This document shows positions 1-64,000 of a stretch of DNA of 64,000 bases, piece after piece. Each line of letters begins with the position of its first letter. Position 1 is the stretch's first letter. The notes under the pieces are model-generated. The model saw only the letters and a program-made list of their open reading frames with translations, did not search any database and was not told where the DNA came from. This DNA comes from Paenibacillus albicereus (GTDB taxonomy: Bacteria; Bacillota; Bacilli; Paenibacillales; Paenibacillaceae), in the NCBI RefSeq assembly GCF_012676905.1, contig NZ_CP051428.1, positions 3,992,001-4,056,000 of the forward strand, written 5' to 3'. The translations under genes and the position numbers were made by a program.

Positions 1-741
1 TTGGAACGCTTGCGAAGTGGAAATCAGCTGCAGCACGAGCAGCAGCAGGATGAGGTTTTTGATGCCCGGCAGGGTCACGTACCGGATCCGTGCCCAGACG
101 CCTGCGCCGTCCAGCTCCGCCGCCTCGTACATGTCCTTCGGAATGGCGGAAAGTCCGGCGATATAGATCAAGGTCGCGCTTCCGAAATTCTGCCAGGTTT
201 CCAGGATGACGAGCGAGAACATGGCGTTCTCTTTGCTGTAGAAGTCAAAGCTCGGCAGGCCCAGGAAGTTCAGGAACGTATTGATCGGGCCGATCGGATC
301 GTAGAACCATTGCCACATGCCGTAGAGCACGATCGCCGGGATGATGCTGGGCAAATACCCGATGATGCGCGCCGGTCCCCGGAACCACTTCAGCTCCGAC
401 ACCCCGATCGCCATCGCGATCGGCACCCAGAAGCCGATGACGAGCGCCAATCCCATGTAGTACAGCGTGTTTTTGATGGCCGTATAGAAGTCCGGGTTTC
501 CGAGCACGTCTTTGTAATTCTGCCAGCCGACAAAGGTGTTGCCGCTGACGAAATCGACCTGATAGAAGCTGTAGCCGATCCCTTTGGCGATCGGAACCCA
601 CAGGAACAGCAAGAAAACGAGCACCGCCGGCAGCAGAAACAGACTTCCCCACCCGTATTTCTTCAATCGCCTGCTCAGGCTTGCATGGGCAAGGGGCGCA
701 TCCGCTTTCGCTGGCGCCTGCGGTTGAACTTGCGTTGTCAT
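1..741 (-). CDS. Sugar ABC transporter permease (MalF/UgpA type), 3' end outside window
   Basis: This is an inner-membrane permease of a carbohydrate-uptake ABC transporter, reading off the left edge (247 codons present). After a cytoplasmic tail of about 25 residues comes a long hydrophobic segment, and further TM segments follow. An EAA-type coupling loop lies near residues 202-225 (YEAAELDGAG ... TLPGI), the site that docks to the ATPase. The ATG at 741 follows AAGGAG at 7 nt spacing. It lies downstream of the binding-protein gene on the same strand, so the two form one operon, and the second permease (MalG type) is expected beyond the edge. The substrate cannot be told from this part. Confidence 0.9.
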   Translation of the reverse strand, partial: MTTQVQPQAPAKADAPLAHASLSRRLKKYGWGSLFLLPAVLVFLLFLWVPIAKGIGYSFYQVDFVSGNTFVGWQNYKDVLGNPDFYTAIKNTLYYMGLALVIGFWVPIAMAIGVSELKWFRGPARIIGYLPSIIPAIVLYGMWQWFYDPIGPINTFLNFLGLPSFDFYSKENAMFSLVILETWQNFGSATLIYIAGLSAIPKDMYEAAELDGAGVWARIRYVTLPGIKNLILLLLVLQLISTSQAFQ

Positions 742-786
742 ACCCTTTCTCCTTCCTCTCCCGCGCATTCGCCCGTCCGGGCAATT

Positions 787-828
787 CAAAAGGGGGACGC
801 CCGGCTTTGTCCGTTCGGCCCCCTTTTG
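787..828 (-). terminator. Intercistronic hairpin between binding protein and permease genes
   Basis: A perfect 10-bp inverted repeat (CAAAAGGGGG / CCCCCTTTTG) lies between the stop of the binding-protein gene and the start of the permease gene. The T-run is short, so it probably acts as a leaky terminator or mRNA-stabilising hairpin. Such a site would keep the binding protein in excess over the membrane subunits, as is common in ABC uptake operons. Confidence 0.6.
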
Positions 829-836
829 TACCGGTA

Positions 837-2279
837 TTATTGAACCTTGACTTTATCGAAGTTTTCCTTCTGCACCTTGGCCGCCGCATCGTCCAGCAGC
901 TTCTGCAGGTCCAGGTCGCCTTTGCTGATGAGCACTTTCTGGATGACGTTCGCCATCTCGGCATAGTAGGCCTGCGTCTCGTATGTCGCTTCCGGCTTCG
1001 ATTCCATCAGCTGGATCAGTTCAGGGGAGTATTTGTAGACGTTGTCATGCTTGTCGAGCACTTCCTGATACTTCTTGCCGTACTCGGAGTCATCGTTCCA
1101 GTAGTTGATGAGCTGCGGGACGTAGACTTGATTTTTGGATTTTTGATCGACGATCTGCTGATCGATCGCATCCAGATATTCTTGCGTGAAGTATTCGTCG
1201 ACTACGAAATCGAACGCCGCCTTCTGCTGCCCTTTGTCGGCAAGGCCGTTGATGACTTTGTAGTTGCCGCCGGCTACGCCGATATGCTTGCCGCCCTTGG
1301 ACACGGACGGAATCGGATAGATCAGGACGTCATCCTTGCTGATGCCGCCTTGATTGATCGCGCCGTCCAGCGCGTTGCCGCTGCCGCACATGACCATCGC
1401 GCCGCGCCCTTGGTTGAACATCGCCAGCGCGTCGCCGTAGCCGAGCGCCCATTGCTTCGGAATGACATTGGCGACCTTCAGGTCGTTGTAGAACTGGAGC
1501 GCTTTCAGGCCGGCTTCGCTGTTGAACGCCGCCGTCACCTTGCCGTCCGCCACCGTCTGGATATCGCCGCCCGCCGTGTAGAGGAAGTTCGTCCAGTTCC
1601 AGCCGGCCTCCGTGCCTTTGCCCATCGGGATGAAGCCTGCGATGCCTTTGGCCGGGTCGTTCACGGCTTTTGCCGCCTCGATGAACTCCTCCATCGTCCA
1701 ATCCATCGGCGGCAGCGGCACGCCTTTTTCTTCGAAGATTTTCTTGTTGACGGTAATCGTCATGCCGTAGGCATCGATCGGAATGCCGTACGTCTTGCCT
1801 TCGATGACGAAAGGCTTGGTGGCGAATGCGTTCAAGTCCTTCGCGTACGGCCAGGTCGCCATATAATCGGACAGATCGGCGATCCATTTCTTGTCGGTCA
1901 GCAGCTTGCCTTCCGTCGCCCACGTCGTGAATTCGGTCTGCGCGCTGTTCGACGCCATCTTAATCGCGATTTCCGAGTTTTCATATTTCCAGTATTTAGG
2001 CGTAATGGAGACGTTCGGGTTCTTCTCCATGAACCGTTTGATCCGGGCGTCCAGCGCCGCGTTCTCCGCGGTTTTGTCCGGCGGGTATGCGTAGGCGACG
2101 ATGCTCACCTTTTCGGCGGGCGGCGCCGATGCTTCGACGCTTCCGTTCGCATTGTCGGCTGGCGCGCCCGCATTCGTGCTCGTATTTTCTGTGTTCGCAT
2201 TGCCGCCGCATCCGGCCAGCAGGACGAACATGGCCATGCCGCCGTAGGCCAGCATCCGTTTGCTTTTCCCTTTATTCAT
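837..2279 (-). CDS. Extracellular sugar-binding lipoprotein of ABC transporter
   Basis: This 480-residue protein is the solute-binding subunit (family 1 extracellular solute-binding protein) of the transporter whose permease follows it. A lipoprotein signal peptide is visible (hydrophobic stretch then LLAGC, lipid on Cys near residue 24), followed by a low-complexity Asn/Ala/Glu linker. The body has features of sugar-binding proteins, such as the PMDWTMEEF segment near residue 180 and a C-terminal repeated helical part. The ATG at 2279 follows GAGGGG at 7 nt. No regulator or glycosidase is in the window, so the sugar is unknown. Confidence 0.92.
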   Translation of the reverse strand: MNKGKSKRMLAYGGMAMFVLLAGCGGNANTENTSTNAGAPADNANGSVEASAPPAEKVSIVAYAYPPDKTAENAALDARIKRFMEKNPNVSITPKYWKYENSEIAIKMASNSAQTEFTTWATEGKLLTDKKWIADLSDYMATWPYAKDLNAFATKPFVIEGKTYGIPIDAYGMTITVNKKIFEEKGVPLPPMDWTMEEFIEAAKAVNDPAKGIAGFIPMGKGTEAGWNWTNFLYTAGGDIQTVADGKVTAAFNSEAGLKALQFYNDLKVANVIPKQWALGYGDALAMFNQGRGAMVMCGSGNALDGAINQGGISKDDVLIYPIPSVSKGGKHIGVAGGNYKVINGLADKGQQKAAFDFVVDEYFTQEYLDAIDQQIVDQKSKNQVYVPQLINYWNDDSEYGKKYQEVLDKHDNVYKYSPELIQLMESKPEATYETQAYYAEMANVIQKVLISKGDLDLQKLLDDAAAKVQKENFDKVKVQ

Positions 2280-2454
2280 GGTCTAACCCCTCGCATTTCC
2301 TATATTTGCTTGCCCTTTTATTGTAGGATAGGACCTCCCTCTCTTCGAGGTGCGATCTAACGGGCCTGAGGTGTAAAATTACGCTCTTGCGCCAGGATTC
2401 GAGCGCAGGCAGCCGTCTTCAAGCGGGTCGCACCGGCCGCATCCTGCGACAAAA

Positions 2455-2487
2455 CGGCAAAGGCAGCCGGCGCGGGGCCGGCTGCCT
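2455..2487 (-). terminator. Rho-independent terminator after discoidin-domain gene
   Basis: An 11-bp perfect stem (AGGCAGCCGGC / GCCGGCTGCCT, 2461-2471 with 2477-2487) is followed on the minus strand by a T-containing tail. It lies about 40 nt downstream of the discoidin-domain gene. Confidence 0.7.
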
Positions 2488-2525
2488 GAGGAGGATGGGG
2501 AAAATCGCGATTCCGTTCGGATAAC

Positions 2526-3026
2526 TCAAGGCCCGTAGACTTCGAGCTCCCCGATCGTCGTCGCCGTGCTGACCGGCGCTACGTTCACGCGAACGTAGCG
2601 CGCGTTGACGGCATTCGGAAGTTGGATGGTGACCGTATACGAATTGGCGGAATAGAAGGCGTAAGTGCCCGACGTTTGAGCGGCAAAGCTGCCGTCGTCC
2701 GCCGAGTCGCTGGTCAGGACCGACACCGCCTCCACCCAGTGGCCGTAAGCCGGCGACTTCAAGACGATCTGCTGGACCGATTGCGAGCTGCCGAGATCGA
2801 CTGTAAGCCACCCTTGCCCGCCGCCGCTTGGCTGCCAGAAGGTGTTTGGCACGCCATCCACCCCGTTGGCCGGACTTGATCCGCTGCTGGCCCATGCGTA
2901 GCGGCCCAGCGCCTTGTTCCACGATGCGGACGCGCTGCCGGGCTGGAACGAGAACGACGAGGCCGTCAGCAGCACCGCCAGCAGCGCGATAGACAATCTC
3001 TTTTTTGGATACCGAAACTTCTTCAC
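2526..3026 (-). CDS. Small secreted F5/8 type C (discoidin) domain protein
   Basis: The product is about 166 residues: a basic N-terminus, a signal peptide (hydrophobic core SIALLAVLLTASSF) ending near the AxA site of GSASA, then one discoidin/carbohydrate-binding-like domain filling the rest. Visible hallmarks are SSxxANGVDG, the W of TFWQPSGGG, a QQIVLKSP strand, RYVRVNV and the terminal GELEVYG. The GTG at 3026 was chosen because GGAGG sits 9 nt upstream and the signal peptide begins there; a longer frame to 3227 has no ribosome binding site. With no catalytic domain it is probably a secreted sugar- or wall-binding protein. It sits alone between two terminators. Confidence 0.8.
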   Translation of the reverse strand: MKKFRYPKKRLSIALLAVLLTASSFSFQPGSASASWNKALGRYAWASSGSSPANGVDGVPNTFWQPSGGGQGWLTVDLGSSQSVQQIVLKSPAYGHWVEAVSVLTSDSADDGSFAAQTSGTYAFYSANSYTVTIQLPNAVNARYVRVNVAPVSTATTIGELEVYGP

Positions 3027-3217
3027 CCTATCTTGCCTCCTTGAACGGGTCGAATGAAAGACGAAAAGCGAGCGTTCAGCTTTGGAGCCGGCACCGCTGC
3101 CGCCGGATGCGCAGGCAGGACCAGCCCGCTTCGGACCACCTCCCGGTCTCTCCCGATGCCGCCTGCTTGGCGAGCCTGTCAGCCGCAGAGATGCGATGTG
3201 CCGCATGGGAGAGGGTG
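3027..3217 (-). promoter_or_regulatory. Long GC-rich untranslated leader of the discoidin-domain gene
   Basis: A weak promoter (TTCTTT, 17 nt, TATGGT on the minus strand, the hexamer ending near 3217) would give a leader of about 190 nt with no supported reading frame. The leader contains several GC hairpins, including GACC ... GGTC beside GGGAGAG and CCGAAG. These fragments recall parts of a glycine aptamer, but the remaining conserved segments were not found, so no riboswitch class is assigned. Confidence 0.3.
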
Positions 3218-3321
3218 AATCCACCATAGCATGGATAGGCCTGGCAAAGAATGTCTATTCTTATTGTAGTTTTTCACATGCTGACAGGGAATGCCGTCCC
3301 TGGTAAGCGGAACGGAACGGC

Positions 3322-3353
3322 AAAAAAGGACGGCGAAAAGCTTCGCCGTCCTT
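3322..3353 (-). terminator. Terminator of the NDH-2 operon
   Basis: A 12-bp stem AAGGACGGCGAA / TTCGCCGTCCTT with a 4-nt loop is followed by TTTT on the minus strand. It lies about 45 nt after the small acidic gene that ends the operon. Confidence 0.85.
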
Positions 3354-3395
3354 CTCCTTATGCTTATGGACCTGCGGACCGCTCCAGCGGCAGTC

Positions 3396-3662
3396 CTAAT
3401 CCTCGTCCTCGTCTTCGTCCAGCTCGGCCGCCTCGCGCTTGGCGTTCAGATACGCCTCCGTGTCGCGGTCGCGCTGGCGGCCCTTTTCCTTGAGCCGCTC
3501 AATGCCGGGCAGGATGAGCCGGTCGACCTCCTGCTGGACCGCGTACGCCAGATCGTGGCGGTTCTGCGACTCCAGGTAGGAGCCGACCTCCATCAGCGCG
3601 TTGTAGCGGTCGAGCTCCTCGCGGGTCAGCAGGCCGCGCACCTGGACGCTGCAGTGCCGCAT
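3396..3662 (-). CDS. Small acidic-tailed protein translationally coupled to NDH-2
   Basis: This 88-residue soluble protein has no family I recognise. It is mostly helical by eye, with a charged middle (LTREELDRYNALMEVGSYLE, then RLKEKGRQRDRDTEAYLNAKR) and an acidic tail DEDEDED. The ATG at 3662 overlaps the stop of the NADH dehydrogenase gene in a TAATG junction, which decides this start over the in-frame codon at 3746 inside the upstream gene. Such coupling suggests a role tied to the dehydrogenase, perhaps its amount or membrane attachment, but that is inference only. Confidence 0.75.
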   Translation of the reverse strand: MRHCSVQVRGLLTREELDRYNALMEVGSYLESQNRHDLAYAVQQEVDRLILPGIERLKEKGRQRDRDTEAYLNAKREAAELDEDEDED

Positions 3663-4855
3663 TAGAAGAACTTTCCTTTGCGCAGCACGAGCGGGATGCC
3701 GCCGATGATGAACAGGTAGCGCAGGTCGATCATCTTCTTGAGCCAAGCGGCCTTGCGGCCCATGTATTTCTTGCCGAAGGCGACGCCGATGCCCTCGCCC
3801 TTGCCGAGCGAGGCGACCGTGCCCTTGTTGCTGAAGGCGAACGTCTTGAGCGGCTGGCTGCGGATCGCCGCGACCAGATTATGGGCGCAGGTGACGCCCT
3901 GCTGCATCGCGATCTGGGCGGTCGGCGGGTACGGACGGCCTTCTTCGTTGAACATCAGGGAGTTGTCCCCGATGATGTAGATGTTCTCGTGGCTCGGCGC
4001 GCGCAGGTAGTCGTCGACCTTGACGCGGCCGCGCATCGTCTCGAAGCCGGCCTCCTCGATGAGGCGGCTGCCGCGGATGCCGCCCGTCCAGATGACGGTC
4101 TTGGAGCGGATCTCCTCGCCGTCTCCGACAATGACGCCGTCCGGCGAGCACTCCTTGATCGCGGTGCCGATGCGGAAGATGACGCCTTTCTTGGTGAGCA
4201 CGTCCATGCCGTACTGCACGAGCTCCGGATCGAAGCCCGGCAGCGCGCTCGGCGCCGCCTCGATGTTGTACAGCTTGACGAGCGAGCGGTCGACGTCGAA
4301 GGCGCGGCACAGCTGCGGGATGCGGTCGGCCAGCTCGCCGACGAACTCGATGCCGGTGAAGCCCGCTCCCCCGACGACGAACGTCAGGTAGTCCGTGCGA
4401 TGAGGCTCGCGCTTGTAGCGGGCGAACTGGTACTCGACATGCTCGCGGATCAGGCGCACCGAGTTGATGCTGCGGATGCTCATCGCGTGCTCCGCCAGGC
4501 CCGGGATGCCGAACGTCTCCGGCTCGCCGCCGAGGCCGATGACGAGGTAGTCGTAGGACAGCGTGCCGTCCTCGAGGATGACTTTCTTGTCCTGCGTGCG
4601 GATCTGCACGACAGTGGACTTGACGAAGTCGATCTTGAACTCGTCGATCAGCTTGGAGATATTGACGCGAGCGTTCTCCGGATTGTCCGTGCCGGCGGCA
4701 GGCATATGCAAATGGGTCGTGATATAGTGGTAATCATGCTTGTTCACGAGAGTGACGTCGGCTTCGTTGTAGTTGAGCTGCTTCTGCAGCTTGAGGGCGG
4801 TCAGAATGCCGCCATAGCCGGCTCCCAAGATGACGATCTTCGGTATATTGCTCAT
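3662..4855 (-). CDS. Type II NADH:quinone oxidoreductase (NDH-2, YumB-like)
   Basis: A 397-residue membrane-associated flavoprotein that passes electrons from NADH to menaquinone without pumping protons. The FAD-binding Rossmann motif GAGYGG is at residues 12-17, the second dinucleotide motif VVGGAGFTGIE near 160, and the FAD-contacting IIGDNS near 295. A C-terminal hydrophobic/basic segment may anchor it to the membrane. It is divergent from the yumC-like reductase, as neighbours in B. subtilis also are, and is followed by a coupled small gene. A second related flavoprotein (YutJ-like) is at 25090. Confidence 0.93.
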   Translation of the reverse strand: MSNIPKIVILGAGYGGILTALKLQKQLNYNEADVTLVNKHDYHYITTHLHMPAAGTDNPENARVNISKLIDEFKIDFVKSTVVQIRTQDKKVILEDGTLSYDYLVIGLGGEPETFGIPGLAEHAMSIRSINSVRLIREHVEYQFARYKREPHRTDYLTFVVGGAGFTGIEFVGELADRIPQLCRAFDVDRSLVKLYNIEAAPSALPGFDPELVQYGMDVLTKKGVIFRIGTAIKECSPDGVIVGDGEEIRSKTVIWTGGIRGSRLIEEAGFETMRGRVKVDDYLRAPSHENIYIIGDNSLMFNEEGRPYPPTAQIAMQQGVTCAHNLVAAIRSQPLKTFAFSNKGTVASLGKGEGIGVAFGKKYMGRKAAWLKKMIDLRYLFIIGGIPLVLRKGKFF

Positions 4856-4998
4856 ATGGTGCTTCCCTTCCCATCCATCTCTAATCCCTTTTTATCTATA
4901 CTCAAGCCATGATAACAAATCCGCGAGAGCCACTTCAAGGTGAATTCCTACGAAATTAATTAGAAGAACGTACAAAACGCCCGCGCTCGGCAGGGCGC

Positions 4999-5027
4999 TT
5001 TCTACGCGAGCTTCCGGGACGTATAAT
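4999..5027 (+). promoter_or_regulatory. Promoter for ferredoxin-NADP reductase gene
   Basis: A perfect -10 TATAAT (5022-5027) lies 35 nt before the start codon. The matching -35 (TTTCTA, 17 nt away) is weak. The gap also carries the divergent start region of the NDH-2 gene. Confidence 0.55.
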
Positions 5028-5062
5028 GAAAGGGAAGGAACGCGATCTGGAGGTGCGAGGCA

Positions 5063-6058
5063 ATGACAGACGTGAAGATGGAGCCGGTCGACATCGCCGT
5101 CATCGGCGGAGGTCCCGCCGGCATGTTCGCCGCCTTTTACGGCGGCATGAGGCAGGCTTCGGTGAAGCTGATCGAGAGCATGCCGCAGCTGGGCGGCCAG
5201 CTGGCGGCCCTCTATCCCGAGAAGTACATTTATGACGTCGCCGGCTTCCCCAAGGTGACGGCCCAGGAGCTGGTCGACTCGCTGCGCCGGCAGATGGATC
5301 ATTTCGACCCGGAGGTCTGCCTGGAGGAAAAAGTGACCGGCCTCGTCAAGCGCGCCGAGCGGGAGTTCGAGATCCAGACCGACAAGGGCACGCACCTCGC
5401 CCGAGCGGTCATCATCACAGGAGGCGTAGGCGCCTTCGAGCCGCGCCGGCTGGAGCTGCCCGAGGCGGCCTCGTACGAAGGCCGGGGCCTCCACTATTTC
5501 GTCCGCGACCTGCTGCAGTTCAAGGGCCGCAACGTGCTCATCAGCGGCGGCGGCGACTCAGCGGTCGACTGGGCGCTCATGCTGGAGCCGATCGCGCAGA
5601 GCGTGACGCTCATCCACCGGCGCGACAAGTTCCGGGCCCACGAGCACAGCGTCGAGAAGCTGCGGGCGTCGACCGTCGACGTGCTCGTGCCGATGGAGAT
5701 CGTCCGGCTCGAGGGCGAGGTGTACGTAGAGAAGGTCACGCTTGCCCATGCCAAGACCGGCGAGGAGCAGACGCTCCATGTGGACGACGTCATCGTCAAC
5801 TTCGGCTTCGTCTCCTCGCTCGGCCCGATCGCCGACTGGGGACTCGCCATCGAAGGCGGCAGCATCGTCGTCGACACCCGCATGGAGACATCCATCCCCG
5901 GCATCTTCGCCGCAGGAGACATCACGACCTATCCCGGCAAGCTCAAGCTGATCGCCGTCGGCTTCGGCGAGGCGCCTACGGCCGTCAACAACGCCAAGGT
6001 CTACCTCGATCCGACCGCCAAGCTGTCTCCCGGGCACAGCAGCAACCTCAAGCTGTAG
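5063..6058 (+). CDS. yumC: Ferredoxin/flavodoxin--NADP+ reductase type 2 (YumC-like)
   Basis: A 331-residue thioredoxin-reductase-like flavoprotein without the redox-active CxxC, as is usual for the bacillar type 2 FNR that supplies reduced ferredoxin or flavodoxin. FAD motif GGGPAG is at residues 15-20, the NADP site [11 protein letters not shown] near 158-168, and the FAD-binding C-terminal motif [11 protein letters not shown] ... [11 protein letters not shown] at 280-315. The ATG follows GGAGG at 9 nt. It is monocistronic, with a terminator-like hairpin directly after it. Confidence 0.93.
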
Positions 6059-6102
6059 CGGCAGGCCTCTTCGCCGCAGCTTTCCGACTAGCGCCAACAG
6101 TC

Positions 6103-6151
6103 AAAGGGCATCCTACTCCTCGACTTCAATGCCGAGGGAGGATGCCCTTTT
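6103..6151 (+). terminator. Terminator-like hairpin after yumC that abuts the next gene
   Basis: A 12-bp stem AAAGGGCATCCT / AGGATGCCCTTT (6103-6114 with 6139-6150) ends in TTTT. The GGGAGG within its right arm is also the likely ribosome binding site of the zinc-ribbon gene, so the hairpin may both end yumC transcripts and mask translation of read-through mRNA. Confidence 0.6.
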
Positions 6152-6152
6152 C

Positions 6153-6401
6153 ATGATGTGTCCCGTATGCAATGGCATTCGACTGCTCGATGCGGACTGC
6201 CCTCGCTGCCTGGAGCCGCTGGTCGACTGCGGCCCCGAACAGGATCTGGCGGGTCCGTACGCTCCTTACGGGCCGGCTGCGGCCGTGGCGATGCTCGCTC
6301 CCGAAGAAGAGCGGCAGGTGGTACCGGTTTGCATGCACAGGCTGTATTGTACCGTCTGTTCGCGCAGCAGCGATGCCGGCGTCCCGCTTACGCTCGGGTA
6401 A
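6153..6401 (+). CDS. Small double zinc-ribbon protein
   Basis: About 82 residues with Cys pairs CPVC and CPRC near the N-terminus and CxH ... CTVC near the C-terminus, separated by a Pro/Tyr/Ala-rich GPYAPYGP segment. This pattern fits one or two structural zinc sites in a small cytosolic protein. I do not recognise a named family, though short proteins of this layout are frequent in paenibacilli. The ATG at 6153 (or the next codon, 6156) was preferred to 6129 because GGGAGG ends at 6141, while 6129 lies inside the hairpin with no ribosome binding site. Confidence 0.65.
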   Translation: MMCPVCNGIRLLDADCPRCLEPLVDCGPEQDLAGPYAPYGPAAAVAMLAPEEERQVVPVCMHRLYCTVCSRSSDAGVPLTLG

Positions 6402-6466
6402 AGCGGTTCCGGCTGGCCCTACGGCTGCACCGTAGCGGCCTCTTTGTCAGGCGTCACGTTCGGGCT

Positions 6467-6610
6467 TCAGGCTCCTAGTCGAATCATCTCCGGGTTCAGT
6501 TGTCTGCGCTTGATCTCGCATGCGAGCAGCTTGATGAATTCCATGTCCAGATTGAATTGAACCGCGCTGAAGTAGGTTTCGATCAGCAATTCGTCAGACA
6601 ACAGCTCCAT
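6467..6610 (-). CDS. sda: Sporulation checkpoint inhibitor Sda
   Basis: This 47-residue product matches Sda closely: [10 protein letters not shown], then a helical hairpin ending EIKRR. Sda binds the DHp domain of the sporulation kinase (KinA in B. subtilis) and blocks phosphorelay input when replication initiates or DNA is damaged. The ATG at 6610 follows AAGGAGG at 8 nt; a longer in-frame reading to 6787 runs through the DnaA boxes and is not real. Upstream sits a cluster of DnaA boxes, as for B. subtilis sda, so transcription is probably tied to DnaA activity. Confidence 0.93.
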
Positions 6611-6689
6611 CTTACCAGCCTCCTTTTCGTGCGGATTGGATGTGCTTCCCAATCTTAGCATGAGCGGAAATCGAGGAACAAGCGTTCGA

Positions 6690-6788
6690 ATATCCACAGT
6701 TCGGAGTGGACAAGATGTGTATAAAATGTGGGTACGACGGGATTTCCGAGGAAAAACCAGGGGGAGGATGTGGATAGAGTTATACACA
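6690..6788. promoter_or_regulatory. Cluster of DnaA boxes upstream of sda
   Basis: Two sites match TTATNCACA exactly: TGTGTATAA at 6716-6724 (reverse orientation) and TTATACACA at 6780-6788. Two differ by one base: ATATCCACA at 6690-6698 and TGTGGATAG at 6769-6777. A weaker TGTGGGTAC is at 6727-6735. They lie 80-180 nt upstream of the sda start, where DnaA would act on its promoter. This is not an origin: dnaA, dnaN and an AT-rich unwinding element are absent. Confidence 0.8.
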
Positions 6789-6841
6789 AGTGATTAAGTG
6801 GGAATAGCGATAAATAAGTTTTATGGATATTTCTTCCTTGA

Positions 6842-7708
6842 TTACTTCGGCCGCGTGTTGACCTCGAAAATCCAAATCTTCCCGCTGCGGTCCAGACCGT
6901 AGTCGAAGCCGAGCTGCCCGATGCCGGGGAACCTCGATTCCAGCACCGACGCCGACAGCCGCGTCAGCCGCCTCATCTCCTGCTTCTTGCCGCGGATGCT
7001 CGCTCCGGGCAGCGAGCGGCCGATGCCTTGCGCCGCCGTCAGCTGGCTGCCTCCCCGGCACAGATTGGTGACGAACAGTCCGGAGCGGGCGACGCGGCCC
7101 ACCATCGAGCGGATTTCCCAGCGTGCCCCGTTTTTGACGTATTTGACGCGATAATCGATCGGACGGCCGCCGACCGTTGCCAGATGGATGCCTTTCTGGA
7201 TCAAGTAGGAGCGTCCTTTCTGCAGCGGTTTCAATGCCAGATGAAGCGCGCCGATCGATGCCGCCCGCTTCGTGCTGGAGCCCGAAGCATAGCTGTATCC
7301 GCCGTCCACGCGGCTGATTTTGATGACGCCGTGGCCTCCGGTGCCGCGCACGGGCTTGATGACGACCATCCCATGCTGGTCCAGCATGCTTTTCAGGTTC
7401 GTCTCGGAATAGAGGCGGGTCGGAGGAATATGCGGCGCGATCGAAGGATGGGCAAGCAGCGCGGCCGTCTTCGCCCACTTGCTGGCGAGCATCCGACCGG
7501 TTCCCGCGCTCCCCTTCGGAAACGGCTTGGCCAGCACCTTCTGGACGTACGCGAGCTCCTCGGCGGCAGCTTCCTCGCCGCCCTCGGCGGGCGCTAGAGT
7601 CGGCGACGGCTCCGCTGCGACTGCGGCTGCGGCTGCCGGCTCGGCAACAGCCGCAGATGCGGCGGCTTCCGGAGCGGGCGCGGCTTCCATTCGAATCTCT
7701 TCGGTCAT
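6842..7708 (-). CDS. YheC/YheD-family ATP-grasp protein (spore coat-associated)
   Basis: A 288-residue protein of the YheC/D family of ATP-grasp proteins linked to the Bacillus endospore coat. The N-terminal 50 residues are low-complexity Ala/Pro/Glu and replace the longer N-terminal domain of B. subtilis YheC/D. The ATP-grasp fold follows: VVIKPVRGTGGHGV near 120, a YLIQKGI strand, the R-rich DYRVKYVKNGARWE segment, and FEVNTRP at the very C-terminus carrying metal ligands. The protein stops just after that motif. Substrate is unknown for the family. Confidence 0.85.
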   Translation of the reverse strand: MTEEIRMEAAPAPEAAASAAVAEPAAAAAVAAEPSPTLAPAEGGEEAAAEELAYVQKVLAKPFPKGSAGTGRMLASKWAKTAALLAHPSIAPHIPPTRLYSETNLKSMLDQHGMVVIKPVRGTGGHGVIKISRVDGGYSYASGSSTKRAASIGALHLALKPLQKGRSYLIQKGIHLATVGGRPIDYRVKYVKNGARWEIRSMVGRVARSGLFVTNLCRGGSQLTAAQGIGRSLPGASIRGKKQEMRRLTRLSASVLESRFPGIGQLGFDYGLDRSGKIWIFEVNTRPK

Positions 7709-7944
7709 TCTCTTGCTCTCCTTTCTTCTTCTACTCTAGTCTATGCTTTCGGGCGTGCGTTCTCTTGGATGATTGTCCGCGGCCGAACCGCCCTGTTTGC
7801 GGCCGGAGGCATACGGGCATCCGTACCGCAGGGACATCGGCCCAGCGATCCGCCGTCTCTCCGTCTCGAGATGGAGGACAGAGGCGGCCAACGCTGATAC
7901 AGTAGAGGCAAAGAACCCGATCCCGAAAGGTTGTGGACCCTCCC

Positions 7945-8457
7945 ATGAATCGTCAAGGCAAAGCGGTGCTCGGCGCCGCCCTCGTCCTGCTCGGCGCGTA
8001 TTTGATGCTCCAGCAGGGCAGCCGAATCGGCCCCGCTCAGATTTTCGGCCATTTCTGGCCGAGCCTGTTCGTCATTCCGCTCGGCATCTTCTTCCACTGG
8101 ATGTACTTCTCCCTGATGCAGCGCAAAGCGGCTGGACTGCTCATCCCGGGGGGCATCCTGCTCGGAGCCGGGCTCGTCTGCCAGTTCGCCATGCTGCTCG
8201 ACAACTGGGGCTCGATCTGGCCCGGCTTCATTTTGGCCGTCGCCTTCGGCTTGTGGGAATTTTACTGGTTCGGCAGCCGCAACCGCTGGCTGCTCATCCC
8301 GATCAACATCCTGCTCGTGCTCAGCCTCTTGTTCGGGGCCGTCTTCTCGATCAGCGCGCTGACCTCCGGCCTGGACAGCTATTATCCGTACGCCGCTCTC
8401 GCGCTCATCCTCGGCGGCTCGTTCCTGCTGCTCTCGCGCAAGACGAGCGGAGTCTGA
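7945..8457 (+). CDS. Multi-pass membrane protein, LiaI/LiaF-like TM region
   Basis: About 170 residues with five or six TM helices and almost no soluble part. The opening (LGAALVLLGAYLML, then GHFWPSLFVIPLGIFF) looks like the short TM module of LiaF/DUF5668-type proteins involved in envelope sensing, but the LiaF C-terminal domain is absent. ATG at 7945 is taken as start; an in-frame GTG at 7933 is possible, since AAAGG lies at 7926-7930. It is monocistronic and ends at a strong terminator. Confidence 0.7.
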   Translation: MNRQGKAVLGAALVLLGAYLMLQQGSRIGPAQIFGHFWPSLFVIPLGIFFHWMYFSLMQRKAAGLLIPGGILLGAGLVCQFAMLLDNWGSIWPGFILAVAFGLWEFYWFGSRNRWLLIPINILLVLSLLFGAVFSISALTSGLDSYYPYAALALILGGSFLLLSRKTSGV

Positions 8458-8497
8458 ACGAGGCTTCGGCTTCGCGCAAGCGGATCGGCACGACAAG

Positions 8498-8535
8498 AAG
8501 CTCCATTCGGAACCGGGTTCCGAATGGAGCTTTTT
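8498..8535 (+). terminator. Terminator between convergent genes
   Basis: A perfect 15-bp stem (AAGCTCCATTCGGAA / TTCCGAATGGAGCTT) with a 5-nt loop is followed by TTT. It ends the membrane-protein gene and separates it from the Bce-type permease gene that converges on it. Confidence 0.88.
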
Positions 8536-8579
8536 GGCCATCAAGCTTCGTCCTCGCATGCTGCCGGCGTGCCGGCGGC

Positions 8580-10532
8580 TCAGGAACGCGACTCGCGAAC
8601 GATGCTGCGCGTGTACGTGATCCAGGAAATCAGGCAGTAGGCCGCCTGCATCAGGATGTAGACGCCCATGACGACCAGGCCGTACATCCATACCGGCTGC
8701 CGGAGCAGCATCCCGAGCGGCTGCATCGCGAACAGGCTGTGCACGATGCCGACGAGGCACGGCACGAGGTAGAGCAGGCCGACCTGAACGCCGACCGTGC
8801 GGCGCAGCTCGCCGGCGGTGAGGCCGATCCGGTTCAAGGCGCGGAACTGGCTGCGGTCCTCCTGCAGCTCGGTGAACAGCTTGAAGTAGAGCAGGCTTCC
8901 CGAAGCGATGAAGAACAGCGCGCTGATGAACAGGCCGATGAATACGGTGAGGCCGATCGCCTGCCTCATCTGGACGTACTCCGAGACGCGATAGGTTTGC
9001 GCCTGCTCCTTGCCGGCCGGCGTGAGCGCATCGGAGAAGCGCTTCACGTCATCCAGGCGCTGCTCCCAGTCCGCCAGCTCGAAGCCGCGGAACGTCAGCG
9101 CGGCGGATGCCGGCGCTGCGGCCATCCACTGCTCCAGCTGCCCGTCGGGCACGACGAGCAGCCAATTCGCCTGCGCGACCGGACTCATGACGGTGCCGTA
9201 CGCGGTTTCCTCCAGCTTGAGCCGCAGCGGCGCGTCGCCGATCCGTCCCTGCAGCTCGCTTTCGCCGCGCTCCTCGGCCTCCATGTCCCGATAAGGCTGG
9301 ACGAGGAAGCCCGTGCCGGCCGCGTCTTCCGCGAAGCTCCGCTCAGGCAGCCCCATCCGTTTCGCCTCGCGGTTGTAGTCCCGCAGCGAGACGATCATCG
9401 CCTCGCCCGGGCTTTCGGCGGTCCAGCGCGTCCCCTCGCCGTTGAGGCCGGCTGCGAGCAGCCCCTTCACCTCGACGCGCTCCTTCACGGCCCCGCCCTC
9501 CTGCTCCAGCAGCGCCTCGGCCTTGGCGGGGTCCATGACCGAGTGGCCCTCCCCCTGTTCCACATAGCCGACCGTATACGGCGTAAACTCCAGAATCTGG
9601 TCGCGCTGCACCTTTTGGAACACGTACACCGTGCTGGCCGCGCTCATGACGATCGCGCCCAGCACCGTCACGACGAACAGGATGCGGGCGTTGTCCTTGA
9701 TGCGGAACGCCAGCTGCGAGATCGCCAGCAGGTTCGTTCCTTTATAGTAGAAGCTTTTGCGGCGCTGCAGCAGCCGGATGACCGCGACGCTCAGCTGCGT
9801 GTACAGGAAGTAGGTGCCGAGCACCGTCAAGCCGATGATCGGCAGCGCCAGCACGATGAACGTCTGGGCCGTAGCCAGCGCCGCCATGCCGTAGCCGGCG
9901 GCGAGCGAGACGGCGGCGACAGCCGACAGCAACGGCGAGAAGGCCGGCGGCCGCTTCGGGCGACGTCCCTCGCCCAGCAGGTCGATGATCTCCGTCCGTC
10001 CGACGCGCATCGCACTCAGCAGCGAGATGACGAAGAACACCAGCAGGAAGCCGCCGGCCGTCAGCAGCACCGCCTGGCCCGGCACGAGGAAGCGGATCGG
10101 CACGTCGGTGCCGATCAGCACGCCGAGCGCCAGGATGAACAGCTTGCTCAGCAGGATGCCGAGGCCGAGGCCGGCCGCGATCGACAACGCCGCGACGGCC
10201 AGGCTTTCGTAGACGACCATCTTGCGCAGCTGGCCGCGCGTCGTGCCGAACAGCGTCAGCAGGCCGAACTCCTTCTTGCGCGTCTTGACGAACGCCGAGC
10301 TGGAGTAGAGGACGAAGAAGAACGAGAAGATGATGATGAGGTAGAGGCAGATCTCCATCATTTTCTCCACCCGCTGCGCCTGCGCGATCTTGCCGTTCAC
10401 GACATCTGGGTGCAGCAGGAACGAGGCATACAGATAAAAGATGAGGACCGAGAAGACGCTGCTCAGGAAAAACGCCGCATACGAGCGCCAGTTGCCGCGG
10501 ATGTTGTTAAGCGCGAGCGAACGGAACGTCAT
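8580..10532 (-). CDS. BceB/VraG-type ABC transporter permease
   Basis: A 650-residue permease of the peptide-antibiotic sensing and detoxification class (BceB, FtsX/MacB-related). It shows the expected ten-TM plan: a helix at 15-40, a three-helix FtsX-like block near 50-170, more helices to about 310, a large extracellular region of roughly 200 residues (about 315-530), then three C-terminal helices. That extracellular domain senses bacitracin-like or lantibiotic peptides in characterised members. GGGAGG precedes the ATG by 8 nt. It overlaps the ATPase gene by 26 nt and is the last gene of the module. Confidence 0.93.
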   Translation of the reverse strand: MTFRSLALNNIRGNWRSYAAFFLSSVFSVLIFYLYASFLLHPDVVNGKIAQAQRVEKMMEICLYLIIIFSFFFVLYSSSAFVKTRKKEFGLLTLFGTTRGQLRKMVVYESLAVAALSIAAGLGLGILLSKLFILALGVLIGTDVPIRFLVPGQAVLLTAGGFLLVFFVISLLSAMRVGRTEIIDLLGEGRRPKRPPAFSPLLSAVAAVSLAAGYGMAALATAQTFIVLALPIIGLTVLGTYFLYTQLSVAVIRLLQRRKSFYYKGTNLLAISQLAFRIKDNARILFVVTVLGAIVMSAASTVYVFQKVQRDQILEFTPYTVGYVEQGEGHSVMDPAKAEALLEQEGGAVKERVEVKGLLAAGLNGEGTRWTAESPGEAMIVSLRDYNREAKRMGLPERSFAEDAAGTGFLVQPYRDMEAEERGESELQGRIGDAPLRLKLEETAYGTVMSPVAQANWLLVVPDGQLEQWMAAAPASAALTFRGFELADWEQRLDDVKRFSDALTPAGKEQAQTYRVSEYVQMRQAIGLTVFIGLFISALFFIASGSLLYFKLFTELQEDRSQFRALNRIGLTAGELRRTVGVQVGLLYLVPCLVGIVHSLFAMQPLGMLLRQPVWMYGLVVMGVYILMQAAYCLISWITYTRSIVRESRS

Positions 10533-11283
10533 CGAAATTCCCTCCCAGCACGCTCAGCGAATCCAGAATCTGCTGGAAAAACGCCTGGCGGTTGTCTCCC
10601 CGGCGGATCTCCGAGAAGAACCGCCCGTCCTTGATGAACAGGATTCGCTTGCAGTAGCTCGCGCTGAACGGATCATGCGTCACCATCAGCACCGTCGCGC
10701 CCAGCCGCTCGTTCAGATCCTTGAGCGACTCCATCACGTCCTTGGCCGCCTTGGAATCGAGGTTGCCCGTCAGCTCGTCGGCCAGCAGCAGCGACGGCTC
10801 GTGGATGATCGCCCGCGCGATCGCGGCGCGCTGCTTCTGCCCGCCGGACACCTCGTACGGTCGCTTCTCGAGGATCGCCGCGATGCCGAGCAGCGACGCC
10901 ACCGGCTGCAGCGCCCGCTCGATCTGCGCCGGCGGCTTGCCCTCCAGCACGAGCGGCAACGCGATGTTCTCCTTGAGGTTCAGCGTGTCCAGCAGGTTGA
11001 AGTCCTGGAACACGAAGCCGAGCTCGCGCCGGCGGAACAGCGCCAGCTTGCGGTCGCTCAGGCCCGACGGATCGATGCCGCGCACGCTGATGCTGCCCGA
11101 GGTCGGCTTGTCGATCGTCGCCAGCAGGTTGAGCAGCGTCGTCTTGCCGCTGCCCGACGGCCCCATGACGCCGACGAACTCGCCCGGCTGCACGGCCAGG
11201 TCGATGCCGTCGAGCGCCTTGTAGCTGACCTCTCCTTTGGTGCTGTAGATTTTTCCGAGCGCCTTTACTTCCAATACGTTCAT
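10507..11283 (-). CDS. BceA-type ABC transporter ATP-binding protein
   Basis: A 258-residue ATPase of the LolD/MacB class. Walker A GPSGSGKTT is near residue 40, the Q-loop at VFQDF, the signature VSGGQKQR near 143, and Walker B LLLADE right after, followed by the D-loop. It pairs with the downstream permease. The ATG at 11283 follows GGGAGG at 9 nt. About 100 nt separate it from the kinase gene, and that gap carries a promoter-like region, so the transporter genes may be transcribed separately under control of the response regulator. Confidence 0.95.
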   Translation of the reverse strand: MNVLEVKALGKIYSTKGEVSYKALDGIDLAVQPGEFVGVMGPSGSGKTTLLNLLATIDKPTSGSISVRGIDPSGLSDRKLALFRRRELGFVFQDFNLLDTLNLKENIALPLVLEGKPPAQIERALQPVASLLGIAAILEKRPYEVSGGQKQRAAIARAIIHEPSLLLADELTGNLDSKAAKDVMESLKDLNERLGATVLMVTHDPFSASYCKRILFIKDGRFFSEIRRGDNRQAFFQQILDSLSVLGGNFDDVPFARA

Positions 11284-11357
11284 GAATCGATGCCTCCCGT
11301 TTTGCCTTGGATGGGTTCAGTATACCCTCCGGCGAGTGGTCCTCCCATCGATCGGGC

Positions 11358-11372
11358 TTACAGGCAAGGTGA
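11358..11372 (-). promoter_or_regulatory. Candidate BceR-type operator before the transporter genes
   Basis: On the minus strand TCACC-5 nt-TGTAA (11372 to 11358) resembles the imperfect repeat bound by BceR-like regulators (TnACA, 4 nt, TGTAA), with one substitution and one extra spacer base. A TATACT -10 element without a good -35 lies downstream at about 11322-11327, which would suit activator-dependent transcription. Confidence 0.4.
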
Positions 11373-11387
11373 CAACATTGAAAGCTT

Positions 11388-12503
11388 TCAGCCGAGCCGA
11401 TGGATCGCCCCGCTCTCGAAGCCGATACGCACGACCGTGCCCTCTCCTGCCTCGGAGCTCAGCTCCAGGGTCAGCCCAAGCTTGCCCGCCACCTGACGGC
11501 ACAGGTACAGGCCCATGCCGGTCGATTCCTCGGAGCGCCTTCCGTTTTCCCCGGTGAAAAACGGATCGAACACGCGCGGCACATCCTGCGCGGGAATGCC
11601 GATGCCCTCGTCGGCCACCTCGATCCAGGCCGATCCGTCCGCAACGGAGCCGATCCGGATGTCGAGCCGCTTGGCGCCGGGCTTGAGCTTGGAGTATTTG
11701 ACGGCGTTGCCGATGAGCTGGACGAGCAGGAACAGCACCCACTTGCCGTCGGTCTCGACCCAAGCCTCGCCTTCGATCCGGGGATAAACGCCCGCCGCGA
11801 TCAGCAGCCGCTTGTGCTGGTTCACGGCCTCGCGCGCGGCGTCATGCAGCGCGATGCGGCGCGGATGCAGGTCCAGCCCGAACTCCTCCAGCCTCGCCGT
11901 ATGCAGCATCTGCTCGAGGCCGCGCGTCAGCCGGTCCGTCTCCTCGCGCAGGCTGTCCGTCAGCTCGCGCAGCTCCTCGCGGCCGAGCCCCGCCTTGGCC
12001 GCATGGCTTTGGGCGATCAGGTCGATCACCGACACCGGCGTCTTCATGTGATGCACCCATTGGTACACAAAATGCCGATGCAGCTCCCGCTCGCGGTCAT
12101 GCGCCTGAAGCCGGTCCTGCGCCATGCGGCTCAGTCCTTCCAGCATGCGTGCCGTCCGGCGCTGCTCCGGCGTCGCGGCTCCCTGCAGCGGCCGCCAGCC
12201 GGGGACATCGACGAGGCGGAGCAGGCCGTCGAGATAGCTGCGCTGGCGAAGGAAGCCGATGCCGAAGGCCGCCGCCGCCACGGCCGCGGACAGCAGCCAG
12301 AAATAGAGCAGGTTGCTCCAATCCATCCTCTGTCCGGTGCCGGTGCGCTCGAGGTACCAGACGATCGAGCCGGCGCCGAGCGACAGCGCCAGCACGGCCG
12401 CCGCAGCAAGCCGCCCGCGCGCGTACAGTCGCAGCGCCCGCAATGTGCGGGGCAGGCGGCCGCCCGAGCCGCCTCCGCCCGCCGCGGCCGTCGAGCGGCT
12501 CAT
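11388..12503 (-). CDS. BceS-type intramembrane-sensing histidine kinase
   Basis: About 371 residues: two TM helices near 32-50 and 64-85 joined by a very short extracytoplasmic loop, the hallmark of kinases that sense through a Bce transporter. The DHp phospho-accepting His is in YQWVHHMKTPVS, and the HATPase domain shows N (LIGNAVKYS), G1 (EVADEGIGI) and G2 (GMGLYLC) boxes. I chose the ATG at 12503, with GAGG just upstream; an in-frame ATG at 12587 would overlap the response regulator gene by 17 nt but lacks a visible ribosome binding site. Confidence 0.93.
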   Translation of the reverse strand: MSRSTAAAGGGGSGGRLPRTLRALRLYARGRLAAAAVLALSLGAGSIVWYLERTGTGQRMDWSNLLYFWLLSAAVAAAAFGIGFLRQRSYLDGLLRLVDVPGWRPLQGAATPEQRRTARMLEGLSRMAQDRLQAHDRERELHRHFVYQWVHHMKTPVSVIDLIAQSHAAKAGLGREELRELTDSLREETDRLTRGLEQMLHTARLEEFGLDLHPRRIALHDAAREAVNQHKRLLIAAGVYPRIEGEAWVETDGKWVLFLLVQLIGNAVKYSKLKPGAKRLDIRIGSVADGSAWIEVADEGIGIPAQDVPRVFDPFFTGENGRRSEESTGMGLYLCRQVAGKLGLTLELSSEAGEGTVVRIGFESGAIHRLG

Positions 12504-12570
12504 CGGGACCTCTTCGCGGCCGGACAGGGCTTGTCCGGACCGCCGCTTGCCGTGTCCACGACTATCGGCA

Positions 12571-13362
12571 TCATAAGCCCCCTCCATCCGGACCGGCAGC
12601 CAGGTCGGCGTCGTTCAGCCGGTAGCCCTGCCCGCGATGCGTCTCCAGCACGCCGCCGAGGCCGAGCTCCTCCAGCTTGCGGCGCAGACGCGTCACGTTG
12701 ACGGTAAGCGTATTGTCGTCGACGAACGCCGTGTCGTCCCACAAGCTCTCCAGCAGTCGGTCGCGCGAGACGATCGCGCCGTCCGCCTCGAGCAGCGCCT
12801 CGGCGAGCAGCCGCTCGTTGCGGCTCAGCTGCGCCGACTGCTCGCGCCAGAGGAGCAGGCTGCGGCTGATGTCCAGCCGCAGCGCGCCGCAGCGCAGCTC
12901 GAAGCTGCCGGCCGGCGCGCCGTGTCCCGGCTTGTCGGAGGCTTGAGGATCATGAGCACGCTCCGCCCCTTCCCCGGAACGTGGCGCCGCGGCGTATTCG
13001 CCGTAGCTGCGCCGCAGCGCGCTCTTGATTTTGGCCAGCAGCAGATCGAGATGGATCGGCTTGGTCACGTAGTCGTCTCCGCCGTTCTCGATCGCCATCA
13101 CCTGATCCATCTCTCCCGATCGGGCCGAGATGAAGAGGACCGGGGCGTTGGAGCGCTGGCGGAACTGCCGGCACCAATAAAAGCCGTCGAAGTACGGCAG
13201 ATTGATGTCCATCAGCACGAGATGGGGCTGCTGCTCCTCGAAGTCGAGCGTCAGTTCTTTCATCCGCTGGGCCCGCTGCGGCTCGAAGCCGTAGCGCTCC
13301 AGGGCTTCTCCGAGCAGACGGGCGATCTTGTCGTCGTCCTCGACGATCGTAATGCGATACAT
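12571..13362 (-). CDS. BceR-type OmpR-family response regulator
   Basis: About 263 residues. Receiver domain 1-120 has the acidic pair EDDD near 8-11, the phospho-acceptor Asp in VLMDINLPYFDG near 55, and Lys in YVTKPI near 105. A Gly/Ala/Ser-rich linker of about 35 residues, longer than usual, leads to the winged-helix domain ending in TVNVTRLRRKL. The ATG at 13362 follows AAGGAGAGG; the longer frame to 13509 has a non-homologous N-terminus. It is the first gene of the regulator-kinase-ATPase-permease module. Confidence 0.93.
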   Translation of the reverse strand: MYRITIVEDDDKIARLLGEALERYGFEPQRAQRMKELTLDFEEQQPHLVLMDINLPYFDGFYWCRQFRQRSNAPVLFISARSGEMDQVMAIENGGDDYVTKPIHLDLLLAKIKSALRRSYGEYAAAPRSGEGAERAHDPQASDKPGHGAPAGSFELRCGALRLDISRSLLLWREQSAQLSRNERLLAEALLEADGAIVSRDRLLESLWDDTAFVDDNTLTVNVTRLRRKLEELGLGGVLETHRGQGYRLNDADLAAGPDGGGL

Positions 13363-13593
13363 GAGGTCGATCCTCTCCTTGATGGTTCCATTTCCTTGCC
13401 TGACGTTAAGTTTATCATATCCCGAACTCCGTCCCGACTGGACCGTAGACGGGGCCGTTTTTCGGCGCCGGCTGGACCTGGGTAGAGATTTCCATCCCGA
13501 AAGCTTCACTCCCGAAACTTCTCCGTCGATGTATCGTATGTTGGCTCAAACGGCCGGTTGCCGGCAACGTTCACTTACCAGGAGGTTTTGTCC

Positions 13594-13920
13594 ATGTCTT
13601 TGCCCAAAGTACTGCGGCTCATCAGCGGCATCTGCGAGGGGCTGCTCGCCATCCCGATTCTCGGCGGCCTGTTCGTCATCTCCAGCGGCTATGCCGCCCT
13701 CGGCTTCATGTTCGTGTTCCACCTGATCGTGCTGTTCGTCTCGCTCTCGCACCGCGAGCCCGTGTACGGCAGCGCCGCCGGCCTTGCCGCTTCGCTGCTT
13801 GGCTGGATTCCTTTCCTCGGCTTCTTCCTGCATCTCATCTCCGCGCTGCTCCTCGTCGTCTCGGCGTTCCAGGGAGGGCCTCGCCGCCCCGAGCGTTACG
13901 GTCCGCCTCCACGGTATTGA
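13594..13920 (+). CDS. Small three-TM membrane protein
   Basis: 108 residues with three or four hydrophobic helices and a basic, Pro-rich tail (GPRRPERYGPPPRY). No family was recognised. The ATG at 13594 follows AGGAGG at 8 nt. It stands alone, divergent from the Bce regulator, and ends at a strong terminator, so it is a single-gene unit. A role near the Bce module is not indicated beyond proximity. Confidence 0.7.
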   Translation: MSLPKVLRLISGICEGLLAIPILGGLFVISSGYAALGFMFVFHLIVLFVSLSHREPVYGSAAGLAASLLGWIPFLGFFLHLISALLLVVSAFQGGPRRPERYGPPPRY

Positions 13921-13944
13921 GCTTCTCCCGTCTTGATCGATTCC

Positions 13945-13977
13945 GCGCCCCGGACGCCAGCGTCCGGGGCCTTTTTC
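13945..13977 (+). terminator. Rho-independent terminator
   Basis: A 10-bp perfect stem GCCCCGGACG / CGTCCGGGGC with a 4-nt loop is followed by CTTTTT. It closes the small membrane-protein gene. Confidence 0.9.
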
Positions 13978-14018
13978 CGTTTCGGCCTCGCCGCGGCGAC
14001 CCGGTCGCGGCGGCCCGG

Positions 14019-14075
14019 TTGCCTGACCGCTGACGCGTATGGTACAATAATCATCAATAATGACTGACGTTCATT
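14019..14075 (+). promoter_or_regulatory. tetR promoter and first TetR operator
   Basis: TTGCCT (14019-14024), 18 nt, TACAAT (14043-14048) forms the promoter. Just downstream at 14059-14075 lies AATGACTGACGTTCATT, an imperfect copy (two changes) of the palindrome found at 14702. Its place after the -10 suggests autorepression. Confidence 0.75.
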
Positions 14076-14099
14076 CATTTGATGCGAGGAGGAACGCCT

Positions 14100-14681
14100 G
14101 TGGACAAGCGGGAACGGATCATCGAGGCCGCGCTTGAGGTCTTTCAAGAGCTCGGCATCGAGAAGGCGAAGATTTCCGACATCGTCAAGCGGGCCGGCAT
14201 CGCGCAGGGCACGTTCTATCTGTACTTCCCCTCCAAGCTGGCGCTCATGCCGGCGATCGCGGAGATCATGGTGGGGCGGATTCTGGAGCGGCTGCAGGAG
14301 ATCCGTCCGGACGGCTCCGCGCGCGGCCAGCTGAACGGCATGGTCGAGGCGATCTTCGCCGTGACCGAGACCCATCGCGACCTGACGGCGCTCATCTACT
14401 CCGGCATCACCCAGACCGAGCATGTGCGCGAGTGGGAATCGATCTACGATCCGATCTACGGCTGGATCCGCGAGCGTCTGGAGCTGTTCCGCGAGCGGGG
14501 CGAGATTCGTCCGTCCGCGCGGCCGGACTTCTCGGCGCGGCTCGTGCTCGGACTGATCGAGACGGCCGCCGAGCAGAACTTCCTCTACGCTTCCGCCGAG
14601 GGCGAAGCGATTGCCGAGCACAAGGCGGAGCTGAAGCAGTTCCTCGCCGCAGCGCTCGGATCGGAGCCGCTCGATTGTTAA
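14100..14681 (+). CDS. TetR/AcrR-family repressor of the SMR efflux pair
   Basis: 193 residues: an N-terminal HTH domain (ERIIEAALEVFQE ... ISDIVKRAGIAQGTFYLYFPSK, residues 5-50) and a helical ligand-binding C-terminal domain. The GTG at 14100 follows GAGGAGG at 7 nt, which decides it over ATG 14079. The same 17-nt operator-like sequence occurs before this gene and before the SMR genes, so the protein most likely represses both and is released by an SMR substrate such as a cationic compound. Confidence 0.9.
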   Translation: MDKRERIIEAALEVFQELGIEKAKISDIVKRAGIAQGTFYLYFPSKLALMPAIAEIMVGRILERLQEIRPDGSARGQLNGMVEAIFAVTETHRDLTALIYSGITQTEHVREWESIYDPIYGWIRERLELFRERGEIRPSARPDFSARLVLGLIETAAEQNFLYASAEGEAIAEHKAELKQFLAAALGSEPLDC

Positions 14682-14718
14682 GGGCGGTTCTTTCGCCACA
14701 TAATGACTGACAGTCATT
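14675..14718 (+). promoter_or_regulatory. SMR promoter with perfect TetR operator
   Basis: TTGTTA (14675-14680), 18 nt, CATAAT (14699-14704) is overlapped by the palindrome AATGACT-GAC-AGTCATT at 14702-14718. Binding there would block RNA polymerase. The -35 hexamer overlaps the tetR stop codon. About 115 nt of leader follow before the first SMR start. Confidence 0.8.
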
Positions 14719-14833
14719 CATTTATTATCGTTGCCGTGCCTCATGGTCCAAAATGCGATGGCCGGGTTGGACTCAAACCGCCCCGTCCAGGCTAAAACTA
14801 CATTCATGCTGGTTTCAGAAAGGAGCTCTTCCC

Positions 14834-15196
14834 ATGTCTTCTCAAGCCATCGCCGGGGCCAAGCCCCGGATGAACAAGGGCTGGCTGTTCGTCGCGCTCA
14901 CCTGCGTCATGGAGCTGGTGTGGGTATACGGGTTCCATACGGCCACCGCGCCGCTCCACTTCGTTCTGGTCGTCGCCGTCATCGCCGTCGACTTCTATTT
15001 CCTGTTCCGCGCCTGCGAGCTGCTGCCGACCGGCACCGTCTACGCCATCTTCGCCGCCGCCGGCACCGCCGGGACGGCGCTCATGGACCTCCTGCTGTTC
15101 GGCGGCTCGCTCAGCCTCGCCAAGCTCGGCTTCATGGCGCTGCTGCTGGCCGGAGTCGTCCTGCTCAAGCTTGCCGACGGCAAGGACGGGCATTAA
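14834..15196 (+). CDS. SMR-family efflux subunit, YkkC-like
   Basis: 120 residues, four TM helices after a basic N-terminal extension of about 15 residues. The membrane-embedded Glu common to SMR pumps is in CVMELVWVYGF, and the PTGTVYAIFAAAGTAGT segment matches YkkC-type subunits of paired SMR proteins. The partner gene starts 31 nt downstream. Family members export guanidinium or quaternary cations by proton antiport as a heterodimer. The ATG follows AAGGAG at 8 nt. Control here appears to be by TetR rather than by a guanidine riboswitch. Confidence 0.9.
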   Translation: MSSQAIAGAKPRMNKGWLFVALTCVMELVWVYGFHTATAPLHFVLVVAVIAVDFYFLFRACELLPTGTVYAIFAAAGTAGTALMDLLLFGGSLSLAKLGFMALLLAGVVLLKLADGKDGH

Positions 15197-15227
15197 GTCT
15201 GCACGGCTATAGAGAGGAGGAATCATC

Positions 15228-15542
15228 ATGGGTTGGCTGTGCGTCTTGACCGCGGCGTTCTGCGAGGTAGCGGGCGTCGTCGGCTTGAATCGCTTCACCG
15301 AGCGCAAGACGCTGCGGAACGCGCTCTGGTTCATCGGCGGCTTCGCCGCCTCGTTCGGCTTGCTGTACGCTTCGTTCCAGTACTTGCAGCTCAGCGTCGC
15401 CTACACGGTATGGATCGGGCTCGGCACCTCGCTGGCCGTCATCGTCAACATGCTGTTATTCGGCGAATCCCGCAGCCCGCTGCGGCTGTTCAGCCTGGCA
15501 CTCATCATCGTCGGTGTGACGGGGCTGAAGGCCGTGTCGTAA
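15228..15542 (+). CDS. SMR-family efflux subunit, YkkD-like
   Basis: 104 residues, four TM helices, with the conserved Glu in AAFCEVAGVVGLN (residue 13) and the conserved YTVWIGLGTS segment in helix 3. It is the second half of the heterodimeric pump with the preceding gene; AGAGAGGAGG lies before its ATG. No terminator is visible after it. Confidence 0.9.
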   Translation: MGWLCVLTAAFCEVAGVVGLNRFTERKTLRNALWFIGGFAASFGLLYASFQYLQLSVAYTVWIGLGTSLAVIVNMLLFGESRSPLRLFSLALIIVGVTGLKAVS

Positions 15543-15548
15543 TTAAAC

Positions 15549-15577
15549 TTGATATTATATCCAATTTTGGATATTGA
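15549..15577 (+). promoter_or_regulatory. Candidate promoter with overlapping inverted repeat
   Basis: TTGATA (15549-15554), 17 nt, TATTGA (15572-15577) is a weak promoter, and an inverted repeat ATATCC-6 nt-GGATAT (15557-15574) fills its spacer. It lies between the SMR genes and the CPBP protease gene and could be a repressor site for the latter. Confidence 0.35.
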
Positions 15578-15678
15578 ACATTACCTCCCTTTGCTTTACA
15601 CTCAACTCATTGTGCAGTGACGTTGACCAGGGAGGTTTTTTTGTTGAAGATAAGAATGATGTCGCGAGGCCCGAAAAA

Positions 15679-16353
15679 ATGCTTCCTCTAGCAGCTGAAC
15701 GCTTACAAACGATTCCCTCATTGAGCCGCAGCGAGTTATTGCGCTTCCTCGGCATCTGGCTGGGGATGCAGGTGCTGCTGGTGGGCACAGCCTTGATCTT
15801 GCGGGGAGAAGGACCTTCCTCTCTTTTTTGGAGTTCAGCCGCCATGCTGCTCTCCTATGTCGTTGCCTTCGCCTGCTCCCGAACCGCTCTGGCGGCCGCT
15901 CTTGACCGACTGAACGTGCCGGCGCTGCGGCGTCCTGCCTCGTGGGGGCTGTTTGCCGCCGCGTTCCTCATCCTACTCTCAGCAGCTCTAGTGTTCAGCG
16001 GTCTGAGCTGGGACGATCCAGCTGCCAACCAGGAGCTTTACGCCAACCGGTTGGACATCCGTACGGGCTGGCTGTATGCGGCAAGCCTGCTCCTGCTCAC
16101 GGTCCTGCTGCCGATCGGCGAGGAGCTCGTCTTTCGCGGCCTGCTCCTCCGATTTTTCGAGTCACGATGGGGCTGGCTGCGCGGCGCGCTTTTGACTTCA
16201 GTTCTATTCGGATTCCTTCATACCGACCTGTTCTTCACGATGGCCCTTTTCGGATTCGTGTTCAGCCTGCTTCAACGATACGCCGGCTCCATCCTGTTTG
16301 CGATCCTGCTTCACATCTCGTGGAATACGTTCAGCCTGCTGCTGCTGGCTTGA
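15679..16353 (+). CDS. CPBP-family intramembrane metalloprotease
   Basis: About 224 residues with several TM helices. The CPBP/Abi signature is complete: EELVFRG (EExxxR) near residue 153, FGFLH about 33 residues later, and HISWN close to the C-terminus. Members cleave membrane proteins or act in bacteriocin self-immunity. The start is uncertain: ATG 15679 has GAGG 6 nt upstream. A much stronger GGGAGG at 15631-15636 instead faces a short frame at TTG 15645 that ends after 15 codons, so either a leader peptide or a frameshift exists. Confidence 0.8.
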   Translation: MLPLAAERLQTIPSLSRSELLRFLGIWLGMQVLLVGTALILRGEGPSSLFWSSAAMLLSYVVAFACSRTALAAALDRLNVPALRRPASWGLFAAAFLILLSAALVFSGLSWDDPAANQELYANRLDIRTGWLYAASLLLLTVLLPIGEELVFRGLLLRFFESRWGWLRGALLTSVLFGFLHTDLFFTMALFGFVFSLLQRYAGSILFAILLHISWNTFSLLLLA

Positions 16354-16423
16354 CCCATTGACGAGCCTGGATATGGCGTATACGATGAGGATAAATATCC
16401 CATTCCAGGAAAGGCTGGCTATC

Positions 16424-16687
16424 ATGAAACGAACGAGCATCCTGCTGCTTGCCGCCGTCATCGGCGCGGCATCCGCGCTGCCTGCCGGCGCGACTGCCGC
16501 CGAGAAGGCGCAGACGTACAAAAACTGCACGGCTCTCAACAAGGATTATCCGGGAGGGGTCGCCATTTCGTCCTCCACCAAGAACAAGGGCGGAAAGACC
16601 AAGCATAAGCCTCACGCGTCCAAAGCCCTCTACGAAGCCAACAAAAAAAGCGATCGCGACAAGGACGGCATCGCTTGCGAGAAATGA
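16424..16687 (+). CDS. Secreted excalibur calcium-binding domain protein
   Basis: 87 residues: a Sec signal peptide (residues 1-26, cleavage likely near GATAAEK), then an excalibur domain with YKNCTALNKDYPGGV and the calcium loop DRDKDGIACE at the C-terminus. The two Cys probably form a disulfide. The function of stand-alone excalibur proteins is unknown; extracellular calcium binding is the usual proposal. It lies just before the dead mobile elements. Confidence 0.85.
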   Translation: MKRTSILLLAAVIGAASALPAGATAAEKAQTYKNCTALNKDYPGGVAISSSTKNKGGKTKHKPHASKALYEANKKSDRDKDGIACEK

Positions 16688-16718
16688 TTCGTCGCTTCTC
16701 CCTCTCTGGTCTTACCCC

Positions 16719-17135
16719 TGTCAAGTAGACAATAAAAAGAGTTTATTCATGCGGCGATCGCGTTTCGGTATTCTACCGGAGAGCGGTCGCCGAGTTTTTT
16801 CTGGAAGCGCTAATATCGGTAACAAGCTTTGTAAAAGGGGCATCGGCATGAAAGTCCCGCTTCAAGGCGTGGCCAAAGGGAACCGACGGTTTGCGCCCTG
16901 CATTCGGGCGCTTCTTTCGGATGACGGTCGAATCCCCAGCTCCCGCATAAGCCTCCGCACCTTCTTGTGGTTCACGCCCAGTCCCTCCTTCTTGAGGGCA
17001 GTGGTCATGCGAATATAGCCGTAGAAGGGGCGAAGACGATGAATCGCCAGCAAATGCTCCTTGATATCTGCATCGCAATTCTTTCGCTGTTTACCGGCAC
17101 TTAAAGAGACCTTCCACTTGTAAAATCCGGCACGC
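16719..17135 (-). mobile_element. Remnant of an IS3-family element (orfB with deletion and frameshifts)
   Basis: Minus-strand fragments recall the IS3/IS150 orfB transposase: AGFYKWK, IHRLRPFYGYIR and NHKKVRRLMRELGI (17128-16900), then after a frame change LKRDFHADAPFTKLVTDI (to about 16805), and after a large deletion the usual C-terminus KKLGDRSPVEYRNAIAA ending at 16747. Nearly all of the catalytic DDE domain is missing. TGTCAAGTAGACAAT at 16719 looks like the IS right end. The element is inactive. It is truncated on the other side where the group II intron remnant begins. Confidence 0.8.
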
Positions 17136-17143
17136 CATTGTGA

Positions 17144-17389
17144 ACGATACTTGACGTCTGGATCCGCCGAAGGCTGCGCCTGTGCTTCTGGAAACAATGG
17201 AAACGGGTGCGCACCCGAATCCGCGAATTCCGTGCGCTCGACATGCCGGAATGGGCCCGCTTCGTCATGACCAACACCAGACGAGGTCCGCGGGAGATAT
17301 CCCGAAACACAAACAACGCCCTTACGACTTCCTACTGGGAAGCGAAAGGGCTGAGGAGCTTGCTTGCTCGCTATGTGGAGCTTGGTTAA
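17144..17389 (+). pseudogene. C-terminal remnant of group II intron reverse transcriptase/maturase
   Basis: About 80 codons ending in TAA at 17387 encode the characteristic end of bacterial group II intron proteins: WIRRRLRLCFWKQWKR, then a conserved Arg-rich linker, and YWEAKGLRSLLARY. These belong to the maturase domain X and its tail; the reverse transcriptase domain is entirely absent, replaced by the IS3 remnant. An in-frame stop lies at 17141. Domains V and VI of the intron RNA follow directly, which confirms the identity. Confidence 0.85.
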
Positions 17390-17398
17390 CCTTTTGGA

Positions 17399-17468
17399 AA
17401 CGCCGGATGTGGACCCGCATGTACGGTGGTGTGAGAGGACGGGGGCTAGCCGCCCCCTCCTACTCGAC
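17399..17468 (+). ncRNA. Group II intron domains V and VI (3' end remnant)
   Basis: Domain V: GCCGGATGTGG-ACC-CGCATGTACGG folds into the short catalytic hairpin, with CGC at the place of the AGC/CGC triad. Domain VI: GGGGGCTAGCCGCCCCC hairpin followed by TCCTACTCGAC, giving a branch-point region and a 3' end in AC at 17468. No intron 5' half was found upstream, so splicing or retrohoming is not possible. Confidence 0.75.
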
Positions 17469-17517
17469 TGCTTGCGGGCGAGGGCGTTCTGTTCAAATGA
17501 TTAACTGATTTGATCAG

Positions 17518-18477
17518 CTAGGCATGTACATCTTGTTTTCGGAAAAGGACAAGGAGCAGAGTAAGGCAGACGGCATAGGTTGCCGTTAGGATCAAGAGGG
17601 ATTCGAAGAAAGAACCGGAAGCATGCTTCCAGTCGGCAGTCAGATGGTCCAGGAAGGCGAAGTGGCGGGTCGGAAACATGCTCAAGAGAGGAATGCGATT
17701 GGAATAACCACTGAGCATGAACTCCGCTACAAACAGCACGGCAACAGAGATCACCACTGACATCGACACCGAATGCCGAAGAAGGTAAGAGACAAGGAGT
17801 ATGATGCTCGCACATGCTGCTGTCACAATCATCTGGCCTGCCAGTGCGATCAGGATGAAGAGGTGGATCGGGATGACAGCAGACTGGTTGGCTCCATACA
17901 CTATGACCTGAGAAGACGCCCCTTCATTCCATCCTCCATCAGCCAGACCGATACCGAAAACGACAGCAATATAGATAAAAAGAAAGAATTGAGCCATCAG
18001 CCACAGAGCCGTCCATTTGCCTATAGCGAGCTTTGTTCGACCGATAGGGCTTAAAAGAGGGCTCTTGATGGTCTTGGAGGCAAACTCCTTTGAAAAGAGA
18101 TCCGAACCGAGGAACAACATCAGTAAAGGAAGCGCATATCGTAAAAATCCCCCATGCAGTTCCATGGATACCCAGTGTATCGCGCCACCTGCCTCGGGAT
18201 TTGTCTGTGCCTGCAATTGAAGCTCCATGAAATGGGCTTTCCGCTCGAGCAGGACTCGCTCCTCTCCCTTTGCCTCAAGGCTTGCCATTTTGATCCTCTC
18301 CAACGTTTCCAGATGAGGTACGGTCCAGTCGGAAGGGGTTGGGGTGTTCTCCGGTCTTGCAGTCTCCTGGAGAATGACGAGTCCGATAAGCATAGCCGTG
18401 AATAGGCAGACAAGAACCATGAGGCGCCCTTTCAGCTTGACGAACTCATTGAAAACAGCTCCGCGAAACATAGCCAT
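17518..18477 (-). CDS. ABC-2 type permease, LanE/G-like subunit 2
   Basis: 319 residues: one N-terminal TM helix, an extracytoplasmic region of about 75 residues (35-110), then five TM helices. The LGSDLFSKEFASKTIKSPLLSP segment is the cytoplasmic coupling region of ABC-2 permeases. It is the last gene of a permease-ATPase-permease operon, overlapping the ATPase stop in a TAATG junction. This layout matches lantibiotic/bacteriocin immunity exporters (LanFEG) and BcrAB-type efflux; the decayed bacteriocin exporter nearby favours immunity. Confidence 0.85.
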   Translation of the reverse strand: MAMFRGAVFNEFVKLKGRLMVLVCLFTAMLIGLVILQETARPENTPTPSDWTVPHLETLERIKMASLEAKGEERVLLERKAHFMELQLQAQTNPEAGGAIHWVSMELHGGFLRYALPLLMLFLGSDLFSKEFASKTIKSPLLSPIGRTKLAIGKWTALWLMAQFFLFIYIAVVFGIGLADGGWNEGASSQVIVYGANQSAVIPIHLFILIALAGQMIVTAACASIILLVSYLLRHSVSMSVVISVAVLFVAEFMLSGYSNRIPLLSMFPTRHFAFLDHLTADWKHASGSFFESLLILTATYAVCLTLLLVLFRKQDVHA

Positions 18478-19412
18478 TAGCAGGTTCCTTTCCCTGTCGT
18501 CGAGGAAAGGAAGAACTGCTCCAGCGTCTGCTCTGCCGTCTCGACCCGATAGATCGGCACTCCTTGGACGTACAGGTTGTTCACGGTGCCAGGCAAGTCT
18601 TCCTCCATGAGGCGGATCAGGATGCGATCCCCTGCCAATTCCGGCTGAAGTCCCATCTCGCGAAGCAGCCCAAGGGCAGAAGTCCGTTGCTCGGGCTTGC
18701 AGAACAAGGAGACGCCGACCTCCTCCTCTTCATGCCGCAAAAGATTTTTGGAGGCTTGAATTCGCCCGTTTTCAATAATGAGGACTCGGGTACACAGCTG
18801 TTCGATCTCGCTCAGGAGATGGGAGGAGATGAAGACGGCGACACCGGTCTGCCGGCACAACTCCCGGATGACTTCTCTCATCTCAATGATTCCTGCAGGA
18901 TCCAGTCCATTTGTCGGTTCGTCCAACACCAGAAGGCTGGGGGAAGCCAGCAGCGCTTGGGCGATCGCCAGGCGTTGCTTCATGCCAAGCGAATATCGCT
19001 TTACCTTTTCTCCGATACGAGTCTGCAGATGGACGAGTGCTATGCAGGCCTCCATCCGTTCCTTGGATATGGGCTTACCCGCAATGCGTGCCGCCTGCAT
19101 GAGATTCTCCCATCCGCTCAGATGCTCATACAGCGCCGGTTGCTCGACGATGGCGCCGATATGGCTCATGGCCTGCGAGAACTGGGTGCGGATATCCGAT
19201 CCACGAATCAGGATCTGACCGGAATTCGGTCGAATCAAGCCTGTAATCATTCGGATCGTTGTCGTTTTACCGGTGCCGTTCGGACCGAGGAAGCCCACCA
19301 CCTCGCCTTCTTGTATGGTGAAAGAGATGTCTTCAATGACTTGTCGACCTCCAAGCTTTTTACGCACACGATCCACTTGAAGTACAGGCGCGCCTTGTTT
19401 CGGAATGCTCAT
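18477..19412 (-). CDS. ABC transporter ATP-binding protein, LanF/BcrA-like
   Basis: 311 residues: Walker A GPNGTGKTT near 45, signature YSLGMKQR near 142, Walker B LLVLDEP near 162, H-loop ISSHLL near 195, and a C-terminal extension of about 90 residues usual in BcrA/LanF ATPases. ATG 19412 has AGGAG about 11 nt upstream; a much longer in-frame reading to 20225 crosses the permease gene on the same strand and is not real. It would power both adjacent permeases. Confidence 0.93.
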   Translation of the reverse strand: MSIPKQGAPVLQVDRVRKKLGGRQVIEDISFTIQEGEVVGFLGPNGTGKTTTIRMITGLIRPNSGQILIRGSDIRTQFSQAMSHIGAIVEQPALYEHLSGWENLMQAARIAGKPISKERMEACIALVHLQTRIGEKVKRYSLGMKQRLAIAQALLASPSLLVLDEPTNGLDPAGIIEMREVIRELCRQTGVAVFISSHLLSEIEQLCTRVLIIENGRIQASKNLLRHEEEEVGVSLFCKPEQRTSALGLLREMGLQPELAGDRILIRLMEEDLPGTVNNLYVQGVPIYRVETAEQTLEQFFLSSTTGKGTC

Positions 19413-19426
19413 CCAAGGATTCTCTC

Positions 19427-20257
19427 CTAACGGTTGATGTCTTGGTAGCGGAAGATGGTATTGACTGCTGCATACATGCATGACCCCGTCAAGGCAAGGA
19501 TGCCGATAGACCTCCATAAGTCTGATGGCGCGTACGCAGAAGAGCTCGCCATTCCAGGCAGGTCCAGATGATTCAGGAACAAGTATTCCAGGGGGGGGAG
19601 GGAGGTCTGCAGCAGCAAGAGTGTCTTTCCGAATAAAAAGGCCACCATCATGGTCGCCATGGCGATTGCATTGGAGCGGATGAAGAAGGACATGAACAGA
19701 ATGAATGAAGCGGTGAACATAATGACGATGATATGCAGCAGGAACTTGAACAGCAAGAAAAGCCACAGCGGCACAGTCCCCACCGCGAGCGGGACGGGGA
19801 GGTCCCAGTCGTGCAACCCATGGGATGACTGCAGCAGGAAGCCGCTTCCATACGCGATCGCGAGCAGCCCGACCGACAATAGGATCAGTGTCAGCCACTT
19901 TGCCAGCATATAGATCGGTCGTCCCACCGGGCGGAGAAGCGTCGCCTTTATCGTCCGATTGTTGAATTCCGACGACCATGAATCTCCTCCGATGATGACC
20001 ATGAGCAGGGGAAAGATGACGACAACGAAGACTCCCTGCATGCTCGCTGCGAGTCTTCCGAATGCCCCTTGTGCATCGGCAGCAGTCGAATTCGTTTGGG
20101 AAGGCTCGGATAGTTCGGGCAAAAAAGGGATGATGTCCTGAAGGGCCTTGGCGGCGAGTAGAAGCAGGACGAGCGAACAGAGGCAGGAGGCGATGCTGAT
20201 CCACCTCGTTCTGACTTTCATCCATTCGTTGACCATGGCCCCTAGCAGCATAGACAA
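19427..20257 (-). CDS. ABC-2 type permease, LanE/G-like subunit 1
   Basis: About 276 residues with an N-terminal TM helix, a Ser/Thr-rich extracytoplasmic loop and five further helices. The coupling motif GGDSWSSEFNNRTIKATLLRP parallels that of the downstream permease, so the two are paralogous halves. Start choice: an ATG at 20275 overlaps the ribosome binding site AAGGAGG itself, so the TTG at 20257 (8 nt after it) or the ATG at 20251 is the real start. It is the first gene of the exporter operon, with a 49-residue membrane peptide just upstream. Confidence 0.85.
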   Translation of the reverse strand: MSMLLGAMVNEWMKVRTRWISIASCLCSLVLLLLAAKALQDIIPFLPELSEPSQTNSTAADAQGAFGRLAASMQGVFVVVIFPLLMVIIGGDSWSSEFNNRTIKATLLRPVGRPIYMLAKWLTLILLSVGLLAIAYGSGFLLQSSHGLHDWDLPVPLAVGTVPLWLFLLFKFLLHIIVIMFTASFILFMSFFIRSNAIAMATMMVAFLFGKTLLLLQTSLPPLEYLFLNHLDLPGMASSSAYAPSDLWRSIGILALTGSCMYAAVNTIFRYQDINR

Positions 20258-20298
20258 GCGTTGAACCTCCTTCATAAACGAGTGTGTCGGAGTTAGAG

Positions 20299-20448
20299 CT
20301 AATTTCTTTTTTTTATTTGGTAGCGAATGATTAGCAAGAAAGCAAGTAAGGCAACGCAGCTATACCTAATATAGCTATTATCGTCTAAGTATAATTTGGC
20401 AAAAAAATATCCAACTACAGTCGCTATTATGGCGGAATTAACTAACAT
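20299..20448 (-). CDS. Small two-TM peptide upstream of the exporter operon
   Basis: 49 residues from ATG 20448: two hydrophobic helices (SAIIATVVGYFFAKLYL, then VALLAFLLIIRY) and a basic end QIKKRN. A ribosome binding site AGGAGGTGA, a perfect match to the 16S tail, lies 20 nt before this ATG; an in-frame GTG (20469) overlaps it and an ATC (20460) has ideal spacing, so the true start is unclear. Size, hydrophobicity, AT-rich composition and position suggest a bacteriocin immunity peptide or an exporter accessory protein. No family was recognised. Confidence 0.5.
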   Translation of the reverse strand: MLVNSAIIATVVGYFFAKLYLDDNSYIRYSCVALLAFLLIIRYQIKKRN

Positions 20449-20612
20449 GAATTTATTGATGTTACTCACCTCCTCTCAACAGCGACGTTGGCGATGCTAG
20501 TTGGATAGTGACGAAGGGTATGCGTCTTGACATCAGTTATGCGCTTATAGCAAAAATGAAGGTTTTGGACTTGAAATCTCTTCTAGTGGCGTTGTAGTCA
20601 GGGGTAATTGTT

Positions 20613-20792
20613 CTATACGCAGCAGTTAATCATTCCAAAAGCATTGGTCCCTTGCTTATCAGTACCTGCAAATTCTCTTCTTTAAGAAATAGGCGCTTTA
20701 AGTTCATTATGCCGTGCAATTGTTGCCAAGCATGCAGCTCCACCGTCTTTAATATCCTGTTGATGAATAGCTATATATCGTTGTATGAACAC
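20613..20792 (-). pseudogene. Decayed C39-peptidase bacteriocin exporter (N-terminal remnant)
   Basis: Reading from GTG 20792 (AAGGAG 7 nt upstream) gives RYIAIHQQDIKDGGAACL, ATIARH, then APIS, a stop (20684-20682), and in the same frame REFAGTDKQGTNAFGMI before another stop (20615). This is the N-terminal peptidase C39 domain of exporters that cleave double-glycine leaders (LanT/LagD type). The catalytic Cys of QxDxxDCGxxC is Gly here, two stops interrupt the frame, and the catalytic His, the TM domain and the ATPase are all missing. It is clearly dead. Confidence 0.82.
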
Positions 20793-20848
20793 CGCCCTTC
20801 TCCTTGTCCCTAGCAAACAACCTTAATAGTACACAATAATACAAATTT

Positions 20849-20876
20849 ATACAATATAAATTTCTTGATATTGTAT
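20849..20876 (+). promoter_or_regulatory. Inverted repeat in the promoter region of the 61-residue peptide gene
   Basis: ATACAATAT-10 nt-ATATTGTAT is a perfect 9-bp inverted repeat 65 nt before the start codon. It overlaps a possible -35 TTGATA (20865-20870); no clear -10 was found. It could be an operator for a peptide-induced or repressor-type regulator, but none is in the window. Confidence 0.4.
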
Positions 20877-20941
20877 TAATTTTAATTATTAGTTTATAGT
20901 TAGAGTTAGGTTGACCAGTTCATATATAAGGAGAAGATTCT

Positions 20942-21127
20942 ATGACGGATACATTTTTAAATCTTTCCAGTGACGAATTGATGGGGTTCTCTTACTATGC
21001 ATTTACTGGCGGTTTCAGAGCTTCGGAAGCAGCAGCCGGTAGCGCAATCGGAGGTCCAGTCGGAGGCGTGGTTGGAGCAAGAGCAGGTGTTGTTCTTGGA
21101 GGAATAGCAGGAGCCCCTACTCCATAG
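20942..21127 (+). CDS. Putative double-glycine-leader bacteriocin-like peptide
   Basis: 61 residues, starting 7 nt after AAGGAGA. Residues 1-24 look like a C39-type leader: LSSDEL, then Leu, Tyr and Phe at -12, -7 and -4 relative to a Gly-Gly at 23-24, though Glu is not at -8. The remaining 37 residues are rich in Gly/Ala/Val with overlapping GxxxG motifs (GSAIGG, GGVVG, GVVLGG) as in class IIb two-peptide bacteriocins, and end in PTP. It is divergent from a dead C39 exporter and a LanFEG-like transporter. Function is inferred, not shown. Confidence 0.6.
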   Translation: MTDTFLNLSSDELMGFSYYAFTGGFRASEAAAGSAIGGPVGGVVGARAGVVLGGIAGAPTP

Positions 21128-21164
21128 GTATTAGTTTGTTATTAGCACATCATTGTCATGCGAC

Positions 21165-21187
21165 CGGACTCGAGGGGCTCGAGTCCG
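21165..21187. terminator. Strong hairpin after the peptide gene
   Basis: A perfect 10-bp stem CGGACTCGAG / CTCGAGTCCG with a GGG loop lies 38 nt after the peptide stop. It lacks a T-run, so it may be an RNA-stabilising or weak terminator structure. Confidence 0.45.
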
Positions 21188-21230
21188 TCACCTAAGGTAA
21201 GGCGCTGGCCAAGCAATGAGGGAATCGAAC

Positions 21231-21267
21231 AAAAAAAGAGCCTGAGGGAGTAGTCCCCTCAGGCTCT
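21231..21267 (-). terminator. Terminator of the HesB/YutM gene
   Basis: AGAGCCTGAGGG / CCCTCAGGCTCT form a 12-bp stem with a short loop, followed by seven T on the minus strand, 17 nt after the HesB-type gene. Confidence 0.9.
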
Positions 21268-21283
21268 TGCTATCGTCATGCGC

Positions 21284-21643
21284 TCAGCACTCGTCCGGCT
21301 TCGGCTTGCCGGCGTCGCTCGCCGTGCGGAAGCTCGATCCGCAGCCGCAGGTGACGGTGGCGTTCGGGTTGTGGATCGTGAATCCGCCGCCCATGGCGCC
21401 TTCCTTCCAGTCGATCTCCAGGCCGCGCAGATACTTGGCGCTGTCGCTGTCGACGATGACCTTGACGCCGTTCACGTCGAGCTGCTGGTCGTCTTCCTTC
21501 TGCTCGTCGTCGAAGCCCATGCCGTAGGAGAAGCCGCTGCAGCCGCCTTCCTTGACGCCGACGCGCAGGAACAGCTCCTGTCCTTCCTCGGCCGCGAGCA
21601 TTTCCTTTATCTTATCCGAGGCTGTTTCGCTGATCTCGATCAT
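21284..21643 (-). CDS. HesB/IscA-family iron-sulfur carrier (YutM/ErpA-like)
   Basis: About 119 residues of an A-type Fe-S carrier. The three conserved Cys are in EGGCSGF and the C-terminal CGCGSSF. The start at 21643 sits 9 nt after AGGAGG; two upstream in-frame ATG codons touch the ribosome binding site. A Lys/Pro tail extends past the usual end. It belongs with the NifU-like yutI and yuzB genes 5 kb away, close neighbours in B. subtilis that are separated here by other genes. Confidence 0.92.
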   Translation of the reverse strand: MIEISETASDKIKEMLAAEEGQELFLRVGVKEGGCSGFSYGMGFDDEQKEDDQQLDVNGVKVIVDSDSAKYLRGLEIDWKEGAMGGGFTIHNPNATVTCGCGSSFRTASDAGKPKPDEC

Positions 21644-21814
21644 CCTCATCATCCTCCTGTTCGAAGCGTTGCGTAGTCTTGCCCTTCGTCTCTCAAGTAT
21701 ACTCCTCTTGCCCTGGAGGCTCAAGGGAGAAGCGCACAGCGCTCCGAACGCCAGCCTTGCTTGTAGCTCTGGCTAAGGGTGGAAGCCTCCGCCAGACCTC
21801 GCTTCCGACCGAGC

Positions 21815-22594
21815 TTAGATTCCCGTCACCCGGAACTCCGGCTTGACCTTGTCGAACCTCGGGTTCCCGCCGCATACCATCAGGCCCGCGCCCCAATCGA
21901 GATGCACGTTCTCTGTCGGCTCGTCGGCCGGGTCCTTGTACTGGAACAGGACATTGCGGCGCGTGCGCTCGCTGCGGTTGGCATCCGAGCCGTGGATCGT
22001 CAGGTAGTTGAAGAACAGCACGTCTCCCGCGTCCGCCGGACAAGGGGTCCCGTCCGAAATCGGATACTGCTTGTGGTTCAGATAGTAGGAGCCGACATGC
22101 GGCAGGCTTCCTTGCGCCTGCGAGCCCGGCACGACCCTGAGGCAGCCGTTCTCCTCGTCCGCGCGGTCCAGATGCACGCTCGCCGCCAGCATCGTATGCC
22201 GGGCATGCGGGAAATACGGGTAGTCCTGGTGCATCGGGAACGCCGCTCCGTTCTCCGGAGGCTTCACGAGCATTTTCGAATGGTGCAGATGCACGTTCGG
22301 CCCGATCAGGCGCGAGAGAATCGCAGCCATGCTCGATTGCACGGCCGCCCGCATGAAGCAGGCTTCATGATAATGCACGTCGTGGAAGCCCTTGAGCACG
22401 AGCTTCTTCAGCTCCGCCGGCGGCATGAACTCGCCCTGCCAGGCGGCATTCTCGTCCCGCTTCGCCTCGGCCGCCCGGCGGATGATCCGCTCCACGCCTC
22501 CCCGCATCTCCTCCACCTCTTCGCCCGAAAAGACTCCCTTGACGAGCACATACCCGTTCCTTTTGTAAAAATCGACCTCTTGCTGGCGATTCAT
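21815..22594 (-). CDS. Phytanoyl-CoA dioxygenase (PhyH) family protein
   Basis: 259 residues, an Fe(II)/2-oxoglutarate-dependent oxygenase fold. The facial triad is visible: MHQDYPYFPH (HxD) near residue 120 and the distal His in NYLTIHGSDAN near 200, followed by an Arg-rich RSERTRRNVLFQY for 2-oxoglutarate. The substrate is unknown; bacterial homologues hydroxylate small metabolites or osmolytes. An AraC-type regulator is transcribed divergently 134 nt away and probably controls it. Confidence 0.88.
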   Translation of the reverse strand: MNRQQEVDFYKRNGYVLVKGVFSGEEVEEMRGGVERIIRRAAEAKRDENAAWQGEFMPPAELKKLVLKGFHDVHYHEACFMRAAVQSSMAAILSRLIGPNVHLHHSKMLVKPPENGAAFPMHQDYPYFPHARHTMLAASVHLDRADEENGCLRVVPGSQAQGSLPHVGSYYLNHKQYPISDGTPCPADAGDVLFFNYLTIHGSDANRSERTRRNVLFQYKDPADEPTENVHLDWGAGLMVCGGNPRFDKVKPEFRVTGI

Positions 22595-22621
22595 GCCGAT
22601 TCCTCCTCTGCCCCAGCCCGA

Positions 22622-22649
22622 TTGATTTTGCGCCGTTCATGCTTATAAT
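22622..22649 (+). promoter_or_regulatory. Promoter of the AraC-type gene
   Basis: TTGATT (22622-22627), 16 nt, TATAAT (22644-22649) lies 80 nt before the regulator start, in the divergent gap shared with the PhyH gene. Confidence 0.7.
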
Positions 22650-22728
22650 CGTACTCAAAGGAGAAGGCCGCGTCTTTGAAGGCCGAAGCCTTCGTTTTGC
22701 ACGTTGAAGCCATGGGGGACTGGAATCG

Positions 22729-23607
22729 ATGGATCGATATCGGGAAAGCGCCGCCCGGCTGAACGGCCGGATCGTCGAAGCGCAGGCGGGCGGCGAGCGT
22801 TTCGTCATCCACTATTGGGGAGCCGACGGCCGGCTGCCGAGCAATCCTGTCCACAAGCATTCCTTCTTCGAGGCCTGTTACGTGCTGGGCGGCACCGGAA
22901 CGTACCGGGATGGCGATGCGGTCCATGAGCTGTACGGCGGCGTCCTCTTCCTCTCCCGCCCCGGCATCGAGCATCAGATCGTGACCGAGGAAGGCCTTGC
23001 GATCGTCTTCGTCGCCTTCGAGCTGGACGAATCCGGCACGGAGCCTGAGGCGGCCGCCTCCTGGCGCGAGCTCGAACGGTCGGCCCAGCCGGTTCGCACC
23101 GGCGCGTCCGGCACGCCTTCCGCCCAGCTGTGGGAGTCGCTGCTGATCCGCGAGGACGGCCGCTTCCCGCTTCCGGAGAGCGCTCTTGCCCCAGCCGCCT
23201 CCGCGCTGCTGGCCTCGTTTCGGACCTTGTTCGGCGAAAAGCATGCGAGGACAGTCCCCTCCTCGCCTAGGCCGAGCCAGCTGCTGCGCCGGGCGAAGCT
23301 TTACATCCGCGACAACCTGTCCGGACCGCTCTCGCTGGGCGACGTCGCCTCCGCGCTGCATGTGTCCGAACGCCAGCTGTCCCGCCTGTTTTCCGGCGGC
23401 ATCCACGAAAGCTTCTCCGGCCATGTCCGCCGGGAACGCATCCGCGAGGCGGCGCGTCTGCTGGCGCGCGACGAGCTGCCGATCAAGGAGATCGCCGAGC
23501 GGACCGGCTTCTCCTCCGTCCACTATTTCACCCGGACGTTCCGCGCGGTCAAAGGAACCCCGCCCGGCGAATTCCGCAAGCGCGCCGGCTTGAATTCCGC
23601 GGATTGA
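22729..23607 (+). CDS. AraC-family regulator with N-terminal cupin domain
   Basis: 292 residues: a cupin/AraC sensing domain (about 1-110, with HKHSFFEACYVLGGTG and LFLSRPGIEHQI) and two C-terminal HTH motifs (LSLGDVASALHVSERQLSRLF and IKEIAERTGFSSVHYFTRTF, about 195-285). Cupin-AraC proteins usually bind a small sugar or metabolite. Its divergent orientation to the PhyH oxygenase suggests that gene is its target. Confidence 0.9.
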   Translation: MDRYRESAARLNGRIVEAQAGGERFVIHYWGADGRLPSNPVHKHSFFEACYVLGGTGTYRDGDAVHELYGGVLFLSRPGIEHQIVTEEGLAIVFVAFELDESGTEPEAAASWRELERSAQPVRTGASGTPSAQLWESLLIREDGRFPLPESALAPAASALLASFRTLFGEKHARTVPSSPRPSQLLRRAKLYIRDNLSGPLSLGDVASALHVSERQLSRLFSGGIHESFSGHVRRERIREAARLLARDELPIKEIAERTGFSSVHYFTRTFRAVKGTPPGEFRKRAGLNSAD

Positions 23608-23718
23608 GGCGGGAAGGGCCTCCCCCTCATTGCTTTGCCTCGCTGCCGCGTCCACTCAGCGCGGACAATCCTTCCGTTCGGGCCGCGCTGCCTTCCCTTC
23701 CCTTTTGCCCTTTTTATA

Positions 23719-23747
23719 TTGAAGCTTCACCACCTTAGGTTTATAAT
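23719..23747 (+). promoter_or_regulatory. Promoter of mqnE
   Basis: TTGAAG (23719-23724), 17 nt, TATAAT (23742-23747) is a near-consensus sigma-A promoter, giving a leader of about 150 nt before the mqnE ATG. Nothing else was recognised in the 300-nt gap after the AraC gene. Confidence 0.8.
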
Positions 23748-23906
23748 GAAGACGGTTTGTTTGCAGTAGACGCACGGGAAAGTTCCTTTTTTCACAAAGT
23801 TCTCCAGGCAGGACAGCCGCGAAAGGCAACCGCCCTGCCGATCATACCCGATCCTTCTGCCCGTCCGCGTGGCCAGCAGGATCCACGGCCAAGGAGGTCC
23901 CTAATC

Positions 23907-25010
23907 ATGAACATCATCACTCCGACGGAAGCCTCCGTCATGCAAGGCATCCGCGAGAAGGTCCACGCCGGGGAGCGGCTCAGCCTCGAGGACGGCGTAT
24001 TCCTGTACAAGTCCGACGATCTGCTGAGCATCGGGCAGATGGCCAACGAGGCGAACCTGCGCAAGAACGGCAAGAAGGTCTACTTCATCGATACGATGAC
24101 GCTCTACTTCACCAACGTATGCGAAGCGCACTGCGCGTTCTGCAGCTTCCGCAAGGACGAGGGCGACGAGGGCGCCTACACGCTCTCCCCGCAGGAGATG
24201 ATCGAGTACGTCGACAAGCACATCACCCCGACGGTGCGCGAGTTCCATATCGTCGGCGGCCACAATCCGCATGTGCCGTTCCAATACTACGTCGACTCGC
24301 TGAGCGCGCTCAAGAAGCAGTATCCGCATGTGACGCTCAAGACGTACACGGCGGCCGAGATCGACTTCTTCTCGCGCATCAGCGGGCTCAGCTACCGCGA
24401 GGTGCTCCAGGAGCTGCAGAAGGCCGGGCTCGAATCGCTCACCGGCGGCGGCGCGGAGATCCTCTCCGACCAGTACCGCAAGAAGATGCGCGTCGAGAAG
24501 GCCGACGTCAGCCAATACCTCGACGTGCACCGCACGGCGCATGAGCTCGGCATCAAGACGCACACGACGATGCTCTACGGCGCCGTCGAGACGCATGAGC
24601 AGCGCATCCAGCACATGATGTCGATCCGGGAGCTGCAGGACGAGACGAACGGGTTCCTCGTGTTCATTCCGCTGTCCATGCAGCCGCACAGCCCGCGCGC
24701 CGGCATCCGGCGCCGCAACTCGGCCTACGAGGACCTCAAGACGATCGCGATCAGCCGCCTGATGCTGGACAACTTCGACCATATCAAGGCGTATTTCATC
24801 AACATCGGCCCGCAGCTGACGCAAGTGTCGCTGACGATGGGCGCCTCCGACGTGCACGGCACGCTCGTCCGCGAGCGCATCAGCCATGCCGCCGGAGCGC
24901 TGACGCCGGAAGGACTGTCGCGCGAGGACCTGATCTGGTTAATAAAAGGTGCGGGCCGCATTCCGATCGAGCGCGATACCTTCTACAACGAGATCAAGGT
25001 GTTCGAGTAA
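23907..25010 (+). CDS. mqnE: Aminofutalosine synthase (radical SAM), menaquinone synthesis
   Basis: 367 residues. The radical SAM cluster is Cys72, Cys76, Cys79 in VCEAHCAFC, and conserved MqnE segments follow (REFHIVGGHNPHVP, LTGGGAEILSD, IPLSMQPHSPRAGIRRRNS). The enzyme adds a radical to 3-[(1-carboxyvinyl)oxy]benzoate to form aminofutalosine in the futalosine pathway to menaquinone. The ATG at 23907 follows AAGGAGG at 9 nt. A UbiD-type decarboxylase at 28390 fits a late step. The related MqnC is less likely because the sequence follows the MqnE pattern throughout. Confidence 0.9.
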   Translation: MNIITPTEASVMQGIREKVHAGERLSLEDGVFLYKSDDLLSIGQMANEANLRKNGKKVYFIDTMTLYFTNVCEAHCAFCSFRKDEGDEGAYTLSPQEMIEYVDKHITPTVREFHIVGGHNPHVPFQYYVDSLSALKKQYPHVTLKTYTAAEIDFFSRISGLSYREVLQELQKAGLESLTGGGAEILSDQYRKKMRVEKADVSQYLDVHRTAHELGIKTHTTMLYGAVETHEQRIQHMMSIRELQDETNGFLVFIPLSMQPHSPRAGIRRRNSAYEDLKTIAISRLMLDNFDHIKAYFINIGPQLTQVSLTMGASDVHGTLVRERISHAAGALTPEGLSREDLIWLIKGAGRIPIERDTFYNEIKVFE

Positions 25011-25089
25011 ATCCGCTCGGCAGCGAGCATATTAGGTTCATCCATCGCCATAGCGGCATCGTGAAAAGTAGACAAGGGTTGGGATAAGA

Positions 25090-26157
25090 ATGAAGCGATT
25101 TGTCATATTGGGCGGCGGATACGGCGGCATGGCTCTGGCCCAGGAGCTGCTGGACGGAGACATCCCGTCGGATACGATCATCGTGCTGATCGACCGCATG
25201 CCGTTCCAAGGACTCAAGACGGAATATTATGCGCTGGCCGCAGGAACGTCCCCGGAGATCGATCTTCGGGTGTCTTTCCCGAGCGACTCGCGCCTGCTCA
25301 TCACCTACGGCGAGGTGACGGGCATCGACCTCGATGGCAAGCGCGTACTGCTCGAGGGACAGGATCCGGTGTCGTACGACTGGCTGACGATCGGCCTCGG
25401 CTGCACGGACAACTACCACGGCATCCCCGGCGCCGAAAAGTACTCCTGCAGCATCCAGACGTTCTCGTCGACCCGCCGCACCTACCAGGCGCTCGGCGAC
25501 GTCAAGCCGTACGGCCAGGTGTCGATCATCGGCGGCGGCCTGAGCGGTGTCGAGATCGCCGCCGAGCTGCGCGAGGCCCGCAAGGACCTCAACATCCGCA
25601 TCATCGACCGCGGTCCGAGCATCCTCTCGGCGTTCCCGCCGAAGCTCAAGACGTACGTCGCGGCCTGGTTCCTCGAGCATCATGTCGAGATGCGCGGCCA
25701 TGTGTCCCTCAAGCTGCTGGAGGGCGGCATCCTGCATGACGGCAACTCGCCCGAGCCGATCTATACCGACGCCACCGTCTGGACCGCCGGCATCCGTCCG
25801 GTCGACGTCGTCAGCGAGCTGGACGTGCCCAAGGACAACCAAGGCCGCCTCGTGCTGAACGAGCTTCATCAGCTGCCGGACCATCCGGAGGTGTTCGTCA
25901 TCGGCGACTGCGCCTCGGTGCCGTTCTCTCCGAGCGGGCAGCTGGCCGGCGCCATGGGCAAGCAGGTCGCGGACGTCATGCAGGCGATGTGGAAAGGCCG
26001 CACGCCAAAGGTCGGCAAGATCAAGCTCAAAGGGACGCTCGGCTCCCTCGGCAAAAAAGCCGGCTTCGGCCTCATGGGCAATACGGCCATCATGGGCCGC
26101 GTGCCGCGAGTGCTCAAAACCGGCGTGCTCTGGCGTTCCAAAAACCACTTCGGCTAA
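25090..26157 (+). CDS. NDH-2-like FAD/NAD(P) oxidoreductase (YutJ-like)
   Basis: 355 residues with FAD motif GGGYGG at 8-13, second nucleotide motif IIGGGLSGVEIAAELREA near 150-170, and VFVIGDCASVPF near 270. Shorter than the NDH-2 at 3662, and its C-terminus carries a conserved basic stretch after GTLGSLGKKAGFG. In B. subtilis the YutJ gene also neighbours yuzB and yutI, as here. It lies 79 nt after mqnE, possibly co-transcribed. Confidence 0.9.
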   Translation: MKRFVILGGGYGGMALAQELLDGDIPSDTIIVLIDRMPFQGLKTEYYALAAGTSPEIDLRVSFPSDSRLLITYGEVTGIDLDGKRVLLEGQDPVSYDWLTIGLGCTDNYHGIPGAEKYSCSIQTFSSTRRTYQALGDVKPYGQVSIIGGGLSGVEIAAELREARKDLNIRIIDRGPSILSAFPPKLKTYVAAWFLEHHVEMRGHVSLKLLEGGILHDGNSPEPIYTDATVWTAGIRPVDVVSELDVPKDNQGRLVLNELHQLPDHPEVFVIGDCASVPFSPSGQLAGAMGKQVADVMQAMWKGRTPKVGKIKLKGTLGSLGKKAGFGLMGNTAIMGRVPRVLKTGVLWRSKNHFG

Positions 26158-26184
26158 AGGCGCGGGGCGGGCGGACCGGCGAGC

Positions 26185-26457
26185 CTACAGATCGTCAATC
26201 AGCTTGTCCAGCGCCTCGCGCTCGGCGGCCTTGCGGAGGATGTTCTCCTGCAGGGCCGTTTCCAGTTCCTCGACCGTATCGGCGGCGACGATCTCGCCGT
26301 CGACCATCGCGAACGGCGACAGGTAGCATTCGCCGCAATTGCCGAGGCAACCGTATTCGATGACCTCATATCGGTCATCCTGTTCTAGAGCCTGCATCAG
26401 CCGATCGGTGCCATGATGCATGTTGCTCGAGCAGAATTCAACGACGGGCTTCAGCAT
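26185..26457 (-). CDS. YuzB-family (DUF1450) thioredoxin-like ferredoxin-fold protein
   Basis: 90 residues: EFCSSN near residue 8 and GCLGNCGECY near 36-45, the Cys-rich pattern of the DUF1450 family, whose fold resembles thioredoxin-like [2Fe-2S] ferredoxins. Charged helical C-terminus. It is convergent with the YutJ-like gene and divergent from the NifU-like gene, an arrangement suited to Fe-S metabolism. Molecular function is unknown. Confidence 0.88.
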   Translation of the reverse strand: MLKPVVEFCSSNMHHGTDRLMQALEQDDRYEVIEYGCLGNCGECYLSPFAMVDGEIVAADTVEELETALQENILRKAAEREALDKLIDDL

Positions 26458-26522
26458 GGCGGTACCTCCGTTTTCAATCGTCTAGCTTTGTATTATAATA
26501 GGGAAGAAAGGAGTTGAATGCA

Positions 26523-26768
26523 ATGAGCGAAAACGCACAAAGCACGATGTACGACGAGGTTCTGGATGTTCTTGACAAGCTTCGTCCGTTCCTTCAGCGC
26601 GACGGCGGCGACGTGGAGCTCGTGGACGTGGAGGACGGCATCGTCAAGCTCCGTCTGGTCGGCGCCTGCGGCAGCTGCCCGAGCTCCACGATCACGCTGA
26701 AGGCCGGCATCGAGCGCGCCCTGCTGGAAGAAGTCGAAGGCGTGCAAGAGGTTGTCCAAGTCTTCTAA
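26523..26768 (+). CDS. NifU-like C-terminal domain Fe-S protein (YutI-like)
   Basis: 81 residues, a stand-alone NifU C-terminal domain (Nfu): [20 protein letters not shown] then CGSCPSS, whose CxxC binds a [4Fe-4S] cluster between two monomers for transfer to apo-proteins. ATG 26523 lies 9 nt after AAAGGAG. It ends at a strong terminator. Confidence 0.93.
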
Positions 26769-26787
26769 GAAGTTCTCGAAATAGCAA

Positions 26788-26826
26788 GCGGCTGGCCTCC
26801 CTTCCGGGAAGCCAGCCGTTTTTTTT
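26788..26826 (+). terminator. Terminator of the NifU-like gene
   Basis: CGGCTGGC / GCCAGCCG with an inner TCCC / GGGA extension forms a long stem followed by eight T. On the minus strand the same hairpin lacks a T-run, so it mainly serves the plus-strand gene. Confidence 0.9.
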
Positions 26827-26828
26827 GT

Positions 26829-27620
26829 TCAGCCGGATGCCTGCGGCTTGATGCTCGTCCGGATCGGGTCGAAGCCGCCCGTCACGTCGATGATATTGCC
26901 TGTCAGGAAGTCCGACTGCGGCAGGCACAGGAAGGCGATGACGCGGGCGACATCCTCTCCCGTGCCGGGGCGTCCCAGCGGAGAGTCGTCGTCGGCGATG
27001 CCCTGCACGTCGGCGATCGACTTTTCCTTGTAGTCGCCGCGGATATCGCCGGGGCAGACCATGTTGACGGTAATGCCGTGCGCCCCCTCCTCGACGGCCA
27101 GCGTCTTGGTGAACGACACGAGTCCGGTCTTGGCCGCCGCGTAGACGGCGCGATGCGGCCAGGCGCGTCCTTCCATGGCATGGCCGAAGCCGAAGTGGAT
27201 GACGCGTCCCCAGCGCCGCTCGCGCATCGCGGGCAGCAGATGGCGGTCCAGCAGCATCGCGCCGAGCAGATTGCCGTGCAGCAGCGCGATGATTTCCTCT
27301 TCCTCATAGTCCCCGAACACCCTGCGCTCGCGAATGAACGGTCCGGCGTTGTTGACCAGGATGTCCACCCTTCCGGTCAGCTCCAGCGCCTCGCGCGCCA
27401 GCCTCGCGGCGTCTCCGGGCTCGGCCAGGTCGGCCCGGATGGCGCAGGCGCGCACGCCGCAGCGGAGCGCTAGCTCCCGCGCCAGCGCCTCGGCGTCATC
27501 CGCGCTCGTGCGGTAGTTGAGCACGATGTCGCAGCCGAGGCGGGCCAGCTCCTCCGCGGCCCGCTTGCCGAGCCCTTTGGCGCTGCCGGTAATCAGGGCG
27601 GTTTTTCCCTTGAGCTCCAC
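26829..27620 (-). CDS. Short-chain dehydrogenase/reductase with atypical active site
   Basis: 263 residues, Rossmann NAD(P) motif TGSAKGLGKR at 11-20, NNAG near 90, and the catalytic YxxxK as YAAAK near 160. The usual catalytic Ser about 13 residues before Tyr is not in place: the strand reads IHFGFGHAM where relatives have a Ser pair, so activity may be altered. FabG-like overall. It is the last gene of the heme A synthase/UbiD operon (18-nt gap), but its substrate is not evident. Confidence 0.85.
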   Translation of the reverse strand: MELKGKTALITGSAKGLGKRAAEELARLGCDIVLNYRTSADDAEALARELALRCGVRACAIRADLAEPGDAARLAREALELTGRVDILVNNAGPFIRERRVFGDYEEEEIIALLHGNLLGAMLLDRHLLPAMRERRWGRVIHFGFGHAMEGRAWPHRAVYAAAKTGLVSFTKTLAVEEGAHGITVNMVCPGDIRGDYKEKSIADVQGIADDDSPLGRPGTGEDVARVIAFLCLPQSDFLTGNIIDVTGGFDPIRTSIKPQASG

Positions 27621-27638
27621 GAATCGTCCTCCTCGCCG

Positions 27639-28364
27639 TTATCGGCCGGGCTGGGGAGCCTTCTCCTCCGCCAGGCTCGCCAGGTAGGCGAAAGCCAGCT
27701 GCAGGGAAGCCGCCGCAAGCTCCAGGCCGCTCGCCATGTCCTCCAGCTGGTCGGAGATGCTCTCCAGGCCGATTTCCTCGCCGAAATGGAGATGCATCTG
27801 CAGCAGATCGTCCTGCAGCTCGGAGTTCAGGTTGTGAATCTCCTCGTTGCGGCGCTTGCGCAGCCTCGCGACGGGCTTGTCATGCTTGGCCTTCAGGTCG
27901 CTCAGCGGACCCGCGAGAGCAGGATGCAGCTTCTTTTCGCGCATGCGGCGCAGCACCGTGAAGTAGGAGAAGCGAACCTTGAACTGCTGCGTGTTCAGCG
28001 CCAGGGCGTCGTTCAGCAGCGTGCCGAGCTTGTCCAGCAGGGAGAACAGGCGGATGAAGGCATTTTTGTCGAAATAGACGTAGCGACGGTACTGCAGCCG
28101 CTCCTCCGGAGGCATGTCCGCCCAGGAATCGCTCGTCACGAGCGCGCCGTAGCGCGAAGCCGCATAGCAGCTCTGCTCCAGCTCGTCGAGCGAGGCCATC
28201 AAGCCGAACGTCATGACCTCCCGGGTACGCGCCTTATGGTCCTGGTCGCGTCCTGAAGCAACATAAAGATGCAAGGCCGAGGCGTAAGCCTGCATGGCCT
28301 TCAGCGCCTCGGCGACGTGGCCGGCAGGCGCTGCCGGCTCTTCTCCAAACAACGCGCGGAGCAT
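27639..28364 (-). CDS. Cthe_2314-like HEPN-type protein
   Basis: About 241 residues, helical and soluble. The layout (RRYVYFDKNAFIRLFSLLDKLG, HDKPVARLRKRRNEEIHNLNSELQDD) resembles the Cthe_2314-like HEPN family known from Firmicutes; the R..RNEEIHN segment suits the HEPN Rx4-6H motif. The ATG at 28364 follows AGGAGG at 7 nt. It sits 25 nt after the UbiD gene in the same operon. No antitoxin partner is adjacent, so a toxin role is not supported; function unknown. Confidence 0.7.
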   Translation of the reverse strand: MLRALFGEEPAAPAGHVAEALKAMQAYASALHLYVASGRDQDHKARTREVMTFGLMASLDELEQSCYAASRYGALVTSDSWADMPPEERLQYRRYVYFDKNAFIRLFSLLDKLGTLLNDALALNTQQFKVRFSYFTVLRRMREKKLHPALAGPLSDLKAKHDKPVARLRKRRNEEIHNLNSELQDDLLQMHLHFGEEIGLESISDQLEDMASGLELAAASLQLAFAYLASLAEEKAPQPGR

Positions 28365-28389
28365 AAGCCGACCTCCTCTAGGATGTAAT

Positions 28390-30162
28390 TCAAGCTCCGG
28401 GGAAATATTCCTTCCACCGCTTGTCGACCAGCTGCACGATATCTTCGCGCGGGAACAGCTCATCCGGGTAGCCCGGCTTCATGCGGGCGTCGATGACGAT
28501 CGGCAGATGATAGGCCAGATGATGGCGGCGCGCATCGGCCAGCGCGTAGATGTCGTCGGCCGGATTGAAGCGCGTGAACACCGTCCACAGGAACGGCGTC
28601 TGCGCGGAGGCGACGGTGGACGCATCGTCGACGAGCACGATGAGCGGCCACTCGGTGCCGCGTGCGGCGACGCGCTCCAGCAGCTTGGCCGGCAGCTCCG
28701 GGTCGGCGGCGTATGAGGCGCCCGAGACGACGAGCGCGCCTTTGCAGTAGACGGCGATGTCGTTAATCTCCGCAATCGGCCCCTCCGTATATTCATAGGG
28801 CAGCGTGCGCACCGGCTCGCCGACGCCGATGAGCAGCCCTTTGCTGCCGTGGTTGAGCTTGCCGCTCGTATAGTCGAGCGTGTCATGGGACGTGTTGTCG
28901 AAGATGAACAGGTCCGTCTCCGGCTGGAACCGCTCCAGAATCGTCTCGAGCAGCTCATCGAACTTGGACAGGTCGACCGGCTGATCGGTCAGCATGAGGA
29001 ACTTGGTCAGCGACAGTTGCCCTTGGCCGAAAATGGCGAAGCCGGTGCCGAGCGCCTCGCGCGAGTAGCTCTCCCGCACGACGGCGGCCGCAAGCGCGTG
29101 CACGCCGGTCTCGGCATAAGCCCACAGGTCCTTGACGCCGGGCATCGCCATCGGGAACGCCGGGCTGAGCAGCCGCTGCAGGTATTCCCCGAGGTAGTAG
29201 TCCTCCTGGCGCGGCTTGCCGACGATCGTCGCCGGATAGATGGCGTCCTTGCGGTGGTGGACATGCTTGACGTTGAACACCGGGAAGTCGTGCTGCAGCG
29301 AATAGTAGCCGAAATGGTCGCCGAACGGCCCTTCCGGCCGGCGCAGATGCGGCGGCACCGTGCCGTGGATCGCGAATTCGGCCTCGGCCGGGATGCGATG
29401 GCGTCCGAGCGGATCCTGCGTCACCGGCAGCTTGCTGCCGAGGATCAGCGAGGCGATCATCAGCTCCGGCAGATGCTCCGGCACCGGCGCGATCGCTGCG
29501 GCGATGAGCGCCGGCGGTCCGCCGAGGAACACGCTCACCGGCAGCTCCTGGTTGAGCTTCTCCGCCTCATGGTAGTGGAAGCCGCCGCCCTTGTGGATCT
29601 GCCAGTGCATGCCGGTCGTGCGGTCGTCGAAAATCTGCATGCGGTACATGCCGAGATTATGCTTCTTGGGATGAAGCGGATGCTCCGTATAGACGAGCGG
29701 AAGCGTGACGAAAGGACCGCCGTCCTCCTGCCAGCTGGTCAGGAACGGCAGCCCTTGCAGCGGAGCCTCTCGGCGCACCTGCTGCAGCACCGGGGCCGAG
29801 CCGCTCGGCACTTCCTTGAGGCCGACCTTGAGCAGGTCGAGCATCATGCCGCGCTCGCCCCAGATCGCGCCGAGCGTCGGCGGCAGCAGCCGGTCGGCCG
29901 CCCCGACGACCGTCTTCATGAGCTGCTCGGGCTTCGGCCCGAACGCCAGATCGACGCGGCGGGCCGTTCCGAACATGTTCGTGAGGACGGGGAATGTGCT
30001 TCCTTTCACATTCGTGAACAGGAGGGCCGGACCCTCCTCCTCGATGACGCGACGATGAATCTCGGCGAGCTCCAGATTCGGATCGACCGGGGCGTCGATG
30101 ACGGCCAGATCGCCGTCTTGGCGGAGCGCTTCCGTGAATTGCCTCAAGTTCGAAAAATTCAT
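28390..30162 (-). CDS. UbiD-family decarboxylase, probable menaquinone (futalosine) pathway
   Basis: 590 residues, full-length UbiD fold that uses prenylated FMN. The hallmark PEGPFGDHFGYYS near residue 270 carries the catalytic Glu, and the HWQIHKGGGFHYHEAE region near 185 lines the cofactor site. Proteins of this type serve as the menaquinone decarboxylase (MqnL-like) in organisms with MqnE. It overlaps the heme A synthase gene by 4 nt (ATGA), so the ATG at 30162 is well placed. The UbiX partner that makes the cofactor is not in the window. Confidence 0.88.
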   Translation of the reverse strand: MNFSNLRQFTEALRQDGDLAVIDAPVDPNLELAEIHRRVIEEEGPALLFTNVKGSTFPVLTNMFGTARRVDLAFGPKPEQLMKTVVGAADRLLPPTLGAIWGERGMMLDLLKVGLKEVPSGSAPVLQQVRREAPLQGLPFLTSWQEDGGPFVTLPLVYTEHPLHPKKHNLGMYRMQIFDDRTTGMHWQIHKGGGFHYHEAEKLNQELPVSVFLGGPPALIAAAIAPVPEHLPELMIASLILGSKLPVTQDPLGRHRIPAEAEFAIHGTVPPHLRRPEGPFGDHFGYYSLQHDFPVFNVKHVHHRKDAIYPATIVGKPRQEDYYLGEYLQRLLSPAFPMAMPGVKDLWAYAETGVHALAAAVVRESYSREALGTGFAIFGQGQLSLTKFLMLTDQPVDLSKFDELLETILERFQPETDLFIFDNTSHDTLDYTSGKLNHGSKGLLIGVGEPVRTLPYEYTEGPIAEINDIAVYCKGALVVSGASYAADPELPAKLLERVAARGTEWPLIVLVDDASTVASAQTPFLWTVFTRFNPADDIYALADARRHHLAYHLPIVIDARMKPGYPDELFPREDIVQLVDKRWKEYFPGA

Positions 30163-31088
30163 GAAGTCCGTCCTTCCTGCCTTTTCCAAGCCTGGATGCC
30201 GAGATCGATCAGGATGGAAAAAAGAATGGTAATAATCAGGTTGTGCAGCATGTTGGTGAACAGGAACCACTGCTCGTTCTGCATCGTCGCGGTCAGCCAC
30301 GCGCCGCTGAAAATTTGGCAGACGACGAGAATCAGCACGAGGCGGGCCGATCGGGTCGCGCCGTCTCCTGCCGGAGCTTGCCGACGGAGATGCAGGTACA
30401 GCCACAGGAACAGCAGTCCAAGCAGCATGCCTGCGACCCGGTGGATGAAGACGATGCCGGTCGCGCCGCTGAGCTCGGGCACGACTTGTCCGTTGCAGAG
30501 CGGCCAGCCGATGCAGCCGCCGCCGGAATCGGTATGGCGGATGAACGCGCCGAGATAGACGACGACATAACAATAAATGCAAGCCGACAGCACGAGCGTG
30601 TAGACCGAGCGCGGCAGTCGGGCGAGAACGGCGTCGTCATGCCCTTTGCGCTGGCGTCCGATCCAGATGACGAGCAGCACGGTCGAGGCGACGGCGAGCA
30701 AGGAAATGCCGAAATGCAGCGCCATGACCGGCGGGCTTTGGTACCACATGACCGCGGCCGCGCCCATGAGCGCTTGGATGATCGTGAAGGCCAGCGTCAA
30801 GCCGGCGTACCAGAGCGGCTCGCGATGGCCGTGGCGGCGGTACAGCCGGACGGTGAGGATGAACGTCGCGACGACGATGATGCCGACGAGGCCGGTTACG
30901 GCCCGGTGGGAATATTCGATGGCGGTCTCCAGCGTAAAGGCGGGAATGAACTTGCCGTTGCAAAGCGGCCAGTCGTCTCCGCAGCCGCGGCCGGACTCGG
31001 TATTGGTTACAAGCGCCCCGGCCAGCAGGACCAGGAACATGCCGATGCAAGACATCCATGCAAGCAGGCGGTAGGCTCGGGAGAACAT
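30159..31088 (-). CDS. ctaA: Heme A synthase
   Basis: 309 residues, eight TM helices in two repeats. Each repeat has a loop Cys pair: Cys36/Cys43 (GCGDDWPLC) and GCIGWPLC near 190, as in Bacillus CtaA. Heme-ligand His are in EYSHR, ALHFG, IHRV and LHN. The enzyme oxidises the heme O methyl group to heme A for cytochrome aa3 oxidase. Heme O synthase is at 51673, an unlinked site here although they are adjacent in B. subtilis. Confidence 0.93.
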   Translation of the reverse strand: MFSRAYRLLAWMSCIGMFLVLLAGALVTNTESGRGCGDDWPLCNGKFIPAFTLETAIEYSHRAVTGLVGIIVVATFILTVRLYRRHGHREPLWYAGLTLAFTIIQALMGAAAVMWYQSPPVMALHFGISLLAVASTVLLVIWIGRQRKGHDDAVLARLPRSVYTLVLSACIYCYVVVYLGAFIRHTDSGGGCIGWPLCNGQVVPELSGATGIVFIHRVAGMLLGLLFLWLYLHLRRQAPAGDGATRSARLVLILVVCQIFSGAWLTATMQNEQWFLFTNMLHNLIITILFSILIDLGIQAWKRQEGRTS

Positions 31089-31318
31089 GATTGTCGGTTG
31101 TCACCCCTTCTTCCTATGGATACAACCCTCATTATAGCGACAAAAAAATGCAAAAGCCATGTTGAAAATGTGACGATCCCGGCCCGAATCCGTGGCGGTC
31201 CGGAGCGCCCTGACCGTGGTTTTTCGAAGCTTGGGGCGCCTGATTAGCTTGCCCTGCGGACGCCGCTCCCGTCCCCGTTCCAGCTGGCAATAAGCGGCGG
31301 CGGAGCGGGCGATGAAAT

Positions 31319-31650
31319 ACCGAGCAAACCCCCATCTGCCCGCGTTGCTCGGTTTTTCCGCGCAACTCCGACCGTCTGGCTCTCCATCCTCTCGAGTTGC
31401 TCGGTTTTTCCGCGCAACTGCGACCGTTCGGCCCTCTATCCGCACGAGTTGCTCGATTTTTCCGCGCAACTGCGACCGTTCGGCCCTCTATCCGCACGAG
31501 TTGCTCGATTTTTACGCGCAACTCCGCCATTCGGCCCTCCATCCGCACGAGTTGCTTCGTTTTTCCGCTCAACTGCGACCGTCTGGCCTCCATCCACCCG
31601 AGTTGCTCGGTTTTTACGCGCAACTCCGACCTTTCGGGCTAGCTCTATCT
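31319..31650. repeat. Tandem array 1: six copies of a 52-bp hairpin unit
   Basis: Six direct repeats begin with GTTGC at 31344, 31396, 31448, 31500, 31551 and 31602 (spacing 52, 52, 52, 51, 51). Each holds AGTTGC-13 nt-GCAACT, with TTTTT inside the loop, then CGACCGTYYGGCCCTCYATCC. Middle copies are almost identical; outer ones diverge. A partial inverted copy (ACCGAGCAA at 31319) precedes the first unit. Open frames through the array are a by-product of its near multiple-of-three period. Function unknown. Confidence 0.85.
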
Positions 31651-31717
31651 GCGGCGGCCGAATGGTGCCGGCCGCTGGAGCGCTGCCGTCTCCCAGGTAT
31701 GCAGGAGACGGCCCCTT

Positions 31718-31741
31718 CCCCCCCAAAAAAAAGGGGGGGGG
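31718..31741. other. Homopolymer palindrome C7-A8-G9
   Basis: Seven C, eight A, then nine G in a row: a perfect CCCCCCC / GGGGGGG stem with an A8 loop. It lies between the two tandem arrays. Such runs are prone to length change by slippage and also to sequencing error. Confidence 0.7.
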
Positions 31742-31872
31742 CAGAGGTGATGGGACAAGGCAAGCGGAGCGAGCCGATGCCTTTCGTAGAAGCGGCAGCG
31801 GTCCTCTTGGAAGACGGATGGCCTCCGCATAGGAGGTCAGGGGATCAGGGCATCCGGCTTCCAGTGGAATCG

Positions 31873-32075
31873 GAGAAAGGCTCGACTCGCGCAGCGGGCT
31901 TCTTGTCCAACGTACGTTGCGGCTACCTGCCGAGAAAGGCTCGGCTCGCGCAGCAGACCTCTTTTCCACCGAGTCTACCTGCCGAGAAAGGCTCGGCTCG
32001 CGCAGCGGACCTCTTGTCCACCGAGGCTACCTGCCGAGAAAGGCTCGGCTCGCGCAGCCGGCTTCTCGTTCCGCA
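31873..32075. repeat. Tandem array 2: four copies of another 52-bp unit
   Basis: Direct repeats start with GAGAAAGGCTCG at 31873, 31932, 31984 and 32036 (spacing 59, 52, 52). Each reads on into CTCGCGCAGC, a CTTnTCCACCGAG part and CTACCTGC. The sequence is unrelated to array 1 but the period is the same. The first copy has a 7-nt insertion and the last is cut short. No supported gene lies within it. Confidence 0.8.
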
Positions 32076-32092
32076 GACGGAATGTCGGAGAA

Positions 32093-32125
32093 CAAAAAGG
32101 CCGAAGCCTAGAACGGCTTCGACCT
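32093..32125 (-). terminator. Terminator of the flippase-lipoprotein-thioredoxin operon
   Basis: CGAAGCC-6 nt-GGCTTCG, extended by flanking G/C pairs, is followed by TTTTTG on the minus strand, 20 nt after the thioredoxin-like gene. Confidence 0.85.
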
Positions 32126-32139
32126 CCTTCATGCGGCGG

Positions 32140-32484
32140 TCAGCCTGGAAGGGCGTCCGCCACTTGCAGCGCCCGGTCCAGAAACTGCTCGATCTCCTCG
32201 CGGGACTTGCGGAGCTTGTTCACGAAGCGCACCAGCTCCTTGCTCTCGCGGAAGGCGACGAAGCTCGGGATGCCGAGGATGTTCAGCTCGGAGCACAGCT
32301 CCGGCAGGTCGTCCCGGTCGATTTCGATGAACGCGATGCGGCCGGCGTACTTCTGCTCAAGCTCCGGCATGAACGGATCGATGAAATGGCAGTCCGGACA
32401 CCAGGTCGTCTTGAACACGGCGACGGTGACGCCGCTCGCGGAGACGGTCTGGCGGAACTGGTCTTCGGTCGTCAGCTTCTGCAT
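32140..32484 (-). CDS. Thioredoxin-family protein (WCPDC)
   Basis: About 114 residues, one thioredoxin fold with active site TTWCPDCHF near 29-33 and the cis-Pro in LGIPSFVAF near 74. No signal peptide, so it is cytosolic. The CPDC dipeptide is unusual compared with CGPC of classical thioredoxin, suggesting a different redox potential or partner. ATG 32484 fits AAAGGAAG better than the ATG 6 nt upstream. It is the last gene of an operon, 27 nt after the stalk-domain lipoprotein gene. Confidence 0.88.
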   Translation of the reverse strand: MQKLTTEDQFRQTVSASGVTVAVFKTTWCPDCHFIDPFMPELEQKYAGRIAFIEIDRDDLPELCSELNILGIPSFVAFRESKELVRFVNKLRKSREEIEQFLDRALQVADALPG

Positions 32485-32511
32485 GGACATCTTCCTTTCG
32501 GGGATGCGGGA

Positions 32512-34083
32512 CTATCCGACTTCGCGGACAATCTCGACGACGTTGGAATAGCTTGTCTTCTTCATGCTCGCGCTTGCTCCGAGCAGCTTGGCGATGTCCT
32601 TGGCCGGGACGTAGAGCGTGCCGTCGATGACGGTCGGCGGGAAGCTGAGCTGCGTCTTGGCGGAACCGGCAAAGACGGTCTTGCTTCCTTTGGCGAGCCA
32701 GATCGTGCGGCCGCGGGCGTCATCGGCGAGCGCCCACTTCTTGCGGCCGCTGTCGTACGTCAGCGACGCGCCCATGCTGTCCGCGAGCGAGCGCAGCGGA
32801 ACGAGCGCTTGTCCGGAAGGCACCGAGATGTAGCTGTCGTAGCCGTAGGCGTAGAATTCGGCCGACTGGCGGCCCAGCCGCAGCTCCTGCTTGAGCAGCT
32901 TGTACGCGTCGGAGCCGCGGTCGAAATCGCGGAGGAAGCGGGAAGCCCCCGCCGTGCCCGACCAGCGGTCGGGGCTCCAGCTCGCCGATGCCGCCTGCGG
33001 CTTGTCCGCGACGACGGCTCCGTTGACGTTCCACAGCTCCGTCTGGATGCGCAGCGAGACCGACGACACCGGAATGTCCGCGGCCGCCTCCGCTCCGGGC
33101 GCCCAAGTCAGCGCCGCATCCAGGCTGCGGATGTCGAGGCCGGCGTCGAGCAGCAGCTTGACGTTCAGGGACGTGCCTTCGGTGAACAGCTCTCCGAGAT
33201 CCTCTTCGGAGCGGGCCTCCTCCATGGAATCGGAAGCATCCTGCAGCATGCCCGCGATCGCTTCCTGCCCTTCCTCCACGAACGCCGCCTTGTCCTCGTC
33301 GGTCAGCGGCTCGCCGTCATCATCGGTCGCTCCGGCCTCCGGATGGTCCTGCAGCACTTCGAACAGGCCGTCCAGCATCGCGGCCAGACCCGCCGAATCG
33401 GCGAGCAGCGCCTTGACGTAAGCATGCGCCCAATCGAACAGCTCCATTCCCTTCCACCCGGCGTCCACCTGCCATAGCGCCGTGCCGCCGCCGTAGACGC
33501 TTTGCGCGACCGGCTTCACTTCCAGCCGGCTTGCATTGGGCAGGTTGTGGATCCAGTAGGAGCCGGCGCGGTCGACCAGCTCGCGGGCGAGCGCGCCGGT
33601 CTGCTCCGGCGTCGCCTCGGAGCCGCTGACGACGTCCGTCAGCGAGGCGCCCGAGCCGAGATCAAGCAGGGACGCTTCGTCGAGCGCCAGCGAGATCGGC
33701 CGCTTCAGCCCGTCCAAGCGCAGCGTCGCGGACGACTCGTCCTGCTGCACGGAGAAGCCGATCTCCTTGCCGCCGACGAGCAGCGCGCCGCTCACGGAGC
33801 TGCGGGACTCGTTCTCCACCTTGGCGGTATCGATGCGCAGACGCAAGTCGCGCAGCAGCTCCAGCCGCTCGCGCTCGCGCTTGTCCAATCCCTCGAACGC
33901 TTCCGGCTCGAAGGCGACGGCCAGCGCGACCGTGCTGCGGCTTTCCTGCGTCTTGGCCTTCAGCGATTGGAAGATCGCCGCGTTCAGATCCAGTCCGGCG
34001 ATCGACTGGCAGCCGGCGGCCGTTACGGCCAGCAGGCAAAGCATAATCAAGCTCATGCGCAAGTTTCGGTTCAAAAGACCCAC
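32512..34083 (-). CDS. Lipoprotein with C-terminal copper amine oxidase-like stalk domain
   Basis: 523 residues. Lipobox TAAGC at residues 21-25; a long middle region (30-400) of no recognised family, acidic near 260-300; and a C-terminal stalk domain (about 405-520) with the typical YISVPSGQALVPLRSLADSMGA and DGTLYVPAKDIAKLLGA repeats. Such domains are non-catalytic and attach proteins to the cell surface in paenibacilli. Probably an extracellular structural or binding lipoprotein. Confidence 0.85.
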   Translation of the reverse strand: MGLLNRNLRMSLIMLCLLAVTAAGCQSIAGLDLNAAIFQSLKAKTQESRSTVALAVAFEPEAFEGLDKRERERLELLRDLRLRIDTAKVENESRSSVSGALLVGGKEIGFSVQQDESSATLRLDGLKRPISLALDEASLLDLGSGASLTDVVSGSEATPEQTGALARELVDRAGSYWIHNLPNASRLEVKPVAQSVYGGGTALWQVDAGWKGMELFDWAHAYVKALLADSAGLAAMLDGLFEVLQDHPEAGATDDDGEPLTDEDKAAFVEEGQEAIAGMLQDASDSMEEARSEEDLGELFTEGTSLNVKLLLDAGLDIRSLDAALTWAPGAEAAADIPVSSVSLRIQTELWNVNGAVVADKPQAASASWSPDRWSGTAGASRFLRDFDRGSDAYKLLKQELRLGRQSAEFYAYGYDSYISVPSGQALVPLRSLADSMGASLTYDSGRKKWALADDARGRTIWLAKGSKTVFAGSAKTQLSFPPTVIDGTLYVPAKDIAKLLGASASMKKTSYSNVVEIVREVG

Positions 34084-34158
34084 GATCCTCTCTCATCACA
34101 TCAAATTCCTGTCTATTCTACCATGGCAGGAAACCAATGGGAATGAGAGGGACTAGAT

Positions 34159-35853
34159 TCATAGGTCCGCCGAAACCTGCCCGTCGCGGCGGCCGAGCCG
34201 CCGCACGAGCGGCAGCAGCAGCTTGCGCAGCGGGCCGGGGAAGCTTTTGGCGTCGGCTTCGCGGATGACGCCGAGCGCGACCAGCAGGAACAGGTAGAAG
34301 AAGCCGCAGACGAGGCTCGTCGCGATCACTCCCGCGAGGAAGACGAGCTTGGCGTGCAGCGCCGTGCCGAGCATGCCGCGCACGGTCATGTCCGTGCCGA
34401 AGCCGGCCGCGGCCGTAATGATTACCGCCGCCAGATAAGGCGTCCAGCGCTTGCCGAGCACCCGCAGCTGCACCTTTTGCCGGATCGCCAGCAGGTTGAG
34501 CGAGGTGATGACCATGAAGCAGAGCATGGAGGCGATCACGAAGCCGTACCCTCCCAGCAGCGGGCCGAGCAGCAGGCTGCCGACGATCTTGACGGCATAG
34601 CCGATGAGCGTGCTTATCATCGCCGGACGCGGCGTGCCGAGTCCGAACAGGATCGAGTTGGACGTCATCATCGTGATCTGGAAGATCGTGCCGACCGTAA
34701 GGGCGGCGACCATGCCGCTCGCGGCCGGGTCGACGAACAGCAGGCCGTTGACGCTATGCGCGGCGACCGTGAGCAGCAGCGCCGCCGGGACGCCGGTGAA
34801 CACGACGATGCGCATGACGAGCGACGCCTGGCGCTGCACCTCGTCGAGCCGGCCCACGGAGTTGGCTGCGGACAGCACCGGCAGGATCGACTGGCTGAGC
34901 GCGATCGCGAGAATCGGCGGGATGCCGGCGATCGACTGCCCGTTGTAGATGAGGTAGTTCCGCACCTGCTCCGCAGCCGCCTCGCTGGCGAAGAAGCCGG
35001 AGGTCCAGCGAATGAAGAACGACGCGTCGACGAGATAGATGAACTGGACCGTCATCGCGGTCACGACGACCGGGATCGACATGGCGAACATTTCCTTGTA
35101 GATGGCCTTCAGGCGCATCGGCGGCGCGGCGCGGCGGCCCGTCGGGCCGACAGCGGCGGCCGCTTCCGCTCCGGCGGCCAGCTCCTCCTCCAGATCGGAG
35201 CGCTTCAGCTTGCGGGCATAATACAGCATGACGAGAAAAGCGCCGATGCTGCCGAATACGCTGCCGAACGTCGCCGCGGCGGATACCCAGGTGTCGCCCC
35301 AGCCGAGGTTGAAGACGACGACCGCGAGCGCGACGCCGAGCAGCACGCGCGCGATCTGCTCGACGATCTGCGAGATGCCGCCCGCGCTCATCAGCTGGCG
35401 GCCCTGGAAATAGCCGCGCATCATCGCGATGACAGGGAACAGGATGAGCGCAGGCGCGATGGCGCGCACCGATGCCGCCGCGTCCGGCGACTTGGCGATA
35501 TGCTCCGCATACCAGGGAGCGAGCGCCCACAGAGCCGCGGCGAGCACCACGCCGGTGACGACACCGAACAGAAGGCCGGCGCGATAGATGCGCTGCGCTT
35601 CGTCCGGCCGTCCGATCGCATACCGCTCCGATACCATCTTGCTGATGGCGCTCGGAATGCCGGCCGTCGCGATGACGAGCAGATAGAGGTAGACGTTGTT
35701 GGCGATGCCGAGGTAGCCCGAGCCCCCGCCGGTGAACAGGTAGTCCAGGGGCACTTTCTGGAACACGCCCAGCACGCGGGCGATCAGAGCCGCGGCAGCC
35801 AGGATGAGCGTGCCGCGAATGAGAGAATCCTTCTTGACCATGAGAGGGTCCAT
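34159..35853 (-). CDS. SpoVB/YtgP-type polysaccharide or lipid flippase (MOP superfamily)
   Basis: About 564 residues with 14 TM helices. The opening GTLILAAAALIARVLGVFQKVPL and the GGSGYLGIANNVYLYLLVIATAGIPSAISKM stretch match the bacillar SpoVB/YtgP family, thought to flip lipid-linked wall precursors. A Glu/Ala-rich loop near 220-245 is cytoplasmic. ATG 35853 is preferred, as AAAGGA precedes it at 6 nt. It is the first gene of the operon with the stalk-domain lipoprotein and thioredoxin. Confidence 0.88.
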   Translation of the reverse strand: MDPLMVKKDSLIRGTLILAAAALIARVLGVFQKVPLDYLFTGGGSGYLGIANNVYLYLLVIATAGIPSAISKMVSERYAIGRPDEAQRIYRAGLLFGVVTGVVLAAALWALAPWYAEHIAKSPDAAASVRAIAPALILFPVIAMMRGYFQGRQLMSAGGISQIVEQIARVLLGVALAVVVFNLGWGDTWVSAAATFGSVFGSIGAFLVMLYYARKLKRSDLEEELAAGAEAAAAVGPTGRRAAPPMRLKAIYKEMFAMSIPVVVTAMTVQFIYLVDASFFIRWTSGFFASEAAAEQVRNYLIYNGQSIAGIPPILAIALSQSILPVLSAANSVGRLDEVQRQASLVMRIVVFTGVPAALLLTVAAHSVNGLLFVDPAASGMVAALTVGTIFQITMMTSNSILFGLGTPRPAMISTLIGYAVKIVGSLLLGPLLGGYGFVIASMLCFMVITSLNLLAIRQKVQLRVLGKRWTPYLAAVIITAAAGFGTDMTVRGMLGTALHAKLVFLAGVIATSLVCGFFYLFLLVALGVIREADAKSFPGPLRKLLLPLVRRLGRRDGQVSADL

Positions 35854-35981
35854 CCTTCTTCCTTTGCCGATCTGGCGTCGATCGGATGATGACGAGTGCA
35901 TGAGGCCGTCTGGCCGGCTTCTGACAGTGTATCACAAAATGGCGGGCTTGCCCCAGGAGAGGCGCAGACCCGGCATAGACC

Positions 35982-36025
35982 CAAAAAAGCCGGACCCGGT
36001 CCGCCTTCAGGCGACCGGGTCCAGC
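35982..36025 (-). terminator. Terminator after the ThuA gene
   Basis: GGACCCGGTCGCC-TGAA-GGCGGACCGGGTCC, a 14-bp stem with one mismatch, is followed by GGC and six T on the minus strand. Confidence 0.88.
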
Positions 36026-36068
36026 TCGGATGCCTGCCGTTCTCGCTGGAGACGCGGCAGGATCGGAT

Positions 36069-36797
36069 TTAATTTTTGGCGCGGATCGGCTCGAGCGACG
36101 GCTCGCTGTGGCCGCGCACCGGAGTCGCGGCTCCGGACGGAGCGGCCCAGCGGACGGAGTTCGCGATGACCTTGAGCACGTTGGCGTCGTAGTACGTCGG
36201 ATGCGTCTCATGGCCCGGGCGGAAGTAGAAGATCTTGCCTTGGCCGCGATGGAACGTGCAGCCGCTGCGGAACACGTTGCCGCCCTCGAACCAGCTGACG
36301 AACACGAGCTCGTCCGGCGCGGGAATGTCGAAGTGCTCGCCGTACATCTCTTCCTGCTCCAGCACGAACTGCTCCGGCAGGCCGGAGGCGATCGGATGCG
36401 CCGGGTTCACGACCCAGATGCGCTCGCGCTCGCCGGCTTCGCGCCACTTGAGGTCGCAGCCGGTGCCCATCAGCTTCTTGAAAATCTTGGAGAAGTGGCC
36501 GGAGTGGAGCACGATCAGCCCCATGCCCTCCATGACGCGCTTGTGGACGCGCTCGACGATCGCGTCGTCGACGCGGTCATGCGCCATATGGCCCCACCAG
36601 ACGAGCACGTCGGTGTCGGCCAGCACGCTCTCGCTGAGGCCGTGTTCCTCCTCCTGGAGCGTCGCGGTGCGGATCTGCAGCTCGGCGTCCGCCAGCCCCT
36701 TGGCCAGGGCGTTGTGGATGCCGTCCGGATAGACCTTGCGCACCTCTTCGTGTTCTTGCTCGTGAACGAATTCGTTCCAGATCGTAAGCTTAATCAT
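36069..36797 (-). CDS. ThuA-domain protein (trehalose-utilisation family)
   Basis: 242 residues of the ThuA family, a class-I-glutamine-amidotransferase-like fold. Conserved features are [11 protein letters not shown] at the N-terminus, [11 protein letters not shown] near 65, [13 protein letters not shown] near 95, and [13 protein letters not shown] near 205. Family members take part in sugar metabolism in Rhizobiales; the reaction is unsettled. It follows DUF456 and a HAD phosphatase gene on one strand and ends at a terminator. Confidence 0.88.
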
Positions 36798-36828
36798 GGG
36801 TAGGAATCTCCTATCGGATGGAATTGAA

Positions 36829-37323
36829 TTAGACCAGCAGCCAGACGATGAACAAGACGATCATAGCGAGCTGCAGCACGATCTTGACCAGCGTGCTCGA
36901 CAGCAGGCCGACGACCGCGCCGAAGCCGACCTTGAGCGACTTGTCGAAGCTCGAGCCGGCGATCAGCTCGCCGATGACCGCGCCGGCCAGCGGGCCGATC
37001 AGCAGGCCGAAGCCGGGAATGACGAACGGTCCGACGAGGATGCCGATCGTACTGCCGATGACGGAGGCGCGGGAGCCTCCGAATTTTTTGACGCCCCAGG
37101 CGTTCACCGCATAATCCGCCAGGAACAGCGCGGCGACGATGATCGTCTGCAGCGTCCAGAACACCCAGCCGAACGGCTCGAAGCTGATGAAGAAGCCGTA
37201 GACGAAAAAGGCCGCGTAGATGGCCAGCGCGCCCGGCAGGATCGGATAGACCGCTCCCGCCATGCCGACGGCGAACAGGGCGATGACGAGCACCCAGCCG
37301 ATGATGTCGAGCGTCATCGTCAT
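36829..37323 (-). CDS. DUF456 membrane protein
   Basis: 164 residues, four or five TM helices with the DUF456 pattern: [17 protein letters not shown], a [24 protein letters not shown] loop, then two Gly-rich helices ([23 protein letters not shown]). The ATG at 37323 overlaps the stop of the HAD gene by 4 nt (ATGA), indicating coupling; ATG 37317 is an alternative. Function is unknown for the family. Confidence 0.85.
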
Positions 37324-38072
37324 CCCCGCCCTTTCAGCACGAATTCGCGGATCGCGTGCGCGACGCCGTGCTCGTTGTTGCCGAGCGTGACGGCATCGGC
37401 CGCTTCCTTGACCTCGGCCTGGGCGTTGCCCATCGCGATGCCGAGGCCGCATTCGCGGATGGCCGCGATGTCGTTGAGGCTGTCGCCGATCGCGACCGCC
37501 TCCTCCATCGCGATGCCGAGCAGGCCGCACAGCTCGCGCAGCGCCGACGCCTTGTTCACCCCGAGCGGGTTGAGCTCGAGGTTCCAGGGCGAGGAGTTGG
37601 TGATCTCCAGCGAGCCCCAGCCTTCGATCTCCTGACGGATCGCCTCGCGGATCGCGTCATTCTCCGTATGATACCCGAACTTCAGCCAATGCAGACGGTC
37701 GAAGCCGTCCGCGGGCTCGATCCACTTCTCCTTGTTGAACACGCCTTCGACGGCGTAGCCCCAGAACCACGGCTCGGCGTGGCGGACGGCCAGCTCGTGC
37801 AGGCGGCGAATCTCCTGCGCTCCCATGAGCGTCCGGCGATGAAGCACATGCGGCCTGCTCCAGATCTCGCTGCCGTTGACGGTGATGAGCGGCGTCTCGA
37901 GGCCGAGCTGCTCGGCGAATGGAATCGCTCCCTGGAAGCCCCTTCCGGTCGAAAAGCAAACCGTGATTCCCGCTTCCATGGCGCGTCCGATCCACTCCGC
38001 GTTCTCCTCGCTGATCGTCTGCGCGTCCGTCAGCGTCGTACCGTCCATATCCAGGGCAAGCAGCTTGTACAT
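37320..38072 (-). CDS. Cof-type HAD-IIB hydrolase
   Basis: 250 residues: HAD motif I LALDMDGTTLTD at 5-16 with both catalytic Asp, motif II (TVNGSE), the C2-cap, motif III Lys (NPLGVNKASALREL), and motif IV AIGDSLNDIAAI. These enzymes dephosphorylate sugar phosphates or FMN-type substrates. The ATG at 38072 follows GGGAGG. First gene of an operon with DUF456 and ThuA. Confidence 0.92.
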   Translation of the reverse strand: MYKLLALDMDGTTLTDAQTISEENAEWIGRAMEAGITVCFSTGRGFQGAIPFAEQLGLETPLITVNGSEIWSRPHVLHRRTLMGAQEIRRLHELAVRHAEPWFWGYAVEGVFNKEKWIEPADGFDRLHWLKFGYHTENDAIREAIRQEIEGWGSLEITNSSPWNLELNPLGVNKASALRELCGLLGIAMEEAVAIGDSLNDIAAIRECGLGIAMGNAQAEVKEAADAVTLGNNEHGVAHAIREFVLKGRG

Positions 38073-38147
38073 GAGCGAAGTTCCTCCCTGCCAGATGGTT
38101 TCCCCTGCCATTCTATCACAGCGGGCGGGCAAACGCTCGGCGAGGGG

Positions 38148-38185
38148 TCAAACGTTTGAACATGCCGGCTCTTTCATTATAGGGC
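38148..38185 (-). promoter_or_regulatory. -10 element and perfect palindrome upstream of the HAD hydrolase
   Basis: On the minus strand a TATAAT near 38180 is followed 15-20 nt later by the 12-bp perfect palindrome TCAAACGTTTGA (38148-38159). The palindrome would lie at or just after the transcription start, a usual operator position. The -35 is poor and no regulator gene is adjacent. Confidence 0.4.
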
Positions 38186-38267
38186 GTAAGGCCCGCTCAA
38201 TCTCCATCCGATCTTGGCGAATCCTCGTTCGATTTTGGCCTTTCCCCCTGGCCGCCTGCTCCGAGCG

Positions 38268-39329
38268 CTACCATAGATCCAGCGCGCGGCGAAGCATCGG
38301 GCTGCCGCCGCTTCTTCCGGCCAGCAGTCGAGCGGCCAGCAGCAGCGTGAGCAGATGCGGCTTGGCCGCCAGCGAGCGCCGGCAATAGCCGAGCGACCTT
38401 CTCCGGTCGCGGCGGGCCAGATAGGCGAGCGTGTAGTACTTGCCCGCGATGCCGTAGTCGATGCCCGCCAGCAGCCGTCGGCGCGTCCGCTCCGTGACGG
38501 CATCCGACTGCTCGACCTGGCGGCGCACTTGCCGGCGGACGGCGACCGAGCGCTCGCCGAGCTCCTCGAAGCGGCGCTGCAGCTTCTCGTCGGCTCCGAT
38601 CTGATCGGGATCCAGGCCGCGGCGGTCGCAGAAGAAATACAGGCTGTCTTCCGACTCGTAATAGACGGAGTGCGGCTCGGGCTGAAGCGCGATGCGGCAG
38701 CGGTCGAAGAAGCGCATGAGGAAGGTCGTATCCTCGCCCAGATGATGCTCCTCCCCGATCAGGCCGACCTGGTCCAGCAGCTCTCGGCGCAGCACCATCG
38801 TATTCAGCTGGAAGAAATTGCGCGGCATCGTCAGGAACTGCTCGAACAGCCCTTTTTCGAATACGATCGTCTCTCCGTCCCGGCCGAACTTCTCTCCCAT
38901 CTCCCGCAGCAGCCGGCGCTCGACCTCGCCCTCGAACGGGTTCGTCTCGACGACGCCGTGCCGCTCGATCCAGAGGGCGAACGAGACGTCCGCTCCTGTC
39001 CGCCGGATCGCAGCCAGGCTTGCTTCCAGATGCCGGGGCAGCCAGCGGTCGTCGGAATCGAGGAAGGCGAGAAAGCTCCCCCGCGCCTCCAGCATGCCGG
39101 CGTTGCGCGCGCCGCCCGGTCCCTTGCTCCGCTCGCTTCGGATGTACCGGATGCGGCGGTCCAGGCTGGACATCGCCTCGACGACTTCCCGGGTACGGTC
39201 TGTGCTGCGGTCGTCCGCGACGATCAGCTCCCAGTCCTGGAAGCTCTGCTCTCGAATCGACTCGATTGCCCGGGAAATGACATGGGCGCGGTTGTAGGCG
39301 GGCATGACGATGCTGACGGTAGGCGGCAT
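38268..39329 (-). CDS. Family 2 glycosyltransferase
   Basis: About 353 residues. GT-A fold at the N-terminus: VSIVMPAYNRAHVI (3-16), DDRSTDRT near 40, FLDSDDRWLP (DxD) near 88, and the acceptor-site ED in LGEDTTFLMRF near 205. The C-terminal 130 residues are Arg-rich and helical. It has no TM anchor. It stands alone; no polysaccharide cluster surrounds it. The ATG at 39329 has GGGGAG upstream. Confidence 0.9.
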   Translation of the reverse strand: MPPTVSIVMPAYNRAHVISRAIESIREQSFQDWELIVADDRSTDRTREVVEAMSSLDRRIRYIRSERSKGPGGARNAGMLEARGSFLAFLDSDDRWLPRHLEASLAAIRRTGADVSFALWIERHGVVETNPFEGEVERRLLREMGEKFGRDGETIVFEKGLFEQFLTMPRNFFQLNTMVLRRELLDQVGLIGEEHHLGEDTTFLMRFFDRCRIALQPEPHSVYYESEDSLYFFCDRRGLDPDQIGADEKLQRRFEELGERSVAVRRQVRRQVEQSDAVTERTRRRLLAGIDYGIAGKYYTLAYLARRDRRRSLGYCRRSLAAKPHLLTLLLAARLLAGRSGGSPMLRRALDLW

Positions 39330-39400
39330 GGGCTCTCCCCTATCCTTCATTTTTTGGAGAGAATTTCGCGGTTTTAAGCAGGTTTCCTTCTTTTGGCGGC

Positions 39401-39449
39401 AAAAGAAAACCGAACGCCAAGCTCTCGCAAGGAGGAGCTTGGCGTTCGG
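39401..39449 (-). terminator. Terminator of the metal ABC operon
   Basis: A perfect 15-bp stem CCGAACGCCAAGCTC / GAGCTTGGCGTTCGG with a 10-nt loop is followed by TTTTCTTTT on the minus strand. Confidence 0.92.
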
Positions 39450-39482
39450 TGAAAGGGCGGGAACCCTAGTGGCAGGAAACCG

Positions 39483-40364
39483 TCAGGCCGCGCGGCTCAG
39501 CCGCGAGCGCCGCAGCTTGGCGGACAGCAGGCCGTGCTTCGGCGACAGCAGGAACGACGCGGCGAACAGCGCGCCCGCTGCGACGATGATGCAGCCGGCG
39601 ATGGAGGCATCAAGACGCACCGCGAGCGCATAGCCGAGCACCGTGGAGGCGATGCCGATCAGCGCGCTCAGGCCGATCATGACGCCGAGCCGGTCGGTCA
39701 GCAGGTAGGCCGCCGAAGGCGGGATGACGAGCAGGCCGACGACGAGGATCGCGCCGACGCTTTCGAACGAGCTGACCGTGGCGACGGAGACGAGGCCCAT
39801 CAGCACGTAATGGAACAGCGCCGCCGGAATACCGATCGCCGCCGCCAGCATCGGGTCGAAGGCGCACAGCTTGAACTGCTTGTAGAACAGGCCGATGACA
39901 GCCAGCACGAGCAGCAGCGTCCCTCCAAGCAGCCACACCGAGCGCGGGCCGAGATCCACCCCGCCGATCTGCAGCGTGTTCCAGGCGGAATAAGCGATCT
40001 CGCCGTACAGCACGCAATCGAGGTCAAGGTCGACCTGGCGGGCGTTGAGGCTGACGAGCACGACGCCGATCGCGAACAGCGCCGTGAACACGACGCCGAT
40101 GGAAGCGTCGCTCTGAATGCCGCGCTGGTTGAACCATTGGATCAGGAACACGCACAGCAGGCCCATGATCGCCGCCGCGACGAGCATCAGGATCGAGCCG
40201 CGCGAGCCGCTGACCATATAGGCGATGACGATGCCGGGCAGCACCGAGTGGCTGATGGCATCGCCGATCAAGGCCATCCGGCGCAGGATGAGGAAGCAGC
40301 CGAGGATGGCGCAGCTGACGGCGGCGAGCGAGCCGGTCAGCAGAATCCAGAAGTCCATGCTCAT
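39483..40364 (-). CDS. Metal ABC transporter permease (MntD-like)
   Basis: 293 residues, a nine-helix ABC-3 family permease (MALIGDAISHSVLPGIVIAYM near 31-50 is the signature segment). It pairs with the preceding permease as a heterodimer, as MntC/MntD do in B. subtilis. It begins 1 nt after the upstream stop. Confidence 0.9.
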   Translation of the reverse strand: MSMDFWILLTGSLAAVSCAILGCFLILRRMALIGDAISHSVLPGIVIAYMVSGSRGSILMLVAAAIMGLLCVFLIQWFNQRGIQSDASIGVVFTALFAIGVVLVSLNARQVDLDLDCVLYGEIAYSAWNTLQIGGVDLGPRSVWLLGGTLLLVLAVIGLFYKQFKLCAFDPMLAAAIGIPAALFHYVLMGLVSVATVSSFESVGAILVVGLLVIPPSAAYLLTDRLGVMIGLSALIGIASTVLGYALAVRLDASIAGCIIVAAGALFAASFLLSPKHGLLSAKLRRSRLSRAA

Positions 40365-40365
40365 G

Positions 40366-41325
40366 TCAGCCGGCCTCCTTTGCCGATGAGGTTGAAGCTC
40401 CAGACGCGGTTGCCGCTCGCGGCAGCTGCAGCTCGAGGCGTGCGCGGCGGCGCGTGAGGCGGGCCGTCAACAGCCCGCGCTTCGTGCCGAACACGACCGA
40501 GAAGAGGAACAGCGCGGCAGCGGCCAGCACGCTCACCGGTCCTGTAGGCAGCTGGCTCACCTGGGAGCTGATCCACGCGCCGAGCAGTCCGCTCACCATG
40601 CCGAACAGGCCGGAGAGCGCGAGCATGCGGCCCAGACGCTCCGTCCAGAACCGGGCCGAGACCGCCGGCGTGATGAGCAGCGCGGCGACCAGCACGACGC
40701 CGACCGCCTGGATGCCCGCCACCACCGCCGTGACGAACAGCGCCTGCAGGATGAAGTCGAGCACGGACACTGGGAAGCCCGCTCCCTTGGCGAAGGCCGG
40801 ATCGAACGACAGCAGCTTGAACTCCTTGAACAGCAGCGTGCACGCCGCGGCCAGCAAGAGGCTGACGCCGGCCATGAGCTGCACGTCCGAGCCGATCATC
40901 GAAGCCGCCTGCCCGAACAGGAACTTGTCGAGGCCGCTTTGGCTGCCGTCGCCGCTATGCTGGATCATCGTGAGTAGCACGATGCCGAAGCCGAAAAACG
41001 AGGACAGCACGATGCCCATCGCCGCGTCCGGCTTGATTCGCGAGCGGGCCGTGACGACCCGGATCGCGAGCGTGCCGACGATGCCGGCGGCGACGGCGCC
41101 GAGCATGAACAGCGGCAGCGACTTGGTCCCGCTGAGCAGGAAGGCGACGCAAATGCCGGGCAGCGCGGTATGCGCGATCGTATCGCCCATGAGGCTCTGG
41201 CGGCGCAGGTAGGCGAAGCAGCCGATCATGCCGCTGCTCAGGCCGAGCAGCATGCAGCCGAGCGCGATCCAGCGCAGATTCGGATCGCTCGCGAGGGCGG
41301 AGATGGAATCCCAGAGGCTGTTCAT
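40366..41325 (-). CDS. Metal ABC transporter permease (MntC-like)
   Basis: 319 residues, ABC-3 permease with [19 protein letters not shown] near 48-66 and about nine TM helices. The C-terminal 35 residues are a basic, Ala/Ser-rich cytoplasmic tail longer than that of its paralogue. Overlaps the ATPase gene by 4 nt. Confidence 0.9.
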
Positions 41326-42197
41326 GCCTCCGCCCCCTTCGAGGCTGCGGCTGCGGTCCCTGCCGCTTCGGCCGAGACCGCCGGCGCAGTGGCGACCGCA
41401 GATTCAGCCGTGGCGCGGGATGGCGATGCCGCTGCGGCGGCGAACGCCATCCGGCCGCCATACGTCCGCTGCAGGTTCGCCTCCGTGAACGTCTCGGCCG
41501 TCGGACCGAACGCCTGCAGCGACACGTTGAGCAGCAGCACGCTGTCGAAGTATTCCGGCACGGTCGCCAGGTCGTGATGCACGACGATGACCGTCTTGCC
41601 TTCCGAGCGGAGACGCCGCAGCAGGTCGACGATCGCCTTTTCGGTAGCGGCGTCGACGCCGGCGAACGGCTCATCCATAAAATACAGGTCCGCGTCCTGG
41701 GCCAGCGCCCGGGCGAGGAACACCCGCTGCTGCTGGCCGCCCGACAATTGGCTGATCTGCCGGTCGGCGAACGCCTCCATGCCGACTCCTTTCAGGCAGT
41801 CCATGGCGATCGCCTTTTCCTTGCGCCCCGGGCGGCGGAACCAGCCGAGGCGGCCGTAGCGGCCCATCATGACGACATCGAGCGCATGCGTCGGGAAGTC
41901 CCAGTCGACCGACTCCCGCTGCGGCACGTATCCGATGCGTCCCCGCACCTCGGCGACCGGCCGGCCGAACGCCCGCACGCTGCCGCCGAGCGAAGGCGTG
42001 AGGCCGAGAATCGTCTTGATGAGCGTCGACTTGCCGGCTCCGTTCGGTCCGACGATCGCGATCAGCTCTCCCTGCGGCGCCTGAAAGGTCACCTCCCGCA
42101 GCACGGCCTGGCTGCGGTACGCGGAGCTCAGCCCGCTCACCTCCAGCACCGGCTGCGAAGCCTCGGCCGCCCGTGCGTCTTGTTCGCTTTTACTCAT
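41322..42197 (-). CDS. Metal ABC transporter ATP-binding protein (MntB-like)
   Basis: 291 residues: Walker [10 protein letters not shown] near 54, signature LSGGQQQR near 150, Walker B LYFMDEP near 170, H-loop VHHDL. The last 40 residues are an Ala/Thr/Ser-rich low-complexity tail without domain homology. Overlaps both neighbours by 4 nt, so the operon is tightly coupled. Confidence 0.93.
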
Positions 42198-43165
42198 GGT
42201 GTGCTCTCTCCTTTCAACGCTTCCGCGATCGTATCGACGTTATGCCGGAACATGCCGGCATACGTTCCCTCCGGCGTGCCCGCCTCGCCCATCGCGTCCG
42301 AAAACAGCTCGCCGCCGATGACGACCGTGCTCCCCATCCGCGCGGCCCCCTCGATGACGGATTCGATCGACTTGCGCGGGATGCTCGATTCGACGAATAC
42401 TGCCGGGATACCGCGCTCGACGAGGAAATCACGCAGGGAAGCGACGTCTTTGGACCCGTATTCCGAGGAGGTGCTCATGCCCTGCAGTCCGGTCACTTCC
42501 AACCCATAGGCGCGGCCGAAGTAGCCGAAGGCGTCATGGGCGGTGACCAGCACCCGCCGCTCCTCCGGTATGGACCCGATCCGCTCCAGCGCGTAGGCGT
42601 GGAGCTCCTCGAGCTCCGAGATGTAGGCGTCCGCCCGCTGGCGGTAGCCCGCCTCATGCTCCGGATCCTCCGCGATCAGCGTGTCGCGGACCTTCTCGAC
42701 GGCGTATGTCCAAAGGCTCGCGTTGAACCAGACATGCGGGTCGGGCGAGCCCGATCCCGGCTCGCTCTCGAGGACGCGATCCTCGGGTACGCCGTCCGTT
42801 ACGGCGACGACGGGGCGGGAGCGGCCCAGCTTCTCCAGCACTTCCGTCATCTTGCCCTCCAGATGAAGCCCGCTGTAGAGCACGACATCCGCTTCGTCCA
42901 GCTTGACCATGTCGCCATGCGAAGCCTTGTACAGATGAGGATCGACGCCCGGTCCCATGAGCGCGGTGACGCTCACCCGATCCCCTCCGACTTCCTTGGC
43001 CGCATCCGCGATCATGCCGGTCGTCGTCGTGACGGCCAACGTGCCCGGCGCCGGGTCGCTGCCGCCCTGGCCTTCGTTCTGCTGTCCGCAGGCTTGAAAC
43101 GCCAGCATCGCGCCGAGCAGCGCCATGCCGCCGAGCAGCCTTTGCACGCTTCGATGCATGTTCAT
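42194..43165 (-). CDS. Metal-binding lipoprotein of ABC transporter (MntA/TroA-like)
   Basis: 323 residues. Lipobox FQAC at about residue 26, then a cluster A-I binding protein. Metal ligands are visible as His in [10 protein letters not shown] (about 76), His in SPDPHVWFN, His in [10 protein letters not shown], and Asp in ELFSDAMG: the His3-Asp set of Mn/Fe-type TroA/MntA proteins. There is no His-rich loop of the kind seen in ZnuA, so manganese is the more likely metal; zinc is not excluded. It is the first gene of the four-gene operon. Confidence 0.9.
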
Positions 43166-43205
43166 GTTTTCGTTCCTCTCCTTCCGGCCCCCTATGTTGG
43201 CTGTG

Positions 43206-43276
43206 CGACTATATGTTCATCCTACACAATATTGTTTCTCTTGTGCAACATATTTTTGTCGGACTAACATTTTCGC
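43206..43276 (-). promoter_or_regulatory. Candidate metal-regulator sites upstream of mntABCD-like operon
   Basis: An AT-rich stretch before the operon contains a perfect palindrome ACAATATTGT (43226-43235) and, further upstream, TTAGTCCGACAAA with a GTCSGAC core (about 43256-43268). Neither matches the B. subtilis MntR box or Zur box closely, so the regulator is not identified. Confidence 0.35.
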
Positions 43277-43289
43277 TCCTTGCGCACGC

Positions 43290-43338
43290 CAAAAAACCGC
43301 CCCGGCACGCTCCCGAAATCGGGAGGTGCCAGGGCGGT
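43290..43338 (-). terminator. Terminator of the transglutaminase-like gene
   Basis: A long stem (CCGCCC.GGCAC..TCCCGA paired with TCGGGA..GTGCC.GGGCGG) and TT loop, followed by six T on the minus strand. Confidence 0.9.
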
Positions 43339-43385
43339 GAGCGCCTGAAAAGCCGACCGGCCGCATCCGCTGCCATAGAGGCGGA

Positions 43386-44759
43386 TCAAGCCTTGGCGAT
43401 ATGGGTCTTGTCGAAATCCGCCGAGTCGAACCAGTCCCCCGACTGCGCCCATGTCGCATCGAGCGGAATCCAGCCGCCGTCCTCGTCCGCAAGCCGAACC
43501 TCGTTCCAGGCATGGGAGCCGAAGCCGCCGCGGCCGTCGGCGCCCATGCCCGTTACGACCTTGACCTCCAGGCCGACCGCGCGCGCCATCACGGCATAAA
43601 GCCTGGCCGTATCGATGCAGACGCCCTTGCGGGTGCGGAACGTATCCTCCGGCGTCTGCTCTTTCCAGACGCCGCGCTCGACGTAGCCGTCGGCCTTGTC
43701 CCAGTCGTAGGCGATGCGGCTGCCGAGCCAGTCGTACAGCCTCCGTGCCCGCTCGCGGTCGCCGTCCGCGCCGGACGTGATCCGGAGCGCGGCGGCGGCG
43801 ATATCGTCCGGAATATCCGCGTCGACCAGCTCGTAGCGGCGCTGCATGACCTGCTGCAGCTCGCTGCCGACCGCCTCGGTGATGACCGGGCCGCCGCCCT
43901 TCAGCAGATCGCCGGCAAGCGGCTGCAGGAGGCGGTCCGCCGCCTGCCGGTACACCGGCGAGCTCTCGATGCCGGCCGCCAGCGGAGCCGACGGAAACAG
44001 CGAGACATAGAGGAACAGTCCCGCCAGCAGGACCAGCGCGCGGCCGATGCCGTGCAGCCCGCCGAGCAGCGCGCCGGCGGCGCGGCTGGCCAGTCCTCCT
44101 CCCGCCGACTGGCGGGGCGGCCGCGAGCTCCGGCGGGAACCGCGGCGGCGCGGCCCTTCCTCCTCCGCATCAAGCCCATACGGTCCGTAGGGCTCGTCCT
44201 CACCGCTCCAGCGGTCATGCCCATAGAGCTCGTCCCGGCCGCGACGCCGATGCTCGGCGTACCGTTCCTCCCGCTCCTTCCACTCCTCCCCATCTTCCCG
44301 CTCCGCCTCGTCCTCGTCGTCTTCTAGGCCGGACGGACGGGTCAGCAACTCGTAGCCCCTCCATGCCAGCGGCGTGAAGGCGGACAGCAGCAGCCGCAGC
44401 GCCGCATATGCGAGCAGGAACAGCACGCCGATCCGCAGCAGCGGCAAGTCGCGCACGCTCGTCAGGAACGTATACCAGACCTGCTCGAGCGACCCGAGGC
44501 CGCGCTCCGGCACGACGACCTGCCTCCTCAGCCAGTCCGCCGCAGGGGCGGACAGTAGCTGCGCCAGGCGCGCCGCGCCAAGCACAGAAAGGACGAGCAG
44601 GATGCCGTCCCATACGAACGAAAACAGCCGCCGCGAGGAGCGTCCCGCCCCTCGGCGGAAGCCTTGCAGCAGCGAGGCCGCGATCAGCAGCAGCACGGCC
44701 AAGGCGACCGGCTCCAGGCCAAGCAGCGAGCGCAGCCATCCCGGCTCCTCCATCCGCAT
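43386..44759 (-). CDS. Membrane protein with C-terminal transglutaminase-like domain
   Basis: 457 residues: three TM helices in the first 130, a charged cytoplasmic-type linker rich in Asp/Glu/Arg/Tyr (about 145-215), another TM helix near 235-260, then an extracytoplasmic transglutaminase-like domain. The catalytic triad is present: Cys in RKGVCIDTARLY, His in FGSHAWNEV, Asp in WIPLDATWA. Such proteins are predicted peptidases or crosslinkers at the envelope. It follows a small membrane-protein gene with a 45-nt gap. Confidence 0.88.
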   Translation of the reverse strand: MRMEEPGWLRSLLGLEPVALAVLLLIAASLLQGFRRGAGRSSRRLFSFVWDGILLVLSVLGAARLAQLLSAPAADWLRRQVVVPERGLGSLEQVWYTFLTSVRDLPLLRIGVLFLLAYAALRLLLSAFTPLAWRGYELLTRPSGLEDDEDEAEREDGEEWKEREERYAEHRRRGRDELYGHDRWSGEDEPYGPYGLDAEEEGPRRRGSRRSSRPPRQSAGGGLASRAAGALLGGLHGIGRALVLLAGLFLYVSLFPSAPLAAGIESSPVYRQAADRLLQPLAGDLLKGGGPVITEAVGSELQQVMQRRYELVDADIPDDIAAAALRITSGADGDRERARRLYDWLGSRIAYDWDKADGYVERGVWKEQTPEDTFRTRKGVCIDTARLYAVMARAVGLEVKVVTGMGADGRGGFGSHAWNEVRLADEDGGWIPLDATWAQSGDWFDSADFDKTHIAKA

Positions 44760-44804
44760 CTCCTCCCTTTCTGCGGCCGCGGCCGCGCCGGCGGCGCGCT
44801 CTCG

Positions 44805-45233
44805 CTAGCCGCCTCTTTTCGCGCCCTCGATCAAGGCGCGGATCGTGCCGTCGATGCTCCAGCTGCCGAGCGGAGCGCCTTTGAACGCAACGTCCACCTT
44901 GTCCTCGCCCTTGGCCCCGGTCAGCTCCAGGTTGCGTGTCGTGACCGTATAGGTGCCGTCGCCGTTGTCCTTGTAGACGGCCTCTGCCGCCTCGCCGGCC
45001 ATCGCCGTCACCGCCTGGTCGCGCACCTTGTCTCCCAGGTCGCGCAGATCCTGCAGGTTGTAGCCGCTGTACAGCACGAGCCCGATCACGATGACCGCGG
45101 CGAGCGCCCATTTGGCGACCGTCTTGACGATGCCGATGACGAGCAGCAGCACGACGAGCCCGGCGGCCAGCACGAGCCAATTCTCTTCGAAGAACGTTTT
45201 CCACGTATCCAGATCCAATCCGGAAAGATCCAT
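44805..45233 (-). CDS. Membrane protein preceding the transglutaminase-like gene
   Basis: 142 residues: two close TM helices (VLAAGLVVLLLVIGIV and WALAAVIVIGLVLYSGY, about 20-60), then a soluble domain with KVRDQAVTAM and beta-strand-rich GDGTYTVTTRNLELTG. No family was recognised. A good promoter lies upstream and the transglutaminase-like gene follows, so the two probably form a unit. Confidence 0.75.
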   Translation of the reverse strand: MDLSGLDLDTWKTFFEENWLVLAAGLVVLLLVIGIVKTVAKWALAAVIVIGLVLYSGYNLQDLRDLGDKVRDQAVTAMAGEAAEAVYKDNGDGTYTVTTRNLELTGAKGEDKVDVAFKGAPLGSWSIDGTIRALIEGAKRGG

Positions 45234-45299
45234 CGTTCAAGCCCCCCTGTGGCAGACGCCTTGAAAACCGCCGGCGCCTCGCTTCTTTCCCCAGTCCCC

Positions 45300-45328
45300 A
45301 TTATACCCGACCCCCTTTGGAGCGTAAA
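45300..45328 (-). promoter_or_regulatory. Promoter of the two-gene transglutaminase unit
   Basis: On the minus strand TTTACG, 17 nt, TATAAT (45305-45300) lies 67 nt before the first start codon. Confidence 0.7.
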
Positions 45329-45439
45329 CGCGGCCCCGGTCCAGGCGGTCATATCCTGGCGGCGCGGGGCGTACAAGTAGTAGAGCCTGGCCGCAAGGCC
45401 CGCCGAGGCAAAAGAAAGCCGCAAAGGAGGCTGCTCGCC

Positions 45440-46600
45440 GTGAAGACAGCCGTCTGGCTGTATCTGTTTCTTTTCGTGGCGTTTTTCGACCTGCACGCCC
45501 AGTATCCGATCCTCACGCCGTTCGCCGTCTCGCTCGGCGCGGCTCCGTCCTTCATCGGCCTGATGATGGGCCTGTACTCGCTCACGCATCTTCCGGGCAA
45601 TCTGATCGCCGGCTACGGCATCGACCGCTTCGGCAGCCGCCTGTTCATCTCGCTCAGCCTGCTCGGAGCGGGCCTCATCCTGCTGGTGCAGGCGCAGGTG
45701 ACCAACCCATGGCAGCTGCTCGCCCTGCGCTCGGTGAGCGGCTTCGTGCTCGCCTTCCTCTCGCCGGCCTGCAGCGCGCTGCTCGCCCGCATGGCCACGT
45801 CGGCGCTGCAGCAGGGCCGGCTCATGTCCGGCAGCGGCCTCGTGCACACGCTCGCCTCCGTCGTCTCGCCGGCGGCCGGCGCCTTCCTCGTCGCCCGCAT
45901 CGGCTTCGCCAGCGCCTTCAACCTGCTCGGCTGGGTGCTCGTCGCCACGGCCGTCTGCTCCATCCTGTTCGTGCGCGATCCGAAGTCCGCCCCGGCCGCC
46001 GCGAAGCCCGCCGCCGATCCGTCCTTGGGTGAAGCGGGCGGCAGCGGACGCATCCCCTGGCTGCTGTACTCGCTGCCGATCGCGGTCAGCTGCTCGCAGG
46101 GCATCCTTTCCTTCGAGCTGCCGCTTCTGTCCGCCACCACCGAAGGGATGATGCGCACCGGCATCCTGTTCTCCGTCGTCAGCCTCGGCGGGCTCGTGAC
46201 GCTCAGCATGCTGTTCCTGAACCGCGTCTCCGCCTTCTCGCGCACGCTGCTCGGCGCTCTCCTGCTCGCGGCCGCCTACTACGGCATCGCCGCAGGGGCG
46301 CCGGTCCCCTTGGTATACCTGCTGTTCGTCGTCGGCATGGCGAAGGGCGTCATCTTCCCCGCTCTGTCCACGCTGCTCATCGAGCTGAGTCCGAGCAATC
46401 GGTACGGCCGCACGTTTTCCATGCTGTCGATTTCGTTCTCGGTCGGAGCTTTCCTCGGACCGATGATCGCCGGCCAAGTCCGGCATCTCGTCTCGCCTTA
46501 TTTCATCTCGTTCCTCGTGCTGATGGCCGCAGCGGCCATCCTTCCGTTCCATGGGGGCTTCCGGCGGCCCTCCGCCGCGCCAGCCGCCCATTTGCGCTGA
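45440..46600 (+). CDS. Major facilitator superfamily transporter
   Basis: 386 residues, 12 TM helices, with the MFS motif A equivalent GYGIDRFGSRLF after TM2 (about 57-68) and a cytoplasmic Ala/Pro linker between the two halves (about 185-205). The GTG at 45440 follows AAAGGAGG at 9 nt; upstream in-frame ATG codons have no ribosome binding site. The substrate is not evident from the sequence. It is a single gene. Confidence 0.9.
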   Translation: MKTAVWLYLFLFVAFFDLHAQYPILTPFAVSLGAAPSFIGLMMGLYSLTHLPGNLIAGYGIDRFGSRLFISLSLLGAGLILLVQAQVTNPWQLLALRSVSGFVLAFLSPACSALLARMATSALQQGRLMSGSGLVHTLASVVSPAAGAFLVARIGFASAFNLLGWVLVATAVCSILFVRDPKSAPAAAKPAADPSLGEAGGSGRIPWLLYSLPIAVSCSQGILSFELPLLSATTEGMMRTGILFSVVSLGGLVTLSMLFLNRVSAFSRTLLGALLLAAAYYGIAAGAPVPLVYLLFVVGMAKGVIFPALSTLLIELSPSNRYGRTFSMLSISFSVGAFLGPMIAGQVRHLVSPYFISFLVLMAAAAILPFHGGFRRPSAAPAAHLR

Positions 46601-46735
46601 ATATGGGTGAATGCACAGGGCGCGTGCCAGGGAGGCACATATACTGCACCATGTCTGCCGGAACGGATTGCCGCCGAGTACCTCGGCGCTTCCCTCCGAA
46701 CGACCCCAACAAGCAGCGAAGGGGTGACAAATCAG

Positions 46736-46873
46736 ATGTCTTATGTCGAAGGTGTTGCAGGTGCAGGCGCTTGCGGTCCTGTTGGCGGATACGGCGGCGC
46801 GTGGGGCTCCACGGGCGCGATCCTCGTCCTGTTCATTCTGCTCGTAATCATCATCAGCAGCTTCTGCTACTAA
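46736..46873 (+). CDS. YjcZ-family sporulation peptide
   Basis: 45 residues: a Gly-rich N-terminal half (GVAGAGACGPVGGYGGAWGS) and one TM helix GAILVLFILLVIIISSF. This is the layout of the small YjcZ/YczN peptides found in sporulating Bacillales. AAGGGGTGA lies 10 nt upstream. A possible sigma-E/K -10 (CATATACT) lies about 90 nt before the start. Function is unknown. Confidence 0.82.
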   Translation: MSYVEGVAGAGACGPVGGYGGAWGSTGAILVLFILLVIIISSFCY

Positions 46874-46903
46874 GCATGAGCCCCCGCTCTCATAAACCCC
46901 TTG

Positions 46904-46933
46904 AAGGCCCGCCTCGGCGGGCCTTCCTTTTTC
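46904..46933 (+). terminator. Terminator of the YjcZ gene
   Basis: A perfect 10-bp stem AAGGCCCGCC / GGCGGGCCTT with a 2-nt apparent loop, then CCTTTTT. Confidence 0.88.
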
Positions 46934-47029
46934 CTTGTAGCGGACGCGGAAGAAGGGTATCGTATTAGCTAAAAGCGGCCTGGGACGGACAAGCCGTCCC
47001 CGCGCCGGGCGGAAGGAGCGGGGCGGCGA

Positions 47030-47404
47030 ATGACGAGCGTCATCATCGTGGAAGGCAAGAACGACCGCAGCCGGCTGCGGCGCGTGCTGAGGGACGAGGT
47101 CGCCATCCTGTGCACCTACGGCACGCCGGGCACGGCTCAGCTGGAGCTCCTGCGCAAGCAGGCCGGCGACGCGCAGGTGTTCATCTTCACCGACAACGAC
47201 GCATCCGGCAAGCGCATCCGGGGCATGCTGCGCGACCAGTTCCCCGACGCCGAGCATATCTACACGCGGCGCGGCTATCCCGGCGTGGAGAAGACGCCCC
47301 CGGAATACTTGCTGGAGCAGCTTCTGAAGGCCGGCTTCGAGGAAGAGCTGATCTTTCCGGAGCCGCCCGAGGGTTCCCGTTGGAGCAAGGAAGACGGCCT
47401 GTAG
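47030..47404 (+). CDS. Toprim-domain protein (YusF-like)
   Basis: 124 residues, a stand-alone Toprim fold: catalytic Glu in IIVEGKND (7-9) and the DxD in FIFTDNDASGKRI (about 53-60). It resembles RNase M5 but is shorter and lacks its C-terminal part, as does YusF of B. subtilis. A role in RNA or DNA cleavage is possible but unproven. It ends in a stop that lies inside the terminator stem. Confidence 0.85.
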   Translation: MTSVIIVEGKNDRSRLRRVLRDEVAILCTYGTPGTAQLELLRKQAGDAQVFIFTDNDASGKRIRGMLRDQFPDAEHIYTRRGYPGVEKTPPEYLLEQLLKAGFEEELIFPEPPEGSRWSKEDGL

Positions 47405-47431
47405 CGCATGGATGCGCCGCAGGCCGTCTTC
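47393..47431 (+). terminator. Terminator overlapping the Toprim gene stop
   Basis: GACGGCCTG ... CAGGCCGTC with an inner GCGCAT / ATGCGC extension forms a long stem followed by TTC. The left arm includes the last codons of the Toprim gene. The T-run is short. Confidence 0.55.
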
Positions 47432-47481
47432 AATTGAGGGAGCTTCATTCTCCATCCTCCAGCTTGATGGCGGCGATGCGC

Positions 47482-49851
47482 TCAGGCCCGCTCGGAGCCT
47501 GTCTTGCGCGGAGCGGACGGACGGTGGCGGATGCGCCGCAGCACCTCTCCGGTCTGCTCCGCCGACTGAGGACGGAAGAACAGGTAGCCTTGGATCTCGT
47601 CGCAGTCATGCTCCAGCAGATAGCTCAGCTGCAGGTCCGACTCCACCCCTTCGGCGACGACCGACAGCTTGAGGCGGCGCGCGATGAGCAGCATCGCGTG
47701 AATGATCGCCTCGTCCCGCTCGTCGACGCCGATGCCGCTGACGAAGCTGCGGTCGATCTTGATCCGGCCGACCGGCAGCCGCTTCAAATAGCTGAGCGAG
47801 GAATGCTGCGTGCCGAAGTCGTCGATCGACAGCAGGATGCCCATGTCGCGCAGCTGCTCCAGCGTGGCGAGGTTCTCGTTGCGCATCGCCATGTTTTCGG
47901 TGATCTCAAGCTCCAGGCAGCTCGGATCGAGCCCTGTGTCCTCGAGCACGCGCCGCACCGTGCCGACCAGATCCGGCGCCGCGAACTGGCGCGCCGACAG
48001 GTTCACCGCGATCCGCAGTCCCGCGGCCCCGGCATCCTGCCATGCCTTGTTCTGGGCGCAAGCCTCGCGCAGCGCCCACGCGCCGATCTCGACGATGAGG
48101 CCGGTCTCCTCCGCAAGCGGGATGAACTTCTGCGGCGACACTTGGCCGAACCGGGGATGGTTCCAGCGCAGCAGCGCTTCCAGTCCGGTGAGCCTGCCCG
48201 ATGCGGCCTCGATCTGCGGCTGGTAATGCAGCTCGAACTCCCCCCGCTCCAGCGCGCGGCGGAGGCCGTTGCGCAGCTCCATCAGCTCCGCGGCGCCGGC
48301 CTCCTCGGTGCCGTCGAACCATTTGTAGTGGTTCTTTCCTTCTTCCTTGGCCCGATACATCGCCAGGTCGGCGTGCTTCGTCAGCTCCTCCGCATCCGCG
48401 CCGTGGTCGGGATAGAGGGCGATGCCGATGCTTGTCGTCAAGAAATACTCCGCTCCGCGCAGTTGAAACGGCATCCGGAAGCGGCCGATGATCGCGTCGG
48501 CAAGAACCTCCGCTTCGCGCATGCCGCTGACGCCCGGAAGCACGACGGTGAACTCGTCGCCTCCGAGCCGGAAGCAGGCCGGGCCGTCTCCCGGCATCCG
48601 CTCGAGGCCCCGTTCCTGCCGGTCGGTCAGCCGGAGCGAGGCCTCCCGAAGCAGGTGGTCGCCGAGCTGATGGCCGAACGTATCGTTGACCAGCTTGAAC
48701 TGGTCCAGGTCGAGATAGAGCAGCGCGACGCCCTTCCCCGGCTGCTCCCCGGCTCTGGCGATCGTCTGCTCCAGATGCAGGTTGAAGCAGGAGCGGTTGA
48801 ACAGGCCGGTCAGCGGATCACGATAGGCGAGGAAATGCAGCTCCCGCTCCTTGCTGGCCAGCATGCGGTTCTGCTCGCGCAGCTCTTCTTCGATCGCGAT
48901 CAGCTCCTCGTTGGAAGCTTCGATCTCCTCGTTCGCCTCCTGCAGCTCGCGCGTCCGCTCATCGACCTTGGCCTCCAGCTTGTAGCGGCCCGTGAGCTGC
49001 ACGTACAGCAAATACAAGACGAGCATCATGACGGCTGCGCTGCCGAAGCGGGCGAGCCACAGCTTCGTCTCGATCTGGCGGAGGGCCTCCTCCTTGAGCT
49101 GCCCGGCCAGCTCCCACGTGCCGTCCGGCACGTCCACAAGCTCCCTCAGCCGGCTGCCGCCGAACAAGGCCGACTCGCCGAGCAGCACGTTGCCGTTCAC
49201 CCGCAGCGCGATGTCGAACTGCTCGTGCTGGAAATCGTCCGAAATGCCGCCAAGCAGATCCTTCATGTCCAGCACGACCGAGGCGAAGCCCCAGAACTGG
49301 TCGTCGTGATAGACCGATTGGCGGGTGACGAGGCCGCTGCCGCCTTGGATCAGCTCAAGGGGGCCGACCAGCGTCACCGTCCTCAGTCCTCTCGCCCTCT
49401 CCGCGTTCTCCCGGATGGCCGGACGGGTATCCTGGAACAGATTGACGCCGAGCAGCAGCTCGTTGCCTTTTTGCGGATAGACGTACCAGGCGACTCCGCT
49501 CGGATAGAGGGACAGGTTCTTGACATCCGGCAGCGCCGGCACGAAATGGGAGGAGAACTGGTTGAACCTGCCGTAGTCGACGTAGCCGTTGTAGCGGAGC
49601 TCGGTCTCGACGAAGGCCACCAGGCTCTCCGTCAGCAGCACCCGCCGCTCGACGCCGAGCCGAAGCTCGTTGGCCTTGAACGACAGCTGGCGCGAAGCAT
49701 CGCGGTAGGCCTCGTCGGTTAGCTGCTGCCGGTAGAGCGCGGTGCTCCACAGCACCATGGAGGAGAGCAGGATGAACAGCAGGCCGAGCAGTCCCCACAG
49801 GGTCAGCCTTTCGCGGCGGCTCGGCATGTATCGGCGGATGGATTGTCTCAC
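47482..49851 (-). CDS. GGDEF-EAL cyclic di-GMP signalling protein with extracytoplasmic sensor
   Basis: 789 residues: TM1 near 15-38, an extracytoplasmic sensor of about 230 residues, TM2 near 270-290, a short coiled-coil, GGDEF (about 330-490) with intact RLGGDEF, and EAL (about 515-770) with EALLRWNHP, ITENMAM, the DDFGTQ loop and VVAEGVES. Both catalytic motifs look competent, so it may make and degrade c-di-GMP. The GTG at 49851 follows GGAGG at 7 nt. Confidence 0.93.
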   Translation of the reverse strand: MRQSIRRYMPSRRERLTLWGLLGLLFILLSSMVLWSTALYRQQLTDEAYRDASRQLSFKANELRLGVERRVLLTESLVAFVETELRYNGYVDYGRFNQFSSHFVPALPDVKNLSLYPSGVAWYVYPQKGNELLLGVNLFQDTRPAIRENAERARGLRTVTLVGPLELIQGGSGLVTRQSVYHDDQFWGFASVVLDMKDLLGGISDDFQHEQFDIALRVNGNVLLGESALFGGSRLRELVDVPDGTWELAGQLKEEALRQIETKLWLARFGSAAVMMLVLYLLYVQLTGRYKLEAKVDERTRELQEANEEIEASNEELIAIEEELREQNRMLASKERELHFLAYRDPLTGLFNRSCFNLHLEQTIARAGEQPGKGVALLYLDLDQFKLVNDTFGHQLGDHLLREASLRLTDRQERGLERMPGDGPACFRLGGDEFTVVLPGVSGMREAEVLADAIIGRFRMPFQLRGAEYFLTTSIGIALYPDHGADAEELTKHADLAMYRAKEEGKNHYKWFDGTEEAGAAELMELRNGLRRALERGEFELHYQPQIEAASGRLTGLEALLRWNHPRFGQVSPQKFIPLAEETGLIVEIGAWALREACAQNKAWQDAGAAGLRIAVNLSARQFAAPDLVGTVRRVLEDTGLDPSCLELEITENMAMRNENLATLEQLRDMGILLSIDDFGTQHSSLSYLKRLPVGRIKIDRSFVSGIGVDERDEAIIHAMLLIARRLKLSVVAEGVESDLQLSYLLEHDCDEIQGYLFFRPQSAEQTGEVLRRIRHRPSAPRKTGSERA

Positions 49852-49942
49852 GCGGCGGCCTCCTCCGGGCTCGGCCCGCATGCGAGCAGGCCGAATCGTG
49901 TTGATTCACTCTACCCTATATCGGCAACGGCGGGAGGCTGGA

Positions 49943-50875
49943 TTAGAGATCCAGCACCGCGATGACAGCGGTCACCGTGGCGATGCTCGCGACCGTCGAC
50001 AGCAGCACCGCCTGCGAGGAGAATTCCGGCTCGTTGTCGAACTCGACCGCCAGCAGCACGCTGCTGAGCGAGGTCGGCACGGCGGAGCTGACGATCAGCG
50101 CCTTGGCCGCCAGGCCGTCGATGCCGAGCATCCACACCGTCAGCGCGGCGAGGACCGGACCCGCCGCAAGCCGCAGGCCGAGCGACAGGCTGAGATCGAG
50201 CGCCCGGCCCGGCTTCGGCGTCCCGCCCCGCCTCATGCTGCCGAGCTGCACCCCGAGCGTTAGCAGCGCGGTGCCGATGAACGCGTCGGCGACGTAATCG
50301 AGCGGCGTCTGCAGGTAGACCGGCATCGGCGTGCCCGTCCCGTTAAGCAGAAACGCGAGCGGAATGACGTAGATGACCGGCTGCGACAGGATCTGGCGGC
50401 GGATGCCGGCCCAGCTGCTCTTGTGCGCGTTGACGCTGTAGATGCCGTACGTATTGGGCAGCAGCGACTGCATCATCATGATGAGCACCTGGATCGACAG
50501 CGTGAAGGGATTCGCCGCGAAGGCGAGCTGATTGAGCGGAATGCCGTAGTTGGCGCTGTTGTAGAAGAGCACGCTGTTGCGCATCGCCGCCTTCATCCCT
50601 CCCCGGTAGCCGCGCAGGCGGACGACGAGCTCCACGAGGGCGTACTGAAGCGCCATGAAGACGGCGAAGAACAGCAGCACCTGGCCGATCAGCGCGATCG
50701 GGATGTCCGTCGAGTAGAGCAGCTTGAAGATGACGGCCGGCGAGAACAGATAGAAGTTGAGCTTGGACAGCGTGCGGATATCGAGCGTGAAGATGCGCTG
50801 CAGCGCTACGCCGATCAGAATCATGATGCAGAGCGGGATGATGTTGTGCAGCAGAATCGATCCGAGCAGAGCCAT
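49943..50875 (-). CDS. AEC-family auxin efflux carrier-type transporter
   Basis: 310 residues, ten TM helices with a central loop. The RNSVLFYNSANYGIPLN segment near 100 and the C-terminal AVPTSLSSVLLA stretch are typical of AEC (membrane transport protein) family members, which carry malate or other small anions. Single gene, substrate unknown. Confidence 0.88.
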   Translation of the reverse strand: MALLGSILLHNIIPLCIMILIGVALQRIFTLDIRTLSKLNFYLFSPAVIFKLLYSTDIPIALIGQVLLFFAVFMALQYALVELVVRLRGYRGGMKAAMRNSVLFYNSANYGIPLNQLAFAANPFTLSIQVLIMMMQSLLPNTYGIYSVNAHKSSWAGIRRQILSQPVIYVIPLAFLLNGTGTPMPVYLQTPLDYVADAFIGTALLTLGVQLGSMRRGGTPKPGRALDLSLSLGLRLAAGPVLAALTVWMLGIDGLAAKALIVSSAVPTSLSSVLLAVEFDNEPEFSSQAVLLSTVASIATVTAVIAVLDL

Positions 50876-50906
50876 GAGAGCGCATTCCTTTCTTTGAAGA
50901 CAGCAA

Positions 50907-50965
50907 AAGGCCGGCCCTGCGCCAGCGCCGCCGGGAGGGGGCGCGGCGGCGCGGAGGCCAGCCTG
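50907..50965 (-). terminator. GC-rich hairpin terminator of ctaB-SCO operon
   Basis: GGCTGGCC and GCGCCGCCG pair with CGGCGGCGC and GGCCGGCC in an interrupted stem followed by TTTTGCTGTCTTC on the minus strand, starting directly after the SCO gene stop. Confidence 0.55.
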
Positions 50966-50966
50966 T

Positions 50967-51602
50967 CTAGTCGAGCGCTTCGACCGCTTCCACGAGGGAG
51001 GCGGCGATTTCGTCCGGCGTTTTCTTGAGATCGTTGCTGCCGATGATGTACTTGCGGATGTTGCCTTTTTTGTCCACGACGAAAATGGCGTCGGTGTGGG
51101 AGTAGTTGCCTGCCTCGTCCTTGACGACCATCAGGCCGAAGTCCTTGGCGAGCTTCTCCGAGGCGGCCGCATCCTCTTGGCGGAGGAACCGCCAGCCGGC
51201 CGGATCGGCGTGGAACTTGGCCGCGAACGCGCGGATCGCCTCCGGCGTGTCGCGCTCGGGATCGAACGTGATCGACTGCAGCTCGGCTTTCGTGCCGAGC
51301 AGCCCCTTTTCCTTGAGCTGGTCCTGCGCCTTGGAGAGGATGAACGTCGTCGCGGGACAGACGTCCGGGCAGCTCGCCCAGAAGAAATAGACGAGGCGGA
51401 CCTTGCCGTCCGATTCCGCCGACGAGAAGGACCTGCCTTCCTCAAGCTCGCTTTGCAGCGTGTAGGCGGGAGCCGGCGTATCCATCGGGAAGCTGACCGA
51501 GCTGCGGTTCTCCTGCAGATAGGTGACGAGCAGATAGGCGCCCATCAGTGCGCAAAGCGCGAACAGGGCGATTTTGAACGCGTGCCTGCGGATGAAGGTC
51601 AA
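50967..51602 (-). CDS. SCO1/SenC-family copper chaperone
   Basis: 211 residues: an N-terminal TM anchor (about 10-28), then a thioredoxin fold outside. Copper ligands are Cys78 and Cys82 in ASCPDVCPAT and the His in NYSHTDAIFV near 170. SCO proteins insert the CuA centre in cytochrome c oxidase. It follows the heme O synthase gene, consistent with oxidase assembly. Confidence 0.92.
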   Translation of the reverse strand: MTFIRRHAFKIALFALCALMGAYLLVTYLQENRSSVSFPMDTPAPAYTLQSELEEGRSFSSAESDGKVRLVYFFWASCPDVCPATTFILSKAQDQLKEKGLLGTKAELQSITFDPERDTPEAIRAFAAKFHADPAGWRFLRQEDAAASEKLAKDFGLMVVKDEAGNYSHTDAIFVVDKKGNIRKYIIGSNDLKKTPDEIAASLVEAVEALD

Positions 51603-51672
51603 CGTGGTTCTCTCCTTATGGCCCCCATGGCCTTATGTAGCGGAGCCGATCCGGCTCCGGCGGCGCGGCCGA

Positions 51673-52569
51673 TCAGGAGAAGAGGCTCGTCCAGATCGAG
51701 AGGCCGGCTTGACGGGACGTGTCCGCGATCATGAGCAGGAACACGACAAGCAGATAGTTCACCGAGATGAGGAAGTTGACCTTCGCCCATTTCACCGTCT
51801 TCTCCTCCGTGGAGGCATAGACGCCGGTGAACGTATGCACGAACCAGACGACAGTCAGAATGCCCGAGATCCAGAGGAACCAAGGTCCGACGTAATCATA
51901 CGCATACATCAGGATGACGGTCGGGATGAGCAGCAAGACGTATGGAATCATCTGGAGCTTGGTGCGCCGGATGCCCTTGACGACAGGCAGCAGCGGATAG
52001 CCGGCGGCGCGGTACTCCTCCACCCGGCGGATGGCGAGCGACCAGAAATGGGCCGGCTGCCAGAGGAACAGCAGCGCGAACAGGATCCAGGCTCCGGCGT
52101 CGATCTCGCCGGTGACGGCCACATAGCCGATGACCGGCGGCATCGCTCCGGACACGCCGCCGATCGACGTGCTCCAGGTCGAGCTGCGCTTGAGCCAGAT
52201 CGTGTAGACGACGATATAGACGAACCAGCCGAGCAGGCCCAGCCAGCCGGTCAGCGGATCGAGCGCGAACAGCACGGCCAGTCCCGCCGCGCCGAGCACG
52301 GCGCCGTAGGTGATGACGAAGGCCGGAGAGATGCGGCCCGTCGGCAGCGCGCGGTCGCGCGTGCGCTCCATGCGCGTGTCGAGCTCGCGGTCCCAATAGT
52401 TGTTGATGACGCAGGCCGATGCCATCGTCAGGCATGTCCCGATCAGCATCCAGAGGAGCAGCAGCCAATCGACCTGCCATTTGGACGCCACCCAGAAGCC
52501 GCCGAACGCGGCAAAAGCATTCATCCGGACGATGCCCGGCTTGGTAAGAGCGATCAGGTCTTTCAGCAC
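51673..52569 (-). CDS. ctaB: Protoheme IX farnesyltransferase (heme O synthase)
   Basis: 298 residues, nine TM helices of the UbiA superfamily. The two Asp-rich prenyl-diphosphate motifs are NNYWDRELDTRMERT near 65-80 and the region RRVEEYRAAGYPLLP near 185. It farnesylates heme B to heme O, the substrate of the heme A synthase at 30159. The GTG at 52569 follows AGGAGG at 10 nt and gives the family's usual length; a longer frame to 52635 adds a poorly matching N-terminus. Confidence 0.93.
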   Translation of the reverse strand: MLKDLIALTKPGIVRMNAFAAFGGFWVASKWQVDWLLLLWMLIGTCLTMASACVINNYWDRELDTRMERTRDRALPTGRISPAFVITYGAVLGAAGLAVLFALDPLTGWLGLLGWFVYIVVYTIWLKRSSTWSTSIGGVSGAMPPVIGYVAVTGEIDAGAWILFALLFLWQPAHFWSLAIRRVEEYRAAGYPLLPVVKGIRRTKLQMIPYVLLLIPTVILMYAYDYVGPWFLWISGILTVVWFVHTFTGVYASTEEKTVKWAKVNFLISVNYLLVVFLLMIADTSRQAGLSIWTSLFS

Positions 52570-52861
52570 ATTCGTGCGCCTCCTGTTTTTGGAGCGGCAA
52601 AAGCGCTTCGGTGCGCTAAGGGCTTCAGTAGTCAACGTTACTTATGATACCGAAAATCAAACACGGTGACAACGGAGCGCCCGAGTTGTTCATGATTTCG
52701 ACATGCCGGAGCGTCAACAATCCGACTTTTTTTGCCATCTCAGGATTGTCCTTGAGGAACACTGGGCAGCGGCCCGCATAGATTGAAGATGGGGTCAGGA
52801 GCCCAGGCGGAGGGCATCCGGCTCAAGGCTAGACTCCCGCAGGAGGAGCGTGATCAGAAAG

Positions 52862-53284
52862 ATGGCCGTCATCAAGACGAATGCCGAGAATACGAAGCTG
52901 CTTGCCCGGCTGATGAGGGCGGAAGCGGAAGGCGAAGGCGAGCTCGGCATGCTCATGGTCGGCAACGTCAGCGTCAACCGCGTCCGCGGCAACTGCCTCG
53001 ACTTCCGCAACATCCGGTCGATTCCCGACATGGTGTATCAAAGTCCGGGCGGATACGAGGCCGTGCAGAAAAGCTACTTCTATCAAAAGGCCCGCGACAA
53101 GGAGATCCGTCTTGCGGAGCGGGTCATCTCCGGCGAGCGCCAGCATCCGGCAAGCAACGCCCTCTGGTTCTTCCGGCCGACGGGCAGCTGCCCCGGCACC
53201 TGGTACAATCAGGCCAATACGGGCCGCTTCAAGGCGCATTGCTTCTTTGCGCCGACCGCATCGGACTGCCCGGACGTCTACTGA
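52862..53284 (+). CDS. cwlJ: Spore cortex-lytic enzyme CwlJ
   Basis: 140 residues, colinear with B. subtilis CwlJ: MAVIKTN start, LLARLMRAEAEGEGELGM with the catalytic Glu, VGNVSVNR, MVYQSPGGYEAV, and the end WYNQANTGRFKAHCFF. CwlJ degrades cortex peptidoglycan during germination in response to Ca-dipicolinate and needs GerQ for localisation. The ATG at 52862 matches the family start; a GTG at 52850 is closer to the ribosome binding site and would add four residues. Confidence 0.93.
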   Translation: MAVIKTNAENTKLLARLMRAEAEGEGELGMLMVGNVSVNRVRGNCLDFRNIRSIPDMVYQSPGGYEAVQKSYFYQKARDKEIRLAERVISGERQHPASNALWFFRPTGSCPGTWYNQANTGRFKAHCFFAPTASDCPDVY

Positions 53285-53337
53285 AGCAAGTCGCAGGACC
53301 AAGCAACGACAACGACTAGAGAGCGGGGAAACCAACC

Positions 53338-53799
53338 ATGTCGAATGTTTATGATTACCGCAGCATGTACGCCCACGGAGGCCATCAAGGCTATCCGGGA
53401 ATGCCGATGCCGATGCAGACGCCTTTCGGAGGCAACTTTGTCGCCATGCCGCCGGCCGTGCCGAGCGGCGCCGTCGTCACGCCTCAAGGCGGAACGGTGC
53501 AAATGATGCCGTCGACCGAGGAATCCTACGTGGAGAACATCCTGCGCCTCAACCGCGGGAAAATGGCGACGTTCTACATGACGTATGAAAACAACAAGGA
53601 ATGGAACGCCAAAATTTTCCGTGGCATCATCGAGGCAGCCGGACGCGACCATATCATCATCAGCGATCCGTCCACCGGCATGCGCTACCTTCTGCTTACG
53701 CTGAACCTGGACTACGTCACGTTCGACGGTCCGATCGCGTACGAGTACGCCTTCCAGGGGCAAACCATTACGAACCAGACTCCGGCTACTTCGCGCTAG
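53338..53799 (+). CDS. gerQ: Spore coat protein GerQ
   Basis: 153 residues. The first 60 are Pro/Met/Gly-rich, a low-complexity coat-type segment; the conserved GerQ domain follows (EESYVENILRLNRGK, KEWNAKIFRGIIEAAGRDH, IIISDP, RYLLLTLNLDYVTFD). GerQ is crosslinked in the spore coat by transglutaminase and is required for CwlJ assembly. cwlJ lies 53 nt upstream, the same pairing as in B. subtilis. Confidence 0.95.
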   Translation: MSNVYDYRSMYAHGGHQGYPGMPMPMQTPFGGNFVAMPPAVPSGAVVTPQGGTVQMMPSTEESYVENILRLNRGKMATFYMTYENNKEWNAKIFRGIIEAAGRDHIIISDPSTGMRYLLLTLNLDYVTFDGPIAYEYAFQGQTITNQTPATSR

Positions 53800-54086
53800 A
53801 TCGGTGCCGGGCGGAACGTCCATGCATGGATGCGGCCCGCCCCGCCCGACGTCCAGCTTCCGATCGCCGACCAGGGAGAGCGTCCGTCCAGACGCTCCTC
53901 TTGGCATGCCCTCGCTTCCGCCTCCGTTGCCGCAGGCCAAATCTCCACGAACAGTCCCGGCTGCTCGGAGCCTTCATAGAGCCGCACGCGGGGCCAACGC
54001 CGCTGCAGCTCCGAGAGCAGAGCCAGGAAGTCCTGCCGATGCCGCTCCTCGATCTTGTATTCCACCATCAGCGCATATCCGTCCAT
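53796..54086 (-). CDS. Small conserved-looking protein convergent with gerQ
   Basis: About 96 residues, soluble, mixed alpha/beta: YALMVEYKIEERHRQDFLALLSELQ, then strands RVRLYEGSEQPGLFVEIWPA and a Trp-containing end. The ferredoxin-like pattern of strands and helices recalls dimeric alpha-beta barrel (antibiotic monooxygenase-like) proteins, but I cannot name a family. The start at 54086 has AGGAGG at 6 nt. It overlaps the end of gerQ by 4 nt. Confidence 0.65.
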   Translation of the reverse strand: MDGYALMVEYKIEERHRQDFLALLSELQRRWPRVRLYEGSEQPGLFVEIWPAATEAEARACQEERLDGRSPWSAIGSWTSGGAGRIHAWTFRPAPI

Positions 54087-54268
54087 ATTCATCCTCCTGG
54101 CCCGCATCGCCCGGAATCGCGCCCGAGCATGGGTCGCCTCATCCTACCATTGCCAGAGCGGCTGGACAAGCGCTGCGCGTCTCCTTTCCCGACCGGCGGC
54201 CGGATAATCCGGAGCGTCCGGTGGGAGCCTACAGGAAGAAGTCCATGATGAAAGGGGACATGAAAGCG

Positions 54269-55255
54269 ATGGATACGGGCACTCATCTCGTATTCGGTCT
54301 CGGACTCGCCGGCCTCGCCACCGTCGATCCTGCGGTCGCCGCCAGTCCGGCTTTGTTCGGCGCCGTTCTGGCCGGCACGATCATCGGCTCGCAAGCGCCG
54401 GACCTGGACGGCCTGCTGCGATTCAAAAGCAACGCGCTTTATATCCGCAACCATCGCGGAGCCTCGCACTCGCTGCCGGCGGTGCTCGGCTGGACGGCGC
54501 TCATCACGGCCGCCATCGGCCTCGCCTGGCGCGGAAGCATCTCATGGCCTCATCTCGCTTTCTGGGTGCTGCTCGCCGTCTCGGTCCATGTGTTCAGCGA
54601 TTGCTTCAATACGTACGGAACCCAAGCCGCCCGTCCGATCACGTCCAAGTGGATTTCCTGGAACATCATCCATATCTTCGACCCGTTCCTGTTCGCCGGC
54701 CATGCGGCAGCCCTGCTCCTCTGGCTGCTCGGAGCGGCTTCGCCGCAGATCATCTTCCCGGTCCTCTATGCGTTCGTCGTGCTGTACTATGTCTGGCGGA
54801 CGCTCGTCCACCGGCGCACCGCCCGCTCGCTGCCCGGCCTCGATGGCGAGGCGGAGGGCGGCGAGAGCTACATCCTCATCCCGACGCTGAAGCCGGCCAG
54901 CTGGAACGTCGTGAAGCAGCGGAGGGACGGCGCCTTCCGCATCGGCGACCTGCGCGGCGGAAAGCTGTCCTGGACGGGCACCGCCCGGTGCGAGGAGCAT
55001 GAAGCGATCGAGCAGTCGAAGTTCGACGCTTCCGTGCGCTCGTTTCTCTATTTCACCTCGTTCGCCTGCTCCGAGATGACCGAGCATGCCTGGGGCTACG
55101 AGGTGCGCTGGTTCGACGTCCGCTACCGGCATCGCAAGCAGTATCCGTTCGTCGCCGTCGTCGTCATGGACCGGGACTACAAGACGCTCGGCTCGTACGT
55201 CGGCTGGCTGAGCGACGAGCGCCTTCAGAAGAGGCTGCGGATGAATACGTATTGA
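54269..55255 (+). CDS. yfhP: YfhP-type membrane-bound metal-dependent hydrolase
   Basis: 328 residues, YdjM/YfhP family. MDTGTHLVFGL at the start, GSQAPDLDGLL and RGASHSLP carry the conserved His/Asp thought to bind metal, within four or five TM helices; residues 195-328 form a soluble C-terminal domain. The start at 54269 matches YfhP and lies 11 nt after AAAGGGG; two upstream ATG codons flank that site. In B. subtilis the homologue is a negative regulator-like membrane protein of uncertain activity. Confidence 0.9.
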   Translation: MDTGTHLVFGLGLAGLATVDPAVAASPALFGAVLAGTIIGSQAPDLDGLLRFKSNALYIRNHRGASHSLPAVLGWTALITAAIGLAWRGSISWPHLAFWVLLAVSVHVFSDCFNTYGTQAARPITSKWISWNIIHIFDPFLFAGHAAALLLWLLGAASPQIIFPVLYAFVVLYYVWRTLVHRRTARSLPGLDGEAEGGESYILIPTLKPASWNVVKQRRDGAFRIGDLRGGKLSWTGTARCEEHEAIEQSKFDASVRSFLYFTSFACSEMTEHAWGYEVRWFDVRYRHRKQYPFVAVVVMDRDYKTLGSYVGWLSDERLQKRLRMNTY

Positions 55256-55337
55256 AGGACCTGCCGGTTGACCGCGAGCGCCCCCATCCTGCACAATAGA
55301 TGGGGGCATTCTTATGCCCCGGCAGCCGCGCCAAACC

Positions 55338-55366
55338 GAAAAAAAGCCCAAGGTTTCCCTTGGACC
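55338..55366 (-). terminator. Terminator of the first SASP gene
   Basis: GTCCAAGG-GAAA-CCTTGGGC stem followed by seven T on the minus strand. Confidence 0.88.
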
Positions 55367-55380
55367 TCTTTTTGTATGGC

Positions 55381-55602
55381 TTAGCGTTGAGTTCCGGACA
55401 GTTGCTGCTCGGCGATTTGCACCAGTTTCTTGGTGATGTAGCCGCCCAGCGATCCAGCGTCGCGCGTAGCTACGTTGCCGTAGTAGCCGTCAGCCGGGAT
55501 TTGAACACCCAGGGATTGTGCCGCTTCGAATTTCAGTTGCTCAAGGGCTTGTCTTGCGCCTGGTACGACCAGTTTGTTGCTGCCGCTGTTGTTGCTTGCC
55601 AT
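55381..55602 (-). CDS. Alpha/beta-type small acid-soluble spore protein
   Basis: 73 residues with both conserved SASP segments: LEQLKFEAAQSLG (containing the germination protease region) and DGYYGNVATRDAGSLGGYITKKLVQIAEQQL. These proteins coat spore DNA in the A-like form and protect it from UV and heat. AAGGAG precedes the ATG. It is nearly identical in layout to the second copy at 59074. Confidence 0.95.
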   Translation of the reverse strand: MASNNSGSNKLVVPGARQALEQLKFEAAQSLGVQIPADGYYGNVATRDAGSLGGYITKKLVQIAEQQLSGTQR

Positions 55603-55739
55603 TGTGAATTGCTCCTTTCGAAGTTCGCACTGTATGGTGTGTGTTGCAAGCTTGCAAGCTTATTATGTTCCGATTGCTTCGTTCTATTCGAAGCGATGTC
55701 GTTTTTTTTCTCCATTTTATATTCGGGAGGCCGTTTTCC

Positions 55740-55907
55740 ATGTCCAAGCCCCTTGCCCTCGTCTACGCCCTGCTGTCCGTAGCGCTCATGAGCGCCACCG
55801 CAATCTCCATCAGCTACAGCGGCCGCGCCGCCATCGCGCTCGGCCTGGCCACGTTCCTGTTCATCGGAGCCGGCTTCGTGCTGAAGTCCCGCCTTCGGAA
55901 AAACTGA
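55740..55907 (+). CDS. Small two-TM protein (DUF5325/YlaF-like)
   Basis: 55 residues: helices ALVYALLSVALMSATAISI and AAIALGLATFLFIGAGFVL with a basic end KSRLRKN. This matches the layout of the YlaF/DUF5325 family of Bacillales. GGGAGG precedes the ATG by 10 nt. Function unknown. Confidence 0.7.
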   Translation: MSKPLALVYALLSVALMSATAISISYSGRAAIALGLATFLFIGAGFVLKSRLRKN

Positions 55908-55975
55908 CCCGATCGCCAAGGACAAGCCGTCCGCTCGCAGCCGCCTCGGCTGCGGGCTGCGCGGATCCTGCTCGT

Positions 55976-56018
55976 ACGAGAAGAAGCGTCTGCCCTCGCG
56001 GCAGACGCTTCTTCTCGT
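55976..56018. terminator. Bidirectional terminator between convergent genes
   Basis: A perfect 19-bp stem (ACGAGAAGAAGCGTCTGCC and its complement) with a 5-nt loop. Polypurine and polypyrimidine arms lie on both strands. It separates the two-TM gene from trpS. Confidence 0.75.
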
Positions 56019-56105
56019 TGATGCGGAATGGAACGCAAGCGGCGAGGCGCCGGCCAGCGGGGCAGCCCGCGCGCTTCCGGCTCTTTCGAACGCATGCTCC
56101 GCGGC

Positions 56106-57089
56106 CTAGCCTCGGAGAAAGCCCATGCGCTCCTTCACGCCTTCGACGACGCGATCGGCGACCGAGGACGCTTTCTCGGCGCCTTGCTTCAGCACTTCCT
56201 CCAGCATGCCGGAGCTGCGAATCTCGCGGTAGCGCTGCTGCAGCGGCTCCAGCACGGCGACGACGCGCTCGGCCAGCTCCTTTTTGAACGGGCCGTAGCC
56301 TTGCCCCTCGAATCTAGCCTCGATCTCCGGCAGCGAGAGGCCCGACATGAGCGAGTAGATGCCCATCAGGTTGCTCACCTCCGGCTTGGCTTCGCGATCG
56401 AACCGGATCTCGCGGCCCGAATCGGTCGTCGCGCGGCTGATCTTCTTGCGGATGACGTCCGGCTCGTCGAGCAGGGCGATCAGGCTGCCGGGATTCGGAT
56501 TGCTCTTGCTCATCTTCTTGGACGCATCGTCGAGCGACATGATGCGCGCTCCCACCTCGGGGATGTACGGCTCCGGAACGGTAAAGAAGTCGCCGAAGCG
56601 GCTGTTGAACCGGTTCGCGAGGTCGCGCGTCAGCTCCAGATGCTGCTTCTGATCGTCGCCGACCGGGACGAGATCGGCGTTGTAGACGAGGATGTCCGCC
56701 GCCATGAGCGCAGGGTAGACGAACAGCCCGGCTCCGACCGACTCCTTGCCCGCCGACTTGTCCTTGAACTGCGTCATCCGCTCCAGCTCGCCCATCGACG
56801 TGAGCGTCGTCAGCAGCCATCCGAGCTCCGCATGCGCCCGCACGTGGGACTGCATGTAGATCGCCGCGCGCTGCGGGTCGATGCCCGCCGCCAAGTACAG
56901 GGCGGCGACCGACTGCGACTGCTCCCGCAGCGCCGCCGGCTCCTGCGGAACCGTGATGGCATGCAGATCGACGACCATGAAATAGCACTCATGCGTCTCC
57001 TGCAGGCGAACGAAGTTCTGGATGGCTCCAATGTAGTTGCCGATCGTCAGCTGGCCGCTCGGCTGGATGCCGGAAAGCACTTTTTTCAT
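56106..57089 (-). CDS. trpS: Tryptophanyl-tRNA synthetase
   Basis: 327 residues, class Ic synthetase. HIGH-like motif in GIQPSGQLTIGNYIGA (7-22), KMSKS in SKKMSKSNPN near 190-199, and conserved DLVPVGDDQKQHLELTRD near 135. It charges tRNA-Trp. A Trp-type T-box leader precedes it. Confidence 0.96.
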   Translation of the reverse strand: MKKVLSGIQPSGQLTIGNYIGAIQNFVRLQETHECYFMVVDLHAITVPQEPAALREQSQSVAALYLAAGIDPQRAAIYMQSHVRAHAELGWLLTTLTSMGELERMTQFKDKSAGKESVGAGLFVYPALMAADILVYNADLVPVGDDQKQHLELTRDLANRFNSRFGDFFTVPEPYIPEVGARIMSLDDASKKMSKSNPNPGSLIALLDEPDVIRKKISRATTDSGREIRFDREAKPEVSNLMGIYSLMSGLSLPEIEARFEGQGYGPFKKELAERVVAVLEPLQQRYREIRSSGMLEEVLKQGAEKASSVADRVVEGVKERMGFLRG

Positions 57090-57122
57090 CTTGCTTCACG
57101 CCTTCTCTTGAGATTTGGGAAC

Positions 57123-57350
57123 GCAAAAAAGGCCTCTCCTCCGCAAGGGACGAGAGACCGTGGTGCCACCCTAATTCGCCGGACGCGCTTGTCGCGCGGC
57201 ATCGGCCTTGAGGATCCGCTAACGGGGATCAATCGGGGACAGGCCCGGCTCCAGAGTCCATTCCGCGCGGTCCGTTCCGCCGGCTTCGCAGCTGCCGCCG
57301 GCTCTCTGGGAAACGTCCTTGCTCGCGCGTACTCCATTCTGTCATTGCCT
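57123..57350 (-). promoter_or_regulatory. T-box leader (tRNA-Trp-sensing) of trpS
   Basis: The invariant T-box AGGGTGGCACCA lies at 57172-57161. Next comes the terminator stem GGTCTCTC ... GAGAGGCC with TTTTTT at 57130-57125. A candidate UGG specifier is at 57260-57258 in GGAATGGAC. Uncharged tRNA-Trp would pair with the specifier and T-box and stabilise the antiterminator. About 225 nt in all. Confidence 0.9.
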
Positions 57351-57358
57351 TTAGAACG

Positions 57359-57386
57359 ATTATAGACCCGCTCCCCGAAAAGTCAA
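57359..57386 (-). promoter_or_regulatory. trpS promoter
   Basis: TTGACT (57386-57381), 16 nt, TATAAT (57364-57359) on the minus strand, just upstream of the T-box leader. Confidence 0.85.
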
Positions 57387-57539
57387 GGCGAGGCCGCGAG
57401 CAAGCGACATTCGTGCTGCAGAAAGAAACGGCCGTTCTGTCTTCGTCCGTCCAAGCATAAGCATGGAGGAGGAACGTCCGGCCCGTCCGCCTCTCTCCGG
57501 GCCGGACAGGACAAGCCGGACCGGAAAGGAGCTGCCCCG

Positions 57540-58538
57540 ATGACCCGACGCCTGCTGCCGCTGCTCGCCGCCGTATCGACGATCGGAGCGGGAGGGGTCC
57601 TGCTGCTGATCGCCCGGCGGGACATGGGGCTGGACGCGGCGGCCGCCTCCCGCTTCAGCTCCGTCTTCATCGGCATCCTGCTCGAAGCGCTGCCCTATCT
57701 GCTGCTCGGGGTCGCCATCTCCGCCGTCCTTCAGGTCTATCTGTCGGAGCGGCTGCTGCGCCGCCTTCTTCCCCGTCATCCGCTGCTCGCCGTAACGGCG
57801 GCCGGACTGCTCGGCGTCATCTTTCCCCTCTGCGAATGCGGCATGATCCCGGCCGTGCGCCGTCTCATCCGCAAAGGCATGCCCGCCTATGCCGGCATCG
57901 CCTACATCCTCGCCGGCCCGGTCGTCAATCCTGTCGTCTTCACGTCGACCTGGGCCGCGTTCGGCGGCACGCCGCAGATGGCGATCGCGCGCGCGGGACT
58001 CGCCTTTTTCGTCGCCTTCGCGATCGGCGCCATCTTATGGAAGACGCTCCGAGGCGACCCGCTGAAAGCCGATCTCGCCTCGCTCTACGCCTCGCTGCCG
58101 CAGGAGGAGGCGCAGGAGCGGCCGTCCGGCAGCCGGCTGCAGTCGGCCGCGCTGCACGCGACCGACGAATTTTTCGACATGGGGAAATATCTCATCCTCG
58201 GCGCCGCGCTCGCGACGCTGTTCCAGACGGCCGTCAGCCGCTCCTTCCTCGAGGAGCTCGGCGGCAGCCAGCTTCTTTCGCATCTGTTTCTGATGGGCAT
58301 CGCCTTCCTGCTCTCGCTCTGCTCGACGTCGGATGCGTTCGTCGCCGCCTCGTTGGGCGGCAGCTTCGAGAACGGCGCGCTGCTGGCCTTCCTCGTCTTC
58401 GGGCCGATGATCGATCTCAAAAGCATGTTGCTTCTGCTCGCTTCGTTCCGCGTCCGCGTCGTGCTGCTCGTCGCAGGACTCGCCGCCCTCCTCACGCTGA
58501 CCGGCTCCTGGCTGCTCGAAGCGATCTATCTTCCCTGA
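57540..58538 (+). CDS. Permease of the UPF0718/DUF318 family (YcgR-like)
   Basis: 332 residues, eight or so TM helices in two repeats. Family features: LPYLLLG, FPLCECGMIP with the Cys pair in the first repeat, LAGPVVNPVV, and the second repeat's SLCSTSDAFVAAS. Possible transporter of unknown substrate. The next gene encodes the N-terminal part of the usual partner YcgQ. AAAGGAG precedes the ATG by 10 nt. Confidence 0.88.
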   Translation: MTRRLLPLLAAVSTIGAGGVLLLIARRDMGLDAAAASRFSSVFIGILLEALPYLLLGVAISAVLQVYLSERLLRRLLPRHPLLAVTAAGLLGVIFPLCECGMIPAVRRLIRKGMPAYAGIAYILAGPVVNPVVFTSTWAAFGGTPQMAIARAGLAFFVAFAIGAILWKTLRGDPLKADLASLYASLPQEEAQERPSGSRLQSAALHATDEFFDMGKYLILGAALATLFQTAVSRSFLEELGGSQLLSHLFLMGIAFLLSLCSTSDAFVAASLGGSFENGALLAFLVFGPMIDLKSMLLLLASFRVRVVLLVAGLAALLTLTGSWLLEAIYLP

Positions 58539-58557
58539 CAAGGAGGCGCATTCGCCC

Positions 58558-59001
58558 ATGACTCCGTCCGCCCTCGCCGCCATCCATCACGCGGCCAAGT
58601 CGGCCGTGCTCGCCGTGCTGTCGCTCTCGCTGACGCAGCTCGCCCGGACCGGATCGCTCGGTCGCTACATCGAGCCGCAGCTCGAGCTCGGCGTCAAGCT
58701 GTCGGCGCTCGCCCTGTTCGCGCTGGCCGTCTTCCGGCTGTGGATCGCCGTACGCGCCTGGCAGGGCGACGACGCCGAAGCGGACTGCGGCTGCGGAGCC
58801 CACGGACCGGCCGCAGGGCCTCGGCCGCTGGCGGCATGCTTGGTGTTCCTGCTGCCCGTCGCCTTGGGGCTGCTGCCGCCCGCCCCGCTCGGCAGCGCGG
58901 ACGCCGCCCGCGCCGGCATCCACCTGCACGGCGCCGGAGCGGAGCGCCCGGCCAGCGTCCCGGCCCCTTCTGCAGCCCGCTCCCTCGATCCGGATTATTG
59001 A
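58558..59001 (+). CDS. Shortened YcgQ/DUF1980-like protein
   Basis: 147 residues: TM segments near 15-30, 48-64 and 90-110 with a CGCGAHG loop, as in the N-terminal part of YcgQ/TIGR03943 proteins, which are about twice as long. The conserved soluble C-terminal domain is missing; the frame ends in a Ser/Ala/Pro-rich tail and no continuation was found in other frames before the next gene. It may be a truncated or reduced family member. It lies 19 nt after its permease partner. Confidence 0.7.
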   Translation: MTPSALAAIHHAAKSAVLAVLSLSLTQLARTGSLGRYIEPQLELGVKLSALALFALAVFRLWIAVRAWQGDDAEADCGCGAHGPAAGPRPLAACLVFLLPVALGLLPPAPLGSADAARAGIHLHGAGAERPASVPAPSAARSLDPDY

Positions 59002-59019
59002 CGGTCCACAGCCTCCTAT

Positions 59020-59048
59020 GCATATATTGGGAAGCAAGGCGCATACTA
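59020..59048 (+). promoter_or_regulatory. Sigma-G type promoter of the second SASP gene
   Basis: GCATA (59020-59024), 17 nt, CATACTA (59042-59048) fits the forespore sigma-G pattern (GHATR, 17-18 nt, CATNHTA), 25 nt before the start codon. Confidence 0.75.
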
Positions 59049-59073
59049 CCTCCATCAAAAGGAGGTGACGCAC

Positions 59074-59295
59074 ATGTCAAGAAGCAACAAGCTCGTCGTC
59101 CCGGGCTGCCAGGCCGCGCTGGAGCAGATGAAATATGAAGCCGCGCAGGCGCTGGGCATCCAGATTCCCCAGGACGGCTACTACGGCAACATGGCGACAC
59201 GCGACGCCGGCTCTCTCGGAGGCTACATCACGAAGCGTCTGGTCGAGATCGCCGAGCAGCAGCTGTCCGGCAACGCCGGCCGCATGGGGCGCTGA
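59074..59295 (+). CDS. Alpha/beta-type small acid-soluble spore protein
   Basis: 73 residues, conserved segments LEQMKYEAAQALG and DGYYGNMATRDAGSLGGYITKRLVEIAEQQL. AAAGGAGGTGA lies 8 nt before the ATG at 59074. A Cys replaces the Ala of the PGAxxAL motif (VPGCQAAL). It shares about three quarters of its residues with the copy at 55381. Confidence 0.95.
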   Translation: MSRSNKLVVPGCQAALEQMKYEAAQALGIQIPQDGYYGNMATRDAGSLGGYITKRLVEIAEQQLSGNAGRMGR

Positions 59296-59316
59296 GCGCA
59301 GCCGAGCCCGACAGGT

Positions 59317-59359
59317 CGAAAAACAGCCTTTGTCCGCCATGGACAAAGGCTGTTTTTCG
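59317..59359. terminator. Bidirectional terminator
   Basis: A perfect 19-bp stem CGAAAAACAGCCTTTGTCC with a 5-nt loop; the A-rich left arm and T-rich right arm give a T-run on both strands. It serves the SASP gene and the convergent gene at 59367. Confidence 0.9.
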
Positions 59360-59366
59360 TGGAACA

Positions 59367-59795
59367 TCAGTCTTCCGACACGCTGCCGCGATCCCACAGG
59401 CCGGGATGCTTGGGCTCGTAGCGAAAATGAGTGCTGGCCATATTGTAGTTGGATTCGCAAAGCATGCTGGCGGACCAGCTGGAGGCGGCTCCTTGGCGGC
59501 GCACCGAAAAATCGTACAGAAGCTCGCCGTGGGTCCAGCTCCACTTGCTTTTGAGGGCGTCCACCGCCATTTGCCGGAACTCCTTGACCTGCTCGGCTGT
59601 CAGTCCCGCTGGAGATTGGGGGGATGCGGGCGACTTCAGCTCGATGGGGTTGTGGCGGATGCCGTACTTGCCGACCGTATTGTTGCGGATATGGATCAAT
59701 ACCGTCCCGGAGGAGGCATGGGTCAGTTCGGACTCAAGCTGCCGGAAAACGAAATCGACTTGCCGGGCCAGAGGCGAAGCGCTGTTGCCTTGCAT
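59367..59795 (-). CDS. Conserved-looking hypothetical protein
   Basis: 142 residues, soluble, no signal peptide. Visible features are an N-terminal helix, a GTVLIHIRNNTVGKYGIRHNPIE strand region, a helix LTAEQVKEFRQMAVDALKSKWSW and an end rich in Ser/Tyr/His. I recognise no family. GGAGGTGA lies 10 nt before the ATG. Single gene. Confidence 0.7.
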   Translation of the reverse strand: MQGNSASPLARQVDFVFRQLESELTHASSGTVLIHIRNNTVGKYGIRHNPIELKSPASPQSPAGLTAEQVKEFRQMAVDALKSKWSWTHGELLYDFSVRRQGAASSWSASMLCESNYNMASTHFRYEPKHPGLWDRGSVSED

Positions 59796-59821
59796 ATGTG
59801 ATTCACCTCCGATCCAAATGA

Positions 59822-60066
59822 AGTCGTTGTAGCGACATTATAGGACAGCGTTTTTCCAGATTCAACTAAATATTCACGGAATAGGATAGGGTTTTAACCC
59901 TTTTTCGGGTATATCGATCTACTTCCCAATAGGAAACCCACACCTTTCGACCCACTTCGCCTTTTTTTCGATTCGATAGCCCCAGACCTACAACTTGATG
60001 GGCCTGTTACCGATTATTAGGTAACGCTTACTTACCCTATATCAGCGAATAGGAGTCGATTTCAGC
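59822..60066. other. AT-rich gap before the chemoreceptor gene
   Basis: About 245 nt without a gene. AGGAG at 60049-60053 serves the chemoreceptor gene (13 nt spacing, longer than ideal). No clear promoter hexamers, operator or RNA element was recognised. Confidence 0.4.
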
Positions 60067-61323
60067 ATGGAATGGTATCATTCGCTCTCCATCAAGAACA
60101 AGGTGCGCCTCGGCATCTACATGGCGCTCGCGGTCTCCCTCCTGGTTTTCCTGATTCTCAGCATCATGGCGGGGTCGCCGCTATGGCCGGTCGCGGCCGC
60201 GCTCGTTCTGGGAGCCGGCGCCTCCTTCCCGCTCGCCTCGGTCGTGGAGCGCTCGCTCACGAGCTCCATCGACGAGATGACGACGGTCGCTTACGGCATC
60301 TCCAAGGGCGACTTCACGCAGCGGGTCGATACGTCCAGCGCCTCGCTCGGCCAGCTGGCCCACTCCTTCAACAGCATGGTCGACAAGCTGCGCGAAATTC
60401 TCGCCGACACCTCGCGGATCGGCCGCATGGTCAACGAGACGAGCACGAGCATCTACAACAAGAATACGCAGGTGAAGGCCGTCATGGAGCAGGTCGGCAC
60501 CTCGGCCGGCGAGCTGGCCGCAGGCGCGGGCGAGATCGCCGAGGAGGTCGGCGGCATGAGCGACTCGATCCGCGAGATCGAGAGCAAGGTGGCGACCTAC
60601 GCCGAATCGAGCCGCCGGATGAACGAGCGCTCGGAGGCGGCGATGCGCCTCGTCGAGAAGGGCCAGCAGTCCGTCGAGACGCAGGCCGAAGGCACCCGTC
60701 GCACGGCTGAGGCCGCGGCTCACGTCTCCGAGGCGATCGCGCGCTTGTCCGAGGCGGCGGGCGGCATCTCCGCCATCACCCGGACGATCTCCGATCTGGC
60801 GGAGCAGACGAACCTGCTCTCGCTCAACGCCTCCATCGAGGCGGCCCGCGCCGGGGAGCACGGCAAGGGCTTCGCGGTCGTCGCCCAGGAGGTGCGCAAG
60901 CTCGCCGAGGAATCGACGGCTTCGACCAAGGAAGTGTTCACGCTCGTCAAAGGCATCGAGCACGGGCTCAAGGACGCCAACGCCAACATCAAGATCAACG
61001 AGCAGGCCGTCGAGCTCCAGGCTCAGATGCTGCGCGAGACGGAAGCGGTGTTCCGCGACATCGTGGAGAGCGTGCAGTTCATTTCCAGTCAGATCGAGCA
61101 GTTCGCCCGCGAGAGCGAGAGCATGCTGGACAACGCCCGCGCCATCTCCGGCGCCATCGGCAACATCTCGGCGATCACGCAGCAGTCCGCGGCCGGCACC
61201 GAGCAGGTGTCCGCGTCGATGAACGAGCAGGTCGACTCCATCCAGACCATCGTCGAGGAGACGGGACGGATGCAGCAGATGGCTTCCCAGCTGCAGCGCA
61301 CGATCCAAATCTTCAAGTTCTGA
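60067..61323 (+). CDS. Methyl-accepting chemotaxis protein without extracellular sensor
   Basis: 418 residues: two adjacent TM helices (about 16-35 and 40-58) with almost no loop, a HAMP domain (about 60-112), and the signalling coiled-coil with hairpin tip [20 protein letters not shown] near 255-275. With no extracytoplasmic domain, sensing is probably intracellular or within the membrane. It would act through CheW/CheA, which are not in the window. Confidence 0.92.
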
Positions 61324-61377
61324 TCGGCTGCCGGCCAGCGGCAAAGAGGCGCTTTCGCACGCTCGCGCCTCCATGCT

Positions 61378-61460
61378 AGACGAACGGTATGGAGCGGAGG
61401 GACCCGGGGAATAGCTAATCCGCAAGCCTTTCTCTGCGGAAGGCCGGCTTGATCCCTGTA
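61378..61460 (+). promoter_or_regulatory. Structured leader, possible c-di-AMP-type riboswitch fragment
   Basis: GGAGCGGAGGGACCCGGGGA followed by ATAGCTAATCCGCAAGCC resembles conserved pieces of the ydaO-type c-di-AMP aptamer (GAGCGGGGGACCC; CAGCUAACCUCGUAAGC), which often precedes wall-hydrolase genes. CCGCA / TGCGG and AAGCC / GGCTT stems follow. The complete two-domain fold was not confirmed. Confidence 0.3.
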
Positions 61461-61472
61461 GGAGGTGTAGCG

Positions 61473-62315
61473 ATGAAGCCTTTGCGCCGTTGGTTGGGAT
61501 GGCCTGCCCTGCTGCTCGTGCTGATGCAGCTTCTGGGCGGCGCTCCGAGCATGGCCGGAGCCGCATCCGCGCCGGCCAATGCCCGCGCCCTCCCCCCGGA
61601 GGCCGCGAACGCTCAGGCGGCTGTGCTCAGGCCGAGGACGGTATCCTGGATCACCCTCTCGCGGGAATTTCCCGGAGCGTTCGCGACCCGCGGACCCGCC
61701 GGCCTCAAGCGTGTCGCGCTGACGTTCGATGACGTGCCGGACGAGCAGTATACGCCGGAGGTGCTGGACATTCTGGCCCGGGAGCATGTCCGGGCCACCT
61801 TTTTTGTCGTCGGACAAAGAGCGGCCAAGGCGCCCTCCATGCTCCGCCGCATCCATGCGGAAGGCCATGCCATCGGCAATCATTCGTATGACCATACGTC
61901 GTACGCGAGGCTCTCCGAGTCCAAGTTCGAAGAGCAGATCGAGTCGACGAGCCGACTGCTGAAGGCCCATCTCGGCTATACGCCGAGATTCCTGCGGCCG
62001 CCGTACGGCGAAATCACGCCGAGCCAGCTGATGTGGACCCAGAGCCGAGGCTACTTCGTCGTGAACTGGGATGTCGACACGCAAGACTGGCGAGGCTTGT
62101 CCGCCGATCAGATCGTGCGCAACGCGCAAAAAACCCTCGCCCCGGGCAGCATCATCCTGCAGCATGCCGGCGGCGGCATCGGCGAGGACTTGAGCGGCAC
62201 GGTCAAGGCGCTGCCCCGCCTCATCCGTCTGCTGCGCGAAAAAGGCTATGAGATGGTGACGGTGCCGGAGCTGCTCGGCGAGTCGGAGGAGATCGAAAGG
62301 ATGCGCTTGTTTTAA
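61473..62315 (+). CDS. Secreted polysaccharide deacetylase (NodB domain)
   Basis: 280 residues: an N-terminal signal peptide (about 1-30), a linker, then a NodB domain with all five motifs: TFDD near 84, HSYDH (HxxxH) near 136, RPPYGE near 178, a DVDTQDW motif near 197, and LQH near 230. It removes acetyl groups from peptidoglycan or another wall glycan outside the cell. ATG 61473 is placed by TAGGAGG. Confidence 0.92.
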   Translation: MKPLRRWLGWPALLLVLMQLLGGAPSMAGAASAPANARALPPEAANAQAAVLRPRTVSWITLSREFPGAFATRGPAGLKRVALTFDDVPDEQYTPEVLDILAREHVRATFFVVGQRAAKAPSMLRRIHAEGHAIGNHSYDHTSYARLSESKFEEQIESTSRLLKAHLGYTPRFLRPPYGEITPSQLMWTQSRGYFVVNWDVDTQDWRGLSADQIVRNAQKTLAPGSIILQHAGGGIGEDLSGTVKALPRLIRLLREKGYEMVTVPELLGESEEIERMRLF

Positions 62316-62321
62316 GCCAAA

Positions 62322-62360
62322 AAAGCGGCCCGAACCAATTGACATGGTTCGGGCCGCTTT
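62322..62360. terminator. Bidirectional terminator between convergent genes
   Basis: A perfect 16-bp stem AAAGCGGCCCGAACCA / TGGTTCGGGCCGCTTT with a 7-nt loop separates the deacetylase gene from the LysM-3D gene; A-run on one side, T-run on the other. Confidence 0.92.
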
Positions 62361-62387
62361 CCATTTGGCGAGCCGTTTCGATTTGAA

Positions 62388-63044
62388 TCAGCCCAGGACG
62401 TGGACCTTGACCCATTGGAAGCCGAACGAGCGGGCTTCGGCCGTCGTGCCGGGCACGAAGATGTCGATGCGGTCCCCTTTGATGCTGCCGCCCGTATCGG
62501 TGGCGGTCGCGATCATGCCGCCGATCGGCAGGCCGTCATAGCTGTAGCCGGTAATGTACAGCTTCGTTCCGAGCGGGATCCGGTTCGGATCGACCGCCAC
62601 CGTGCCGACGCGCAGCGGGTTGCCGAAGTAATCGACCGCTCCCCATTTGCCGTTTTCCGACGCCGCGGACGTGTACGCGCTTGCCTTGATCTGGAGCGTG
62701 CGTTTCACTTGATGGGACTTTCCGGACGGCTCGATGACCTTTTTCGCTCCTGCATCCGCGTCGATCAGGCGCACGCCGGCGGCCGAGGCCTGGATCGTCG
62801 TGCCCGCCGGGATGGACAGCTTCAAGCCGGCGTAGATGTTCGTCGGCTCTACCCCTTCGTTCAGGTCCATCAGCTTGTCCACCGGGACATGGAACGCCTG
62901 CGCGAGCTTCCAGAACGTATCGCCGTCCTTGGCGACATACGTCGTAGCGGCAGAGGCGGATACGGGAGAGCTCAGGATCGCGAGGCCGGCCAGAACGGCG
63001 GCGGTGGATTTGAACATCGGGCGGAGCATCGTCTTCATGGTCAT
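62388..63044 (-). CDS. Secreted LysM and 3D domain protein
   Basis: 218 residues: signal peptide (about 1-33, ends in SASA), LysM peptidoglycan-binding domain (35-80), a linker, and a C-terminal 3D domain (about 125-215) with the three Asp in TDTGGSIKGDRIDIF. Such YocH/YuiC-like proteins resemble lytic transglycosylases (MltA barrel) and act in wall turnover or spore germination. AAGGAGG lies 10 nt before the ATG. Confidence 0.9.
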   Translation of the reverse strand: MTMKTMLRPMFKSTAAVLAGLAILSSPVSASAATTYVAKDGDTFWKLAQAFHVPVDKLMDLNEGVEPTNIYAGLKLSIPAGTTIQASAAGVRLIDADAGAKKVIEPSGKSHQVKRTLQIKASAYTSAASENGKWGAVDYFGNPLRVGTVAVDPNRIPLGTKLYITGYSYDGLPIGGMIATATDTGGSIKGDRIDIFVPGTTAEARSFGFQWVKVHVLG

Positions 63045-63312
63045 GGGCTTGGTTCCTCCTTGGTGGGACGCCTCGGGCTTGAATCGCCCGCCGGCGGATT
63101 TTATTCGGTCCGCGCTGAAACCTACGGGTGTCAGAATAACACAGGCATCCGAGCGGCGGACCGTCCAAAAACCACCAGCTACGGATTATGAAAGGCTCTC
63201 ATTTTCTCGCGGAAGACGGCAAACCCATGGCGCGCAAGGCCCGAAGCGACCAGCTGGAGCGCGCTGTGAGGGGACGGATGAAAAAACTCTAATGCGCCGC
63301 AGGCCGCGCAAA
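63045..63312. other. Gap between LysM-3D and CAP genes
   Basis: About 270 nt without a supported gene. It must hold the promoter and leader of the LysM-3D gene; no hexamer pair was convincing. A GCGGACCGAATAAAATCCGC hairpin lies near 63090-63112. Confidence 0.35.
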
Positions 63313-63358
63313 CAAAAAGCTGTCCCCCGCATCGCCGCTGGGCGAGCAAGGGACAGCC
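63313..63358 (-). terminator. Terminator of the CAP-domain gene
   Basis: GGCTGTCCC ... GGGGACAGC stem with a structured loop, followed by TTTTTG on the minus strand. Confidence 0.8.
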
Positions 63359-63391
63359 TCTATGTCGGCATAGCCGATAGGAACAAGGAAA

Positions 63392-64000
63392 CTAGGCTTT
63401 GAACATCTGTACCCAGACGCCGTTATGATAAGCGACGCCGATGTTCGTGTACTCCGCCTTCAGAATGTTGGCTTTGTGGCCCGCGCTGTTCATCCAGGCA
63501 TTCATGACCTCGGCCGGGGTGCGCTGGCCTTTGGCGATGTTCTCGCCCGCATAGCGGTACGTCACGCCGAACTGCTTCATCATGTCGAACGGCGATCCGT
63601 ACGTCGGGGACGTATGGGAGAAATAGTTGTTCGTGTACATATCCTTCGCCTTCACGAGAGCGACTTCAGAGAGCTGGGTGTCGCTCTTGAGCGCGGCCAA
63701 TCCCTGCTTGGCGCGTTCCTGGTTCACGATCGTAACGACCTGCTGCGCAAAGCTGCCCGTGCCGCTCTCCTCCTGTCCGGATCCCGGAGCCGTCGTCGGC
63801 GCAGGCGTCGCCGTCGGTGCAGCCGTCGGCTTCGGCGTCGCGGTCGGGGCCGCGGTCGGCTTCGGCGTCGCCGTCGGAGCCGCAGTCGGCTTCGGCGTCG
63901 CCGTCGGCTTGGCCGTATAGTTCGGCCATGCAAATCCGTTTTGCTGCAGTTTATTCAAAAGCTCCTCCAAGTTGAAGCCGGAGCCCGCATAAAGCTGTTG
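63392..64000 (-). CDS. CAP-domain (SCP/YkwD-like) secreted protein, 5' end outside window
   Basis: 203 codons up to the right edge; the frame stays open, so the N-terminus and signal peptide lie beyond. A Pro/Thr/Ala/Lys repeat (TATPKPTAAP units, about 63760-63920) links an N-terminal part to a CAP domain: VNQERAKQGL, YFSHTSPTYGSP, YAGENIAKG, AWMNSAGHKANIL, and the end GVWVQMF. The His and Glu of the CAP cavity are present. Members occur on spores and cell surfaces of Bacillales; activity unknown. Confidence 0.9.
   Translation of the reverse strand, partial: QQLYAGSGFNLEELLNKLQQNGFAWPNYTAKPTATPKPTAAPTATPKPTAAPTATPKPTAAPTATPAPTTAPGSGQEESGTGSFAQQVVTIVNQERAKQGLAALKSDTQLSEVALVKAKDMYTNNYFSHTSPTYGSPFDMMKQFGVTYRYAGENIAKGQRTPAEVMNAWMNSAGHKANILKAEYTNIGVAYHNGVWVQMFKA

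Follow-up and report, generated by a model that had tools for sequence, protein, structure and literature searches.

A 61-codon open reading frame in Paenibacillus albicereus raises the question of whether it encodes a working orphan bacteriocin. A sequence-only reading had put it forward as a candidate, with a double-glycine leader that would be cut to leave a 37-residue mature product. We examined this frame within the 64,000-nucleotide stretch of DNA that contains it (the window), which comes from a complete 5.17-Mb genome, and the lesions described below were read from this one genome of the species. The frame starts with ATG, is preceded by an AAGGAGA ribosome binding site, and reads MTDTFLNLSSDELMGFSYYAFTGGFRASEAAAGSAIGGPVGGVVGARAGVVLGGIAGAPTP. 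The surrounding GC content is 39% over positions 20280 to 21160, against a window average of 63%. The open reading frame, its ribosome binding site, its AT-rich setting, and its glycine-rich sequence are all present as had been described. We found that the peptide belongs, in degraded form, to a class II bacteriocin family that has no name, and that its gene lies in an island undergoing decay. Comparison with its relatives makes it highly probable that what remains is a pseudogene-like relic of the structural gene for a class II bacteriocin, probably one of the two-peptide kind. Its parts are as follows.

20942-21127, plus strand: class II (GG-leader) bacteriocin precursor remnant, 61 codons (homologues in genomes G002 and G400; protein alignment)

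20954-20980, plus strand: N-terminal part of the leader, FLNLSSDEL, in which F5, L8, and L13 correspond to G002 leader positions -15, -12, and -7 (protein and tblastn alignments)

20981-20992, plus strand: deletion scar, codons MGFS (DNA and protein alignments against G002)

20993-21013, plus strand: YYAFTGG, a conserved internal motif of the mature peptide, invariant in the window, G002, and G400

21014-21115, plus strand: glycine-zipper core, in which FRAS and SEAA carry Arg and Glu instead of conserved Gly

21113-21127, plus strand: frame-shifted tail, APTP and stop (DNA alignment and three-frame translation)

The sequence-only reading knew of no named family for the peptide, and no curated profile covers it: there was no significant match in the profile libraries and no match to PF10439, TIGR01847, or TIGR03949 up to E = 1. 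A search of 394 genomes of the family gave its best match to the peptide in G002 (E 2e-8, 66% over 44 residues). Using the G002 precursor as the query, we found a further relative in G400, which belongs to another family of the same order (E 2e-18, 69%). A chance glycine-rich frame without bacteriocin ancestry would be expected to lack a family-library match, and glycine zippers do give many weak hits, but the local alignment scores of the window peptide were 157 with G002 and 118 with G400, compared with maxima of 93 and 71 in 2,000 composition-preserving shuffles. Furthermore, the FLxLSxxEL leader block and the YYAFTGG block occur in order, and the alignment extends to the DNA, where 21 of the 39 differences fall at third codon positions. 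We consider a chance origin extremely improbable. For the core shared with G002, the estimates of dN and dS are about 0.26 and 1.0. These figures fit purifying selection on the gene through most of its history and mostly reflect the time before the gene broke.

The two relatives show the form from which the window copy departs. The G002 precursor has the leader MTAVGFYDLSKEELLEVDGG followed by a mature part starting GFWSSVAYYAFTGGMGALGAAAGAAIGG, and the G400 precursor has a leader ending GFVELTKEELLINIDGG followed by a mature part starting LSLKDTLNTVAYYAFTGGMGALGAAVGAAIG. Their leaders end canonically, in ELLEVDGG and ELLINIDGG, and AYYAFTGG lies inside the mature peptide. Intact relatives have precursors of 79 to 92 residues. 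Against PF10439, these two direct homologues scored below the cut-off (E 6e-4 for G002 and 6e-3 for G400), each with a GG leader, whereas a GG-leader peptide of G236 exceeded it (30.7 versus 27.1 bits). Distant GG peptides of similar general build were found in G236, G361, G777, and G128. Because G002 and G400 were the only two close relatives found, the ancestral form rests on them together with these more distant GG peptides. Seven mixed peptides, when aligned, diverged too much for the alignment to be of use in scanning. No relatives turned up when viral contigs and the GTDB genome collection were scanned for patterns, none was found on plasmids, and a literature search for the string YYAFTGG found no paper containing it. 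Hits L005, L008, L019, and L021, together with most class-level hits, were set aside because they were stretches of low-complexity glycine sequence, antisense matches, or proteins of another kind.

Next to these relatives, the window copy is damaged at three places. Between the leader anchors and YYAFTGG, it has four codons where G002 has thirteen, a net loss of 27 nucleotides that keeps the frame. The lost region includes the -4 residue and the Gly-Gly, which are part of VDGG in G002, so that F, L, and L remain at the ancestral positions -15, -12, and -7 while -4 and GG are gone. Peptidase-containing ABC transporters recognize leader positions -4, -7, -12, and -15 in addition to GG (PMC7018657). 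In the core, G002 and G400 share an identical MGALGAA block; the window has FRASEAA there, so that Arg and Glu stand in place of two Gly. Near the 3' end, the window copy has two bases more than either relative and then runs into APTP and a stop (tail GAPTP), where the relatives' conserved tail continues AYVGD..WDA.H. The resemblance of GAPTP to GALAPTP in the second GG peptide of G002 raised the possibility of a gene fusion, which we rejected because the alignment at the DNA level is to the first peptide gene, in a shifted frame. Any order placed on these lesions would be an inference of ours.

These lesions bear directly on the proposal of an intact orphan bacteriocin, which an exporter encoded elsewhere would cut after TGG to 37 residues. 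The open frame and good ribosome binding site fit that proposal, as do the hydrophobic residues L, Y, and F that had been reported, and are found, at -12, -7, and -4 before TGG. However, position -15 counted from the same point is Ser, and hydrophobic residues at -4, -7, and -12 arise in 9% of shuffles. The Gly-Gly that had been taken for the leader end belongs to the internal motif YYAFTGG, which is invariant in the mature peptides of both relatives; thus, the proposed 37-residue product matches no ancestral product. The true leader end is deleted, and the C terminus of the proposed product is frame-shifted. A leader and Gly-Gly that are conserved, as the sequence-only reading had asked, do exist in the relatives but have been lost from the window copy. 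Its double-glycine ancestry stands, and a working orphan bacteriocin is unsupported. With the exporter and the neighbors considered below, an intact orphan is very unlikely. A deletion that moves a mature-peptide Gly-Gly next to a leader can mimic a new bacteriocin.

The decayed C39 exporter said to face the peptide gene was confirmed by profile search, tblastn, and translation.

20619-20816, minus strand: C39 peptidase/ABC exporter stump (PF03412, 27.8 bits; one internal TAA; tblastn)

The stump spans approximately the first 57 of about 740 codons and is 61% identical to the G236 exporter by tblastn. In C39 peptidases, catalysis depends on the Cys of the DCG motif, and the stump reads DGGAAC in place of DCGAAC. 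In a PF03412 search of the whole 5.17-Mb genome, a search that was positive in 8 of 14 control genomes, the stump was the only match over the cut-off. No other C39 export route was found in the genome, and neither the locus nor the genome holds a dedicated working C39 exporter, which counts against the suggestion that one elsewhere could serve the peptide.

In the intact relatives, a C39 exporter would cut the precursor after VDGG or IDGG and release a glycine-zipper peptide; this peptide and the second GG peptide together would insert themselves into target membranes, and immunity would come from a small membrane protein whose gene lies alongside. We infer this activity of the intact relatives. 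The window copy has lost the segment holding the cleavage site, its tail is shifted, and the sole exporter is a stump without its catalytic Cys. If translated, the product should therefore remain intracellular and unprocessed, and it would most likely lack activity.

Translation of the shortened peptide is possible, given the open frame, the strong ribosome binding site, and the in-frame deletion. The same features, together with retention of most of the glycine-zipper core, would be expected if the peptide, having lost its leader end and exporter, had been kept unexported for a new role inside the cell or at the membrane. Yet two zipper glycines are now charged residues, a simple scan found no promoter-like site on the gene's strand, and the neighboring exporter gene has decayed. 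Moreover, one genome of the genus carries the peptide and the seven others searched do not. A new role is accordingly very improbable, and a remnant that probably lacks a present function remains our preferred reading.

The relatives' loci show what would have surrounded such a gene. In G002, the peptide gene is followed by an 88-codon frame resembling a membrane protein, a second GG peptide, a C39 exporter that is intact, and a protein of the HlyD type. The second GG peptide of G002 exceeds the TIGR03949 class IIb cut-off (24.2 versus 21.5 bits). G400 carries a counterpart of the 88-codon frame in the same position (50% identity, E 4e-29), and the place and build of this frame suggest an immunity role, so peptide and frame seem to form a conserved peptide-immunity pair in the two genomes. 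A second GG peptide lies beside the first in G002, G236, and G361, and all three genomes have an intact C39 exporter; homologues next to intact C39 exporters, which the sequence-only reading had proposed to look for, were thus found, and further GG peptides accompany them. The intact family members lie at L010 9929-10683 (G002) and L017 73-738 (G400). Paired GG peptides, a related small immunity-like frame, and intact C39 exporters lie at L011 7347-15442 (G236) and L012 9358-16308 (G361), and both of these loci have a protein of unknown function of 158 to 179 residues upstream of the peptides. These intact G002 and G400 relatives are better leads than the window copy: they point to a class II bacteriocin family, as yet without a name, in which a AYYAFTGGMGALGAA core is conserved and an immunity-like gene is linked, and which spans two different families of one order.

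By tblastn, the window holds no trace of the second GG peptide or of the 88-codon immunity-like frame, and the missing partner and immunity-like gene also argue against an intact orphan. The window does encode another small membrane protein near the stump.

20299-20469, minus strand: small membrane-protein open reading frame, 56 codons, strong ribosome binding site, possible immunity-like gene (no significant family)

This frame has one weak relative and almost none otherwise, and no alignment was found between it and the relatives' immunity-like frames. It is perhaps an immunity gene.

The LanFEG-like transporter of the sequence-only reading corresponds to an apparently intact ABC set of two permeases and an ATPase.

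19427-20275, minus strand: ABC-2 permease, LanFEG-like, intact (PF12679, E 1e-12; PF12730, 4.5e-11)

18477-19358, minus strand: ATPase, LanFEG-like, intact (PF00005, 2.7e-33; TIGR03740, 1.6e-62, below cut-off)

17518-18477, minus strand: second ABC-2 permease, LanFEG-like (PF12679, 5.7e-16)

Both permeases are present, but the ATPase scored 211 bits against a TIGR03740 cut-off of 309.75, so the set resembles LanFEG without reaching its profile threshold. The permease at 19427-20275 has no close relative in the genus and hardly any in the family. We recognized no lantibiotic gene beside the transporter (17518-20275). The island may be what remains after the ability to make a bacteriocin was lost, with a transporter that possibly served self-protection still in place.

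The peptide gene, exporter stump, and transporter lie in one segment of distinct composition.

16417-21229: low-GC segment of 4.8 kb, 51.5% GC versus 62.8% for the window (blastn synteny, GC content, and junction)

The nearest species, G292, is without this whole segment. Its flanking DNA is 85 to 89% identical by blastn on both sides, and it joins window positions 16416 and 21230 with approximately 28 bases between them. The simplest reading is horizontal arrival followed by decay; loss of the island from other species, instead of a gain here, is a less simple one. Within the segment there is an IS3-type transposase fragment (HTH_21) at 16865-17197 on the minus strand (PF13276, E 4e-14), and no Rfam families or tRNA were found there. 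An Rce1-like CAAX protease gene at 15539-16355 on the plus strand adjoins the island and is also missing in G292.

Among known systems, the closest type is the class II GG-leader bacteriocins of PF10439 (Bacteriocin_IIc), notably the two-peptide class IIb (SpbMN/Blp; lactobin A/cerein 7B, TIGR03949). Hallmarks of class IIb are tandem peptides, GxxxG motifs, an immunity gene, and a dedicated transporter (PMC5093712). The relatives share the leader type, the glycine-zipper mature part with GxxxG motifs, and the tandem GG peptides, and their loci hold a small membrane immunity-like protein, a C39 exporter, and an HlyD-type accessory protein. The window copy differs from this type in having no -4 residue, no Gly-Gly, a shifted tail, no partner, no immunity-like counterpart, no working exporter, and no match to PF10439 or TIGR01847. 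In pneumococcal strains whose blp locus has a disrupted blpA exporter gene, the precursors are intact and ComAB can substitute for the exporter (PMC4739728). In the window, by comparison, the precursor itself is damaged and the genome has no second C39 exporter. The parallel with blp is a partial one: in both, mutation has broken the exporter gene of a bacteriocin locus.
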